From Frankia alni (GTDB taxonomy: Bacteria > Actinomycetota > Actinomycetes > Frankiales > Frankiaceae): a stretch of DNA of 47,752 nt. The notes under the pieces were generated by a model. That model was not told where the DNA came from. It did not search any database and worked only from the letters and a program-made list of their open reading frames with translations. Position numbers and translations under genes: made by a program. Shown one piece after another: positions 1 to 47,752 of the stretch. Where the stretch lies: positions 1-47,752 of the forward strand of contig JAMFSN010000171.1 of assembly GCA_026225295.1 (NCBI GenBank), read 5' to 3'. Position 1 is the stretch's first letter. Each line of letters opens with the position of its first letter.

Positions 1-127
1 GGGAGCGAGGGGGTCCTGTCCGTGGCCATGTAAAAGGTCCTCGCAGGTGGCCAGGTTGAGGCACGGGCGACAGCTACCCGTCGCGGCCGCGCTCGCCGCG
101 GCGGTCCGCGACGCCGCCGGCGCCCTA
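1..127. repeat. Terminal direct repeat, left copy (circular overlap)
   Basis: Bases 1-127 are identical to bases 47626-47752. An exact 127-base match at both ends is what an assembler leaves on a circular molecule, so the molecule should be 47,625 bp and the small HTH gene at 47-373 is continuous across the junction. Confidence 0.95.
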
Positions 128-373
128 GTGTTCGAGGCCGCCGACATCGTCGAGCTCGATGACCCGACCGGACGTGAGCACCACACCCGCGACGTCGCAG
201 CCCTACCCGGCCTGCTGACCACGCTCCTGGCGGCCGCCGTCGCCCACGACCGGGCCGCCGGCTACACCTGGGACCAGATCGGCGACTACCTCGGCGTCCA
301 CCCCGACACCGCCCGGGCCCGCTGGTTCGGCAACCAGCCGCCGGCCGCGATGCTCCTGCCGGCGCCGGCCTGA
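47..373 (+). CDS. Small HTH-containing protein
   Basis: This 108-residue protein is alanine-rich at its N-terminus and ends in a helix-turn-helix-like stretch (YTWDQIGDYLGVHPDTARAR, about residues 74-93). The same style of motif, ATWEQIGQTLGVSRQAAAER, closes the protein at 28007-28648. I chose GTG 47 because AAAAGG lies about nine bases upstream. The frame stays open across the circular junction to an ATG at 47522, but that extension is Arg/Ser-rich and unlike a protein. Function is unknown; a DNA-binding accessory protein of the plasmid is an inference. Confidence 0.6.
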   Translation: MARLRHGRQLPVAAALAAAVRDAAGALVFEAADIVELDDPTGREHHTRDVAALPGLLTTLLAAAVAHDRAAGYTWDQIGDYLGVHPDTARARWFGNQPPAAMLLPAPA

Positions 374-1073
374 CCCGCGCCCATCGGGGGGCCCGTCCGG
401 TATCCCATCTGCCCTCCCGTCCGGTATCCAGCATAGACGGGAGGAGTCGCGCACCCCCCAGATCTCCTGGTCGGGGCGATCTGGGGGTATCTCGTCCTGC
501 CCCCGACTGATGCCGTCAGGGATCTCTCTGTCATCCAAGGGGGGTCGGTCCCGTCGATGGCGCCGGGTCGCACGGGACGTCTCCAGGATCGGTGGCACCA
601 GGTCGCTGTGGGAGCGGCGAAGCTGATGGCCGTCAGATCAACGTAGACGCCCGACCCGAGGTCCGCTGGTACGTCGGGATGGATTCGATCCGGACGGGGG
701 CGTGCTACCGCCCACGCCGGCGGGCCGGGGTGGGCGGTAGTCGGGACACTAGGTCTCTGCCCCACCGCGCAAAACTAATGGCGCACCTCGTGCGCGTAGT
801 TCCACCGGTGGGGTTCGATCCGGCCCCACCGGCCCGATTTCCGCCGCCGGTCGCGGCCACCGGCGGCGGTGCGAGCGCGATCCGGGGGCCGCGTCCGGGT
901 AGGTCGACGGGCGGCGCGGCCGCCCCCGTCCCACCCCGCCGGTTGTCGCCGAGCAAATCGGGGCGGATGTGGTGTGCTGCCAGCGGTTTCGACCCCACCG
1001 GGCCGGTGCGCCGGCCGCCCGGTCGTGGGCATGGCGAAGGCCCCGCCGGGGGCGGGGTGGGCGATGCGTGGGG
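374..1073. other. Hairpin-rich non-coding block, possible origin or transfer locus
   Basis: About 700 bp with no convincing gene but many perfect inverted repeats: 455-487 (9-bp arms), 706-739 (10-bp arms TACCGCCCAC), 781-795 (6-bp arms GCGCAC), 805-832 (9-bp arms CCGGTGGGG) and 841-869 (11-bp arms CCGCCGCCGGT). It also has a 14-bp direct repeat, CCCGTCCGGTATCC, at 392-405 and 416-429. It lies between two convergent genes, one of which may be replication-related. Such density suits an origin, a cis-acting transfer site or stacked terminators; which one is not decided here. Confidence 0.5.
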
Positions 1074-2267
1074 TCAGGCGGCCTGTGGGGGGGCGTGGCG
1101 ACCCGGTGGCGGGGTCGTGCCATAGGGCAGATGGGGCGCGTCCGGCCGGTACAGGCCCCGTTGGACGGCGTAGCCGGCCCGGGCGGTGAAATCGGCGTGG
1201 AAGACGCCGAAGGCCTCCCGTTCGACGGCATGCCGGGCGGCCCGGCGGTCCAGGGTGCCGGCCACCTCCAGGACCTCGGCGACCCGATCGAGGGTCGCGC
1301 CGCCGCGGGTCCACCCGTGGATCCCGGTACGGGCCAGGCCGTGGGCGGCCAGCCGGCGCAGGTGCCGCGACACGGTCGCGGGATGCAGCCCGGTGCGGGC
1401 CGCCAACGTCCGCAACCCCAGCGGGGCGGCGCCGGTCAGCTGGTCATAGACCCGGCCGGCGACCCGCCCCAGCCCGTGCCAGACCCACACGTCGTGCGCG
1501 CCGGTCGACGACCAGCGTGGCGCGGGCAGCTCGCCGACCCGGTCGGCCACCGCCTCGACGCCGGCGGCCGCCGGCAACCCCGCCGGGATCCGCACGCGGA
1601 ACCGGCCCGCCAGCGTCCCGACCGGCGCCTCCACCAACTCCACCCAGCCGGCCCGCTCCAGCCGGGCCAGGGCACGGGAGACGGTCTGATGCACCACCGG
1701 GGTCCGTTCGGCCAACTGCCGGGTCGACGCGGTCGGGGTGGCCGTCACCGCCTCCACCGCGACGTCGAGCAACGCCTCCAGGACCAGCAACTCCGACGGG
1801 CCGCCCTGCCCGCCCCACAGATACGGCCGGTCGTGCGCGGCCTGCCGGACCGCGGCCAGCTCGGCCACCACCTCCGGGGTCTCCCCGGCGGCCGGCGCGG
1901 TCAGGAACCGGACGACCGCCCGCTCCCACAGGACCCCCACCAGGCGGTCCTGGTCGTGCGCCGGGCGGGCCCGCAGACCGGCGCCGTGCCGGCCGGACAG
2001 CCTGCGGGCCTGGACGTGGCCGCCGCCGACGTTGCCCGGGTCGACCAACGCCGTGACCGTCTCCGTGCGGGTCCAGCCGGCGTTGACCGCCGCCAACGTC
2101 AGCGCCAAGGCCATCGGTGAGCGGTCCGTCCAGCGGCCCGCGACGTCGCCCTCGGCCAGCATCCGGGCCATTGGCGGCGACAATTCCCGCCGGGCCCGGA
2201 CCGCGCGGCCAGAGGCCGCGACCGCCACGGGGTCAACCAGCAACGGATGCGCCGACCCGGACGGCAC
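1074..2267 (-). CDS. Winged-helix protein, possibly replication-related
   Basis: The first part (GRWTDRSPMALALTLAAVNA and the following GWTRTETVTAL) looks like the helical domain found after primase-polymerase domains in actinomycete plasmid replication proteins. Two winged-helix segments follow, one around TRQLAERTPVVHQTVSRALA and one around LRTLAARTGLHPATVSRHLR. No primase catalytic domain is present. The frame is open to a TTG at 2363; GTG 2267 gives a more protein-like N-terminus, and ATG 2171 is another option. It reads toward the hairpin-rich block. A role in replication or its control is an inference; it could simply be a MarR/ArsR-like regulator. Confidence 0.55.
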   Translation of the reverse strand: MPSGSAHPLLVDPVAVAASGRAVRARRELSPPMARMLAEGDVAGRWTDRSPMALALTLAAVNAGWTRTETVTALVDPGNVGGGHVQARRLSGRHGAGLRARPAHDQDRLVGVLWERAVVRFLTAPAAGETPEVVAELAAVRQAAHDRPYLWGGQGGPSELLVLEALLDVAVEAVTATPTASTRQLAERTPVVHQTVSRALARLERAGWVELVEAPVGTLAGRFRVRIPAGLPAAAGVEAVADRVGELPAPRWSSTGAHDVWVWHGLGRVAGRVYDQLTGAAPLGLRTLAARTGLHPATVSRHLRRLAAHGLARTGIHGWTRGGATLDRVAEVLEVAGTLDRRAARHAVEREAFGVFHADFTARAGYAVQRGLYRPDAPHLPYGTTPPPGRHAPPQAA

Positions 2268-2281
2268 GTCCGGCCGGTGAC

Positions 2282-2361
2282 CCGGCCCGATCGGGCCGGC
2301 CGACGCCACAGCAGTGACGCCGTCATGAAGGCGCGCGGGCGTGGCTACTTCCCCGCGCGCC
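2282..2361. repeat. Palindrome and hairpin upstream of the winged-helix gene
   Basis: CCGGCCCGATCGGGCCGG at 2282-2299 is a perfect 18-bp palindrome. At 2330-2361, GGCGCGCGGG and CCCGCGCGCC form a perfect 10-bp stem. Both lie just upstream of the preferred GTG start at 2267, so they may be an operator or a leader hairpin. Confidence 0.5.
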
Positions 2362-2493
2362 AAAGCGCGGGTTATGGTGCCCCCAGGGTTCTTGGAGGTT
2401 GATGTCCCACCGGTGACACGGCGGGCAACGATTCGAGAACGAGGTCCGGCCAGCGGCTGCCAACCGCGGGTACGGGCCTCGTTGCTTTTCCCG

Positions 2494-2718
2494 CTACGCC
2501 ACCGCCGCCTCCTCCGAGGAGTCCGGCGCCGGTGCGGCGGAGAGGTCGAGCACCGGCGGCGCTGCCCGCTCGAGCAGCTGCTCCATCCACCGGTTCACGG
2601 TCATTCCGCGTGCGGCCGCAGCGGCTTCCACCCGCGCCTTCAGGTCCAACGACACCCGCGGTCGCAGCTCGACGGATCGCCGAGCGCTGCGCCTGCCGTG
2701 ATCCGGGCGGGGTGCCAT
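2494..2718 (-). CDS. Ribbon-helix-helix DNA-binding protein
   Basis: A 74-residue protein with a classic ribbon-helix-helix core: a basic strand (SVELRPRVSLDLKARVEAAA) followed by ARGMTVNRWMEQLLERA. RHH proteins of this size are typical plasmid copy-control, partition or antitoxin proteins that dimerise and bind palindromes. No toxin-like partner overlaps it. ATG 2718 was taken as the start; GTG 2724 is two codons earlier in the same frame. The acidic proline/alanine tail (residues 55-74) is probably disordered. Which of the three roles applies cannot be told from sequence alone. Confidence 0.75.
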   Translation of the reverse strand: MAPRPDHGRRSARRSVELRPRVSLDLKARVEAAAAARGMTVNRWMEQLLERAAPPVLDLSAAPAPDSSEEAAVA

Positions 2719-3154
2719 GGGCACGTTCTACCGGATCTCCGGACCGATATTGCGAACGTGGCGCGCCACGGCGCGTGTCGCCGCCAAGCGGCCCGTTTCG
2801 GACCGTGTTCACGCGGTCTCCCAGGAGACGGATCGTGCCTGCGCGGGGGGCCAGTGGGCATGCCGATGCCCGGCTCCAGCGACTGCTGGGGCCGGGCATC
2901 GACGGGCGTGCGGCGGGGGTCAGAGGGTCACCGCGCTCAGGGCGGCGGCCCATAGGCAGGCGGTGTGCAGGGCCTGTTTTGTTGACTGCACCGCAGCGGA
3001 GGTCGCGACCTCCGCCGCGCCGGTCACCACCGGACGCCCATGAGAGAGCTCGGGACGGCAGGCCCCGTCGCCAGGTTCCAAGTCGGAACAGCCGCGCCAT
3101 CGCGGCCAGAGATCCATTCGATTTTCGTCGAGGTGCTCATCGCGATGTCCCAAC
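2719..3154. promoter_or_regulatory. Divergent intergenic region with 20-bp perfect palindrome
   Basis: This spacer lies between the RHH gene (minus strand) and the protease gene (plus strand). It contains GCGGAGGTCGCGACCTCCGC at 2996-3015, a perfect 20-bp palindrome about 140 bp before the protease start, with GTTGACT just upstream (about 2981-2987) as a possible -35 element. It is a candidate operator. I see no gene here. Confidence 0.5.
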
Positions 3155-4462
3155 ATGCGATGGGACAGGGACCACGCCGGCGGGCCGAGTGATCGCCGCG
3201 AGATGATGGCAGTCGAGCTGGAATTGGCCGACGAGCCGGGATCGAGGAGCAGGTTGTTGACGGGGGAACAGCTCAGGCAGCTGGGACGCGAATCCAGGGC
3301 GAACTCGCCTGCGATTATTCTTGTGTTGGCAAGTGTCATTTCTGCTTGCGCGGCGATCGCCAGTCTGACCGCCTCGGTGTCGATTGCCGCGGCCGTAGTC
3401 GCTGTTTTTAGCGGCTACCAGGTTCTTTGGAGTCAGCTGGCTGTTCCATTGCGGATCAAGTCCGCGGCAAACGCCGCCCTCAGAGTCGTTGCCCGCGCCG
3501 ACGACAGCCACTCTCGCACCGGTACCGCCTTCCAGATCGGATCCAGACGGTGGATCACAGCGCGGCACCTCATTGCAGACACCACCGAAATCAACCTGGT
3601 GATCGCGGGAGGACGCGTGCAGGCTCAGGTCATCTATGAGGACGAGGACACTGACCTCGCGGTTCTGTCGAGCAGCGCCACCTGGCCGTGGTTTGCGCGA
3701 GTTGGCCGTGACTTCCCCGACCCGGGAGACCAGGTCAGGCTCGTAGGCTGGACGAGCCCCCGCGGCCCTGATGGAGTTGCGCTCCGTATCGCCCGGGACT
3801 ATCTGGTGCAAGCCCCAGCCGAGGAAAACCTGACTGCTCTGACCGGGCCGGACCCACAGCGTGGGTTCTCGGGAGCGCCTGTGATCGACCTTCGCAGCGG
3901 CCGCGTAGTTGGCATATTTAGCTACTTCAGTCCCGGCGGGCCCGACCCACTCGGGCTCGGACCCGAACAACTCGGCGTAATCCTTATCGTGCCGATCACC
4001 AAGCTCCCTGCCGACTACCGCTAGGGCCGCTGCCGAAGGATAGGGGAGGCCGGTAGTGCAGAGAAGGTCGGCGGTGTACATCCCGGGGCGCCAGCGGACG
4101 TCGCTGTACTCGTTGACCAGGGCGAGGTCGGCGAACGCCCGGCCGCCGGTGCGGGTCAGGACCCAGGCGACGGGCCAGCGCCGGTCCCACAGCGCGTGGG
4201 TGACGACCGAGACGGCCAGCCCGGCGGCGGCGCCGGTGGCGGACAGTGGCAGATCCAGGACCGCCCAGGTGGTCGTGACCATGGCCACGACGACCAGGTG
4301 GTAGCCGGCGAGGTGGCGGCCCAGGGCGTACCAGCCGGCGGTTCCGGGGTTGGCTTTTGCTTGGGCCTGGGTGTCGGTCTGGCCCAGGACGTGATCGGCC
4401 AGGGTGTGCGCCGCGTACAGGGTGGCGAGCAGAGCGGCGAACGTCGCCGTGGTGGTGGTCAT
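3137..4462 (-). CDS. DUF3307-like small membrane protein with run-on C-terminus
   Basis: The reliable part is residues 1 to about 150 (4462 down to about 4012). It has several hydrophobic helices and a motif like DUF3307-type membrane proteins of actinomycete elements (YAAHTLADHVLGQTDTQAQA, then GLAVSVVTHALWDRRWPVAW). ATG 4462 overlaps the previous stop (ATGA). The family would be expected to end near 4020. Here the frame has no stop and runs antisense to the whole protease gene until 3137, so the last 290 or so residues are probably not native. The original 3' end was likely lost when the protease segment arrived. Confidence 0.55.
   Translation of the reverse strand: MTTTTATFAALLATLYAAHTLADHVLGQTDTQAQAKANPGTAGWYALGRHLAGYHLVVVAMVTTTWAVLDLPLSATGAAAGLAVSVVTHALWDRRWPVAWVLTRTGGRAFADLALVNEYSDVRWRPGMYTADLLCTTGLPYPSAAALAVVGRELGDRHDKDYAELFGSEPEWVGPAGTEVAKYANYAAAAKVDHRRSREPTLWVRPGQSSQVFLGWGLHQIVPGDTERNSIRAAGARPAYEPDLVSRVGEVTANSRKPRPGGAARQNREVSVLVLIDDLSLHASSRDHQVDFGGVCNEVPRCDPPSGSDLEGGTGARVAVVGAGNDSEGGVCRGLDPQWNSQLTPKNLVAAKNSDYGRGNRHRGGQTGDRRASRNDTCQHKNNRRRVRPGFASQLPELFPRQQPAPRSRLVGQFQLDCHHLAAITRPAGVVPVPSHVGTSR
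3155..4024 (+). CDS. Membrane-anchored trypsin-like serine protease
   Basis: A 289-residue protein. A hydrophobic stretch at about residues 52-88 could form one or two membrane helices, and a trypsin-like fold follows: GTAFQIGSRRWITARHLI with the catalytic His at about 138, DTDLAVL with Asp at about 167, and QRGFSGAPVID with the nucleophile Ser at about 239. No PDZ domain follows, unlike DegP/HtrA. The start may be ATG 3155 or the paired ATGs at 3203/3206. It is a lone plus-strand gene opposing the long minus-strand cluster, and its base use is less GC-extreme, which suggests inserted cargo. Its substrate is unknown. Confidence 0.8.
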   Translation: MRWDRDHAGGPSDRREMMAVELELADEPGSRSRLLTGEQLRQLGRESRANSPAIILVLASVISACAAIASLTASVSIAAAVVAVFSGYQVLWSQLAVPLRIKSAANAALRVVARADDSHSRTGTAFQIGSRRWITARHLIADTTEINLVIAGGRVQAQVIYEDEDTDLAVLSSSATWPWFARVGRDFPDPGDQVRLVGWTSPRGPDGVALRIARDYLVQAPAEENLTALTGPDPQRGFSGAPVIDLRSGRVVGIFSYFSPGGPDPLGLGPEQLGVILIVPITKLPADYR

Positions 4463-4671
4463 GACGCCTTCCGGGACGGAACGGCGGCCGGGCCGCCGGT
4501 GCGGGTGAATGCGCCGAGGCGCAGGTAGAGCCGGGACCGGCCCCGGTCGGCGCCGCCGAGCGGGACCCGGGCGGCGGCGTGGGTGATGTGGGCGACCCCG
4601 CCGACGGCGGTCACGACCGCGTCGAGGTCGGCGTCGGTGCCGACGATCCACAGTTCGCAGCGGCCGCTCAT
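4459..4671 (-). CDS. Small conserved-looking protein of the transfer cluster
   Basis: A 70-residue protein (MSGRCELWIVGTDADLDAVV...) with alternating strands and helices and an arginine-rich second half. It overlaps the upstream ParB-like gene by ATGA and the downstream membrane protein gene by ATGA, so it is translationally coupled on both sides. I do not recognise the family. The compact alpha/beta pattern WIVGTDADLDAVVTAVGGVA suggests a small globular fold. Confidence 0.6.
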   Translation of the reverse strand: MSGRCELWIVGTDADLDAVVTAVGGVAHITHAAARVPLGGADRGRSRLYLRLGAFTRTGGPAAVPSRKAS

Positions 4672-5684
4672 GCGGCGGCCGCCAGCGGCGTCAGGGTGTG
4701 GACGTGGAACGGGGCCAGGGCCGGCCACCGGTGGCCGCGGGTGTTGTTGACCAGCTCGACGACGACGCCGGCGACCAGACGCGGCTGGTTGGTGCGGTGG
4801 ACCTCGCGCAGCGCCCGGGCCCGGGCCCGCAGCTGGTCGGGGGTGGTGTCGGCCAGGCCGGTAGAGATCCGCCGGTCGGCCAGGTCGGCCGCCCGGTAGT
4901 GGTGACGGACCAGGCCGACCCCGACCAGGACGTCGTGGTCGACCGGCTCCCGGTATGCCCAGGCGCCCACGACGACGTCGAGGGCGGCGGCGAGCAGGTC
5001 CGGGCCGCCGAGGGTGTGGAGTTGTTCGGCGGCGCGGGCGCTGGTCACGGTCCCGCCGGTGCGGGTGGGCGCGAGCCGCAACCGGGCGTCGGCGATGACC
5101 TGCTCGATCTCCAGCACGGTGGGGTCGCCTTCGGCCCGGCGGGCTTTCCACCGGTCCCAGCGGGTGAGCGAGCGGCGGTTCGCGTCGATGAGCCGGTAGA
5201 GCGCCGCCTCGTCGGCGACGGCCAGGCCGGTGTGGATCCGGCAGTCCAGCCAGTGGTCCGGGCCGGCTACGGCCAGGGTGAGGGCCTGGCGGTGCTGGCC
5301 GTCGATGACCGCCCACCGGGTCCCGGCCGGGGCGCCCGGGCCGCGGTCGGAGACCTCGAGCGTGCCGAGCAGGGCCGGGGTGAAGCGGGCGACCCGGCGG
5401 CGGATCCAGCGCGGGTCGAGGTCGCGCTGGTAGGTCCGGTCGATGTGCAGGCCACCGGCGGCCAGCCGGACGGTCGGCCCGCCGCCGGCCGCCGAGCCTG
5501 CACCGCCGCCGGCGGTCGGGGTCGGGGTCGGGGTGCCGGCGAGCGCGGCGATCTGGGCGGCGGGTAGCCCCGTCGCGGCGGCAACCTGCCGGGGGGACAG
5601 TCCTTCGATGGTGAGCTGCCGGCGGAGGTGGGCGACGACGGCGCCGAACGGCACCTGGTCGACGGTGGTCGGGGTCACGGGCAT
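4668..5684 (-). CDS. ParB-like domain protein (DUF6551 type)
   Basis: 338 residues. The N-terminus holds an HTH-like segment (about 24-50, LSPRQVAAATGLPAAQIAAL). A ParB/sulfiredoxin-like core follows: IDRTYQRDLDPRWIRRRVAR, then the hallmark WAVIDGQHRQAL at about residues 124-135. ATG 5684 was chosen because GGAGGTGCC sits immediately upstream; the open frame extends further but is proline/arginine-rich. ParB-like proteins of this type occur in actinomycete mobile elements, often without a ParA neighbour. It is separate from the parA locus at 22.8-23.9 kb, so partition is not the obvious role; nuclease or CTPase activity would need testing. Confidence 0.75.
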   Translation of the reverse strand: MPVTPTTVDQVPFGAVVAHLRRQLTIEGLSPRQVAAATGLPAAQIAALAGTPTPTPTAGGGAGSAAGGGPTVRLAAGGLHIDRTYQRDLDPRWIRRRVARFTPALLGTLEVSDRGPGAPAGTRWAVIDGQHRQALTLAVAGPDHWLDCRIHTGLAVADEAALYRLIDANRRSLTRWDRWKARRAEGDPTVLEIEQVIADARLRLAPTRTGGTVTSARAAEQLHTLGGPDLLAAALDVVVGAWAYREPVDHDVLVGVGLVRHHYRAADLADRRISTGLADTTPDQLRARARALREVHRTNQPRLVAGVVVELVNNTRGHRWPALAPFHVHTLTPLAAAA

Positions 5685-6001
5685 GACGGCACCTCCGGTG
5701 CGGGCCGGGACGGGGACGGGACGCGGGGGTGGACCCCGCACAGCGGGCAGCGCCGGGCGGCGCCGCCTTGGGTTTTCAGTTGCCGTTCGCGGGTCCGGGT
5801 GCCGGGCCAGGTCCGGGCCAGCTGCCAGCCGATCCCGGCGTCGCGCACGACCGCGAGCAGGCGAGCGCCGCGGCCGGCGGCGTGCTCGGTCAGCCGGGCA
5901 TCGAGATTGGTGGCCCAGCCCAGGTAGTGGCGGGCGTGGCCGTAGGGCCGGTCGAAATGGATCAGGTAGACGGTGCCGACCGTCCCGGCCGGGGCGGTCA
6001 C
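5675..6001 (-). CDS. GIY-YIG-like endonuclease domain protein
   Basis: 108 residues. VYLIHFDRPYGHARHYLGWA followed by TNLDARLTEHAAGRGARLL matches the GIY-YIG pattern (VYL standing for GIY, HYLGWATNLDARLTEH for YIG...NLxxRLxxH). A conserved arginine-rich helix (WPGTRTRERQLKTQGGAARR) and a CPLC pair follow. GTG 6001 overlaps the previous stop (GTGA). The last residues overlap the start of the ParB-like gene. Small proteins of this kind are common in actinomycete conjugative elements; whether this one cuts DNA is not known. Confidence 0.7.
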   Translation of the reverse strand: MTAPAGTVGTVYLIHFDRPYGHARHYLGWATNLDARLTEHAAGRGARLLAVVRDAGIGWQLARTWPGTRTRERQLKTQGGAARRCPLCGVHPRVPSPSRPAPEVPSCP

Positions 6002-6306
6002 CGGTCGGCCCCGGTGGTGTCGGCGTAGGCGGCGATTTCGGCCGGGTCGGCGGGGTGGGCTTCGTGCCAGTCGTCGAACGGGCTACCGAGCCAGAGCCGG
6101 CCGTCGGTGTGGGTGATCTGTTCGGCGGCCCGGGCCGCGGCGGCCGCCACGTCCGGGGCGCCGGCGGGCAGGTCGGCGGGGCGGTCCTGGCGGCGGATCC
6201 AGACCAGGTGGCAGGTCGTGACCTCGACGACGACCGGGATCGCCGTCGTCACTTGGCCGTGGCCGGCGTCGACCTCGGCGGGCTCCGCTGTGGTGGGGGT
6301 GGTCAT
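5998..6306 (-). CDS. Hypothetical protein of the transfer cluster
   Basis: A 102-residue protein (MTTPTTAEPAEVDAGHGQVT...) with a strand-rich centre (IPVVVEVTTCHLVWIRRQDR) and an acidic tail with aromatics (LWLGSPFDDWHEAHP). ATG 6306 overlaps the stop of the upstream gene (ATGA). I recognise no domain. Confidence 0.6.
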   Translation of the reverse strand: MTTPTTAEPAEVDAGHGQVTTAIPVVVEVTTCHLVWIRRQDRPADLPAGAPDVAAAAARAAEQITHTDGRLWLGSPFDDWHEAHPADPAEIAAYADTTGADR

Positions 6307-6563
6307 GGCCGGGCCGCCGTGCCGGTCGGGAGGTCGAGCGCGGCCTTGACCTCGGCGGCCACGTGCGAGGCGGCGCCGTCGGCGACGGCGTGGGAGACGG
6401 CGTGGGAGACGACTTCGGGCCGCACGACGATGACCCCGGCCAGGGTCAGGTCGGCGGCGACCCGGGTGATCGCGGTGATGTACCGGGTCGACCCGCACAA
6501 GCAGACGATCTCCGGCCGGGTCGCCGTGGCCGGGGCCTGGTCGCGGATGGTGGGCTCAGCCAC
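6303..6563 (-). CDS. Truncated LCGSTR-type (nucleoside deoxyribosyltransferase-like) protein
   Basis: 86 residues. EIVCLCGSTRYITAITRVAA is the N-terminal Rossmann signature (CLCGSTRF) of deoxyribosyltransferase-like proteins on actinomycete elements. Those run about 120-130 residues and carry a second half with an aspartate and a GYIG-like motif. Here the second half is replaced by HAVADGAASHVAAEVKAALD. GTG 6563 overlaps the preceding gene by eight bases. Catalysis is doubtful without the C-terminal half. Confidence 0.55.
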   Translation of the reverse strand: MAEPTIRDQAPATATRPEIVCLCGSTRYITAITRVAADLTLAGVIVVRPEVVSHAVSHAVADGAASHVAAEVKAALDLPTGTAARP

Positions 6564-7407
6564 GGACGTCCACCACCGTCACCGGGAGGGCGCCGTCCAC
6601 GGCCGGGCCGGTCGGTTCCCACATCGCGCCGTCGGGATCCCAGTCGTCCGGGTGGAGGTCGGCGTTCGCCTTCTCTTCGTCGGTCTGGCCGCGCCACCGT
6701 CCCCACGCCGCGTAGACGTCGCACCCGTCGAGGTCCTCGGCGAGCTCGCCCGCCGGGTTGGTGTGCCCGTCGAGGTGCTCCAGGTAGGCGGCGGCGAGCT
6801 GGCGGGCGAGCGGGTCGCCGATCTGGTGGGCGCCGATCAGGACGGTGACCGGTTCGCTGCCGGCCACCAACACCCACAGCGGCACCTCACGGCCGTTCAG
6901 GTCGATGACATGCCCGCCGTCGTGTTCCCGCAGGACGGTCAACGTAAGGGCCGCCGCCGGTGGGAGGCCGGGGAAGGTGGGGCGGCCGGTCCAACCGGGG
7001 CCGGCCTGGGCGGCGGCCCCAGCGTTGACGTCGGTCAGGGTCGTGTCGAGCAGGGCCAGGACGTCGTCGAGTCGGCGGTCGGGCTGGTCGGCCCAGACGG
7101 CGACCCGGTCGGGGGCGTCGGCCGGGGCGAACAGCTCCTGGTCGGCGGGCAGGTAGTGGGCGAGCAGGACGATCGCATCGTCGACCAGAGCGGCGGCCGC
7201 TGGGTCGGCAGGCGGGTCGATGTGGGGGCCGTCCTGCTCGCCACCGGCAGCCAGGCGGACCGCGCCGATCGGGCAAACGCAGCCGGTGTCGGGGTCGGCA
7301 TAGTCGCCCTGGCCCAGGCCCTGGCGGGCCAGCACACCCAGGGTGGCGGTAAGCAGGCCGGTCAGGGTCGTGGGGACGGCCATGGTGGGCCGGGTCGGGG
7401 CGGTCAT
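6556..7407 (-). CDS. DUF6197-like protein fused to a second domain
   Basis: 283 residues from ATG 7407. The first half (TTLTGLLTATLGVLARQGLG, DTGCVCPIGAVRLAAGG, then a helical part to about residue 125) resembles small DUF6197-type proteins of actinomycete elements. The second half, from about residue 130 (PPAAALTLTVLREHDGGHVI...GREVPLWVLVAGSEPVTVLI), reads as a separate acidic alpha/beta domain ending in WGRWRGQTDEEKANADLHPD. The frame is also open upstream through the Nudix remnant, so an automatic annotation could merge them. ATG 7407 overlaps the stop of the short gene at 7404-7514 (ATGA). Function unknown. Confidence 0.6.
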   Translation of the reverse strand: MTAPTRPTMAVPTTLTGLLTATLGVLARQGLGQGDYADPDTGCVCPIGAVRLAAGGEQDGPHIDPPADPAAAALVDDAIVLLAHYLPADQELFAPADAPDRVAVWADQPDRRLDDVLALLDTTLTDVNAGAAAQAGPGWTGRPTFPGLPPAAALTLTVLREHDGGHVIDLNGREVPLWVLVAGSEPVTVLIGAHQIGDPLARQLAAAYLEHLDGHTNPAGELAEDLDGCDVYAAWGRWRGQTDEEKANADLHPDDWDPDGAMWEPTGPAVDGALPVTVVDVRG

Positions 7408-7514
7408 GACGCCGTCCCGGTGGTGAGGGCGCCGGCCAGGGTGTCCCAGAGCAGGTCGGGTCGGCCCCACTGCGGGTCGAACGCGACGAACTCCCAGGCG
7501 GACAACGTGGCCAC
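7404..7514 (-). pseudogene. 36-residue C-terminal remnant of an unidentified gene
   Basis: From GTG 7514 the frame reads VATLSAWEFVAFDPQWGRPD then LLWDTLAGALTTGTAS and stops in an ATGA overlap with the next gene. The sequence looks natural and has the coupling typical of this cluster, but it lies in a different frame from the Nudix segment it abuts. It is best read as the surviving tail of a gene whose front was deleted. Confidence 0.45.
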
Positions 7515-7668
7515 CGGGGAACTGCCGCCGGCCGGTGAGCTTGTGGTCGATGAGCAGGACCAGGCGGCGGGCCGGGTCGATGACGACCGCGCTGGCGGTG
7601 AAGTGCCGGCTGGCGGCGGTGACGGGCGGGGTCACGGCGGGCTCCAGGTGGGGGGTTGGGGTGGTCAT
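7500..7668 (-). pseudogene. Nudix hydrolase, 5' remnant cut at the Nudix box
   Basis: From ATG 7668 (ATGA overlap with the upstream gene) the protein begins as a Nudix domain: SRHFTASAVVIDPARRLVLL and then GRRQFPGGHV. In an intact gene the Nudix box (REVREE) follows FPGGHV at once. Here the sequence changes to an arginine-rich stretch while another frame takes over, and the catalytic glutamates are missing. This is the left side of an apparent internal deletion. Confidence 0.6.
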
Positions 7669-7898
7669 GCGGCGGGCCTTTCCGCCGACGTGGGGGCGTC
7701 GACCACGGGTGGGACGGCGGTGAGGGTGACGGCGGCGACCAGGGCGGCGATGGCGTCCGGCCCGGCGTAGCCGATCGGGGCCGGGTCCGCGGCGGCGGGC
7801 AGCTGGCGGGTGGGGCGGTGTTCCGGGGTGCCGGTGGCCTGCTCGTAGCGCAGCTGGGTCCACAGCTGCGCCCACCGGTCGTGCCGGTCGCCGGTCAT
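7665..7898 (-). CDS. Small hypothetical protein
   Basis: 77 residues (MTGDRHDRWAQLWTQLRYEQ...). The N-terminal amphipathic helix is followed by a proline-rich linker and an alanine/valine-rich segment (AIAALVAAVTLTAVPPVV). It is coupled on both sides by ATGA overlaps. No domain recognised. Confidence 0.5.
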   Translation of the reverse strand: MTGDRHDRWAQLWTQLRYEQATGTPEHRPTRQLPAAADPAPIGYAGPDAIAALVAAVTLTAVPPVVDAPTSAERPAA

Positions 7899-8344
7899 GC
7901 GGCGGCCTGCCGGGTACGGGCGCGGTAACCGGTCATGCGGGTGGTGTTGTTCAGACGGCGGGCCTCGTCGGGGCCGCCGGCGAGACCGAGCCGATCGGCG
8001 ATGGCGGGGGCGGTCAGGCCGACCTCGTCGCGCAGGCGGATGACTTCCGCGCCGAGCAGACGCCGGCCGGCGGCCGGGGTGGCGGCGTCGGCGACCTGCT
8101 GGCGCAGGGTCCGCCACTCCACCACCGGCGGCGCGGCGACCACGGCGGTGGCCCGGTCGGCGGCGGTCATCCCGCCGGCGATCAGGTCCCCGAGGTCGAC
8201 GCCGCTCAGAACCCAGGTGCGGCAGTCGGCCAGGACCGGGCAGCCGGCGCAGGCGGCCAGGGCGGGTTCGGGGTCGCCCGGGTCGTCGAACCGGGCGGCG
8301 ACGGCCGGGTCGGCGCAGGCTCCGCCGGCAGGCAGCCCGGTCAC
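7895..8344 (-). CDS. WhiB-like iron-sulfur protein with C-terminal HTH
   Basis: 149 residues. Four cysteines at about 10, 32, 35 and 41 follow the Wbl pattern C-x21-CAGC-x5-C, so a [4Fe-4S] cluster is expected. The tryptophan/glycine turn is degenerate (DLGDLIAGGM instead of GIWGG). A C-terminal HTH-like region follows (VIRLRDEVGLTAPAIADRLG), which usual WhiB proteins lack. GTG 8344 overlaps the upstream stop (GTGA). It is probably a regulator acting on the plasmid or on a host sigma factor, but the missing GIWGG makes sigma binding uncertain. Confidence 0.7.
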   Translation of the reverse strand: MTGLPAGGACADPAVAARFDDPGDPEPALAACAGCPVLADCRTWVLSGVDLGDLIAGGMTAADRATAVVAAPPVVEWRTLRQQVADAATPAAGRRLLGAEVIRLRDEVGLTAPAIADRLGLAGGPDEARRLNNTTRMTGYRARTRQAAA

Positions 8345-8781
8345 CGGGCACCGCCGGTGGCGCAGTCCCCGCACAGGTCGGGGCTGGCCGGGTTGGAGTT
8401 GGGCCGGCACGGGTTGCGGCAGCCTTCGCACTGCGCGGTCAGCCCCCCGGCCGGCCGGGGCCGGCCTTCGGCCGGGTACCGCGACACCGGCGCCGGCTCC
8501 TCGACGCGGACAAGGGTCGGGGCGATGGCCCGCCAGTCGGCCAGGCTCAGCGTGGAGCGTTCCGGCCGGCCCCGCCGGGGGGCGCGGGCGGCCAGCGGCA
8601 ACGCCACGGCCGCGACGGTCAGGGTGACCGCGACCGTCAGCGAGGTCAGGACCGACGACGACGTCGCGCTGGGAGGGCGGACGCAGGCTGAGCACAACGC
8701 GCCGACCGTCGCCTCGCCGCACAGCGCGCAGGTGGAGTTGACCGGGCCACCCGACAGCCGGGCCGCGGCCGGCCGGGTCAC
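8341..8781 (-). CDS. Membrane protein with two zinc-ribbon-like cysteine clusters
   Basis: 146 residues. CALCGEATVGALCSAC at the N-terminus and CEGCRNPC...CGDC at the C-terminus are paired CxxC knuckles. They flank one hydrophobic segment (VLTSLTVAVTLTVAAVALPL). The layout is zinc ribbon, membrane helix, zinc ribbon. GTG 8781 overlaps the preceding stop (GTGA). A structural role at the membrane transfer site is an inference from its place in the operon. Confidence 0.65.
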   Translation of the reverse strand: MTRPAAARLSGGPVNSTCALCGEATVGALCSACVRPPSATSSSVLTSLTVAVTLTVAAVALPLAARAPRRGRPERSTLSLADWRAIAPTLVRVEEPAPVSRYPAEGRPRPAGGLTAQCEGCRNPCRPNSNPASPDLCGDCATGGAR

Positions 8782-8969
8782 CGGATCTCCCGGCCGGCGC
8801 CGGCCTCGCGGCGGGCCCAGCGGACGGTCAGGACGTGGAGAGCTTCGTCGGCGGCCAGGGCAACCAGCGTCGCGGCGGCCGCGGCCGTCAGCGCGGTCTC
8901 CCGCAGCCAGGCCAGCCCGCGTGGGCGGCCGGGTCGGGACGGTGGGAGAACGGTGGGGGGTCGGGTCAT
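8778..8969 (-). CDS. Small single-span membrane protein
   Basis: 63 residues: a basic N-terminus, one hydrophobic helix (ALTAAAAATLVALAADEALH) and a basic tail. A strong GGAAGGAA ribosome site precedes ATG 8969, so this gene probably begins a sub-operon after the hairpin at 9022-9065. Possibly a SpdA/SpdB-like spread protein, by size and context only. Confidence 0.6.
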   Translation of the reverse strand: MTRPPTVLPPSRPGRPRGLAWLRETALTAAAAATLVALAADEALHVLTVRWARREAGAGREIR

Positions 8970-9021
8970 GATGGGAGTTCCTTCCGGGGTGCCCTTCGGG
9001 GTGGTTCGGCGGGTGTGTGGG

Positions 9022-9065
9022 CCCCGGCGCGGCGGCGTTCTTGGCGGAGTGACGCCGCGCCGGGG
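9022..9065 (-). terminator. 13-bp perfect hairpin between transfer genes
   Basis: CCCCGGCGCGGCG at 9022-9034 pairs perfectly with 9053-9065 across an 18-base loop. It lies after the stop at 9088 and before the strong ribosome site of the next gene. There is no T-run, so it may be an attenuator or an mRNA-stability element. Confidence 0.5.
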
Positions 9066-9087
9066 ACTTCGTGGAGTCCTCGTTTGT

Positions 9088-9381
9088 TCAGTCGATGCGT
9101 CGCCGGCGGACGGTCGGCCAGGCGTTGGGCGCCGGGTCGGCGTAGGCCGCGCGGTAGGCCTCCTGGGTCAGGCGCTGGCCAGGGGTGCGCTCGACGATCC
9201 GGCGCCGCAGCTCGGCTTTCGAGTCCCGGGCCAGGTAGGCGATCCCCCAGGCTTCGGCGAGCGCGGCCAGGTCGCTACGGCTGTAGGCGGCGAGCATCCG
9301 GGCCGCCGCGTCGCGGGAGGGTGCCGCGTCCAGGGCGGCCAGCTCGGTCAACCGCTCGGTCGGTGTCTCGTCAGTGGGCAT
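9088..9381 (-). CDS. Rho-N/SAP-like small protein
   Basis: 97 residues. SRSDLAALAEAWGIAYLARD then SKAELRRRIVERTPG resembles the helix-extension-helix of SAP or Rho N-terminal domains that bind nucleic acid. ATG 9381 shares one base with the upstream stop (TGATG). Likely a DNA- or RNA-binding accessory protein of transfer. Confidence 0.55.
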   Translation of the reverse strand: MPTDETPTERLTELAALDAAPSRDAAARMLAAYSRSDLAALAEAWGIAYLARDSKAELRRRIVERTPGQRLTQEAYRAAYADPAPNAWPTVRRRRID

Positions 9382-9803
9382 CAGGCCCGCCAGGTGGGGT
9401 CGGGGAACGACCGGCCGGCGTGGTGCGCTTCGGCCTGGCGGTCGGCCAGGTCGATGCGGATCTGCGGGATCCGGCCCAAAAGCTCGAAAGCCTCGTCAGC
9501 ACCATGGGCTGGCCACGCGGCCCAGTCCTCACGGGCCGCCTGCGAGGCCCAGTCGAGGATCTGGGCGAACGGCATCCCGGTCTGGTGGGCCAGCTGGTCG
9601 ACGCCACCGGACAGGTAGTCCCGGACCGCCTGCAGGCACCGGTGGGCCCAGTCCGGTTGATCGGATTCACCCAGCGCGGTAACCAGCCGAACAACCTGCT
9701 GGGCGAGGTCGGGCCGACTGTCGGCCGGGGTCGACCGGGTGGTGGGCACGGTCGGCCACGCCCCGGGCGACAACGGCCGGCGGCCGGGCTCGGCGCGGCC
9801 CAT
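9381..9803 (-). CDS. Hypothetical helical protein
   Basis: 140 residues, mostly helical (RPDLAQQVVRLVTALGESDQ, then WAHRCLQAVRDYLSGGVDQL, DWASQAAREDWAAWPAHGAD). ATG 9803 overlaps the stop of the small FtsK-like gene by one base (TGATG), and its own stop overlaps the next start the same way, so it should be made in step with the ATPase. Family unknown. Confidence 0.6.
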   Translation of the reverse strand: MGRAEPGRRPLSPGAWPTVPTTRSTPADSRPDLAQQVVRLVTALGESDQPDWAHRCLQAVRDYLSGGVDQLAHQTGMPFAQILDWASQAAREDWAAWPAHGADEAFELLGRIPQIRIDLADRQAEAHHAGRSFPDPTWRA

Positions 9804-10840
9804 CAGTCCACCGCCGGGGGGTGGTCGACGCCGGCGGCGACGCGCAGCTGGCGGATCTTCTCGAGCAGGGCGGCGCGGCGGGCGGCCGCGCGGGTGTGCC
9901 GGTCGGCGTAGTCGTCGCCGAGGTGCCCGGTCAGGACGGGGTCGAGGACGGCGCGGGGGGTGGCGTCGCGCAGGTTGTCGGCGCCGTAGTAGCCGCGGAA
10001 CAGGTGGCCGTTGAGGTAGCCGGCGCCGGGCAGGTTGGGCAGGGTGCGCGGGTCGGGATGGTCGCCGTCGCGGGCGACCTGCCGCACGAGGTGGTGATGT
10101 TCCCCGCCGCGCAGCAGGGCGAGGTTGCCGCCCGCCAGGGCGTCACGCAGCCGGACCGAGTTCCCGAACGTGTCCAGGGTCAGGTGCTGGTCGGCGGCAA
10201 GGATCGCGACCCCGGTTTTGGGTCCCAGTCGGACGATCTTCTCCGCGAGGTGGATCGCTTCCAGGCGGTTGTTCAACTGCTTGATGTCGGGACCGTTGTA
10301 GTTGAGCAGGACGTGGAGGTCCTCGATGACCAGCAGGATCCCGGGCTCGTCGGCGGTCGGGTGGTGGACCGCCAGGCCGGCCACGCCGAGCATGGCCGCG
10401 CGCAGGTCGACCGCGGCGGCGGCGGCCCGCAGCTGGCGCAGGACCTCGGCGCGGTCGTGGGCTTCCCAGTCGGCACGGTGGCGCCGGCCCGGCGATTGGC
10501 CGCCGGTCAGGTCCGCCGTCCACACCGCGGCGATCCGGGAGCCGACAACGCCGGCGACGATCCCGTCGAGCAGGACCGTCTTTCCCGCCCCGGCATACCC
10601 GGCGACCAGGCCACCCAGGAAGCCGTCGCGGGGGCTGAACAGGGTCCAGCGGGCCGGCTGGCCGTCGGCGCCGGTCCCGACCTTGATCTGCCCGGTGGCC
10701 GGGTCGTAGGCGGCGACCGCGCCGGGGTGCGGGACGGGCAGTTCCAGCGCGGGCGGGACGGTCGGGCGGACCACGGTCGGGTCCACCCACGACGTCGGGG
10801 GCGGTTGGTCGGTCGGCCGGCGGCGGGAGATGAGCCTCAT
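9803..10840 (-). CDS. FtsK/SpoIIIE-like ATPase, short soluble form
   Basis: 345 residues. Walker A GYAGAGKT at about 81-88 and Walker B GILLVIED at about 167-174, in an FtsK-like context (DLTGGQSPGRRHRADW, VAILAADQHLTLDTFGN). It has no membrane helices and no winged-helix tail, unlike its larger neighbour. ATG 10840 has AAGGGAGCC just upstream. Single FtsK/TraB-type ATPases move double-stranded DNA between mycelial cells in actinomycetes; a second, soluble paralogue suggests a partner or regulator of the main motor. The two share the pattern of a DPxTGxxxVGxxxDGxPARW lead-in. Confidence 0.85.
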   Translation of the reverse strand: MRLISRRRPTDQPPPTSWVDPTVVRPTVPPALELPVPHPGAVAAYDPATGQIKVGTGADGQPARWTLFSPRDGFLGGLVAGYAGAGKTVLLDGIVAGVVGSRIAAVWTADLTGGQSPGRRHRADWEAHDRAEVLRQLRAAAAAVDLRAAMLGVAGLAVHHPTADEPGILLVIEDLHVLLNYNGPDIKQLNNRLEAIHLAEKIVRLGPKTGVAILAADQHLTLDTFGNSVRLRDALAGGNLALLRGGEHHHLVRQVARDGDHPDPRTLPNLPGAGYLNGHLFRGYYGADNLRDATPRAVLDPVLTGHLGDDYADRHTRAAARRAALLEKIRQLRVAAGVDHPPAVD

Positions 10841-10865
10841 GAAGGCTCCCTTCGGGGGGTGGGTT

Positions 10866-10888
10866 CCGACCCCCCGGACGGGGGTCGG
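10866..10888 (-). terminator. 9-bp hairpin between the two ATPase genes
   Basis: CCGACCCCC (10866-10874) pairs with GGGGGTCGG (10880-10888) over a five-base loop, directly after the stop of the large ATPase gene. It may lower expression of downstream genes. Confidence 0.45.
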
Positions 10889-10899
10889 GCGGGCTGGGG

Positions 10900-13107
10900 T
10901 CAGGCGGCGGGGGCCCAGAGGCCGTGGCCGGTTTTGTGGATCAGTCCGTCGGTGGCCAGGGCGCGCAGGGTGTTGCGGACGTGGGTTTCGCCGTAGGAGG
11001 TCTGGGCGACCAGGTCGCCGGTGCGGGTGACGCCGGCGCCGATGAGGTCGTGGATCGCCCGGCCGGCGGCGGTCATGAGGGACCGCGGTTCGTCGGGGGT
11101 GGCCGCGACCCGCAGCCGGGCCGGGCTGGTCGGCCGTCCCGGGCCGGTGGGCGGTTCGGTGCGGCGGGCGGGGGTGATGGACGGCCAGGGGTCGAGGTCC
11201 AGGGCGGTGACGTGGGCGTGCGGCACTCCGGGCCGCCGCTGCGGGCCGGCCGGGGTGGTGGTGATGCCGCCCGGGTTCCATGGGGTGCGGCGGGCGGGTT
11301 GGTTCTGCAGGCGGGTCAGGGCGTCGGCGAGCGCCGGGTCGGCCGCGAGGATGCGTTCCAGGGCGGTCGGGTCGAGGCGGGCGATCCGTTCGGCCTGGGC
11401 GGCCCGGTTGGCCAGCCGGCGGGCTTCCCGGCCGGTGTAGTCCTCACCGATGTACTCCGCGGCGACCCGGTCGAGTTCGACCTTCGGGGCGGCGGCGAGC
11501 AGTTCGGCGGCGTTCGGGGTGAAGAACCCCCGGAACGGCACGGCCCGCTCCCCCACCAGGTAGCCCAGCCCCGAGGTTGGGGAGCCGTCGACGAACTTCA
11601 CCGGCAGGTCCCGGGGGTTCACATCCAGGCCCGGGACCAGTCCTTTGGCGATGTTCGACGCGGTCCGCAGCACCGCGATGTTGCGGGCGAACAGCGAGCT
11701 GCGCATCGCTTCCTGGTTCCCGAAGGTCTCCAGGCCGGGGTACTGGTCGGCGCCGACGATCGCGACGGCGGCTTTGCGGCCTTCCCGGGCGATCAGCGTC
11801 GCGAGCGCGACCGCTTCGTCGCGGATCTTCGGCGGGGCGTCTTTGAAGATCTTGTGGATTTCGTCGAGGAACAGCAGGATCCCGGGCTCGGCCGCCGTCG
11901 GGATGTGCAGGTCATGCTCACGCAGGCCGTTGAGAGCGCCGCGGATGTCGATCGTGGCGGCCGCCGCCCGCAGCTGACGCAGGATCTCTTCCAGGGTGGT
12001 GGCCGGCCAGGTGGCGTGCCGGATGACGGCGGGCATCGACTGGCCGCCCTGGGGGTCGCCGGCCCAGACCGACAGGATCCCGGTGTAGGCGGCGGTCGAG
12101 GCCAGGTTCGTCATCAGCGTCGATTTGCCTGACCCGATCCCGCCGATGACGCCACCGCCGGCCAGCCCCCAACCGGGCACGAAGAACGCCCACCGGGCGG
12201 GTTCCCCGTCGGGGTGGATCCCGATCTGGGCGTAGCCGGTCTTGGGGTCGTAGATGTCGCCGGGGCCCGGGTGGTGGACCGCCAGGGCGAGGGGGTTGTC
12301 GTTGCTGGCCGACACGAGCAGGACCGCGCGGGACAGGTCGCCGGAGGGGTGGCGGTCGATCGCCACGTCGGACAGGGACCGGCCCAACGCGGAGGCGACC
12401 ATCGCGGCGACCGCGATCGCGGTCGAGGTGGTCTGCCGGCCCGGGGCGAGCAGGATCGTCCAGCGGGCGAACCGGCCGTCGTCGTGATGGTCGGTCAGCC
12501 GGGAGCCGGGCAGGGCCCCGCCCTGGCAGGCGACCCGGGCCGTCCACAACCGGGCCACGTCCGGTTCGGTCTCGATGACCCGGGCGATCGGGGCGACCGC
12601 CGGCGGGGGTGGGGCGTCGATCGGGACCGGGATCCGGTGCCGCCGCCAGTAGGGGGCGGCGATCGCGTAGCCCCCGACCCACAGGGCAACCGCCCGCAGG
12701 CCCACCGGGCTGGTCTGGACCGCCCACCACAACCAGGCCTGCCCGGCGAGCACGGCGGCGGCCAGGTGGCGGCGGCGGACCCGGGCGTCATACAACCGGG
12801 ACGGGTCGATCCGGCGGCGGGCGCCGAGCAACCAGCCCCCCGCCGGGACCGCCAGGCCCGCGCCGGCCAGGACCGGCCACAGCCCGGGGGCCAGCCACCC
12901 CAGCATGCCGGCGACCCACGCCACCGCGATCACCGCGAACGGCACCAGTTGGCGCCCGATCCGCAGTTGGCGCACCGGGCCGCCGGCGCTACGGATCGCC
13001 TCGTCGATCTCCCGGGCGTCCCGCGACGCCCGCAACCGCTGCGCGGCTTCCAGCACGGCGGCCAGATCAACCGGCTCGACCCGGTCCGACACGGCGGTGG
13101 TGGGCAT
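10900..13107 (-). CDS. FtsK/TraB-type conjugal DNA translocase
   Basis: 735 residues. An N-terminal helical region is followed by three or four membrane helices (about 53-97 and 114-153), a linker, then the motor domain: Walker A GGIGSGKST (322-330), DPQGGQSMPAVI (351-362), Walker B GILLFLDE (409-416) and VGADQYPGLETFGNQ. The C-terminus is a winged helix (about 685-730, IHDLIGAGVTRTGDLVAQTS), comparable to FtsK-gamma, expected to read a repeated site on the plasmid. GGAAGGAGCCCGCG precedes ATG 13107. In actinomycetes one such protein is enough for plasmid transfer as double-stranded DNA, which fits the absence of a relaxase here. It is the core transfer gene of the plasmid. Confidence 0.9.
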   Translation of the reverse strand: MPTTAVSDRVEPVDLAAVLEAAQRLRASRDAREIDEAIRSAGGPVRQLRIGRQLVPFAVIAVAWVAGMLGWLAPGLWPVLAGAGLAVPAGGWLLGARRRIDPSRLYDARVRRRHLAAAVLAGQAWLWWAVQTSPVGLRAVALWVGGYAIAAPYWRRHRIPVPIDAPPPPAVAPIARVIETEPDVARLWTARVACQGGALPGSRLTDHHDDGRFARWTILLAPGRQTTSTAIAVAAMVASALGRSLSDVAIDRHPSGDLSRAVLLVSASNDNPLALAVHHPGPGDIYDPKTGYAQIGIHPDGEPARWAFFVPGWGLAGGGVIGGIGSGKSTLMTNLASTAAYTGILSVWAGDPQGGQSMPAVIRHATWPATTLEEILRQLRAAAATIDIRGALNGLREHDLHIPTAAEPGILLFLDEIHKIFKDAPPKIRDEAVALATLIAREGRKAAVAIVGADQYPGLETFGNQEAMRSSLFARNIAVLRTASNIAKGLVPGLDVNPRDLPVKFVDGSPTSGLGYLVGERAVPFRGFFTPNAAELLAAAPKVELDRVAAEYIGEDYTGREARRLANRAAQAERIARLDPTALERILAADPALADALTRLQNQPARRTPWNPGGITTTPAGPQRRPGVPHAHVTALDLDPWPSITPARRTEPPTGPGRPTSPARLRVAATPDEPRSLMTAAGRAIHDLIGAGVTRTGDLVAQTSYGETHVRNTLRALATDGLIHKTGHGLWAPAA

Positions 13108-13190
13108 CGCGGGCTCCTTCCTGCAGCAAGCGGGGGGACGGACCGGGGCGGAAACGGGAAGGTGGGGCGGCGGCCGGGGGGCTACCGCGC

Positions 13191-13224
13191 GGACCCGCAC
13201 CCGCACACGGGTGGGGGCGGGTCC
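13191..13224 (-). terminator. Hairpin between transfer genes
   Basis: GGACCCGC (13191-13198) pairs with GCGGGTCC (13217-13224), with an inner ACCC/GGGT pair, just after the stop at 13247. It could be a partial terminator in the cluster. Confidence 0.4.
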
Positions 13225-13246
13225 GGCGGAAGCGGCCCGGCCGGGC

Positions 13247-13552
13247 CTAGTGGGTCTTGTAGAACTCGGTGTCGCCGACGCCCTCGGTGGCGTTGACGGC
13301 CTCCTCGACGCCGCGGTGGCCTTCCAGGCCGGCCATCACGAACGCGCACTTGCCGTGCACGAGGGTCAGCGCCTCACGCATCTCACTGATCGCGCCGATG
13401 ATCGCCGGGTCGGTGACCTTGTTGGAGGCCAGCGAGGACAGCAGGGTCTCGATCTGGTCGTTCGCGGCCCGCTCGACGTTCTCCCCGAGCTGGGTCACAT
13501 AGGTCCGGCAGCCGTCGATGTCGACGATCTCGCCGTTGGCAAGGGTGGTCAT
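13247..13552 (-). CDS. 101-residue protein from an internal in-frame start
   Basis: ATG 13552 has GGAAGGAGCACC directly upstream, as good a ribosome site as any in this cluster. The product (MTTLANGEIVDIDGCRTYVT...) is helical and self-contained, and similar short proteins stand alone in related elements. It is in frame with the 608-residue reading frame, so both a fusion and this shorter protein may be made. Confidence 0.6.
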   Translation of the reverse strand: MTTLANGEIVDIDGCRTYVTQLGENVERAANDQIETLLSSLASNKVTDPAIIGAISEMREALTLVHGKCAFVMAGLEGHRGVEEAVNATEGVGDTEFYKTH

Positions 13553-15073
13553 GGTGCTCCTTCCACCGGCCCGTCCATCGGGCCGGAAATCTGTGGGGGG
13601 CGCGCTCTCGCGCACCAAGGTCATCTGCCGTCCGTCGCCGGTGCCGGCCACGATGTCGGCGGCGTCGACCACGAAGGGCGGGTCGGCGGGGGTGGCATCG
13701 GCGCGCTGGGCGGCGGACAGGTCAACGAAGTCGGCGGCCGCGGGGAAATCGGCCTTGACCTGCTCGTCGGTCGTCGGGTAGCCGTCCTGGTCGATCCAGC
13801 CGGTGTAGCCGGAGTCCCGCAGGTCCCAGGACCGGCCCTGGGCCGCGGTCAACGGTTCGCCGAGGAACGTGCGGCCCTTCGGGTCCAGGTCCTCACCACC
13901 GGCGGCGTCGATCACGTCGCCGTGAGCGGTCCGCGCACCGTCGGCGGTGGGGATGGGTTCGTAGGTCTCGCCGGGAAACGAGGGCCCCCGGCGCGGGTCG
14001 CCGTCGGGCGCGCGCAGGATGTCGAGCAGTTCGTCGGGCCGCTCCGCGCGCATCTCCTCGATCAGCGCCCGGCGTTTGTCCTCCGGCATCGGGCCCGGCA
14101 CGTCGTCGTCCTCATCGAGGACGCAGTACGGGCACTCCCACCCCGTCGGGGCGTAGTCCTGGCAGACCGGGCAGCGCCCGTCACTGCCGTCGGTCTCCCG
14201 GATCGGTGCGGGGGTGACGGTCGCCCACGGCTCCCCGCCCAGGTCCGCCGACGTGGGCGAGGTCGGGTCGGAAAGGTGGGACCGGTGGATCCACGTGCCC
14301 TCCTCGTCGAGTACGAGCGGGTCGTCGTCATGTCCCGGTCGCCCATGGGCCGGACGACCACAGGCCGCGCAGTGGCTGTCGAAGTGGACGTTGCAGGCGT
14401 AGCCGAAGGCCGCGGCGTCGGGGTCGTGACGGCACGACGGTGATCCGTCCTCGAACAGGGCCGCGCCGCACCGCAGGCAGTTCTCCGTCGGGTCGGCCTC
14501 GTCGTCGTCGACGACTTCGGCGTCCTCGATGTCGTCGTCCTCGAAGTTGTCGTCCTCGAAGTTGTCGTCGAAGTGAACGTTGCAGGCGTAGCCCCAGGCC
14601 GGGTGTTCGGGGTCGAGGCGGCACGGCGGTGACCCGTCCCCGAACAGGACCGCGCCGCATCGGGTGCACGGCGTCGTCGGACCGTCCTCGTCGGCATCGA
14701 CCGGGTCGTCGTCGGGGTCGACGGCGCGCGGGTTGTCGGGGGCCGACGCCTTCGGCCGCCCCCGCCCGGGCCGGGAGGACGGCCGCCAGCCGGGGCCGGG
14801 GCCGCCGGCGGTCGGGCCCGGGCGGTCCCGGGCGGCGCGGCGGGCGTTGATCTCCCGGCGCTTCTCCCCACCGAACGACCAGCCGGTCCGGGCGCCCTCG
14901 ATGAGCGCCTGGAGCAGGACGGCGAACGCGGCGCCGATCGACCAGCCCAAGTAGCTCTTGCCGTTGGAGAAGTCGACCTTCTCCCCGCGGGCCAGCGCCG
15001 CGGACTTGACCTTCGCTTCCTGCCAGACGCGGATGATCGCGTAGGTGAAGTACAGGACGATCAGGACATCCAT
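13247..15073 (-). CDS. Membrane-anchored multi-zinc-ribbon protein with internal start
   Basis: 608 residues. The N-terminus has two hydrophobic segments (about 2-16 and 41-59). Two copies of a zinc-ribbon module follow: C136xxC...C151...C164 and C199xxC...C214...C227, each ending GYACNVHFD and separated by an acidic run. Then come CAAC (235-238) and CPVC...CPYC (301-317). A strong GGAAGGAG lies before an in-frame ATG at 13552, so residues 508-608 can also be made alone as a 101-residue protein. No stop separates the two parts. Function unknown; the metal knuckles suggest protein or DNA contact at the membrane. Confidence 0.65.
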   Translation of the reverse strand: MDVLIVLYFTYAIIRVWQEAKVKSAALARGEKVDFSNGKSYLGWSIGAAFAVLLQALIEGARTGWSFGGEKRREINARRAARDRPGPTAGGPGPGWRPSSRPGRGRPKASAPDNPRAVDPDDDPVDADEDGPTTPCTRCGAVLFGDGSPPCRLDPEHPAWGYACNVHFDDNFEDDNFEDDDIEDAEVVDDDEADPTENCLRCGAALFEDGSPSCRHDPDAAAFGYACNVHFDSHCAACGRPAHGRPGHDDDPLVLDEEGTWIHRSHLSDPTSPTSADLGGEPWATVTPAPIRETDGSDGRCPVCQDYAPTGWECPYCVLDEDDDVPGPMPEDKRRALIEEMRAERPDELLDILRAPDGDPRRGPSFPGETYEPIPTADGARTAHGDVIDAAGGEDLDPKGRTFLGEPLTAAQGRSWDLRDSGYTGWIDQDGYPTTDEQVKADFPAAADFVDLSAAQRADATPADPPFVVDAADIVAGTGDGRQMTLVRESAPPTDFRPDGRAGGRSTMTTLANGEIVDIDGCRTYVTQLGENVERAANDQIETLLSSLASNKVTDPAIIGAISEMREALTLVHGKCAFVMAGLEGHRGVEEAVNATEGVGDTEFYKTH

Positions 15074-15085
15074 GTCGTCGCCGGC

Positions 15086-15409
15086 CTACGCGCCGGCGCC
15101 GACGTTGCCCAGGCCGTTCAGGGCGTTCATCGCGGCGTGGAAGCCCAGCTGCCCCATCGGGGTGAGCTGGGCGATGATCACGGTCAGGACGATCGCGATC
15201 AGGTGGCTGATCTTGAGCTTGTCCTTCTTGACCATGTGGAAGACCAGCCAGCCGAACCCGATCAGGGCCAGGATCGTGATCGCGCCGCCGGTCACCCCGC
15301 CGGAGATCGACAGGTCGGTCGTGCGGGTGGTGGCGGCGGCCAACAGGTGGCCGGGATCGGCGACGGTGGGGGTGGGGGTGGACGGGGCGGGGGCGGTGGT
15401 GGACAGCAT
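15086..15409 (-). CDS. Small two-helix membrane protein
   Basis: 107 residues: a threonine/proline-rich leader, then two membrane helices (GGAITILALIGFGWLVFHMV and ISHLIAIVLTVIIAQLTPMG) and a small-residue tail. AAAGGAGAC precedes ATG 15409. Size and topology recall VirB2/TrbC pilins and Spd spread proteins; neither can be asserted without a search. Confidence 0.7.
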   Translation of the reverse strand: MLSTTAPAPSTPTPTVADPGHLLAAATTRTTDLSISGGVTGGAITILALIGFGWLVFHMVKKDKLKISHLIAIVLTVIIAQLTPMGQLGFHAAMNALNGLGNVGAGA

Positions 15410-15423
15410 CGGGCTGTCTCCTT

Positions 15424-16041
15424 TCAGAAGAACCGGATGACCAGCAGGAGCAGGACAAGAGCGATCAGCCGGCCGGGGCGTTGCACGACCGCGGCGGCCA
15501 GGTAGAGGGCGGCGGAGACGGGCAGCACGACCAGGACGGCGTAGGCCCGGCCGGCGGCCAGCCGGACGGTGGCCGCTGGCGGGCACCAGGAGCCGCGGAT
15601 CGCGTCGATGAGCAGGTCGGCGAGCGCCGGTGGTGGGGTCGCCCCCAGTCGGGGCCGGCCAGCCCCCCGGCCCCGGATCGGGCGTTGGATCACCCAGGCG
15701 GCCAGGTACAGGGCGGCCGACGCCGAGACCCCGACCAGGGCGGCGTAGAGGCGGGCCAGGCCGCGCAGGTCGCCGTCGGGGGTGGTCCACTCCCCCTCGT
15801 CGGCGTAGCGGACGACCGAGCTGACCGGCGTCGGGGGCTGGGACCACACCCCGTCGCGGTCACCGACCGCCACCGCACGCAGCACCGGCCACCCCGCACT
15901 CGGACCCCGCCGGGGCCTCGCGCGCAGGCGCGTGCGCGTAGGGCCCCCCGCGGGTGGCTCCGCCGAAACCGCAGTGCGGGGTGCGGTTTCGAGTGCGGTT
16001 TCACTCTCGGTGACCGCTGGGACCTCGGGTATCCAGCTCAT
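15424..16041 (-). CDS. Membrane protein with internally repeated segments
   Basis: 205 residues. Two copies of one motif, RLYAALVGVSASAALYLAAW and RAYAVLVVLPVSAALYLAAA, each followed by VIQRP or VVQRP, show an internal duplication of a membrane helix. A third helix ends the protein (LIALVLLLLVIRFF). The N-terminal 75 residues are soluble and proline/arginine-rich. It begins with an ATGA overlap. Likely part of the transfer or spread apparatus, by context. Confidence 0.65.
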   Translation of the reverse strand: MSWIPEVPAVTESETALETAPRTAVSAEPPAGGPTRTRLRARPRRGPSAGWPVLRAVAVGDRDGVWSQPPTPVSSVVRYADEGEWTTPDGDLRGLARLYAALVGVSASAALYLAAWVIQRPIRGRGAGRPRLGATPPPALADLLIDAIRGSWCPPAATVRLAAGRAYAVLVVLPVSAALYLAAAVVQRPGRLIALVLLLLVIRFF

Positions 16042-16382
16042 GGCTTGCGTCGCACCCCCTCCTGCTCGATCCGGCCGGCGATCGCCTCCAAGGTGTGGAC
16101 GACGTCGATGGCGACCTGGTCGGCCCGTTCGGCCGACAGATCCGACATCGCGCCGGCCAGGTAGTTCACGGCCGTCCAGATCCGCCGGACCGGCGTCGTG
16201 GCTTCCGCGAGCCGCAGCGCGTACTCGGCGCGCCGGTTACTGACCCGCCGGGTCACCCGCGCCCGCTGGCGCGGGGTCCGCGTCGCCCGGTCCGTCGTCA
16301 TCGGCCTCCCGTCCACCGGCCTCCTGGTCGCCACCGCCACCCGCCGGGCCGTCGCACGGCGCCGGCCGGTCGTCGCGATCAC
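16038..16382 (-). CDS. Small basic helical protein
   Basis: 114 residues. A very basic N-terminus (TPRQRARVTRRVSNRRAEYA) leads into helices AEATTPVRRIWTAVNYLAGA and ADQVAIDVVHTLEAIAGRIE. GTG 16382 overlaps the DUF2637 gene's stop (GTGA); ATG at MTTDRATR is an alternative. The charge suggests nucleic-acid binding. Family not recognised. Confidence 0.55.
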   Translation of the reverse strand: MIATTGRRRATARRVAVATRRPVDGRPMTTDRATRTPRQRARVTRRVSNRRAEYALRLAEATTPVRRIWTAVNYLAGAMSDLSAERADQVAIDVVHTLEAIAGRIEQEGVRRKP

Positions 16383-17755
16383 GCCGTCACCTCCGCGTCC
16401 CGCTCGGCGCCGCCGACGGTCGGGGATGCCGGGTCGGCGGCCGGCGGCGGGACCGCGTGCAGGGCGGTCGCCGGTGCGTCCGGGGTGGCCGCGATCCGGG
16501 CCCGGGCCGCGTCGAGGGCGTCGCGGGCGGCCGGGAAACGGACCCCCAGCGCGGTCTGCGCGGCGCGGTAGGACAGGCCCCGGCCGGTGTCCGCGAGGGC
16601 GGCCCGCTCCAGCTGCTCGGCCCGGTCGGCCAGCACGGCGGGATCAGGCGCGGTTCCCGCCCGGGCCGGGGCGCGGCGTTCGCCGGCGGCGGGTGCCCGC
16701 GTCCCGGTCGCGGGCCGCGTCCGGGCCGGACGTGTCGCCCGGGTGCTCCCCGCCGCGACGGTCCCGTGGTCGGGGGAAGCGTTCCCCGCGTCCGGATCGG
16801 GTGCGGGCGGAAGCGCTCCCCGCACGGGCGCGTCCGGGACCGGCGGGCGCGCCATTGCGCCCGTCGGCGGGACGCCGGGCATGAGCACGGTGGGGTCGGC
16901 GGCGAGCCGGTCGGCGGCCATCACGGCGGCCGCCCGGACGGCGGCGGCCCGGCGGTGGAGCATCTCCAGGTGGGCCAGGGCAGCCAGGGCGGTGTCGGTG
17001 TCGCCGGCGGCGGCGGCCTCGCGGGCCTCGGTCTCGATGACACCGGCCAGCTCCCGCAGGACCACGTCCTCGGCGCGTTGGGTCCGCATCGCCGCGCCGG
17101 CGTGGCGCATCTGCTCCCGGGTCTTGGCCTCGCCGCGGATCTCCCACAGCGAGATCCCCGCGATCGACGCGGCCGCGAACACCGCCGCCTCGACCGGGTC
17201 GCCGCGGTGCGCGTACAGGTTCACGCTGGCCGCGAAGATCGCCGATACCCAGGTCAGAATGCGGGGGATCCGGGCCCGCTCCCCGGACAGGCGCATCGAC
17301 CGGGCCGTGAGCGCCATCGCGAGGGCCAGGCCCTCGACGAAGCCGGCGATCCCGAGCCCGGCAAACCACGGCAGGCCCTGATGTTCGGCGACCGAGATCT
17401 GGCCGGCGGCGGCGACCGCGACCGCCAGGCCGTACACGACCGACGACCACGCCGCCGCCGACCCGGTCTGGGCCCGGCCGACCAGCCCGACCGCCAGCTG
17501 CGCCCACGCCTGATGCCGGGCCTTGCGGGCGGCACGACGGTCAGCGGTCGCGTCCCGGCGCTGCGCGGCCCGTTCCCGGGCCTCGACGAGCATCGACGCC
17601 CGACGTTCCTGCTCCAACCGGGTGCGGGTCTCGGCCTCCCGCAGCCGGCGCTCGGTCGCGGCGTCGGCGTCCCGGCGCTTCTCCTCCGCGATCGCCCGGG
17701 TCCGGTCGATCCGGACCGACGACCAGTCCTGCGCAACAGTCGGCTCGTTCGTCAC
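16379..17755 (-). CDS. DUF2637 (SpdB-like) membrane protein
   Basis: 458 residues. A charged coiled coil (about 15-80, rich in RRxxEAETRTRLEQERR) precedes four membrane helices (about 103-120, 131-150, 166-182, 188-204), the DUF2637 layout of SpdB-like proteins. A long disordered linker and a C-terminal HTH-like segment (GLSYRAAQTALGVRFPAARD) follow. GTG 17755 overlaps the HEAGH gene's stop (GTGA). In Streptomyces plasmids SpdB-type proteins help spread the plasmid through the mycelium after transfer. Confidence 0.75.
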   Translation of the reverse strand: MTNEPTVAQDWSSVRIDRTRAIAEEKRRDADAATERRLREAETRTRLEQERRASMLVEARERAAQRRDATADRRAARKARHQAWAQLAVGLVGRAQTGSAAAWSSVVYGLAVAVAAAGQISVAEHQGLPWFAGLGIAGFVEGLALAMALTARSMRLSGERARIPRILTWVSAIFAASVNLYAHRGDPVEAAVFAAASIAGISLWEIRGEAKTREQMRHAGAAMRTQRAEDVVLRELAGVIETEAREAAAAGDTDTALAALAHLEMLHRRAAAVRAAAVMAADRLAADPTVLMPGVPPTGAMARPPVPDAPVRGALPPAPDPDAGNASPDHGTVAAGSTRATRPARTRPATGTRAPAAGERRAPARAGTAPDPAVLADRAEQLERAALADTGRGLSYRAAQTALGVRFPAARDALDAARARIAATPDAPATALHAVPPPAADPASPTVGGAERDAEVTA

Positions 17756-18405
17756 CGGGCACCGTCCTGCGGGTAGGTGACGACGCCCTGCGCGATCAAA
17801 GTGGCGGCGAGGTCCTGGACAACCGGCCACAGGGCGGCCAGCCGCTGCTGGGCGGCGGCGCCCATGCGCCGCCAGTCGTACGGGGACGTCGGGTCGTCAG
17901 TGACGACCGACAGGGACGTCGTGGCCTCGGCGACGGCCCGGTCGGACGCCGAAAGAATCTCCACGACCCAGCCCCGGGTCTCGGTGTACAGGCCGGTCTC
18001 CCGCAGCCACCGCAGCACCGCCTGTTCCCCGGCCGCGGCCACCGCCGCGCAGTCCCTCCACGGCACAGGTGCCGACGACTCGACGAACGTGCGACCCGCC
18101 TGCTCGACGCCGTCCGGGGTGATCTCGACCCTCAGGACCCGGATACCGGCGGCGATGGCGACCGCGGCGTGGCCGGCCTCGTGGAAGGCGACGTTGGCGC
18201 GCCACTGGGCGTCGGTGAGCCCCATCGCGTCCCGCAGCCCCATCGCGTCCCGCAGGGTGGTCCGGGCGGCGAAGGTCGGTGGCCGGTGGACCGTCGGGAC
18301 CAGGCCGGTGCTCGTGGCGGCGGCGTGCCAGCGGCCGGCGACCGGCGAGACCGAGACGGGTCGGACCGACGGCCAGCTCTGCTGGGCGTTCGGCGGGGTC
18401 GTCAT
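17752..18405 (-). CDS. HEAGH metallopeptidase-like protein
   Basis: 217 residues. NVAFHEAGHAAVAIAAGIRV at about 71-90 carries HEAGH (75-79), the zinc motif of FtsH/M41-like peptidases, without any AAA domain. The N-terminal region holds a six-residue tandem repeat (RDAMGL twice). ATGA and GTGA overlaps couple it to both neighbours. M41-like fragments of this kind are frequent in actinomycete conjugative elements. Whether it cleaves proteins, and what supplies the third zinc ligand, is not visible. Confidence 0.65.
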   Translation of the reverse strand: MTTPPNAQQSWPSVRPVSVSPVAGRWHAAATSTGLVPTVHRPPTFAARTTLRDAMGLRDAMGLTDAQWRANVAFHEAGHAAVAIAAGIRVLRVEITPDGVEQAGRTFVESSAPVPWRDCAAVAAAGEQAVLRWLRETGLYTETRGWVVEILSASDRAVAEATTSLSVVTDDPTSPYDWRRMGAAAQQRLAALWPVVQDLAATLIAQGVVTYPQDGAR

Positions 18406-18812
18406 GCCGCCACCCCTGCCAGGTCGTAGGTGTCCGGGGTGGCGGTGGTGCCGTCGTGGCAGTCGAGGCACTCCCCCAGCGACAGGGGGATGCAGTAGGC
18501 CCGCAGCTGATGGCAGGTCGGGCAGGTCCGCCGGGCCGCCATCGCCCGGTCCAACGAGGCCAGCAGGCGGGGTGAGGGGTTCCGCTTGGGTTGAGCCAGG
18601 GCGATCTCGTACAGCCAGGCCGTGCAGGTCCGCCGGCCGTACCGGTACATCAGCTGGGCGGCGACGTTCTGCCCGGCCGGCCGCAGCCCCATCGAGGTCA
18701 GCTGCCGGCGGGTCGCCAGGCCGTCCGGGGCCATCCGCAGCGGGAACGTCGGGATCCCGTACTTCTCCCCGGACGGGTCCCAGAACGCGGCGCGGAGCGC
18801 GGAGGCGGCCAT
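18402..18812 (-). CDS. RRQL-type protein with zinc ribbon
   Basis: 136 residues. ATRRQLTSMGLRPAGQNVAA followed by YEIALAQPKRNPSPRLLASL is a pattern I associate with small proteins of actinomycete mobile elements, and the end has CPTC...C...C..C knuckles (RRTCPTCHQLRAYCIPLSLG then ECLDC). ATG 18812 overlaps the upstream stop by one base. Probably a nucleic-acid-binding accessory protein. Confidence 0.65.
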   Translation of the reverse strand: MAASALRAAFWDPSGEKYGIPTFPLRMAPDGLATRRQLTSMGLRPAGQNVAAQLMYRYGRRTCTAWLYEIALAQPKRNPSPRLLASLDRAMAARRTCPTCHQLRAYCIPLSLGECLDCHDGTTATPDTYDLAGVAA

Positions 18813-19195
18813 CAGGCACCCACCTCGGCGCGCAGCACGAACGCCAGGTCCTCGGCGGCGGTGGTCAGGGTGACCGCCCGGCCGCGCCGTTCGGTCAGGG
18901 CTGCGGCGTCGGTGCGGGCCGCCCGGGCGGTGCGGAAGGAGCGGGCCGCGGCGGTGACGTCGGCGGGGCTACCGGTCCGGGCGGCAGCACGGAACGCGGC
19001 GCCGGCGGCCCGTTCGTCGGCCACCGCGCCGCCCAGCGCCGCGGCCGCCTCGATGAGCAGGTCGTGCTCGGTGCACCACCGCGACCAGGCGTCCGCCATC
19101 CGCGCCGCCTGGTCCGGCTCCGGCGAGGCGCCGGGCGGCGACGCCGAGACCGGCGTGGTGGAAGACGGCGGCGCGGTCGGGGTCAGGGTGGCCAT
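18812..19195 (-). CDS. Hypothetical helical protein
   Basis: 127 residues, largely alanine-rich helices (DLLIEAAAALGGAVADERAA, ADVTAAARSFRTARAARTDA). ATG 19195 overlaps the WhiB stop by one base (TGATG) and was preferred to an earlier in-frame start that would lie inside the WhiB gene. Function unknown. Confidence 0.55.
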   Translation of the reverse strand: MATLTPTAPPSSTTPVSASPPGASPEPDQAARMADAWSRWCTEHDLLIEAAAALGGAVADERAAGAAFRAAARTGSPADVTAAARSFRTARAARTDAAALTERRGRAVTLTTAAEDLAFVLRAEVGA

Positions 19196-19629
19196 CACGC
19201 GGCCGCCTCGGTCGGGGCGGCGAAACCGCACAGCGCCCGCCAGGTGCCGACCAGATCGCGACGTTCCGCCGCCGTGGTGCCGCCCCAGATCCCGTCCCCG
19301 CCGTACAGGTCGACCAGGGCGTCCTCGTCGGCGTCACGGGGCGCCGGGGTCTCCGACATCGCCAGCGCCAGGCACGCCGCCCGCACCGGGCAGTCCTCGC
19401 AGGCCAGACGGGCGCGGGCGATCTTCTCGGCATCCGGCCCGGTCGTACCGACCGGGAAGAACAAATCCGGGTCCTGCGAGACGCACGGGCGGCGGTCCGC
19501 ACGGACAACGACAGCCAGCAGGTCCGGAACCGCCCAGGCCGCCACCGACAACAGGTCCTCGAGCGCCCGGACCCGCAGCGCGGCCGCGTCCCGCGCAGCG
19601 GTGGTGCGGGATGCCGTCAGGGTCGTCAC
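19195..19629 (-). CDS. WhiB-family transcription factor
   Basis: 144 residues with the complete Wbl signature: cysteines at about 49, 77, 80 and 86 (PCVSQDPDLFFP, then ACEDCPVRAACL) and the GIWGG turn at 113-117, followed by a basic region. Expected to hold a [4Fe-4S] cluster and to act with the host sigma factor. Second gene of the transfer cluster, overlapping the first by GTGA, so it may regulate the cluster itself. The other WhiB-like protein here (7895-8344) lacks GIWGG. Confidence 0.88.
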   Translation of the reverse strand: MTTLTASRTTAARDAAALRVRALEDLLSVAAWAVPDLLAVVVRADRRPCVSQDPDLFFPVGTTGPDAEKIARARLACEDCPVRAACLALAMSETPAPRDADEDALVDLYGGDGIWGGTTAAERRDLVGTWRALCGFAAPTEAAA

Positions 19630-19940
19630 GCCGCACCGCCCAGAGCGGCCGGGTCGGTGGCCATCTCGTCGTACGCCCCTGCCAGGGCGTCAACGAGGCC
19701 GACCTTGACCAGCTCGACGACCTCCCGCAGGACCAGCGACGGATGCGCGGCCTGCAGGGCCTCCCCCACGTCCCGGGCCGCCTGCTCGGTCGGATGCAGA
19801 CCCACCGCGTAGACGGCGTCCCCCACCTCGACCACCGGCGCGAACAGCGGCGGGACCGGCCCCGTACGAGGGATCACCAAACGCGGCGTTACCGCAGGCG
19901 AAAAGGCGGGGTCCGGCGGGACAAGGGCATGATTCACCAC
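19626..19940 (-). CDS. First gene of the transfer cluster, hypothetical
   Basis: 104 residues (VVNHALVPPDPAFSPAVTPR...). The middle reads as a compact alpha/beta domain (APVVEVGDAVYAVGLHPTEQ) with a helical end. GTG 19940 has GGAGG eight bases upstream; a TTG at 19991 in the same frame is less likely. It is transcribed from the palindrome-containing divergent region. No family recognised. Confidence 0.6.
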   Translation of the reverse strand: MVNHALVPPDPAFSPAVTPRLVIPRTGPVPPLFAPVVEVGDAVYAVGLHPTEQAARDVGEALQAAHPSLVLREVVELVKVGLVDALAGAYDEMATDPAALGGAA

Positions 19941-20022
19941 GGGTTCGACCTCCACACAGGTTGGATCAAGGCCCCCGGCCAGGCGGTGCAACGCCAGCCG
20001 GGGGCCGTCCCTTCGTAGGAGG

Positions 20023-20076
20023 ACGGTAGGGGACTCGTAAGGGTATGGTCAATACCCTTACGGCGATGGATTGACA
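20023..20076. promoter_or_regulatory. Divergent promoter region with 10-bp-arm operator
   Basis: CGTAAGGGTA (20036-20045) and TACCCTTACG (20053-20062) are perfect inverted arms around a seven-base centre. On the minus strand a TTGACC (20047-20052) lies inside it, 18 bases before TACCGT (20023-20028), giving a promoter for the transfer cluster. On the plus strand TTGACA at 20071-20076 may serve the GntR gene. A dimeric repressor bound here would block transfer transcription. Confidence 0.65.
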
Positions 20077-20158
20077 ATGCCCAGGTCAGAAGGACCGAGC
20101 TAGCACCCGAATAGGTTTGGGTGTCATCGCTACCCCAAAATCTGGAGGGAGACGCAGG

Positions 20159-20905
20159 TTGCCTCGACAGCCCACCAGGGCGCGAGAGGTTGCGGACGCG
20201 ATAACCCACCAGATCGCCGAAGGCGAGATCGGGCCGGGCGCGTTGCTGCCGTCGAAGCCCGCTCTTGCGGTCCAGCACGGCGTGACAGTCGGTACCGTCC
20301 AGCGGGCCCTAGTGATGCTCGCCGACCAAAGGGTGGTGGAGCTTGTCCCTGGCCGTGGAGCGGTAGCTCGGAGCGGCGGCGTGCGTCGCGATTCTGCAGA
20401 TGTGACACGCCAAGAGGGCGGATGGCGCGGCTTTCCCCTCAGCGTCCGGGCCGGGGGCGGGGAACCGTATCTCGAAACTTCGATCAGTGACGTCGCCGCC
20501 ACAACGGACGTCGGTCAATGGCTAGCTGTACCGGTGGGCACGGTCGTAGTGGAGCGGAATCGGACGCAAGGCCGGGTGGTAAACGGTGAGCGACAGCCGA
20601 TCCAGATCGCTATTACGTGGTTCTCTCCCGCAGTCACTAGGCAGCTGCCGATCTTGCGCGAGGCGAATACCGGCCCGGGAGGGATGTACTCCCGAATGAC
20701 AGACGCCGGACACATACTCAGGTGGGAGGACACCGTCAGCGAACGGGCTGCGGAGAGCGAGGAACGGACAAGGCTCGCGTTGGCCTCGGACCAGCACGTA
20801 CTGCTCATCTGGAGGCGCTGTTACGACCAGGAGGACCGGATCCTGGAGGTCACTCGCCGTGCGATCAGAGCGGATCGCAGCCCGGTGGTCTACCGCTATG
20901 AGTGA
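20159..20905 (+). CDS. GntR-family repressor (KorSA-like)
   Basis: 248 residues. N-terminal GntR winged helix (AREVADAITHQIAEGEIGPG, then LAVQHGVTVGTVQRALVMLA) and a UTRA-type effector domain (about 95-240). TTG 20159 was chosen because GGAGGG sits nine bases upstream; an upstream TTG at 20117 is in frame but lacks a site. It diverges from the transfer cluster and overlaps the Nudix gene. The GntR-Nudix order matches KorSA and Pif of pSAM2, where KorSA represses transfer. It likely binds the 20036-20062 palindrome. Confidence 0.8.
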   Translation: MPRQPTRAREVADAITHQIAEGEIGPGALLPSKPALAVQHGVTVGTVQRALVMLADQRVVELVPGRGAVARSGGVRRDSADVTRQEGGWRGFPLSVRAGGGEPYLETSISDVAATTDVGQWLAVPVGTVVVERNRTQGRVVNGERQPIQIAITWFSPAVTRQLPILREANTGPGGMYSRMTDAGHILRWEDTVSERAAESEERTRLALASDQHVLLIWRRCYDQEDRILEVTRRAIRADRSPVVYRYE

Positions 20906-21377
20906 CGCCTCGCCGACTGCTACGCCGCCTATGGCGACTCCGCGCGTCGCAGCTGGAGCTCTCTTTTTCGACGAAGAGGGGCGCGTCCTACTTGTGCGGC
21001 CGTCGTACAAGGATGGTTACGAAATACCGGGCGGCTACGTCGAGCCCGGCGAATCTCCCCGCGATGCCTGCATCCGGGAGATTGGTGAAGAGCTTGGAAT
21101 TAAGCCGCCGATCAACGGCATGCTGGCAGTCGACTGGGCCCCGGCAGAGAGCGAGGGGGACAAGCTGCTATTCCTTTTCGACGGTGGCGTCCTCTCCCCC
21201 GCCGCGAGCTCAGAGATCACTCTCCAGCATGAGGAGCTGACGAGCTGGCGGTTCGTCGCGAGGCGAGACATGCCGACCCACCTGCCGCCACGCCTCATGC
21301 GGAGGGTTGCCGCAGCGCTCGATGCACGAGCCCAGGGCGGCCAGGTTTACCTCGAGCATGGCGTCAACCTGTGGTGA
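20898..21377 (+). CDS. Nudix hydrolase (Pif-like)
   Basis: 159 residues with an intact Nudix box at about 46-68 (GYVEPGESPRDACIREIGEE, then LGI). ATG 20898 overlaps the GntR stop by eight bases; ATG 20931 is possible. In pSAM2 the Nudix protein Pif blocks entry of a second copy of the element, and its position after a GntR repressor supports the same role here. Its substrate is unknown. Its last 14 bases overlap the convergent gene at 21364. Confidence 0.8.
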   Translation: MSDASPTATPPMATPRVAAGALFFDEEGRVLLVRPSYKDGYEIPGGYVEPGESPRDACIREIGEELGIKPPINGMLAVDWAPAESEGDKLLFLFDGGVLSPAASSEITLQHEELTSWRFVARRDMPTHLPPRLMRRVAAALDARAQGGQVYLEHGVNLW

Positions 21378-21851
21378 CATGCGGGCAGACGCTGCGCTGG
21401 TTGTAGCCACCAGGAACGTCGGCGCCGACCGCGGCCCAGAACGGTTGTGACTCGCGGAAGTGACCGCCGAGGGTGTGCCAAGAGAAGCCGGGATGGTCGA
21501 CCCGAAGGGCGGCGAGGCCTGCGGCGGCCAGCCCGCACTGCCGGTAGTTCTCCCTGGTGAAGGGCTGTTCCACCCAGCCGAGCCGGCAGCGGCGGCAGAC
21601 CTGATAATCGACGGCGACGCCTCGTAACCGGACAGGTACGCCGCCCGCTGGCGCCAGCCGGTTCGTTCGCCCGAGATGGTGTCCTGCCAGGGCGAGTCGA
21701 GCCGGGGGACGACCGGCCAGCCGGTGCGCCGGCCCCACCGGCCCCGGCTGAGCCAGCGGATGGCATCGCGCCCGGGTTCCCGCCCGGACGCACGACAGAG
21801 GTGGTGCGCCTGGGCGGCGAGGTGCCGGGCGGCGTCGCGGTCGTGGATCAT
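21364..21851 (-). pseudogene. Frameshifted gene for a cysteine-rich protein
   Basis: The protein begins at ATG 21851 (MIHDRDAARHLAAQAHHLCR ... GWRQRAAYLSGYEASPSII). It continues in another frame as QVCRRCRLGWVEQPFTREN and ends SVCPHVTTG. The switch is near 21598-21606, where one base appears to be missing. Read together it is about 160 residues with a CxxC knuckle and a GLAAAGLAALR core. Either a pseudogene or a sequencing error in a G/C run. Confidence 0.65.
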
Positions 21852-21881
21852 GTGTCCAGTCTGTTCCGACACCGACCGGAA

Positions 21882-22796
21882 TCATCCCGTGATGACCGCG
21901 ACCACCGTTGAGCCGGCTGGGATACGCCCGGCCTCGGTCATGCTGAAGATCCCGGCCATCATCTTCGCCACGTACACCCGGTCGAGGTCGAGGTCGAGGT
22001 CGAGATCGTGGCGTTCGGCGAACTGCGTCCGGAACGCGGTCAGGTCGGTCGACGTCTTGGCGTACCCGCCGAAGTGGAACCCCAGCTCGATCGTCCAGTT
22101 GTCCGTCGTGGCACCGAACGTGCGGCGCTGGAGATCAGCGACGTCGTCGACGAGGAACCCGGCCCCTTTCAACACTGCGAACCCGGCCGCCCGGCGGCCG
22201 GCGCCCAGGCCGCCGGCGATCCCGGCGAGGGTTCCGCCGGTGCCCGTGGGACAGCAGACGAGGTCCACGTCGGGCACCTGGTCCTCGATTTCGGCCGCGA
22301 GCTCGGCGCAGCCGCGGACCGCCAGCTCGTTGCTGCCGCCTTCCGGGATCAGGTAGAAGTCGCCGTAGGTCGCGCGGAGGCCTTCGACGGTGGCCGGTTC
22401 GTGCTTGGACCGGTAGGTCGTGCGGTCCATGTAGACCAGGCGCATCCCGCGGTCGGTGGCCTCCGCCAGCACGGGGTTGAGCGGAAGGTGCTCCTCCCCC
22501 CGGATCACCCCGATGGTGTCGAACCCGAAGACGCTGCCGGCGCCGGCGGTCGCCCGGATGTGGTTGGAGTACGCCCCGCCGAACGTCAGAAGGGTCCTAT
22601 GGCCGGCCGCGGCCGCCGCGGCGAGGTTGTACTTCAACTTCCGCCACTTGTTACCGGGAAGATCCCGACTGATCAGGTCGTCCCGCTTCAGGATGAGCCT
22701 GACGCCCCGACGACCCAGCTGCTCTTCCCGCAGCTCGAGTACCGGCGACGGCAGGCGCAACGTCGGCCCCCCGTACTCGAGCGTGCGGAGAGCCAT
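21882..22796 (-). CDS. PLP-dependent D-cysteine desulfhydrase / ACC deaminase-like enzyme
   Basis: 304 residues of the tryptophan-synthase-beta fold. RDLPGNKWRKLKYNLAAAAA has the PLP lysine in GNK (about 50). TFGGAYSNHIRATAGAG and CCPTGTGGTLAGIAGGLGAG bind substrate and phosphate. Expected reaction: deamination or beta-elimination of a small amino acid. ATG 22796 has GGGGAAGGGGA upstream, 27 bp after parB. An in-frame DLDLDLDLD run comes from a short GAGGTC tandem repeat near 21981. It is metabolic cargo riding on the partition operon. ACC deaminase and D-cysteine desulfhydrase cannot be told apart by eye. Confidence 0.8.
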   Translation of the reverse strand: MALRTLEYGGPTLRLPSPVLELREEQLGRRGVRLILKRDDLISRDLPGNKWRKLKYNLAAAAAAGHRTLLTFGGAYSNHIRATAGAGSVFGFDTIGVIRGEEHLPLNPVLAEATDRGMRLVYMDRTTYRSKHEPATVEGLRATYGDFYLIPEGGSNELAVRGCAELAAEIEDQVPDVDLVCCPTGTGGTLAGIAGGLGAGRRAAGFAVLKGAGFLVDDVADLQRRTFGATTDNWTIELGFHFGGYAKTSTDLTAFRTQFAERHDLDLDLDLDRVYVAKMMAGIFSMTEAGRIPAGSTVVAVITG

Positions 22797-22823
22797 GACG
22801 ACAGTGTCCCCTTCCCCGACCGT

Positions 22824-23321
22824 CTATTCCGTCGGTCCCAGTCGACGGCGGACCTCGTCCATGTGGTCGAAGCCGACCGCAAGAAGAGCGTCGACGAGTT
22901 CGGTCTTGTCGACAACGCGGCCCAGATCGGCGACCAGGCCGATGATGGCCTCGTCGACTCGTGCCGGCATTGCGAGGCCGCAATAGAGCCGGCCGAGCGT
23001 GAGCCGCCGCCTCTTCGGAGCCGCAGACTGTGTGGACTGCGGAGCCTCTACAGGCTGTGTAGGTTGCACATCCTCCACAACCTTCATCGCCCTCGTAGGC
23101 TTTGCATCCCGTGCGGGTTTCGTAGGCCTTGCGGGCGCTACAGGTTTCGCATCCTGTTCAACCTGCGGAGGTGACACATCCTGTGCGACCTCCGTCGGCT
23201 GTGCGGCCTTTACAGGCTGTGCGGCCTTCGAGGGCTGTGTCACCTGCTGGGGAGTTCGGCGCACCGTCGCGCCGAACTCCCCAGCGAGGTCACGGGCGCT
23301 GCGCCGGGTCGGCGGGGTCAT
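22824..23321 (-). CDS. ParB-position partner of ParA
   Basis: 165 residues. A basic N-terminus, then a long Pro/Ala/Lys/Gln-rich region of irregular repeats (QPVKAAQPTEVAQDV, KPARDAKPTRAMKV) and a folded C-terminus (ARVDEAIIGLVADLGRVVDK then TELVDALLAVGFDHMDE) that could be a small DNA-binding module. It overlaps parA by ATGA, the classic position for the centromere-binding protein. It lacks the usual ParB N-terminal domain, so it is a type Ib-like adaptor at most. The repeat-rich DNA within it may also hold parS-like sites. Confidence 0.6.
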   Translation of the reverse strand: MTPPTRRSARDLAGEFGATVRRTPQQVTQPSKAAQPVKAAQPTEVAQDVSPPQVEQDAKPVAPARPTKPARDAKPTRAMKVVEDVQPTQPVEAPQSTQSAAPKRRRLTLGRLYCGLAMPARVDEAIIGLVADLGRVVDKTELVDALLAVGFDHMDEVRRRLGPTE

Positions 23322-23944
23322 GCGGGTGCCCCGACCAGTCCAAGAACCTCGACGACGACGACGTCGTACTCGTCACCAACGGGGTGGCCGAACCCGAGCG
23401 CCAGCGACTCTCGGAGCGGTACCTCCCGGTCCAACACCGGGACCTCCATCCCGGCCAACGCGGCGCGGATCCCCGATCCTGATTTCGTCCCGGCGCGCAC
23501 TTTGGTCAGAAGTACGCCGAACGGGCGCTCACGGTCGGCGGGCTCCGTCTCGGCGAGCAGCTCGATCGTCGAGGCGAGGGTGTCGGAGTCGATGAGGGTC
23601 GGCGCCAGGGGAACGACGACGACGTCAGCCGCCACGAGCGCGCCGCGGGTGATAGCAACATCGCCAGCGCCGGGCGGGGTATCGACGATGACGTACTCGT
23701 AGTCCGCGCCGAGATCACGGAGCCGCTTGTAGACGTCCCTGACCGGCAGACCAATGGTCGTACAGCCAAGCCCCCCCGGGGAGGTGTCTTCAGCGCGTTC
23801 CGACCAGCCCAGGGCACTCCCTTGGGGGTCCGCGTCGACGAGGAGCGTTCGCCCTTGGCGGGCGAGCACGGCCGCGAGATGGACAGCGGTGGTGGTTTTG
23901 CCGACGCCGCCCTTGCGGCCGGCGACGGCGATGGTGAGTGTCAT
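23318..23944 (-). CDS. parA: ParA-family partition ATPase
   Basis: 208 residues. Deviant Walker A KGGVGKTTTA (11-20), DADPQGSALGW and the switch motif VIVDTPPGAGDVAI define a short, type Ib ParA without the N-terminal HTH. It should segregate the plasmid by ATP-driven movement on the nucleoid. ATG 23944 has little upstream ribosome signal and may be leaderless. It is the first gene of a four-gene minus-strand operon (parA, partner, desulfhydrase, broken gene). Confidence 0.88.
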   Translation of the reverse strand: MTLTIAVAGRKGGVGKTTTAVHLAAVLARQGRTLLVDADPQGSALGWSERAEDTSPGGLGCTTIGLPVRDVYKRLRDLGADYEYVIVDTPPGAGDVAITRGALVAADVVVVPLAPTLIDSDTLASTIELLAETEPADRERPFGVLLTKVRAGTKSGSGIRAALAGMEVPVLDREVPLRESLALGFGHPVGDEYDVVVVEVLGLVGAPA

Positions 23945-23975
23945 GCCCTGGATCGTGGCCTATGCAGGCCCCACG

Positions 23976-23996
23976 GGTCACGCATCCCATGTGACC
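23976..23996. promoter_or_regulatory. Inverted repeat upstream of parA
   Basis: GGTCAC (23976-23981) and GTGACC (23991-23996) are perfect six-base arms separated by nine bases, about 32 bp upstream of parA. Candidate parS or par operator. Confidence 0.4.
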
Positions 23997-24050
23997 TACT
24001 GATCGTCCGAGCTGCTCGGCGGATGCCTGGCGGACGTGATTTCGTCGGAA

Positions 24051-24945
24051 TCAGTCCCACCGGACCACGACAGTGCGGCGGACGCCGGTGTCGAGGAGCG
24101 CCTGGGCGCGGTGCTGGCCATTGATGTATTGCCCGTAGCCGTCGGGCGCGATCCCGACGGCGGGGGAGAGCAGGCTTTCGAGCGCGTCCCGCTGCCAGCG
24201 CGGCATGTTGTCGAGGGCGGCAAGAACGTCGGTGGAGGCGGCGATGTCTTCGTCAGCAAGGCCGGCGCGGTGGGCGTCGTCAACGAGCCGGATTGCGGCG
24301 GCAGAGACCTGGTGCCAGTCGCCGCCGTGGTACCAGCAGCACTCCCGGCCGGAGTGGCGGGGAACGATTTGCCGGGCCCATCGACGCCACCACGGTGTCC
24401 CGTTCGGCATGCACTCGGGGGCACGGAAGGGCTCGGGGCGGGGGAGTCGGACGACCAGCATGACGTCGTACCGCAGCTTCGGGTCGGGTTCCTCCGTTCG
24501 CGGCACGTAGCCGCTACCGCGGCCGGGATCGACCTCAGCGCCGGCGAGCTGGGCAAGTTCGCCGGCCGGCAGGGTCCGCCAGCGCGGCCCGCGCAACGTG
24601 TACGGGCCGGTGACCGTGAAGCTGACGAGCTGGAACACGGCGGGATGGTTGTCGGCGTCGGCGAACAGCTGGCGTTGGATCCAGATGGGCGGCTCGACGT
24701 CGTCGGGGAAGTGACGCTCCCAGACCGCTGCCGCATACCGCTCGGCCCGCGTTGACGAGGGACATCCCCTCGTTGTCGGTCTGCGTGGCGATCGCCACTG
24801 GCCGCAGCCCGGGCGCAGTGAACAGCTGCAGCCGAAACGTCGCCGACCGGCCCCGGGCGACCGCGAACATGTGGTCGTCGACGACCCGGGACCGGGCGAC
24901 GAGCGGCGGCCGCTCGGGACACCGGTCGTGATCACCCCTGGGCAC
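24051..24945 (-). pseudogene. Frameshifted ParB-like/QHR-motif protein gene
   Basis: From GTG 24945 the protein reads PPLVARSRVVDDHMFAVARG ... TDNEGMSLVNA. One extra G in a GCGGGCC run near 24746-24748 then shifts the frame, and the rest (ERYAAAVWERHFPDDVEPPI ... to 24051) continues in another frame. Whole, it would be about 295 residues. Notable segments are MPNGTPWWRRWARQIVPRHS and the C-terminal DGYGQYINGQHRAQALLDTG, whose NGQHR recalls ParB-like motifs. Pseudogene or sequencing error; the same kind of break affects the gene at 21364. Confidence 0.65.
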
Positions 24946-25053
24946 GCGTTCGATCGTGACACCCGGGCATCTCCCTGCTGGTCCGGCAGGCCGATTCCCA
25001 CGGATCGAGACATCGCGCGCTCGCGCGTAGGGGACTCCAGAAACTCCCGCATT

Positions 25054-25091
25054 CCACCGGCCCGTGGGAGTCGACTCCCACGGGCCGGTGG
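25054..25091. repeat. Perfect 38-bp palindrome
   Basis: CCACCGGCCCGTGGGAGTC (25054-25072) is followed at once by its exact reverse complement (25073-25091), with a SalI-like GTCGAC at the centre. There is no loop and no T-run. Its length exceeds a usual operator, so a protein-binding or recombination site, or a cruciform, is more likely than a terminator. Confidence 0.85.
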
Positions 25092-25242
25092 GGTGCTCCC
25101 GCGAAACATCCCAGGGCCTGGTCGAAGGTGGTGGTCGACGCGCCGGCGACGCGTGCCGGGGTCCTCCGTGGCGCGGCGGCCCGCCTTTTGGACGGACGGC
25201 AGGTTTGTCCGATTCGCGGTCATCGCCGAGTAATCGCCGGTG

Positions 25243-25449
25243 TCATCGCGGCCGGTCGAGGGCTCCGGACCGGTAGACGAGGGAGTGGACGGCGGCCAGG
25301 GCATCCCACGCGCGCTGGAAACCAGGCGCCCAGGGCGGCTCGTTGGTTCTCGCCCCGAACAGGCCCTGGACGGCCCGGGCGTACGCGGCGGCCGCCGCCC
25401 GGGGATCACTCAGGTCATCCGCTTCGTCGAACGTGTGTTCGGATGCCAT
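25243..25449 (-). CDS. Small hypothetical protein
   Basis: 68 residues (MASEHTFDEADDLSDPRAAA...), acidic then helical, ending WDALAAVHSLVYRSGALDRP. ATG 25449 was chosen; the frame is open far upstream but that part contains the short GTGTCGTGACCG tandem repeats and looks non-coding. No family recognised. Confidence 0.45.
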   Translation of the reverse strand: MASEHTFDEADDLSDPRAAAAAYARAVQGLFGARTNEPPWAPGFQRAWDALAAVHSLVYRSGALDRPR

Positions 25450-26353
25450 GTGGGGAGCATGACGCGGCGACCGCGGCCCACGCAAGGGCTTGCCGTCACT
25501 GTCGTGACCGGTGTCGTGACCGGTGTCGTGAGCCCGATCGCCTCGGACCGCAGGCGCGCAGGTCACACCCCCTGGGCAACCCACCCGGCGAGCGCCGACA
25601 TGTCTCTCCCTGACCCCCGGACCACGCTGATGAGAGGGGGTGGGTGCTGGTCCTCGTCGGCATTGACATCGGAGGCCCGGCCGGGCTCGCGCCACGGCGC
25701 CGGTGGCGCGGGCTGTCGGGGGAGCGCAGCGCCCTGGCCAACCGGCCCGGGCTGGGAGCTGCCTGCCGGGTCCGTTGTCGTCGTGGGCCAGGTCCTCGCC
25801 GACCGCCGGTGGCGCGCCCTGGGGGCCTGGGGGCCTGGGGGCCTGGGAGGTGTCGCGGTACGCGACACCTCCATATGTCCCTTCATGATCGCGGGACCAC
25901 GGCGGGACGGTCTGAGCGCCCCCAGGACGGCCCCGGTAAGCCAAATGGTCGCGGGACGGGAGATCGGCGCTCTGCGGGGCGCTCAGGGCCGCCGCCGGCC
26001 CGGGGGAGGTCCGGCGGCGGCCGACAGATCGTGCCCCGCCGGCCCGGGGATCGGGGCCCCGTTCGCCCGGATCTGTTGTGGCGTAGCGACAACCGGCCGG
26101 CCGAGAAGTCCGACTTCTTCATATCTCGCTGCAACGGCCGTCCTCAGGTGTGCGGTGACGCCCCACCGGCGGACGTGGCCGCTCCCACCCCGGCTGGCCT
26201 GCGCGGGGGAGGTCCGCTGGGAGCGTCCGACCGGGCCCGTGATGACCCGGGGGCCGTCTATGGGGCCGCCGCCGGACTCGGTACCAGTCAGGGGGGCGGA
26301 ACGTGAGTCAAGCGTGAGTGATCCACTTTGCCGGCGTGGCATCGTCGTCCCCC
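25450..26353. other. Non-coding block with G-quadruplex motif and hairpins
   Basis: No convincing gene. It holds GTGTCGTGACCG-type tandem repeats (about 25501-25530), a G-quadruplex motif of three GGGGGCCT units plus GGG (25821-25847), a hairpin with 12-bp arms GGAGGTGTCGCG (25846-25872), a second hairpin with 12-bp arms GGCCGCCGCCGG (25987-26022), and a short palindrome at 26104-26118. A possible second cis-acting locus, origin or transfer site. Confidence 0.5.
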
Positions 26354-26515
26354 ATGACGCGACACGAGGACAGCGGCACTGACGCCGACGACGTAGCGAC
26401 TCTGCCCATGTCTGGCCTGTCCAGCGACGACGCGGACATGGTTCGGCGGGAAATCGAGCGCCAGGAGCGCGCCGGGGGCGCCTTCCGGGTGGGCGGATAC
26501 GGCTGGGATGACTGA
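26354..26515 (+). CDS. Small acidic protein
   Basis: 53 residues (MTRHEDSGTDADDVATLPMS...) with one helix (SSDDADMVRREIERQERAGG) and a glycine/aromatic tail. ATG 26354 was chosen over 26318; neither has a clear ribosome site. Possibly real, since the composition is protein-like, but no partner or family is visible. Confidence 0.4.
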   Translation: MTRHEDSGTDADDVATLPMSGLSSDDADMVRREIERQERAGGAFRVGGYGWDD

Positions 26516-26630
26516 CGCGACCCCGTCTGGAGGGGAGCGCCTGACCGGCCGCGATGACACCGGTGATGACATCCGCGATGACCCTGGGAGCGCGCTCCCA
26601 CGGGTACCCGGGCGACGGGGCGCGTCTCCT

Positions 26631-27041
26631 TCAGTCCAGGTCCCCGGACACCACCGCGTGCAGGAGTTCGCCGAGCATGCCCCACCACCACGCGGCGACG
26701 TCGGCGGTGACATCCGTGGTGGCGAGCCGGCGGACCGTTTCGGCCGCCGCCCACAGGTAGTACGGCCGGTCCCGGTGGGTCACCAGGCTCGGCAGGGCGT
26801 CCACCATCACCTGGCCCAGGACGTCGGCGTACCGGGTCGGGTCCTCAGCGGTGCGCATCCACCACCCGATCCGTCCCGCCGCGTCCCGGTCGGCGTCGTC
26901 CGGGACCCATGCGCCTGACCGCAGCGCCCGCTCGGCATCGGCCAGCGCCGTTTCGACCGCGACCACCGGGTCGCCGCCGCCGCCGGGAACGTCCGGCCAC
27001 ACTCCGGGTAACAGCGCCTCCCACGGCGGCGGATCAGTCAC
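26631..27041 (-). CDS. Hypothetical protein, tryptophan-rich
   Basis: 136 residues, helical and tryptophan-rich (GRIGWWMRTAEDPTRYADVL, DRPYYLWAAAETVRRLATTD, VAAWWWGMLGELLHAVVSGD). GTG 27041 starts it, about 130 bp after the gene at 27174. Soluble and alpha-helical by inspection; no domain recognised. Confidence 0.6.
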   Translation of the reverse strand: MTDPPPWEALLPGVWPDVPGGGGDPVVAVETALADAERALRSGAWVPDDADRDAAGRIGWWMRTAEDPTRYADVLGQVMVDALPSLVTHRDRPYYLWAAAETVRRLATTDVTADVAAWWWGMLGELLHAVVSGDLD

Positions 27042-27173
27042 AACCGGGCACAGTAACCGCGCGCCTGCGGCGGCCGGGCCCGGTAGCGGGCAACGGTCGG
27101 CCGGGGTCGGACACGCGCGACGGCGCCCACCGCCCCCGGTCGGGGGATGGAGGTCGCTACCGCTACCGCCGGC

Positions 27174-27380
27174 CTACCGCCGTCGGGCCCGTTGGATCGC
27201 GCGGATCTCGCCGCGCAGCTCGGCGCTGGACTGCTCCAGCTCGGCAGTCTCCCCGGGCGACAGGTCACCGCGGCGTTGGTGGCGCTCGTTGGCTTCGATC
27301 TGGGTCTGCCGGTCGGCCTGCTGTTCCGCGAGTTCGGCGCGTTGTTGGGCGATCAGGGCGGCGAGGTCATCGGTCGCCAT
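27174..27380 (-). CDS. Small coiled-coil protein
   Basis: 68 residues almost entirely coiled coil (LIAQQRAELAEQQADRQTQI, then GETAELEQSSAELRGEIRAI) with a basic end. AGGAGACCTCCC precedes ATG 27380, which overlaps the upstream gene by 14 bases. Confidence 0.6.
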   Translation of the reverse strand: MATDDLAALIAQQRAELAEQQADRQTQIEANERHQRRGDLSPGETAELEQSSAELRGEIRAIQRARRR

Positions 27381-27723
27381 GGGAGGTCTCCTCCTGGTGG
27401 GCGCCGGCGGAGCCGCCCCGCGCGGTGTGGTTGTCCTCGATCCGGCGGACCTTGGCGGCCCACTCCTCACCGGAGCGGCTACCGCGCACGTCGCCCCGCA
27501 GGGTCCGGTAGGCCTCGTGATCGTCGGCGTGCGCCTCGATCTCGGACCCCACCTGGGCGGCGGCGGCGAAGTCCTGGCCGTCGTAAAGGTGGACGTCGCG
27601 CAGGTGATCGTGCACGGAGCCCATCGCGGTGCTCCTTTCGAGGTAGGCCCGGCGGGCGGCGTCGGCGATCTCACGGCCGGCCGGGGTCGCGCGGAATGCG
27701 TCGGCGTTCATCGGGATGCCCAT
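27367..27723 (-). CDS. Hypothetical protein
   Basis: 118 residues (MGIPMNADAFRATPAGREIA...), helical and charged, ending EEWAAKVRRIEDNHTARGGS. ATG 27723 shares one base with the upstream stop (TGATG), showing translational coupling. Family unknown. Confidence 0.6.
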   Translation of the reverse strand: MGIPMNADAFRATPAGREIADAARRAYLERSTAMGSVHDHLRDVHLYDGQDFAAAAQVGSEIEAHADDHEAYRTLRGDVRGSRSGEEWAAKVRRIEDNHTARGGSAGAHQEETSHGDR

Positions 27724-28010
27724 CACGCGCCCGCCGCGTCGGTCGCGTCGAGCCGCCTGGCTTCGGCGTACCGGTCCTGCGCGGCGAGGATCTCCACGCT
27801 CGTCCGGACCGGGACCAGGGCGTCGTCGACCTGCTCCAGCCACCGGACCGCGTCATCGGCCAGGCCCTCCTCGTCGCCGGCGTAGCTGTCGGCATCGACC
27901 GCCCGGGCCGCGTCCAGCAGAAGTGTCACGGCCGCCAGCAGGCCGGCTCGCAGCGCTGGCCGGTCCACCACTGGCACAGCCGGCGTGATTGTCGTCGTCG
28001 TCTCCGTCAC
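27723..28010 (-). CDS. Hypothetical helical protein
   Basis: 95 residues; helices RPALRAGLLAAVTLLLDAAR and EEGLADDAVRWLEQVDDALV. GTG 28010 overlaps the HTH gene's stop (GTGA). Possibly a partner of that regulator; no domain recognised. Confidence 0.6.
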   Translation of the reverse strand: MTETTTTITPAVPVVDRPALRAGLLAAVTLLLDAARAVDADSYAGDEEGLADDAVRWLEQVDDALVPVRTSVEILAAQDRYAEARRLDATDAAGA

Positions 28011-28648
28011 TGGAACGTCCTTTCCGTGGTGCGGCTGAACCGTTCGGCGGCGGCCTGCCGGCTGACGCCCAACGTCTGGCCGATCTGCTCCCAGGTCGCG
28101 CCGTTGGCCCGGGCGGCCCTCGCGGCCGCATGGGTCAAGGCGTCGACCCGGCCGGCCGCCTGACGCAGCAGGACCAGCGCGGCGAGCGGCCGGTCGTCGG
28201 CGAGGGTGGCCACGTCGTCGAGCACGGCGGTCAGCTCACCGGCCAGACGCTCCGGAGGCGCGGCGGCCGCCAGCGGATCCACGTGGGTCTTCCAGTCCGT
28301 GTAGGCGGCGGCGGCGACCGTGGTGCCGCTGTCGGCGATGGGGACCAGAATCTCGGCATCCTCGGCGTGGTAGCCGCGAGCGTCATCGGCGTCGAGCGCG
28401 CCCTCGTGCTGGACAGACCTGGTCGACGAACGCTCCCACCGCTTCCCGACCCATCCGCAGACGCACATGGTCTGCCAGCCCACGACCTGCCACCACGGCA
28501 CGACCGTGTCCTGCGCCGAGGTGCGGCCCATCTGCGTGGTCACGCCGACGGTGCTCGACGTGCCGCTGGTCTGCCCGTCGGCGGTGACGAACGCGGCGTA
28601 CCCCTCGTGGGCCTCGTACAGGCCCTCACCTTCGACGATCCAGCCCAT
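28007..28648 (-). CDS. HTH protein heading a four-gene operon
   Basis: 213 residues. N-terminal strand-rich region with a CxC (MCVCGWVGKRWERS), a helical middle (PLAALVLLRQAAGRVDALTH) and a C-terminal HTH (RANGATWEQIGQTLGVSRQA, then AAERFSRTTER). ATG 28648 has GGAGG eight bases upstream; the open frame extends further but crosses the direct repeats described at 28666. Probably regulates its own operon through those repeats. Confidence 0.65.
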   Translation of the reverse strand: MGWIVEGEGLYEAHEGYAAFVTADGQTSGTSSTVGVTTQMGRTSAQDTVVPWWQVVGWQTMCVCGWVGKRWERSSTRSVQHEGALDADDARGYHAEDAEILVPIADSGTTVAAAAYTDWKTHVDPLAAAAPPERLAGELTAVLDDVATLADDRPLAALVLLRQAAGRVDALTHAAARAARANGATWEQIGQTLGVSRQAAAERFSRTTERTFQ

Positions 28649-28665
28649 CCGCCCCACCTCCGATC

Positions 28666-28733
28666 TGTCAAGGTTCCTTGCGTCACGACCTACTGTCGTC
28701 ACCCCACCAACCCTTGTCAAGGTTCCTTGCGTC
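28666..28733 (-). promoter_or_regulatory. Promoter region with 19-bp direct repeats
   Basis: TGTCAAGGTTCCTTGCGTC occurs at 28666-28684 and 28715-28733, centre to centre 49 bp. On the minus strand each copy reads ...AAGGAACCTTGACA, so both include a TTGACA -35-like box upstream of the HTH operon. Likely repressor sites overlapping the promoter. Confidence 0.6.
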
Positions 28734-28738
28734 GTCGC

Positions 28739-28756
28739 GGTCGTCACGTGACGACC
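28739..28756. repeat. 18-bp CACGTG palindrome, copy 1
   Basis: GGTCGTCACGTGACGACC, perfect palindrome, between the divergent HTH operon and the gene at 28783. Variant copy 2 at 28789-28806 differs at two positions (GATCGTCACGTGATGACC), and perfect copy 3 is at 29098-29115. Confidence 0.75.
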
Positions 28757-28782
28757 GTGGGCGGGCGCGGTACGGTGCCGGC

Positions 28783-29610
28783 ATGACCGATCGTCACGTG
28801 ATGACCGTGGAGGCGGGCCGCTGCGCCTGCGGCCAGCCGTTGCCGCCCCCGCCGACGGGGGGCGGCCGGGCCCGGGCGTACTGCTCCCGGGCCTGCCAGC
28901 AACGGGCCTACCGGACCCGGACCGACCCCGCCCCCGACCCGGCCAGCGTGGCCGGGCTCCTGACCGCCGTGCGCCGGGTCGCGGCCGCCCTGGACGCCGG
29001 CCACCCGGCCGACCCCGGCGACCTCGCCACGGTCCGCGACGACACCGCCGGCCTGCTGGCCCGCGCCGGGCACCCCGCCGCCGAACCCGCCCCTTCCGGT
29101 CGTCACGTGACGACCGCCGGGACGGCCCGCGGTGACGCGGCCGCCGAACCCGCCGCCGGCTCCCGGCACCGGGAGGACGGCCCCCCCGCTCCCGTCGCGA
29201 CCCCTGCGCCCGCTCCGGTGGCGGCGGCCGCCCCGCCCCGGACCCCCCCGGCGCGCCGGCCGGCGCGGATGACGGTGACCGGCCCCGACGGGCTGCGGCG
29301 CACCGTCGGCCCGGAGACGGCCGCCGCCATCCGCGCGGTCACGGCCGCCCCCACCGGCCAGGTTCCCGCCCTGGCCCGCTCCGGGCGGGACCCCACCGGC
29401 TGGACGGTGACCCTCGACGGCGTCGTGCTGGGCACCCTGGCCCCCCGCCGGACCCTGCGCGGCGGCGTCGGGGGCTGGCAACCCCACTTCCCCGGCCCGG
29501 GCGCCCTCGCCGTACCCGGCGGGGAACGCCCGACCCGGGACGCGGCCGCCCTCGCCCTGGCCGCCGCCCTCGACCGGATGCACCGCCGCCGGGGCCGGCC
29601 CCGCGGATAA
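28783..29610 (+). CDS. Zinc-finger protein with proline/alanine-rich linker
   Basis: 275 residues. The N-terminus holds a zinc-knuckle (CACGQPL ... YCSRACQQRAYRTR, about 12-42), like small finger proteins of actinomycetes. A disordered linker and a C-terminal domain (TVTGPDGLRRTVGPETAAAI, then GWTVTLDGVVLGTLAPRRTL and GGWQPHFPGPGALAVPGGER) follow. ATG 28783 was chosen; ATG 28801 is possible. Two of the three 18-bp CACGTG palindromes lie inside its coding region and encode RHVMT and RHVTT. It may bind that site, but this is inference. Confidence 0.6.
   Translation: MTDRHVMTVEAGRCACGQPLPPPPTGGGRARAYCSRACQQRAYRTRTDPAPDPASVAGLLTAVRRVAAALDAGHPADPGDLATVRDDTAGLLARAGHPAAEPAPSGRHVTTAGTARGDAAAEPAAGSRHREDGPPAPVATPAPAPVAAAAPPRTPPARRPARMTVTGPDGLRRTVGPETAAAIRAVTAAPTGQVPALARSGRDPTGWTVTLDGVVLGTLAPRRTLRGGVGGWQPHFPGPGALAVPGGERPTRDAAALALAAALDRMHRRRGRPRG
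29098..29115. repeat. 18-bp CACGTG palindrome, copy 3
   Basis: A second perfect copy of GGTCGTCACGTGACGACC, inside the coding region of the zinc-finger gene, 359 bp from copy 1. Confidence 0.75.
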
Positions 29611-29674
29611 CCCGCTCGGCGTCCCTCAGAGCCGTTTCGACCGCGAGCGGCCCCCGCCCGGGGGGACACCGAGG

Positions 29675-29797
29675 TCAGCTCAGGACCGTCACGATCCAGG
29701 CCGAGATCAGGCCGCCGGACACGGCGAGCACCAGGCCGAGGACGACGTTCCTCGCCAGCCAGACGAGGACGGATTGGGCATGACGGGGTAGCTTCAC
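29675..29797 (-). CDS. 40-residue membrane microprotein
   Basis: From GTG 29797 the frame reads VKLPRHAQSVLVWLARNVVL then GLVLAVSGGLISAWIVTVLS and stops at 29675. AGGAAGG lies eight bases upstream. A basic amphipathic start followed by one clear membrane helix is typical of small membrane peptides, including type I toxins, but no toxin family is recognised. Confidence 0.55.
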   Translation of the reverse strand: MKLPRHAQSVLVWLARNVVLGLVLAVSGGLISAWIVTVLS

Positions 29798-30003
29798 GGC
29801 GCGGCCTTCCTGGAGGTCCGAGCCCCGGTCCGCGTCACTCCTGCCAGGGATTTCCAGACGCGGCCCGGGGCACTCTTGCGTTCAGACCGCAACATAGGAC
29901 GGTCGGTGCGGTCGGCCCCGCATCGACCGTCCTCAAGGTCCACCGACCCGCCGTTTGCGTGACCGCAAGCCGCATGCCGTTTGACCAGGGGAAATAGACA
30001 CAC
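29794..30003 (-). CDS. Possible small basic protein upstream of the microprotein
   Basis: 69 residues (VCLFPLVKRHAACGHANGGS...) from GTG 30003, ending in a GTGA overlap with the microprotein, the coupling style used all over this plasmid. The composition is ambiguous and there is no strong ribosome site. Confidence 0.3.
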   Translation of the reverse strand: MCLFPLVKRHAACGHANGGSVDLEDGRCGADRTDRPMLRSERKSAPGRVWKSLAGVTRTGARTSRKAAP

Positions 30004-30316
30004 CGGTAGCTATCTGTGCTGGTCACGTAGCCGTACCTGTTCGGTAGATCAAGACGAAGTCCAGCAGGTGTATCCGCGCAGGCCAGACCGCGATCAAGGC
30101 CAGTTGCGGCATGCGATTTTCTTCGAGGCCCACATCGACCAGGTCGCCCCCTAGCCCAGCTGATATCCGGGGACCAACAACGCCCATCTACGCGGGGGGA
30201 GACCCCCGGTCGTTTCGCCGTATATGCCGGGTTTTCCAGCGCCCGGGAACCAATTCCGGCGGGCGCTATTCGGGCGTCAGGACCGGCGAAACTGGCGGGG
30301 GCGTACAACATCGCGT
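30004..30316. other. Intergenic region before the pentapeptide gene
   Basis: No gene seen apart from a possible N-terminal extension of the pentapeptide protein from ATG 30224. It contains copy A of an 18-bp repeat, TTTCCAGCGCCCGGGAAC, at 30233-30250. Probably the promoter region of the downstream gene. Confidence 0.4.
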
Positions 30317-31333
30317 GTGGCGCGGGGGAGTGTTCGACGGTGGTGGCGGTTGCGGTGGTGGCTGCCGCCGCTGGCGGTCGGTGGGATCGGTCTCGAGGTC
30401 GCGCTCGGGTTCTTATGGGCCGACGCTCCGGACCTGTACGCGGCGACCACCGCCGGCGACGGGCGAGCGCAGGCGATCGCGTTGACCCGGACCGGGATCC
30501 TGACCGTCGGCGCCGGGCTGATCGCGTTGGCGGCGGCGGTCGCGAACCTGTTGGAAAGCCGGCGGGCCACCAACCTGACCCACGAGCGGGAACGCGAAGG
30601 CCAGGTGACCGAGCGGTACACAGCCGCGGTCGGCCAACTCGGCTCCGAGACCCTCGACGTCCGGCTCGGCGGGATCTACGCCCTGGAACGGATCGCGGTC
30701 GACTCGGCCGCCGACCACCGCACCGTCGTCGAGGTCCTGTCGGCGTTCGTCCGCGAGCACACCATCCCCGGTCGGGCCGGAACACTTCGCCGCGACCGCC
30801 GACCGCCGACGCTGCCGACCCCGGCCGAACGCGCCGCCAGCGCTCCCGCCACCGGCCCGAACGCGGTCGGGCTTGATACCGACATCCAAGCTGCCCTCAC
30901 CGTCCTAGGCCGACTCCCCTCCCGCAAGCTGATCGCCCGAGGCGACCTCACTGGTGCCCAACTGGTCGGAGCCCAACTCGTCGGGGCGAAGTTGACCGGT
31001 GCCGAGCTGATCGGGGCGAATCTCACCGGCGCCATTCTGTTCGGGGCAGACCTCACCAGGGCCGAGATGCTCGGCGCGAAGTTGACCGGTGCCGAGCTGA
31101 TTGAGGCGGACCTCACCGGCGCCAACCTGGACCGGGCAGACCTCACCAGTGCCGAGATGTCTCAGGCGGATCTCGCCGGCGCCCACCTGGAGAAGGCGGA
31201 TCTCACCGGGGTGGAGGGATTGTGGACGGACCAGGTCGCGGCCGCAGAGGGGGATGAGTTCACCCGGTTGCCGGCCGGAGTGGCTCGACCAAAGTGGTGG
31301 CCCCCACCGGCGGTCCTGCCGGAGGACGACTGA
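30317..31333 (+). CDS. Membrane pentapeptide-repeat protein
   Basis: 338 residues from GTG 30317 (ATG 30224 is an alternative). Two membrane helices (PLAVGGIGLEVALGFLW and ILTVGAGLIALAAAVANLLE) precede the motif typical of actinomycete pentapeptide membrane proteins (VTERYTAAVGQLGSETLDVR, then LGGIYALERIAVDS). About fifteen A(D/N/E)LxG-type five-residue repeats follow (GDLTGAQLVGAQLVGAKLTG...), which should form a right-handed quadrilateral helix. Close repetition of its DNA may allow slippage. A second, degenerate copy of its C-terminus lies downstream. Function unknown; some relatives mimic DNA, but that is not shown here. Confidence 0.85.
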   Translation: MARGSVRRWWRLRWWLPPLAVGGIGLEVALGFLWADAPDLYAATTAGDGRAQAIALTRTGILTVGAGLIALAAAVANLLESRRATNLTHEREREGQVTERYTAAVGQLGSETLDVRLGGIYALERIAVDSAADHRTVVEVLSAFVREHTIPGRAGTLRRDRRPPTLPTPAERAASAPATGPNAVGLDTDIQAALTVLGRLPSRKLIARGDLTGAQLVGAQLVGAKLTGAELIGANLTGAILFGADLTRAEMLGAKLTGAELIEADLTGANLDRADLTSAEMSQADLAGAHLEKADLTGVEGLWTDQVAAAEGDEFTRLPAGVARPKWWPPPAVLPEDD

Positions 31334-31426
31334 GAACCGGCCGGGCGGTGCCCGGGTACGTCTGATTTCCAGCCCTGGTCGCAGTCCTCGGCGGCTACGT
31401 CGCGCTGGTCACGATCGACCTGATGA

Positions 31427-31619
31427 CGGGTCCTCGGCCCCGACCACCCCGACACCCTGGCCACCCGGAACAACCTGGCCTCGTGGCGGGGTGAGGCGGG
31501 GGACGCGGCCGTTGGCGGAGCGGGTCGCGGCCGCGCGGGGCGATGAGCGGACCCGGTTGCCGGTGGGGATGGACCGGCCGGCGTCGTGGCCGCCGGAAGC
31601 TCCCCCCGAGGGCGACTAA
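31427..31619 (+). pseudogene. Debris: TPR fragment and second pentapeptide-protein C-terminus
   Basis: One frame (from 31433) reads LGPDHPDTLATRNNLASWRG, the hallmark of TPR_10 repeats, then stops. A second frame (31512-31619) reads LAERVAAARGDERTRLPVGM then DRPASWPPEAPPEGD. This parallels the end of the intact pentapeptide protein (VAAAEGDEFTRLPAGVARPK...). Both are remnants of genes removed by deletion. Confidence 0.6.
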
Positions 31620-31649
31620 GGCCGAGCATCGCGGCGCCGTTTTGTCCAG

Positions 31650-31667
31650 TTTCCAGCGCCCGGGAAC
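31650..31667. repeat. 18-bp direct repeat, copy B
   Basis: TTTCCAGCGCCCGGGAAC is identical to 30233-30250 and is followed by partly matching sequence (CGAGCGTCA against CGGGCGTCA). It marks where a second pentapeptide gene may once have started. Confidence 0.65.
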
Positions 31668-31892
31668 GGATCGGGCGGGGAAGATTATCGAGCGTCAAGG
31701 CTCCGGACCAGGCAACTCTCGCGAGACGTTCGACAAGAGTCGCGGGACGACGCCCGCCGCTCCAGTCATGAGGGTGACCCCAAGATGACTGCTGTTCTCC
31801 CGAGGGTCACAATTCTCACGCAAAGCAGCGACGAGGCGACTGGCCGCGCTTAAAGTGACCTCGCTACCGTCCACATCGGGGGAGGGGATGGT

Positions 31893-32234
31893 ATGGCGAC
31901 TTATGCAGTCGCGCCGTCAAGCACAGTTCGCCGTGTCTTGAGAGAGCTAGACGACGATGATCGGACAGCGCTGATCGACAGCCTAAGAAGGGAACTCACG
32001 GGAAGAGTGGGCTTCAACACAGCTCACATCACGGATCATGTTCTGGGTGGCCACTACTGGCTGACTGCGACGAGCTCTGGTTGGCAGGTGGCCTACCGAT
32101 GGCTCCAAGACAAGGAGCTGACCGAGTTCGGCAACACCAACGGAGTCCCGGAGCCGGACGAGGGTTTCTTCATCGCTGATCTTCAGCCGATCGACCCCCT
32201 CGGCCCGTTGAGCGGGTTGTTCCCAAGCGCGTGA
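31893..32234 (+). CDS. Hypothetical protein (possible RelE-like fold)
   Basis: 113 residues. A helical N-terminus (STVRRVLRELDDDDRTALID) and a strand-rich C-terminus (HITDHVLGGHYWLTATSSGW then QVAYRWLQDKEL and FFIADLQP) give the shape of a small toxin of the RelE type, though the signature residues are unclear. GGGGAGGGG lies upstream of ATG 31893. Its end overlaps the convergent membrane gene. Function not established. Confidence 0.6.
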   Translation: MATYAVAPSSTVRRVLRELDDDDRTALIDSLRRELTGRVGFNTAHITDHVLGGHYWLTATSSGWQVAYRWLQDKELTEFGNTNGVPEPDEGFFIADLQPIDPLGPLSGLFPSA

Positions 32235-32953
32235 TGCGTGGGGTCGGGTGTTGGAACCGAGCGCTCGATTTGCACCTTGACCGGCTTGTTTGGCGAGGCG
32301 GGGTTAGTAGCCCAGGCGAAGACAACGATCCCGGCGGCCGCGGCGCCAGCGACGGCTGACCGCTTGCGACGCAGCTCGGACGTCAGCGTCCGAATACGGT
32401 CATAGTTCGCATAATCGGCGACCTCCTGCGCGGCCGCCCGTAGCACTCGTACACGTTCGGACGCTTGGTCGATCTCCTGTTGACTGTAGGTCACTGAGTT
32501 TTCGACGATCGTGGCCGAGACTGTGTTCGCTTCCCTCAAGCGCCGCTGAAGGGTGCCCAGGTCAGGGGCTGCCTGCCGGTACAACTCCTCCCGCAAGTTC
32601 TTGACTCGGTCCTCTAGCCGGCGGAGTTCGGCGCCGCGTGCCGGGTCGGTCGTCAGTTGGGCGTTGATGAAGGCGTCCTGTAGGTCCGTAAGGGTGACAA
32701 ACTCATCAGTGAGGATTCGAGCGGTGTCGCGGATCAGGACGCCGATTGATCCCAGAGCCACCCCCAGCGCGACGGTAGCCACGATCAAGCGCGGCCAGTT
32801 CGCCCCTTCCAACTCGCCCAGTCCGGTCAGCTGCACCCCTGCCACAAGCGCTGCCGCCGTGCCAGTAAGAGCTGTGACCAGCCATTTTGCTGTCGAACGC
32901 AACGCATCGGTCGCCTCGTCGAATCGGCTCACGCCCCCTCCGGACTGATCCAC
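32183..32953 (-). CDS. Coiled-coil membrane protein
   Basis: 256 residues: two membrane helices (about 22-45 and 54-76), a long coiled coil (about 105-205, e.g. AELRRLEDRVKNLREELYRQ) and a third hydrophobic helix (about 205-222). ATG 32953 or GTG 32932 (preceded by GGAGGGGGC) may be the start. It diverges from the antitoxin-like gene at 33060, about 100 bp away. The layout recalls membrane effectors of anti-phage pairs, but no defence domain is recognised. Confidence 0.65.
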   Translation of the reverse strand: MDQSGGGVSRFDEATDALRSTAKWLVTALTGTAAALVAGVQLTGLGELEGANWPRLIVATVALGVALGSIGVLIRDTARILTDEFVTLTDLQDAFINAQLTTDPARGAELRRLEDRVKNLREELYRQAAPDLGTLQRRLREANTVSATIVENSVTYSQQEIDQASERVRVLRAAAQEVADYANYDRIRTLTSELRRKRSAVAGAAAAGIVVFAWATNPASPNKPVKVQIERSVPTPDPTHHALGNNPLNGPRGSIG

Positions 32954-33059
32954 ATCACACCCCCGTTAACGTTTGCGGACGACCGTGCACACATGTTGAC
33001 ACACATCGACGGGGCGCGTACACAGGTAGCAGGCCAACTGCTTACGGGGGGATGACGCA

Positions 33060-33614
33060 TTGAAGACGATCGGGATCAGGCAGCTAACCGGTGGTCAACT
33101 CCGAGCCATAGCCGAAAGCTCAGAACCGCTTGGTGTCACCAACGGGGGAGCGCTATGTGCAGTACTCCTACCGGTCACGCAGCGCTGGGTCGAACAACTG
33201 GTCGAACAGAACCTCTCCCGACTGCTCTATAGCGTCGATCTCGCCGAAAAGGAACGCGCCAACCGCGAGCCGTTGTCCTCGCTAGCGAGGGCCCAGCAAG
33301 AGCCACCTGAGCCTGACGGCGAGTGGTCGCCATCGGCGAGCTTTCCCCCGCTCCGTCGAATCGGGATTCGCGAGCTAGGCGGCGACGTAATCACGCAGGC
33401 AGCCGATCAGAGTGAGGCGTTGGGGATCACCAACGGGGGAGCGCTATGTGCAGTACTCCTACCGGTCACGCAGCGCTGGGTCGAACAGCTGGTCGAACAG
33501 AACCTCTCCCGGCTCCTGCTCAACATCGATCTGGCTGAGCAAGACCGCGCCGCAGGGGACCCACTCTTTGACATCGCTGCTACCGAGACGACACCTAAGC
33601 TGCCCAAATCCTGA
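33060..33614 (+). CDS. Tandem-duplicated Phd/YefM-like antitoxin-domain protein
   Basis: 184 residues made of two copies of one domain: IGIRQLTGGQLRAIAESSEP...LGVTNGGALCAVLLPVTQRW and IGIRELGGDVITQAADQSEA...LGITNGGALCAVLLPVTQRW. Each matches the Phd/YefM fold pattern (strand, helix, VTNxG, AVLLP). At DNA level 85 bases from 33136 and 33427 are nearly identical, so the duplication is recent. TTG 33060 follows GGGGGGA. Phd proteins bind DNA as dimers and neutralise a toxin; a two-domain chain could act as a built-in dimer. No clear toxin overlaps it. Confidence 0.75.
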   Translation: MKTIGIRQLTGGQLRAIAESSEPLGVTNGGALCAVLLPVTQRWVEQLVEQNLSRLLYSVDLAEKERANREPLSSLARAQQEPPEPDGEWSPSASFPPLRRIGIRELGGDVITQAADQSEALGITNGGALCAVLLPVTQRWVEQLVEQNLSRLLLNIDLAEQDRAAGDPLFDIAATETTPKLPKS

Positions 33615-33689
33615 TCTTGCATCCCAGACGTCAGCAACTCTCGGGACCGGCGCCTCGGCCTCGGATGGTTCGTCTTCGCCCGGGCGATC

Positions 33690-33914
33690 TTGTCGCTGGC
33701 GGTCAACGACCCGGAGGTACTGAGGCGACTCCGTCGAGACTGGCGTAACGATTTCCTTGACCTACACGCACAGCGTCACCGCAGTCCGTCCGCATGCGCT
33801 GGCGCCCGGACCAGGATTGAGACTCGCGCTCGCCAGTCCGCGGCGTGGCTCGACGGCGCCACCCGCCGGTGGGCTGAGGTTCAGGCACTCGATCACGTGT
33901 TCATAGCCGTCTGA
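33690..33914 (+). CDS. Possible fragment in frame with the antitoxin gene
   Basis: After the stop at 33614 the same frame continues open to 33914 and reads RRLGLGWFVFARAILSLAVN then DPEVLRRLRRDWRNDFLDLH, which looks protein-like. The first usable start is TTG 33690. It may be a decayed partner gene or a readthrough tail; neither is certain. Confidence 0.35.
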   Translation: MSLAVNDPEVLRRLRRDWRNDFLDLHAQRHRSPSACAGARTRIETRARQSAAWLDGATRRWAEVQALDHVFIAV

Positions 33915-33983
33915 TCGCCCCCCTGGACGATCACTCGGACTCGCACGAGGGGACGGCGCCGACACCGATCGTCGGCTGACCAT

Positions 33984-34007
33984 GTTGGGAATCGATCGTT
34001 TCCCAAC
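33984..34007. repeat. Near-perfect 24-bp palindrome upstream of the recombinase
   Basis: GTTGGGAA (33984-33991) and TTCCCAAC (34000-34007) flank a TCGATCGT centre; 22 of 24 positions are symmetrical. About 120 bp before the recombinase start, together with TGTCCG/TCGGA half-sites near 34057-34090, so a res-type site is possible. Confidence 0.5.
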
Positions 34008-34125
34008 AAGATCGATAAGCCCGACCTTGAGGTGCTCCCGCCCGGGTCATCACTGTCCGAAAAACATGTCGGAAAGTCCGCGTGTCCAATAACGGCACGC
34101 TGACCGTTTCTCCTACGCTTCGATC

Positions 34126-34773
34126 ATGATAAGCGCCGGGACCGTGTCCGCTGATCTCCTCGCGCCCGAACCGGCCGGCCCGACCGGCGCCTCGATCGGC
34201 TACGCCCGGGTCTCGACCGCCGGGCAGAACCTCGACCGGCAGACCACCGCCCTGACCGCCGCCGGCTGCATCCGCGTCTTCGCCGACAAACAGTCCGGCC
34301 GCAACGCCGACCGCGCCGAACTGACCGCCTGCCTGGACTACCTCCGCGCCGGCGACATTCTCGTCGTTCCCAGCCTCGACCGGCTCTCCCGATCCCTCCA
34401 AGACCTCATCACCCTCGTCGCCGAACTCCGCCGCCGCGGCATCGGGTTCCGCTCCCTGCACGAAGCGCTCGACACCACCACCCCCGGCGGCCGGCTCGTC
34501 TTCCACGTCTTCGCCGCCCTCGCCGAATTCATCCGCGAACTCATCGTCGAAGGCACCCGCGAAGGCCTCGACGCCGCCCGCGCCCGCGGCCAACGCCTCG
34601 GCCGCCCCCCAGCACTCAACGCCGAACAGATCCGCCACGCCCGGGCCCTACTCGCCCAACCCGACGCCACCGTCTCCTCCATCGCCCGCCTCCTCGGCGT
34701 CAGCCGCTCGACGCTGTACGCCCACGTCCCCGAACTCGCCGGCGGCCGCCCGCCGCAGGTCAGCGCTGGTTGA
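34126..34773 (+). CDS. Serine recombinase (resolvase/invertase)
   Basis: 215 residues. The catalytic domain starts IGYARVSTAGQNLDRQTTAL with nucleophile Ser at about 30; VPSLDRLSRSLQDLITLVAE carries the arginine pair and RGQRLGRPPALNAEQI links to the C-terminal HTH (SSIARLLGVSRSTLYAHVPE). The length fits Tn3-type resolvases and invertases. ATG 34126 begins a short extra N-terminus. A multimer resolution system for the plasmid is the natural reading. No transposase is present. Confidence 0.88.
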   Translation: MISAGTVSADLLAPEPAGPTGASIGYARVSTAGQNLDRQTTALTAAGCIRVFADKQSGRNADRAELTACLDYLRAGDILVVPSLDRLSRSLQDLITLVAELRRRGIGFRSLHEALDTTTPGGRLVFHVFAALAEFIRELIVEGTREGLDAARARGQRLGRPPALNAEQIRHARALLAQPDATVSSIARLLGVSRSTLYAHVPELAGGRPPQVSAG

Positions 34774-34812
34774 CTACACCTTCCCGGGGTGGCACCGGAG
34801 GCCAATGCGGTC

Positions 34813-35034
34813 TCAGTCCTGATCATTTTCCGGGTCGGGGCCGCGGGAGCTACTCCTGCGAAGGCCACCAGAGGCCGCGAGAGTGGTCGCGACAAGAGAT
34901 CCGAGTCCCTGTAGGACATCGACACTGCCAGTGAAGATCACCATCAGCGTTGCTGCCACGAGCACGATCACCAACATGATTGACGGCCCGAGCCAAAAAG
35001 ATGGGAGAGTCCGGGGGCGCCTTTTCTTTGCCAT
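34813..35034 (-). CDS. Small basic membrane protein
   Basis: 73 residues: MAKKRRPRTLPSFWLG, then two hydrophobic runs (SIMLVIVLVAATLMVIFTG and VLQGLGSLVATTLAASGGL) and a charged tail. GGAG lies a few bases before ATG 35034. It resembles in build the proteins at 39240-39407 and 46738-47022. Confidence 0.6.
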   Translation of the reverse strand: MAKKRRPRTLPSFWLGPSIMLVIVLVAATLMVIFTGSVDVLQGLGSLVATTLAASGGLRRSSSRGPDPENDQD

Positions 35035-35199
35035 GTGTTCTCCATGCGAACACAGGCGGTGTGGCCGTCCTGACAGAAGACGCACCGCCCGTCACCTGGG
35101 CCGGGGACAGATGTCCCCTTCCTTGGCGGCCCTGGTTGCAGCCGGGACAACGCCGCCAACGTGATTAACGCATGAGTTACCAGCCCAACACCACCCTCA

Positions 35200-35235
35200 C
35201 CGAGAAATCAGCCGCGTGATCCGCGCATTTCTCGG
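35200..35235. terminator. Hairpin with 9-bp arms
   Basis: CCGAGAAAT (35200-35208) pairs with ATTTCTCGG (35227-35235) across an 18-base loop. An A-run (AAAAAAAA) follows at about 35256. Possible terminator or regulatory hairpin in the spacer between 35034 and 35435. Confidence 0.4.
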
Positions 35236-35369
35236 CGCGATAGTGGATGAGGTACAAAAAAAAGCACGTTCCGATGGTAATCTTTGACGATAGACGCTCT
35301 TGCGCGCGCCGGAGAGCCGTCCTCATACTCGACCTTGGTCGCACGCCCTCACCTGGGCCGGACGACGTC

Positions 35370-35399
35370 GATGGCCCCCGGTTGCAGCCGGGGGCCATC
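35370..35399 (-). terminator. 12-bp perfect hairpin after the regulator operon
   Basis: GATGGCCCCCGG (35370-35381) and CCGGGGGCCATC (35388-35399) pair perfectly around TTGCAG, 36 bp after the stop of the TPR-MerR gene. Likely its terminator. Confidence 0.75.
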
Positions 35400-35434
35400 T
35401 CTTTCCTCTCGCGGTAGCGAAGGAGGACGGGATC

Positions 35435-36568
35435 TCATCCAACGCTGCGGAGATGCCCCGGTGTGGCGAGGTCGTCCATGGCTGACGGATCCTGGTACCC
35501 GCCTGCTGAACCTTCGGACGGCACTGCGACGACATCTAGACGTTCGGACTCCAGCTCAGCGAGCTGCTCCCGTACATGCGTGACCGCGTTCCCGAGCGCA
35601 ATCGCGAAGACACCTTGGCCACCCTGGACCAGGTCGTACATATCCGAATACATGGTGCACTCGTACACGGTGTCACCGTCGCTGATCAAAGTTATGTCAG
35701 TCAAGTCCCCAGCGCAGCGACGCAGATGGTCGATAACGGCACGGATGTTGTGCAGAGCGACACCGGCTTCCAGGAGATTCCGCACAATCCTCAGCTCGAG
35801 AACGTCCCGAAACGAGTAGAGGCGCCGGCTCTTGCCCTCGCTGGCCCCCCGCAGGCTCGGGACGACGAGTCCGGTTCTGACCCAGTAGTCCAACTGCCGG
35901 TACGTCACTCCTGCTGCTGCACAGGCGGCCGGCCCCCGGTAGCCGACATCGTCGGTTGACGAACGGGCTGGGTCATCTTGGAACAGCCGGACGGGATGCG
36001 GGAGCGAGCGGCGGTCCGCCGCGTGGACGAGCGGATCACGGTATTCGGGACGTTCGACGGTCGGCGCGAGACCCTCCACTACGGCTTCTTGTCTCCACCG
36101 TTCCGCTTCAAACGATTGACCCGCGTCGCCGTGGAGACGAGCAAGAGCGAACGCGCAGTACGGAACGCCCGCCCAGTGGGCGCGTTCGTACCAGGCCACA
36201 GCCTCAGCCATGATCAGCTGCCGCTCACTGCGCCGATCGATGGTCAGCTCAAGATCGGCCTGCCGCTCGAGGATGATGGCAAGGCGGTAGGCCGCGTCGC
36301 CGTGGTCAACGAGAGCGGCATGCTTGAAATGGGTCTCAGCCTGATCGAGGTCGCCGGCCGCCTGCGCAAGTTCCCCAAGCCGGTACGCATCCATGCCTGC
36401 ATCGACGAGGTCGAGAAGATCATCGATTCGGTGCGCTTCCGCCTGGTCCTCACGAAGTCGCCGCTGGCCGTCCCGAAGCCGTCCGAGTCCCCGTTGGAGA
36501 TCGAACCCTTCCGTGGCTGTATCCACTTGGGTGGCGAGGCGATCAAGCATCCCGTCGAGGCTCATCAT
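35435..36568 (-). CDS. TPR-MerR fusion regulator
   Basis: 377 residues. Residues 50-170 form TPR/Sel1-like helical repeats (AQAAGDLDQAETHFKHAALV, MAEAVAWYERAHWAGVPYCA). Residues 208-285 are a MerR-type winged helix (VTYRQLDYWVRTGLVVPSLR then LYSFRDVLELRIVRNLLEAG). It overlaps the ECF sigma gene by ATGA. A scaffold domain on a MerR HTH next to a sigma factor suggests a sensor-regulator unit or a sigma partner in place of a classic anti-sigma factor. This pairing is unusual. Confidence 0.75.
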   Translation of the reverse strand: MMSLDGMLDRLATQVDTATEGFDLQRGLGRLRDGQRRLREDQAEAHRIDDLLDLVDAGMDAYRLGELAQAAGDLDQAETHFKHAALVDHGDAAYRLAIILERQADLELTIDRRSERQLIMAEAVAWYERAHWAGVPYCAFALARLHGDAGQSFEAERWRQEAVVEGLAPTVERPEYRDPLVHAADRRSLPHPVRLFQDDPARSSTDDVGYRGPAACAAAGVTYRQLDYWVRTGLVVPSLRGASEGKSRRLYSFRDVLELRIVRNLLEAGVALHNIRAVIDHLRRCAGDLTDITLISDGDTVYECTMYSDMYDLVQGGQGVFAIALGNAVTHVREQLAELESERLDVVAVPSEGSAGGYQDPSAMDDLATPGHLRSVG

Positions 36569-37110
36569 TCTCCCTCCCTCTTAAGGATCTCCATGAGTCG
36601 TTGCTTCCCAAGGGAAAGATAGTTTTTCACGCTTCCCTCGCCGATCTGGAGAATTTCAGCGGTCTCTCGACAGCTGAAACCGTAGATCCGGCGCAACAGC
36701 ACCGTCTCGCGCTGACGTCTTGGTAGCTGACCAATGGCGTCGTTGACCGGCGAGCTTTCGTCGAGACCAGCTTCCGAACGAGCCCGTCGTGACACCTCCG
36801 TCGGGTCTGCGTGGGGCTCGGTCCGGATGTACCTATCGCGGTGAAGGCGACGCATCCGATTGGTGGCGACCTTGAAGAGGTACGCACGCGGCTGGTCGTA
36901 GGCCCGAACATCCACCCACCGCCGCCGGACAGCCAGAAAGCTGTCCTGCACGATGTCGTCAACGAGCGCAGGGTCGGCGCCGAGTCTGACTAGGTAGCCG
37001 GCGAGACGGCCGGCGTGCTCACGGAACAGCGTCTCGATCTCTTTATCGAAGCCAGCCTCCTGTGCGCTTCGATCGGGATCGGGCTGGAAAGCAGGGTGAG
37101 ACGTGATCAT
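36565..37110 (-). CDS. ECF sigma factor
   Basis: 181 residues. Region 2 is LFREHAGRLAGYLVRLGADP, then DDIVQDSFLAVRRRWVDVRA (about 28-68) and AYLFKVATNRMRRLHRDRYI. Region 4 is LPRRQRETVLLRRIYGFSCR, then ETAEILQIGEGSVKNYLSLG (about 128-170). ATGA overlaps join it to both neighbours. No anti-sigma factor is seen beside it. It would redirect host RNA polymerase to plasmid or chromosomal promoters. Confidence 0.88.
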   Translation of the reverse strand: MITSHPAFQPDPDRSAQEAGFDKEIETLFREHAGRLAGYLVRLGADPALVDDIVQDSFLAVRRRWVDVRAYDQPRAYLFKVATNRMRRLHRDRYIRTEPHADPTEVSRRARSEAGLDESSPVNDAIGQLPRRQRETVLLRRIYGFSCRETAEILQIGEGSVKNYLSLGKQRLMEILKREGE

Positions 37111-37376
37111 TCCAGCGCCCCACTGTCCCCGGTCGGCAGCTGCGGAATCGGAGCGATCGGAGCGATCGACTTACGAATCCTGCGGTAGGAACCCTCTCGA
37201 TCGCGCTCCACGAGCTCACCACCAGGGGGGAGCTGTTCGATCGCCGCAAGAGTGCCGATGCGCCGCTCGCGCTCAATGATCACTACCGTGTAACCGCGGA
37301 CCGCGGTGCGCAATAGACCGAGCACACCCCCGCTACCAATCACACCAAGCATCGGAACCTCCATCCAGGCGAGCAT
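37107..37376 (-). CDS. Small protein preceding the ECF sigma gene
   Basis: 89 residues with a glycine-rich hydrophobic start (MLGVIGSGGVLGLLRTAVRG, which could be a membrane segment), a strand pair (YTVVIIERERRIGTLAAIEQ) and a charged tail. Ribosome sites precede both ATG 37376 (AAGGAGGTGACG) and ATG 37352 (GGAGG). It could be the sigma factor's partner; no known family. Confidence 0.6.
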   Translation of the reverse strand: MLAWMEVPMLGVIGSGGVLGLLRTAVRGYTVVIIERERRIGTLAAIEQLPPGGELVERDREGSYRRIRKSIAPIAPIPQLPTGDSGALE

Positions 37377-37678
37377 CTCGGCGTCACCTCCTTCCCGGCC
37401 TCAGTGAGCTTGACGTATACAGGCCTGCGGAGCCGTCAGAGGTTGGGTCGCGCCCAAAAGATCCCGCCAAGTCGCATTCAGCAGGGCCCCGGCAACGTCA
37501 CCCGCTGCAAACACACGCTCTACCGCCATAGACGCCTGGCTCACTGCCGTTCCGGTCTGGCGAGCGGCTGGGCTGGGCTGGGCAAAACATGGGATGGCTC
37601 TGGATAAGTGACCTTATCGAGGGTCATGCACGCTCCGGGCAGTCCGCGCCGGTCACCCGACGGATCGCAGGGTTGTTC
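37377..37678. other. Intergenic region between two regulatory operons
   Basis: Three hundred bases between divergent operons with no gene I can support. Moderate GC, a GCTGGGCTGGGCTGGG run at about 37569, and promoter sequences expected for both directions. Confidence 0.4.
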
Positions 37679-37699
37679 TCTACCTAGGGGCTAGGTAGA
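37679..37699. promoter_or_regulatory. PadR operator candidate
   Basis: TCTACCTAG (37679-37687) and CTAGGTAGA (37691-37699) are perfect nine-base arms around GGG, nine bases before the PadR start. The position would block translation or transcription start, the usual autoregulation of PadR proteins. Confidence 0.7.
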
Positions 37700-37707
37700 G
37701 TAAAGGC

Positions 37708-38055
37708 ATGGTGAGATCCGGCCCGAAAATGACCCTGCCCACACAGTTGGTGCTGCGAGCCCTACTCAAGCAGCCGACCAAGGCGCTGTATGGGTTGGAG
37801 ATCTGCGGCGCCGCGGGGCTCGCGTCGGGCACGATCCACCCAATCCTGGCCCGCCTGGAAGGGGCCGGCTGGCTGGAGAGCTCCTGGGAGGACATCAACC
37901 CGCGCGCGGTGGGGCGGCCGCGGCGGCGGTACTACCGCCTGAGCCCGGACGGGATCGAGCAGGCCCGCTACGCCCTCGCGCACGCCCACAGCTCCATCGA
38001 CCGCGTCGGCGGCGGCATCCTGCGCCCCGGCCTGGCCGGCGGCAGCCCCTCATGA
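37708..38055 (+). CDS. PadR-family regulator
   Basis: 115 residues. TLPTQLVLRALLKQPTKALY, then GLEICGAAGLASGTIHPILA, RLEGAGWLESSWED and GRPRRRYYRLSPDG are the standard PadR winged helix and wing. AAAGG precedes ATG 37708. Heads a three-gene plus-strand operon (PadR, helical protein, microprotein) that ends at the terminator at 38860. It likely senses a ligand and represses its own operon. Confidence 0.85.
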   Translation: MVRSGPKMTLPTQLVLRALLKQPTKALYGLEICGAAGLASGTIHPILARLEGAGWLESSWEDINPRAVGRPRRRYYRLSPDGIEQARYALAHAHSSIDRVGGGILRPGLAGGSPS

Positions 38056-38681
38056 CCCGCGTCGATATCCCGGTCCGTGCCCGCGCCCTCGCTCGCCTCT
38101 TGGTCCGCCACCTGGACCGCGTCCACGACATCGCCCTCGACTTGGACCGCGACAACCCCGATCTCCACATCGCCCCCCAACTGGCCTACGTCCGTGATCG
38201 CGCCCGCGACCTCTACCGCGCCGTCGATCCCAACAGCGATATCAGCAACACCCGCGTCCGCGCCCTCGCTCGCGGCATCGCCCGCGACCTCGACCACATT
38301 CGTGACCGAGCCCGCGCCATCAACGCCTTCGTCATCGACATCCACCTAGTCGAAACTGCCCGGACCGCCGGCGAGCTTCTCCAAACGATGGAAGTGCTTG
38401 AACTGACAGAGGAGGCCTCCGCGCCTCCCGAAGTGACGGCAGGTGCCGCAGCGCGATCGCCGGGGCGGACGGTGTCGCGGCTGATCGCGGTGGCGGCATG
38501 GCTGCTGCCCGTGGCCCATCGGGCCCGGTACGGCGAGGAGTTCCGGGCGGAGGTGGGGGAGCTGCCCCGACGCGCCCGACCGAGCTACGCGCTGCGGCTG
38601 ATCGGGTCGGCACCGGCGTTGCGCCGGGGGCTGGGCGACGGGGCGGCCGAGCGGGTCGCCCGGGCTGGGCGGTCGGTATGA
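38052..38681 (+). CDS. Hypothetical protein coupled to PadR
   Basis: 209 residues. The first half is rich in ARALARLLVRHLDRVHDIAL-type helices with two similar repeats (ARDLYRAVDPNSDI and ALARGIARDLDHIRDRARAI). The second half contains one hydrophobic helix (VSRLIAVAAWLLPVAHRARY). It overlaps PadR by ATGA and the microprotein gene by ATGA. Possibly the protein this PadR controls; no known family. Confidence 0.6.
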   Translation: MTRVDIPVRARALARLLVRHLDRVHDIALDLDRDNPDLHIAPQLAYVRDRARDLYRAVDPNSDISNTRVRALARGIARDLDHIRDRARAINAFVIDIHLVETARTAGELLQTMEVLELTEEASAPPEVTAGAAARSPGRTVSRLIAVAAWLLPVAHRARYGEEFRAEVGELPRRARPSYALRLIGSAPALRRGLGDGAAERVARAGRSV

Positions 38682-38845
38682 GTAGGTGGCTGGCCGCGCC
38701 GGTGTGGCTGGCGGGTGGGGTGCTGGTCGTGCTGGTGCTCGGGATCTGCGGGACGGAGCGGATGTACCAACGCGCCATCGGCCTCATCCGCGCACTCCGC
38801 GGCGCCCCCGACCAGCCCACCAACCATGGGCCGCCGACCATCTGA
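38678..38845 (+). CDS. Membrane microprotein, GICGTERMYQRA family copy 1
   Basis: 55 residues: WLAGGVLVVLVLGICGTERM is a membrane helix ending in a CGTERMYQRA motif, followed by a basic tail (IRALRGAPDQPTN). ATG 38678 overlaps the previous stop (ATGA). A second copy (40832-40966) shares LGICGTERMYQRA and RALRGAPDQPTN. Each is followed by a strong terminator. Function unknown. Confidence 0.65.
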   Translation: MSRWLAAPVWLAGGVLVVLVLGICGTERMYQRAIGLIRALRGAPDQPTNHGPPTI

Positions 38846-38859
38846 CCTCGACATAAAAA

Positions 38860-38902
38860 CTGGGACACCGCCCCTCGTGGCCAAACGAAGGGGGTGTCCC
38901 AG
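38860..38902 (+). terminator. Terminator of the PadR operon
   Basis: CTGGGACACC (38860-38869) pairs with GGTGTCCCAG (38893-38902), with an inner CCCCTCG/CGAAGGGG stem, right after the microprotein. Confidence 0.75.
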
Positions 38903-39239
38903 GTACGCATCGGCCCGCCCGGATCAGGAGCGTGCGCGTCTGCCCTATTACCTTCGCGTCCGAAGGGGGCGGCGTCACGCCCCCTGTTCGTCGCAAGACG
39001 CCTTGTGATGGGTGAGTTGTTAAGCAACAACGCCGGATGGTTCGGGTCGGGGAAGAAAGTCGGCCGATCGGTGAACAACCCGATGCTCCAGTCGATCTGG
39101 TCACCCGATTCGTTACGGGGCAGACTTTTCCCGTACGAGATCTCGTGCTGCCGTCGGCCAAACGGCACTGAGGCACGCGGTCTCCGAGCCCCGCCCGGAT
39201 CATGGAAGAGCAGCATCTGCTCGGAGAGGTTGCGTCAGC
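38903..39239. other. Gap between PadR operon and next gene
   Basis: No gene I can support. The minus strand has a protein-like stretch (GLFTDRPTFFPDPNHPALLL) that may be a gene remnant. Confidence 0.3.
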
Positions 39240-39407
39240 GTGACCAAAAAGATCAAAAAGTCGAGACGTCAGCGCCCGATACCGCCGTACACCGTGACAG
39301 CGCAGGTCCTGGTACTCGTGGCGATCGTCGTTGGAGGACCGCACCTCCAGGGCGCGGCAAGGTCGGGGGCCTGCGTGTCCGGGATCTCCGCCCAGCGCGC
39401 GACCTAA
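39240..39407 (+). CDS. Small lysine-rich membrane protein
   Basis: 55 residues from GTG 39240: a highly basic start (TKKIKKSRRQRPIP), one hydrophobic helix (TAQVLVLVAIVVGG) and a short tail. GGAGAGG lies about eleven bases upstream. Placed just before the HTH-receiver gene. Confidence 0.5.
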   Translation: MTKKIKKSRRQRPIPPYTVTAQVLVLVAIVVGGPHLQGAARSGACVSGISAQRAT

Positions 39408-39426
39408 GCCTTCGTCACCGCACACG

Positions 39427-40740
39427 ATGGGTCGCCCTGAGCGGCCGGTAGATCACCGAAACGGACCCGTCGCTGCATTCGCTGTCGACCTGCGAGCGCG
39501 GCGTAACGCGGCGGGCCTGACCTACCGGCAGATGGCTAAACTTGTTCACTTTTCGGTGCCTACGTTGTCATCCGCAGCCGCCGGCCGAGAGCCACCCACG
39601 TGGATGGTTCTTAGCGCCTACCTTGCCGCCTGCGGTGTCGACGACGCTGAACTAGCCACGTGGCGTTCTCGCTGGATGTCACTCACCAGTAGGGAGAGCG
39701 ACGCAACCCCGACGGTCGAGACCGGGACCCCGGGGCGGCGACTGCAAGATCCGGATCATGTTCGGACCTCGTCAGAGCTCGCCGCCGCGCTGAACATCGT
39801 TCGGGGTGATCTTTCCTATCAGCAGCTGACGATCGCGGCCCGAAAGTTGCCCTCGGCGGGCTCTTCGCGACGAGGCCTACCCGCGAGCACTGTCTCCGAT
39901 CTACTCAGGCACGGCCGCACGTCGCGGGAAACGCTGACGACTTACCTGGCTGTGTGTCAGGTACCCGTCGGCGCGTGGGCGGCGTGGATTTCAGCCTGGG
40001 AACGGTCACGGGCCCGGCAGTACCAACCCCCCCTCGCCGTCGTGGAGCAACCGCCTGGCACTGGCACCGAGGACGACGAGGAACACGCAGGTGTCGCGGG
40101 GGCATCGACCGCGATCACGGTGGCGGCGATCGACAACCACCCCATCGTCCTGCACGGCCTGCAGTCGCTGCTGGCGGCCGCGCCGGGGGTCACGGTGGTC
40201 GCGACCGCCCGGACCGTCGACGAGCTACTCATCGGCCCAGGGCGACATGCCGAGATCGTCCTGCTCGAACCCGATCTCGGAGATGGATCGGTCGCCACAG
40301 ACAACATCCGCGACCTGCTGGCCGCGGGAGCGAAGGTGGTCGTGCTGTCGGCGGTCGCGACGCCCGAGGCGGTGCGGGCGGCGGTACGCGCCGGAGCCAG
40401 CGGCTACGTACCAAAGGCCGAGAACGTCGACGACCTCATGCGGGCCATAGAGGACGCGGCCGCCGGCGGCTCGTGGGTGTCCCCCCAGCTCGCGTTCGCG
40501 CTCCTGACCGACGCCGACGAAGACCGGCCGCACCTGTCCAGCCAGGAAACCGAGGCGCTCAAGCTGTACGCGGCCGGCCTACCCCTGAAAACCGTGGGCC
40601 GACAGATGGGCGTCAGCCAGGACACCGCCAAGCAGTACCTCGACCGGGTCCGAGCCAAATACCGCCGGGCCGGACGGGAAGCCGGCACCAAGATCGATCT
40701 CTACCGGCGCGCTGTCGAAGACAGGCACCTCCCACGGTGA
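39427..40740 (+). CDS. Double HTH-receiver-LuxR fusion regulator
   Basis: 437 residues. Two Xre/Cro-like regions (about 16-82 and 115-195) have the same order as the stand-alone protein at 46069. Residues 228-350 are a NarL-type receiver (TVAAIDNHPIVLHGLQSLLA). It has a DN in place of the acidic pair and Glu281 (VLLEPDL) where the phosphorylated Asp should be, while Lys330 and Ser308 are kept. Residues 368-425 form a LuxR HTH (SSQETEALKLYAAGLPLKTV). A Glu at that position can mimic phosphorylation, so it may be permanently active. This domain order is unusual. Confidence 0.8.
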   Translation: MGRPERPVDHRNGPVAAFAVDLRARRNAAGLTYRQMAKLVHFSVPTLSSAAAGREPPTWMVLSAYLAACGVDDAELATWRSRWMSLTSRESDATPTVETGTPGRRLQDPDHVRTSSELAAALNIVRGDLSYQQLTIAARKLPSAGSSRRGLPASTVSDLLRHGRTSRETLTTYLAVCQVPVGAWAAWISAWERSRARQYQPPLAVVEQPPGTGTEDDEEHAGVAGASTAITVAAIDNHPIVLHGLQSLLAAAPGVTVVATARTVDELLIGPGRHAEIVLLEPDLGDGSVATDNIRDLLAAGAKVVVLSAVATPEAVRAAVRAGASGYVPKAENVDDLMRAIEDAAAGGSWVSPQLAFALLTDADEDRPHLSSQETEALKLYAAGLPLKTVGRQMGVSQDTAKQYLDRVRAKYRRAGREAGTKIDLYRRAVEDRHLPR

Positions 40741-40831
40741 CCAACGCTCAAATGATCAGCCGAACCCACGGGACGCCTTCGGAGGAGTCGGCGAGGGCGG
40801 CCCGGACGACGTCGCGCTTTGGGAGTCGCCG

Positions 40832-40966
40832 ATGTGGCTGGTCGTGGTCGTGCCGGTGCTGGGGATCTGCGGGACGGAGCGGATGTACCAGCGCGCCGTT
40901 GGCCCCATCCGCGCCCTCCGCGGCGCCCCAGATCAGCCCACGAACTCCGGGCGACCGGCCGCCTGA
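40832..40966 (+). CDS. Membrane microprotein, GICGTERMYQRA family copy 2
   Basis: 44 residues: MWLVVVVPVLGICGTERMYQ then RAVGPIRALRGAPDQPTNSG. It shares two long identities with the 55-residue protein at 38678-38845, yet sits behind an unrelated gene. ATG 40832 has weak ribosome signal. Followed by the 17-bp-stem terminator. The recurrence suggests a real, conserved small protein. Confidence 0.65.
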   Translation: MWLVVVVPVLGICGTERMYQRAVGPIRALRGAPDQPTNSGRPAA

Positions 40967-41002
40967 CCTCCCCCGCAGACCAGGGCTGCAGGGTCAAAAC
41001 GC

Positions 41003-41042
41003 ACTCTGGGGGGTCGTCCCAGTTCGGACGACCCCCCAGAGT
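41003..41042 (+). terminator. 17-bp perfect hairpin terminator
   Basis: ACTCTGGGGGGTCGTCC (41003-41019) pairs perfectly with 41026-41042 around CAGTTC, ending the HTH-receiver-LuxR operon. Confidence 0.85.
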
Positions 41043-41212
41043 CCCGGGGCGACGGAGGCACCCAGCCCCCGGTCGGCGGCATACCCGCCGGCGGATGGGG
41101 CAGCCGGTAGAGGTCCGATCCCGGGCGAGACCTCGCCTTTACCAGCGAACCCTCCGTCGCTCGACCAGGTTACCACGCCTGCGGCGGGCCACACCCACCG
41201 AAGTCCGTCGAT

Positions 41213-41357
41213 TGTCTGGATCTTGCTTTCAAGCAAGATTTAAGAGTTCATGCTGCTACTGATAAATTATCGATGACCGCATCAATAATTAAGTTATTCA
41301 GTGGCGGTTCGAGTACTACGCTTGTAGCGGTAACACCTGCTAGTCTGTAGCAGTGAC
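41213..41357. other. AT-rich island with iteron-like repeats, candidate origin
   Basis: About 90 bases near 41215-41300 drop well below the surrounding GC and hold GATAA/TTATC and AATAA/TTATT pairs. A hairpin ATCTTGCTT/AAGCAAGAT lies at 41220-41239. TGTAGCGGTAAC and TGTAGCAGTGAC recur 23 bases apart at about 41323 and 41346, the second reaching into the start of the next gene. The pattern of iterons, an AT-rich unwinding segment and an adjacent initiator-like gene is typical of theta plasmid origins. Confidence 0.6.
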
Positions 41358-42267
41358 GAGGATATATCCAGTAGTTGATGACCGGGCACACGACGCTGAT
41401 GCGGTCGCGGATCGCCTAATAACGAGCCAAGCCGTGGCCGGCGAGCTGTCCGGGCGTGTGAAGATGCGGGACGCCCAGCTCCGTACGGCCTTCGCTGAAC
41501 AGCGCGACTCCGACGGTCCTGACACCCCCCTCGCCCGCATCCTCCGCGGAGGTAGAGGCGGCGAGGTCCGTCTCAAGCTCCTCCTATCGCTGCTCTGGAT
41601 CGCCGTTCAGGAGCCCCACGACGTCGCCCTGCCGGGACGGGTCTGGGCTGAGCTGTTCGGGCTGGACGACCCCACCAGCAACGGCGCGCGTCGCGTCGCC
41701 GCTGCCTTCCGTTGGCTCGTGAAGGAGAACTTCCTCGACGCGAAAGAAGAGCCAGGCAAGCCCACCCGGCTGCTTCTGAAGGAAGAAACAGGTCTGGATC
41801 GGCCATACCGCATCCCCGGCGCACGGATCGGCCAACTGCGCAGAGCTGGCCAGGACTGGGAGGTCCATCGCTACGTCAAAATTCCCAAAGAGGTCTGGAC
41901 CAACGGCTGGATCGCCAGCCTCAGCGGCCCAGCACTGGCCATGCTGCTCGTACTGATCGTCCACGCCCGCGGCGGCGGGCAGACGGACCTCTGGTTCGCG
42001 CCCAACTTCGCCGACCAGCGGTACCGCCTATCGGAAGACACACGACAGCGCGGTCTCGCCGATCTCGGCACCCTGCAGCTCGTCACGATCGGCAAGCGGC
42101 CCATCAGCCGGAACCGGCTCACCACCGTCCGCCTTCGTAACACCTACACCCTCAACGACGACGCACTACACGCACCGGCACCTACGATCCTGCCGCCCCG
42201 GCGGACCCGCACAAGCGATCACGAGACCCCTCCAACCACACGGATCGCTTCGCCCGCACCGTTCTGA
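41353..42267 (+). CDS. Double winged-helix protein, candidate replication initiator
   Basis: 304 residues with two winged-helix segments: residues 70-145 (VRLKLLLSLLWIAVQEPHDV, LFGLDDPTSNGARRVAAAFR) and 175-265 (VWTNGWIASLSGPALAMLLV, YRLSEDTRQRGLADLGTLQL). Tandem winged helices are the layout of RepA/RepE-type initiators that bind iterons. GTG 41353 overlaps one iteron-like repeat and has no ribosome site, so it may be leaderless and self-regulated. The family is not recognised with certainty; a large regulator is the alternative. Best Rep candidate on the plasmid. Confidence 0.6.
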   Translation: MTRIYPVVDDRAHDADAVADRLITSQAVAGELSGRVKMRDAQLRTAFAEQRDSDGPDTPLARILRGGRGGEVRLKLLLSLLWIAVQEPHDVALPGRVWAELFGLDDPTSNGARRVAAAFRWLVKENFLDAKEEPGKPTRLLLKEETGLDRPYRIPGARIGQLRRAGQDWEVHRYVKIPKEVWTNGWIASLSGPALAMLLVLIVHARGGGQTDLWFAPNFADQRYRLSEDTRQRGLADLGTLQLVTIGKRPISRNRLTTVRLRNTYTLNDDALHAPAPTILPPRRTRTSDHETPPTTRIASPAPF

Positions 42268-42491
42268 CGCCAAGAGGTCCCCTACGGCCACAGGGTGGAT
42301 TCGCTCCGGCAAGATCCGGACTCCCCCGCCCCCGATCTAACGAACGGCTGAGCTGGCGGAACCCTGGGCGGCCATAGAGGGCCGATCCTGTCGTCGGCCG
42401 TGGGTCATCTGGTCCAGGCCGTATCTGTCGACCCCTGCCGCGACCCAAACCAACCGAACCGGCCAGGCACGATGTTGCCAAATCATGAGAG

Positions 42492-42535
42492 TTGCCTAGG
42501 CTAGGCAATGTCAGAGATTAGGCAACGAGTTGCCT
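42492..42535. promoter_or_regulatory. Two palindromic operators before the AbiE-like pair
   Basis: TTGCCTAGGCTAGGCAA (42492-42508) and AGGCAACGAGTTGCCT (42520-42535) share the half-site TTGCCTA. They lie within 55 bp of the antitoxin start. AbiEi antitoxins bind paired inverted repeats to autoregulate, so this is a fitting operator. Confidence 0.75.
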
Positions 42536-42545
42536 GGATGGATCG

Positions 42546-43751
42546 ATGCTAGACACCGATGAGATTCGCCTGCTCCGCAGCGCCCTGTTCGCTCTGCGGG
42601 AGATCCTCCCGTCGAAGTGGGAGGTCGGCTTCGACGGGGGATCGAACGACATACCCAGCGGCCCACCGTCGTGGCTGACGATCAAAAGTGATCGAGGCGG
42701 GGTGTCCAACCGGTTCCGGGTCGAGGCGAAGGCTCGGGTCACACCGCTGGCCGCCAGGACGTTCGTGGAGCAGCGACGGGAGGGCACGATCTGGTCGCCC
42801 GGCTGGGAACCACTCATGCTGGTCGTGTCACCCTGGCTGTCCGCATCGACGCGGCGGATACTGCGCGACGGCGAGGTCAGCTATCTCGATCTGACCGGCA
42901 ATGTCTTCCTGTACAGCCCCAACCCCGCGGTGTTCATCGACAAAGAAGGCGCGTCACGTGACCCGTCGGCCACACGGGGGGGCCAGGCCCAGGGGCGCGC
43001 GCTGTCCGGGACGAAGGCCGGGCGGCTGGTCCGCCTACTCGTCGACGCCGCTCCGCCGGTGCGACCCGCGGACCTGGCCCGCAAGGCCGACCTGAGCCCG
43101 GGGTACGTGGCTCGACTCCTGGCCACGTTGGAGGACCAAGGACTCATCCGACGCGGGCACCGAGGCGTCGACACCGTCGACTGGCCTTCTCTCCTGCGCG
43201 CCCGGGCAGAGCAGAGCAAGTCCTTGATCCGCCCCGGTGCCCACATCCCCCTGCTCGCCCCCCAAGGCGTCGAGAGGTTCCTCGACGATGCGCGTAGGGA
43301 ACTGCCCGACCAGACACTCGTCACCGGGTCGTACGCCGCCGCCGCGATCGCCCCGGTGACCGTCGGCGGCCAGCTGCACCTCTACCCGACCGGACCGGTG
43401 ATCGGCAATCCTGGCTCGTTCGCAACGAACCTGGAAAACCTCACCAACGCTCTTCCCACCGAGCGCGGCGCCGACGTGCTGGTCCTCGTCCCGGACGACG
43501 CCGTCGCGGTGCGCTGGGGCGCCCACAACGTCGACGGTCTCTGGCACGTGGCACCCAGCCAACTCGTGCTCGACGGTCTGACCGGCAACGGTCGGATGCC
43601 CGCCGAAGCCGAAGCTGTCCTCGACTGGATGATCGGATCGGAGCCCACCTGGCGGGCGGACAGCCTCGACACGCTTCCCCGCCGGTATTTCGAGGGCCAG
43701 ATCCACCCCGGCGTACAGTCGCTACCGCAGCCGGGCCAGGGCGAGCAGTAA
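42546..43751 (+). CDS. AbiEi-like antitoxin/transcriptional regulator
   Basis: 401 residues. The N-terminal 150 residues form an alpha/beta domain (RFRVEAKARVTPLAARTFVE, LMLVVSPWLSASTRRILRDG, then VSYLDLTGNVFL). A winged helix follows at about 158-208 (PADLARKADLSPGYVARLLA). The rest has strand-rich elements (ADVLVLVPDDAVAVRW). The YLDLTGN motif and the following nucleotidyltransferase gene indicate an AbiEi-type partner of a type IV toxin-antitoxin pair. In well-known AbiEi the HTH is N-terminal; here it is central, a variant. Confidence 0.75.
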   Translation: MLDTDEIRLLRSALFALREILPSKWEVGFDGGSNDIPSGPPSWLTIKSDRGGVSNRFRVEAKARVTPLAARTFVEQRREGTIWSPGWEPLMLVVSPWLSASTRRILRDGEVSYLDLTGNVFLYSPNPAVFIDKEGASRDPSATRGGQAQGRALSGTKAGRLVRLLVDAAPPVRPADLARKADLSPGYVARLLATLEDQGLIRRGHRGVDTVDWPSLLRARAEQSKSLIRPGAHIPLLAPQGVERFLDDARRELPDQTLVTGSYAAAAIAPVTVGGQLHLYPTGPVIGNPGSFATNLENLTNALPTERGADVLVLVPDDAVAVRWGAHNVDGLWHVAPSQLVLDGLTGNGRMPAEAEAVLDWMIGSEPTWRADSLDTLPRRYFEGQIHPGVQSLPQPGQGEQ

Positions 43752-43784
43752 CCGGCAGTAGTAGCAGTAGAAGGGGAATCCTGC

Positions 43785-44708
43785 GTGGCGCGAGTACCGC
43801 CCGGAGTCGACCCCACCGCGCTGACCGTCGCCGCCCGCCGGGTACTCCTCGACGCCCTGGACGCGCTCGGCGAGCACCGCCCAGCCGTGATCGTCGTCGG
43901 CGCGCAAGCGGTTTATCTACACAGCCAGGACGCAGACTTCGGTGTCGCCGCCTTCACCACCGACGCCGACCTCGCCCTCGACCCCAGCCTTCTGAACGAC
44001 GAACCACTCATCAACACCGCCATGCAAGCGGCCGGGTTCAGCCTGCATCACGACGCCGCCGGCGCCTTGCAGCCAGGCAAGTGGACCCGCGCCACCCTCG
44101 TCGACGGCCTTCCACGCGAGATCCCCGTCGACCTCATCGTCCCCGCCACCCTCGACACCGGTCGACCCAGCCAGCGCGGAGCACGTATCGCTCCACACCC
44201 CACGACCGCGGCGATGCGAACCCCCGGCCTCGAACTCGCCGTCGCCGACCACCACTCCATGACGATCGCCGGCCTGGAACCAGACATCGACCCCCGCCGG
44301 ATCGAAATCCACGTCGCTGGCGTCGTCGCACTCCTCGTCGCGAAAGCGCACAAGATCGCCGACCGGCTCACCGCCGCCGACCGCGGACACAGCAAACGGC
44401 TGTCCGACAAAGACGCCGGCGACGTCTTCCGCCTCATGACCTCCGGCCGCACCAGAGCTGACCAAGCCACCCTCCAGCGAATGATCAACGATGTCACGCT
44501 CGGTCCCACGGCGCGTGACGGTGCCCGCCTACTCCGCGACCAGTTCGGCACCAGAGCCGCTCCCGGCGTAGAGATGGCCGTCCGAGCACTCACCGGCGGC
44601 ACCTTCACCGAAGACCGCATACGCGATCTATGCGTGGCCTACACCCGCGCCATCGTCGCCGATCTCGACATTCCCAGCACGACATCCGGTGGGCCATCGA
44701 CCGCCTGA
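43785..44708 (+). CDS. AbiEii-like nucleotidyltransferase toxin
   Basis: 307 residues. VIVVGAQAVYLHSQD (about 36-50) and FTTDADLALDPSLL (about 57-70) carry the GxQA and TxDxDL motifs of the nucleotidyltransferase fold; Asp60 and Asp62 should bind metal. GTG 43785 follows AGAAGGGGAA, 33 bp after the antitoxin gene. Toxins of this type modify tRNA or other targets and stop growth until neutralised; on plasmids they give stability and sometimes phage resistance. The exact target cannot be read from sequence. Confidence 0.78.
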   Translation: MARVPPGVDPTALTVAARRVLLDALDALGEHRPAVIVVGAQAVYLHSQDADFGVAAFTTDADLALDPSLLNDEPLINTAMQAAGFSLHHDAAGALQPGKWTRATLVDGLPREIPVDLIVPATLDTGRPSQRGARIAPHPTTAAMRTPGLELAVADHHSMTIAGLEPDIDPRRIEIHVAGVVALLVAKAHKIADRLTAADRGHSKRLSDKDAGDVFRLMTSGRTRADQATLQRMINDVTLGPTARDGARLLRDQFGTRAAPGVEMAVRALTGGTFTEDRIRDLCVAYTRAIVADLDIPSTTSGGPSTA

Positions 44709-45029
44709 TCCGCCGTTCGGGAACGACCACTCGAACAGCCCCGGTCAGGGCGGCGTTCATTTTTGCTTTTCTACCGAGGGCCGGGTAGGCCTGGGTAAAT
44801 CAGAATTGGGTGTATGAATATGGGCCCTGAACTGGGGTTATGGGCGTCCGACCAGGATGGATCAGTTTGACCGCCACCACCAAGACTCTGCATAGTCACA
44901 GTGCCAGAGGTCGAGCGGGCTGAGCGGCACCTGGCAGAGAGCTAGCTAGCTCATAGGTCATCTGTCGGGAGAACCACGGATGGCCCCGCAGGGAGCGATC
45001 CCCGCGAGGCCATCCGCGTTGGGAACGGA
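44709..45029. other. Intergenic region with hairpin
   Basis: No gene seen. A GCTAGCTAGC run is at about 44941, and CGGATGGCC (44977-44985) pairs with GGCCATCCG (45008-45016), a terminator-like stem for the toxin operon or the convergent gene. Confidence 0.45.
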
Positions 45030-45221
45030 TCAGTGGCGCCGGCGCCGGCAAGCACTAAGCGCCACTGCTCCTCGGACTGCGACCGCGAGGACCTGGATGA
45101 CGTACGCCAGGTCCTCGTGGTGGCAGCGACTCAACGTCTCCGCTGCTACCTCGGTCAGCATCCATCCCGATCGAAGGAGCCTGGGCTCCTTCGCCGGTGG
45201 TCGCCGTTCTCGATGTTCCAT
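45030..45221 (-). CDS. Possible small protein
   Basis: 63 residues (MEHRERRPPAKEPRLLRSGW...) with a helical centre (MLTEVAAETLSRCHHEDLAY VIQVLA) and a basic tail. AGGAAG lies upstream of ATG 45221. Plausible, but without any recognised relative. Confidence 0.35.
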   Translation of the reverse strand: MEHRERRPPAKEPRLLRSGWMLTEVAAETLSRCHHEDLAYVIQVLAVAVRGAVALSACRRRRH

Positions 45222-45746
45222 CGGGTCTCGCTTCCTCGGGTTGCGGTCCGCTCTCCCACGTTTGGGAGAAGCGGCCGGCTCCGTCGGTTCGCCAACCACC
45301 GGAGCCAGGCCCGCGCCCCTGTAGCCGTTGAGACCCGATGTCACGATCAAGAACACGTGACCACCTTGCAGGGAACGGTAACCGGGCGGATCGACCACGA
45401 CAAACGACGCAACCATTCCCGTCCGGTGCCGGACGGTCCCCTAAACCAGGAATCCCACATCCGCAGCGGCGTAGACCGACGGGCAGGCAGGCTGCCCGTA
45501 AGAGACGTTTCCGCAGCTACGCGGGGGTGAGAACACGGCGAGGTGCGCTGGGACCGTGCGATGCCCGGTCCCAGATGAGTTCGTTGGGCCAGCAGACGTG
45601 AGGACAAAGCTCGGCAGGTTTCCATGCCGACAGTTCCATGCGGTTAACACCACGGAAACCTGAAGCGCGCCGCTCCGTCACTCGCAACGGCACAGATCTC
45701 TAGCTCCGAACAACGCCCATCGACACCCGCCCGCCGCCCGCCCGCC
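45222..45746. other. Region without a supported gene
   Basis: About 525 bp of mixed sequence with open frames on both strands but none with convincing protein character. Probably debris together with the integrase fragment that follows. Confidence 0.35.
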
Positions 45747-45845
45747 CAGCTCGACTACGCCACCGACAACCCGAACAGCTTCGGCCCGCACGTCCTGCGC
45801 CACACCATGGCCACCCAGCTCGAGAACATCATCACCGACCGTTGA
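45747..45845 (+). pseudogene. Tyrosine recombinase C-terminal fragment
   Basis: The frame reads QLDYATDNPNSFGPHVLRHT then MATQLENIITDR and stops. HVLRHTMATQL is the conserved H-x-L-R-H box of phage-type integrases. The catalytic Tyr and everything upstream are missing, so the gene is dead. Confidence 0.65.
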
Positions 45846-45898
45846 GACCCACCGGGCTTGGCGCCAACCGCTGTACCGCTGCACCTCACACCCCCGTC

Positions 45899-46006
45899 CT
45901 GCGGGCCGCCGTCGACCTGGTCCTCGCCCACGCCGACGAGATTGCCGGCGACACCGAGAGCGATCTCCATCAATCACTCGGCCTCCTCGGAGTACGGAAG
46001 CCCTGA
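45899..46006 (+). pseudogene. Short protein-like fragment after the integrase debris
   Basis: 36 codons read LRAAVDLVLAHADEIAGDTE then SDLHQSLGLLGVRKP and stop. It looks like the end of a gene without its start. Confidence 0.3.
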
Positions 46007-46009
46007 CGC

Positions 46010-46060
46010 ACGACGACGAGGGCCGGCGAGCTTGGTGCTCTCACCGGCCCTCGTCGTCGT
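46010..46060. terminator. 17-bp-stem bidirectional terminator
   Basis: ACGACGACGAGGGCCGG (46010-46026) pairs perfectly with 46044-46060. It lies just past the stop of the double-HTH gene on the minus strand and after the debris on the plus strand. Confidence 0.8.
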
Positions 46061-46068
46061 AGTTCCGA

Positions 46069-46722
46069 TCAGGCGACCTCGTCTGACCACCACTCCTGGT
46101 CCTTCCAGGAGATTCGCTCCCGGGTGTGAAGCCAGGCGTTGAACCAGGGGGCGTCAGGCCGGCCCCCTCGCCAATAGTCGACGCCTCGGGGGTCGGCGAG
46201 GACATCGCAGGCGCGTAGGAACTCCCGCAGTACTCGGGCGGTCGGCAAGGTGTCTCGCCGCAGCATGTCATTGAGAGTCGCGCGGGGCAGGTTCCAGTGA
46301 CTTGCGTATTCGATCAAGCGAAGGGAGGGACTGCCGGTGTGTTTCAGCAGGGCCCTCATCTGCTCGACGAACTCCTCAGGCGTCTGCGCGTTGTCGGGAC
46401 GGGGCCGCGGGAGCGTTTGGGCGAGACGCTGCCTGGCGGCCGCCAGGCGGACCCTCTTCTCTCCGGTCTCCTCCCAGCGGCGGGTCCAGTAATCGACGTC
46501 GCCGCCGAGCGCCTGGGCGTACGCGAGGGTAACGGCCTTCGACGGGCGCGATTTGCCGTTGACCGCTTTTGAGAGGGTGGCCGGGTTGAACCGGGTGATC
46601 TCGGCGAGCCTCTGGTAGGTCATCGTGGGTCTGGCGTTCTGGCGTAGGGCACGCAGCTCCAGAGCGAACGCGGCTAGCTCAATGTTGCCTTCGACAACGA
46701 GGGGTTTCTCTGAGCGGGGCAT
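46069..46722 (-). CDS. Stand-alone double-HTH regulator
   Basis: 217 residues with two Xre-like HTH regions: MTYQRLAEITRFNPATLSKA (about 34-53) and LRLIEYASHWNLPRATLNDM (about 135-155), each followed by a helix and a tryptophan-bearing motif (DYWTRRWEE, PWFNAWLHTRERI). The order and motifs parallel the N-terminal 195 residues of the fusion regulator at 39427. Possibly a plasmid regulator of the Xre class. Confidence 0.75.
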   Translation of the reverse strand: MPRSEKPLVVEGNIELAAFALELRALRQNARPTMTYQRLAEITRFNPATLSKAVNGKSRPSKAVTLAYAQALGGDVDYWTRRWEETGEKRVRLAAARQRLAQTLPRPRPDNAQTPEEFVEQMRALLKHTGSPSLRLIEYASHWNLPRATLNDMLRRDTLPTARVLREFLRACDVLADPRGVDYWRGGRPDAPWFNAWLHTRERISWKDQEWWSDEVA

Positions 46723-46737
46723 GACACCGGGCCCCGC

Positions 46738-47022
46738 TCAGCTCGCAGAGCGCGGGGTTGGAATCCGGTGGACCAGATCCACCGCGATAAGCGCCGCGCC
46801 CCCTATGGCCACGAGCACGGACGCGACCGTGAAACCGAGGGCAGTGAGCACCCCGACCAGCACGAGGACGACGACCACCACGACCGTGGTGGGCCAGTTC
46901 CACGCCGGTGACTGAGGCCGCGCGACGGACATCGTCGCTGTCTCGGCCGGCTTCTTGTTCTTCTTCTTGGGCTTCATCTGCTGCTCAGCCAAACAGTTGC
47001 AGCAGTGGTCACTGTGAGACAT
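46738..47022 (-). CDS. Small membrane protein with CCNC and lysine-rich start
   Basis: 94 residues. MSHSDHCCNCLAEQQMKPKK, then a lysine run and two hydrophobic helices (TTVVVVVVLVLVGVLTALGF and VASVLVAIGGAALIAVDLVH). GGAG precedes ATG 47022; ATG 46977 is weaker. It follows the double-HTH gene's start by 15 bp and may share its promoter. Confidence 0.6.
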   Translation of the reverse strand: MSHSDHCCNCLAEQQMKPKKKNKKPAETATMSVARPQSPAWNWPTTVVVVVVLVLVGVLTALGFTVASVLVAIGGAALIAVDLVHRIPTPRSAS

Positions 47023-47625
47023 GAGGCAATCACTCCATCGACGGTCGGTTGGTCCAGGTGAGACTTCCGGCACGTGCGCTGGCTGATCGCGACCGCGTGT
47101 CTGACCGCGTTGCCCACGCGACCAGCCAGGTGACTCTCTGCAAGCATCCCATGGAGACAGAGGCGGTCAAGTGCCCCAGAGAGGGCGCTCCGGGTTGATG
47201 CCCGTTCTCGTCCGAGAACGCGCTGATTACTCTTCAAACCGTTGCGAATTTCCGTAGCTCACCGGACAGTGAGGCCCGAAGAGGAGGCCTTCGACGGAGG
47301 CGACTACCCGATTGGGACGCGGACGCCTAGCCTCGCGACCAGCGCCAACGAGGCCCACAGTTCTCCCGAGGCACATCTGTTGGTCCAGGTGAGCACCCGG
47401 GAATTGAGAAAGGCCCCCGCTTGCCCGCGGGGGCCTTTTTCTCGTAGTTGGACTCCCCACCTCCAACCGAGATCCCTTCACGCGACTCTCCCGGGCTCCC
47501 AAAATTGGCAACAACAACCGCATGATCGTCAGGCGTCGTAGCGACCACAGCCACCGACGCGACTCGGGGTCACGCTCTGCGACGCGCCCCGGGTCTACCT
47601 CGGGCCACGGGTTATCGCGACCGGT
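47023..47625. other. Non-coding closing region
   Basis: No convincing gene. It holds two copies of GTTGGTCCAGGTGAG (47048-47062 and 47379-47393), the terminator at 47409-47440, and then the overlap with the start of the window. A possible upstream start (ATG 47522) of the first gene lies here but is not favoured. I looked for a tRNA near 47255 and found no T-arm. Confidence 0.4.
47409..47440 (+). terminator. Rho-independent terminator
   Basis: AAAGGCCCCCGC (47409-47420) pairs with GCGGGGGCCTTT (47427-47438) and continues into TT: a textbook intrinsic terminator on the plus strand, although no plus-strand gene is clearly upstream of it. Confidence 0.85.
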
Positions 47626-47752
47626 GGGAGCGAGGGGGTCCTGTCCGTGGCCATGTAAAAGGTCCTCGCAGGTGGCCAGGTTGAGGCACGGGCGACAGCT
47701 ACCCGTCGCGGCCGCGCTCGCCGCGGCGGTCCGCGACGCCGCCGGCGCCCTA
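47626..47752. repeat. Terminal direct repeat, right copy
   Basis: Exact copy of bases 1-127; see the left copy. Confidence 0.95.

Follow-up and report, generated by a model that had tools for sequence, protein, structure and literature searches.

A LuxR-type regulator with a degenerate receiver domain behind a double helix-turn-helix module in Frankia alni

What kind of protein is encoded where two Xre-like helix-turn-helix (HTH) domains stand in one reading frame with a receiver that lacks its phosphorylation site and a LuxR-type DNA-binding domain, and is such a gene a working regulator or an accident? The question is raised by a gene at positions 39427..40740 (+ strand) of a 47,752-nt stretch of Frankia alni DNA, referred to here as the window, one complete contig out of the 412 that make up a 5.78 Mb draft genome. 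The parts of the gene are well known; what is new is their combination. The interpretation towards which we lean, with no more than modest confidence, is that a duplicate of a NarL/FixJ-type regulator was placed behind a double-HTH module and would now serve as a phosphorylation-independent pseudo-response regulator at the operators of its paralogue, with the HTH domains adding to or changing its targeting.

Reading frame, domains and surroundings of the fused gene

The open frame predicts a protein of 437 aa with the domain order HTH-HTH-pseudoreceiver-LuxR, and its ATG start is backed by homologues that align from residue 1 (MGRPERP or MARPERP). Pfam recognises HTH_31 at residues 18-79 (E 1.7e-13), Response_reg at 232-342 (2.4e-8) and GerE at 370-411 (3.5e-5). 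The order of a receiver followed by a LuxR/GerE domain, as found in NarL/FixJ regulators, is also borne out by Foldseek, for which the structures nearest to the model of the whole protein are NarL-type regulators (DesR, ChrA, LiaR and RcsB; NarL was also matched); the NarL-like NCBIfam matches fall under the equivalog cut-offs. An acidic, Pro-rich linker (40012..40110, +) separates the HTH part from the pseudoreceiver domain (residues 230-345; 40114..40461, +) and the LuxR/GerE DNA-binding domain (residues ~370-437; 40534..40737, +).

The first HTH domain (XRE/HTH_31; 39478..39663, +) is followed by a second (residues ~112-195; 39760..40011, +) that is a diverged repeat of it. Taken alone, HTH 2 of the fused protein gives no Pfam match above threshold; three relatives have a second HTH repeat too, and their equivalent segment matches HTH_31 with E values of 1.4e-5 to 2.1e-4, under the curated cut-off, while a profile-profile comparison of HTH 1 with HTH 2 gives a probability of 97.4% and an E value of 1.1e-11. 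The AlphaFold model of the N-terminal part places five helices in each repeat, with block pLDDT values of ~75-90 for HTH 1 and ~52-74 for HTH 2, whose helices span residues 115-126, 131-140, 153-162, 167-176 and 181-198 and whose two central helices are separated by a long insert (~141-152); the AlphaFold models of the fused protein were built on 5 and 2 sequences. With the N-terminal model, Foldseek returned weak matches, none with E <0.001 and many of them XRE-type proteins. An earlier note on this DNA, made from the letters alone, had named a misreading of the HTH regions as a way in which its description could fail. That possibility, like that of a frame error, is ruled out by Pfam, the homologue starts, the profile-profile E value and the helix models, and the five helices per repeat, modelled with good confidence in HTH 1 and moderate confidence in HTH 2, mark both regions as genuine. 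The same note counted up to three DNA-binding regions in one chain, which is correct as a count of domains but does not show DNA binding by each of them.

The first ~90 residues, with a start of the type MGRPERPVD..., represent a module that is widely used across the Frankiaceae-group family. Double-HTH module proteins are recognised by an N-terminal pair of HTH_31 repeats and an RPERP start motif, both of which the fused protein possesses. Elsewhere in the family the double-HTH module is joined to a STAND-like NTPase (L058), to pentapeptide repeats (L056) or to nothing recognisable (L057), and relatives with a single HTH (L059-L071) carry NB-ARC-like, membrane or protein kinase parts; these partner types were judged by reading the sequences, without a separate domain scan. 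Within the window, and outside the fused gene, a stand-alone double-HTH protein of 217 aa, P0002 (46069..46722, -), is homologous to the fused N-terminus (E 6.2e-9, 29% identity; 35% in a pairwise alignment). It had been described as the same unit occurring alone; the homology holds, but P0002 is a distant relative and not a copy. At the junction GC3 steps from 0.65-0.72 in front to 0.83-0.86 behind, as would be expected from two origins, and this step together with the reused module in front leads us to regard the fused gene as chimeric, with a duplicated regulator behind a promiscuous module.

Several features of the surroundings were recorded in their own right. A 131-nt direct repeat, 85% identical (window 38719-38849 and 40840-40970), flanks the fused gene; it is part of a small ORF of single-TM-like type (38678-38845 and about 40823-40963), whose second copy sits after the fused gene. 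Together with a PadR gene (37708) and a 209-aa gene (38052), the small ORF makes up a group of three that is also present in another member of the family (L077). At 42546-44708 a winged-HTH gene with a weak AbiEi_4 match adjoins a gene with a weak nucleotidyltransferase match (NTP_transf_8); the pair is possibly AbiE-like, judging from these similarities, and PADLOC gave no match for it. PADLOC gave no match for the fused protein either, by which membership in a defence system was ruled out, and Pfam found no kinase domain among the neighbouring genes scanned.

Duplication of the regulator and distribution of the fusion

The receiver-LuxR half is matched in the same genome by an unfused paralogue, L002 (C368:21939-22562). 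The two proteins share 87% amino acid identity, over residues 229-436 of the fused protein only, and the genes share 84% DNA identity over 622 nt of coding sequence, from about window position 40112 just past the linker to the end of the gene. In the tree the fused copy and L002 are sisters (support 98/93; branches of 0.17 and 0.15), and orthologues in related genomes keep the DD...D residues, only the fused copy having lost the acidic pocket, from which it follows that the fused copy is a lineage-specific duplicate. The pocket of L002 itself is intact (VDDHP and LLDL kept), and the convergent gene on its downstream side, which encodes a membrane protein, resembles by eye the gene downstream of the orthologue in other genera; both observations suggest that L002 is probably the original copy. 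Upstream of L002 lies a membrane ORF (2133-3380, -) with a sensor-kinase-like layout and no Pfam match; the orthologues examined in other genera do not have it as a neighbour. The idea of a conserved kinase neighbour for the orthologue group was dropped, since the sensor-like ORF occurs upstream of L002 only and is without a Pfam match.

Between the fused copy and L002, dN/dS is 0.157 overall, 0.22 for the receiver and 0.10 for the LuxR domain, and omega is ~0.31 even if the fused branch is made to carry all the amino acid changes and half the synonymous ones. The low dN/dS and the near-equal branches argue against decay of the fused copy and were the grounds on which a pseudogene was ruled out; some of the measured purifying selection may predate the fusion. 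At the level of sequence comparison, the duplication, the fusion, the loss of the pocket and purifying selection across the copy-to-copy divergence are all documented.

The earlier note had asked whether the domain order recurs, and no second case came to light. With the whole fused protein as query and a match spanning both halves as the requirement, no further genome with the fusion turned up among 35 genomes from the family or order, 394 from the class, 247 from a Streptomyces-like genus and 299 from another family, where matches covered one half of the protein only. These sets partly overlap, and since the large searches took just a few best candidates from each genome into scoring, a fused protein whose HTHs have diverged strongly could escape. 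Among plasmids, 182 records matched, 0 of them over 80% of the query, and pattern scans of genome contigs and viral contigs revealed no fused relative. Xre goes unmentioned in the text of a survey of actinobacterial LuxR architectures (PMC3466318). A widespread architecture is ruled out by the family, class, Streptomyces-like genus, other-family, plasmid and contig searches, and the fusion is apparently unique to the source lineage among the sequences compared.

Could the fusion then be a one-off error, as the earlier note allowed? It is indeed known from one genome only, but the receiver-LuxR part bears the mark of purifying selection and the start and module at the N-terminus have conserved counterparts elsewhere, which together make it look like a young and real gene rather than an error. 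We regard an assembly chimera, or a recent fusion that is not yet functional, as very improbable. The draft state of the genome, with its 412 contigs, the single occurrence and the composition step at the junction are what might be expected of such a chimera; however, the junction is in frame and in the interior of the contig, a collapsed repeat would call for a DNA identity to the paralogue higher than the 84% observed, the divergence between the copies is constrained (dN/dS), and the start and N-terminal module match homologues. Sequence conservation of this kind points to a gene that is probably functional.

The receiver pocket and possible modes of action

The pocket of the fused receiver consists of D236-N237, E281, S308 and K330. 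As the earlier note had stated, Glu (Glu281) replaces the phospho-Asp and one residue of the acidic pair is gone, its second position being taken by Asn237. The domain is thus recognised as Response_reg (E 2.4e-8) yet has Glu at the phospho-Asp position, as a pseudo-receiver does, and the phosphorylatable Asp and intact acidic pair of NarL/FixJ regulators are lacking. Asp occupies both positions in 26/26 of the Frankiaceae-group relatives compared, among which 74 positions are invariant; six of these differ in the fused copy alone, D237N, D281E and L282P being three of the changes. The chance that two of the three acidic positions would be hit among 10-22 changes is ~0.006-0.03, and the loss of the pocket therefore suggests that selection at the phosphorylation site was relaxed or altered, rather than a general decay. 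The replacement of an otherwise invariant Asp bears out the earlier statement that this cannot be a normal response regulator, and the residues support the prediction that phosphorylation by the usual route is not to be expected.

How such a protein might act can be approached from its two ends. The LuxR recognition region is identical to that of L002 over TAKQYLDRVRAKYRRAGREAGTK, from which we infer that operators are likely to be shared between the two proteins. A shared operator was sought upstream of both copies as inverted repeats and common 10-mers, and no convincing site was found. Upstream of the orthologous response regulator (L018-L042), the core TCTGCTGAAAT is conserved at a distance of 148-207 nt in ~25 genomes of three genera, and GNTCTGCTGAAATRR occurs about once per genome (24 matches in 22/35 genomes; 0 for the reversed control); together they are a candidate gene-specific control element. 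GNTCTGCTGAAATRR is absent from the source genome and from upstream of either copy.

As for the receiver, PMC12632262 names Glu at the D position and Asn at the second position of the acidic pair as common pseudo-receiver replacements, and describes Glu as a partial mimic of phospho-Asp in many, although not all, receivers. That Glu281 may hold the fused protein active is, by analogy, a recognised pseudo-receiver hypothesis, and S308 and K330, the switch residues that would engage such a Glu, are retained. The same source reports that a setting of pseudo-receiver activity by the residue at the D position was supported in some proteins and disproved in others. The cases in which it was disproved lend some weight to a different scheme, which we consider quite unlikely, in which Glu281 would be neutral in an inert or ligand-gated receiver scaffold and activity would be set by a small molecule or by the HTHs. 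Such control is known among atypical actinobacterial regulators, JadR1 and RedZ being under end-product control according to PMC12632262; beside the fused gene, however, no biosynthetic cluster or ligand was identified, and the retention of S308 and K330 is at odds with an inert scaffold.

The near-identity of the LuxR domains and the conserved body of the receiver would also allow the fused protein to pair with its intact paralogue through the receiver and LuxR surfaces and to redirect or dampen it, as WhiI does with BldM. PMC4125116 provides a precedent from Streptomyces, where a response regulator of atypical type, its pocket degenerate, works solely as a heterodimer with another one, but the N-terminal module might hinder pairing, and we consider this rather unlikely.

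The phosphorylation-independent regulator that we favour would have arisen through several changes. A conserved NarL/FixJ-type regulator would have been duplicated in the source lineage, or captured from a close relative of it, and the copy placed, in frame, after a double-HTH module of a kind used with many partners in the family. The pocket of the copy would have degenerated, with D giving way to E at the acceptor and to N at the second position of the acidic pair, while its LuxR domain stayed nearly unchanged. The resulting protein would act as a phosphorylation-independent transcription factor at operators of the paralogue's kind, its constitutive activity perhaps assisted by Glu, and this activity would be set by the amount of protein and by DNA targeting through the N-terminal HTHs rather than by a histidine kinase. 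A bolder version, which we think unlikely, would make the fused protein a kinase-blind, dominant form of its paralogue whose HTHs tether it to sites of a second class and which pairs or competes with the paralogue, rewiring its regulon, so that the two would form a phosphomimetic pair within one genome.

Relation to known regulators

The activation and inactivation of bacterial pseudo-receivers is called an open question in PMC12632262. Here, canonical and pseudo versions of one regulator, 87% identical, reside in one genome, and the contributions of the pocket residues, the fusion and the output can therefore be tested against a natural control; the question of the Glu residue, in particular, becomes directly testable. 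The gene is also a case in which an HTH module that actinobacteria reuse widely has been combined with a two-component output.

With the NarL/FixJ (REC-LuxR) regulators, including the Frankiaceae-group orthologues and L002, the fused protein shares the receiver and LuxR folds and their order; unlike them, it has an additional double-HTH N-terminus and is without the phospho-acceptor and one acidic residue. Its Glu and Asn replacements resemble those of pseudo-receivers and atypical response regulators, of which actinobacterial cases exist, in the relevant portions of PMC4395418, PMC12632262 (JadR1 and RedZ) and PMC4125116 (BldM and WhiI); tandem XRE-type HTHs in front of the receiver, the distinguishing feature of the fused protein, are not described in those portions. 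With the actinobacterial HTH_31 or double-HTH proteins (L056, L057 and L058) it has in common the start motif, HTH 1 and a diverged second repeat. Other proteins with the HTH_31 module (L056-L071) carry STAND-like, NB-ARC-like, pentapeptide, membrane or kinase parts and none of them a receiver-LuxR unit, the part by which the fused protein is set apart from them.
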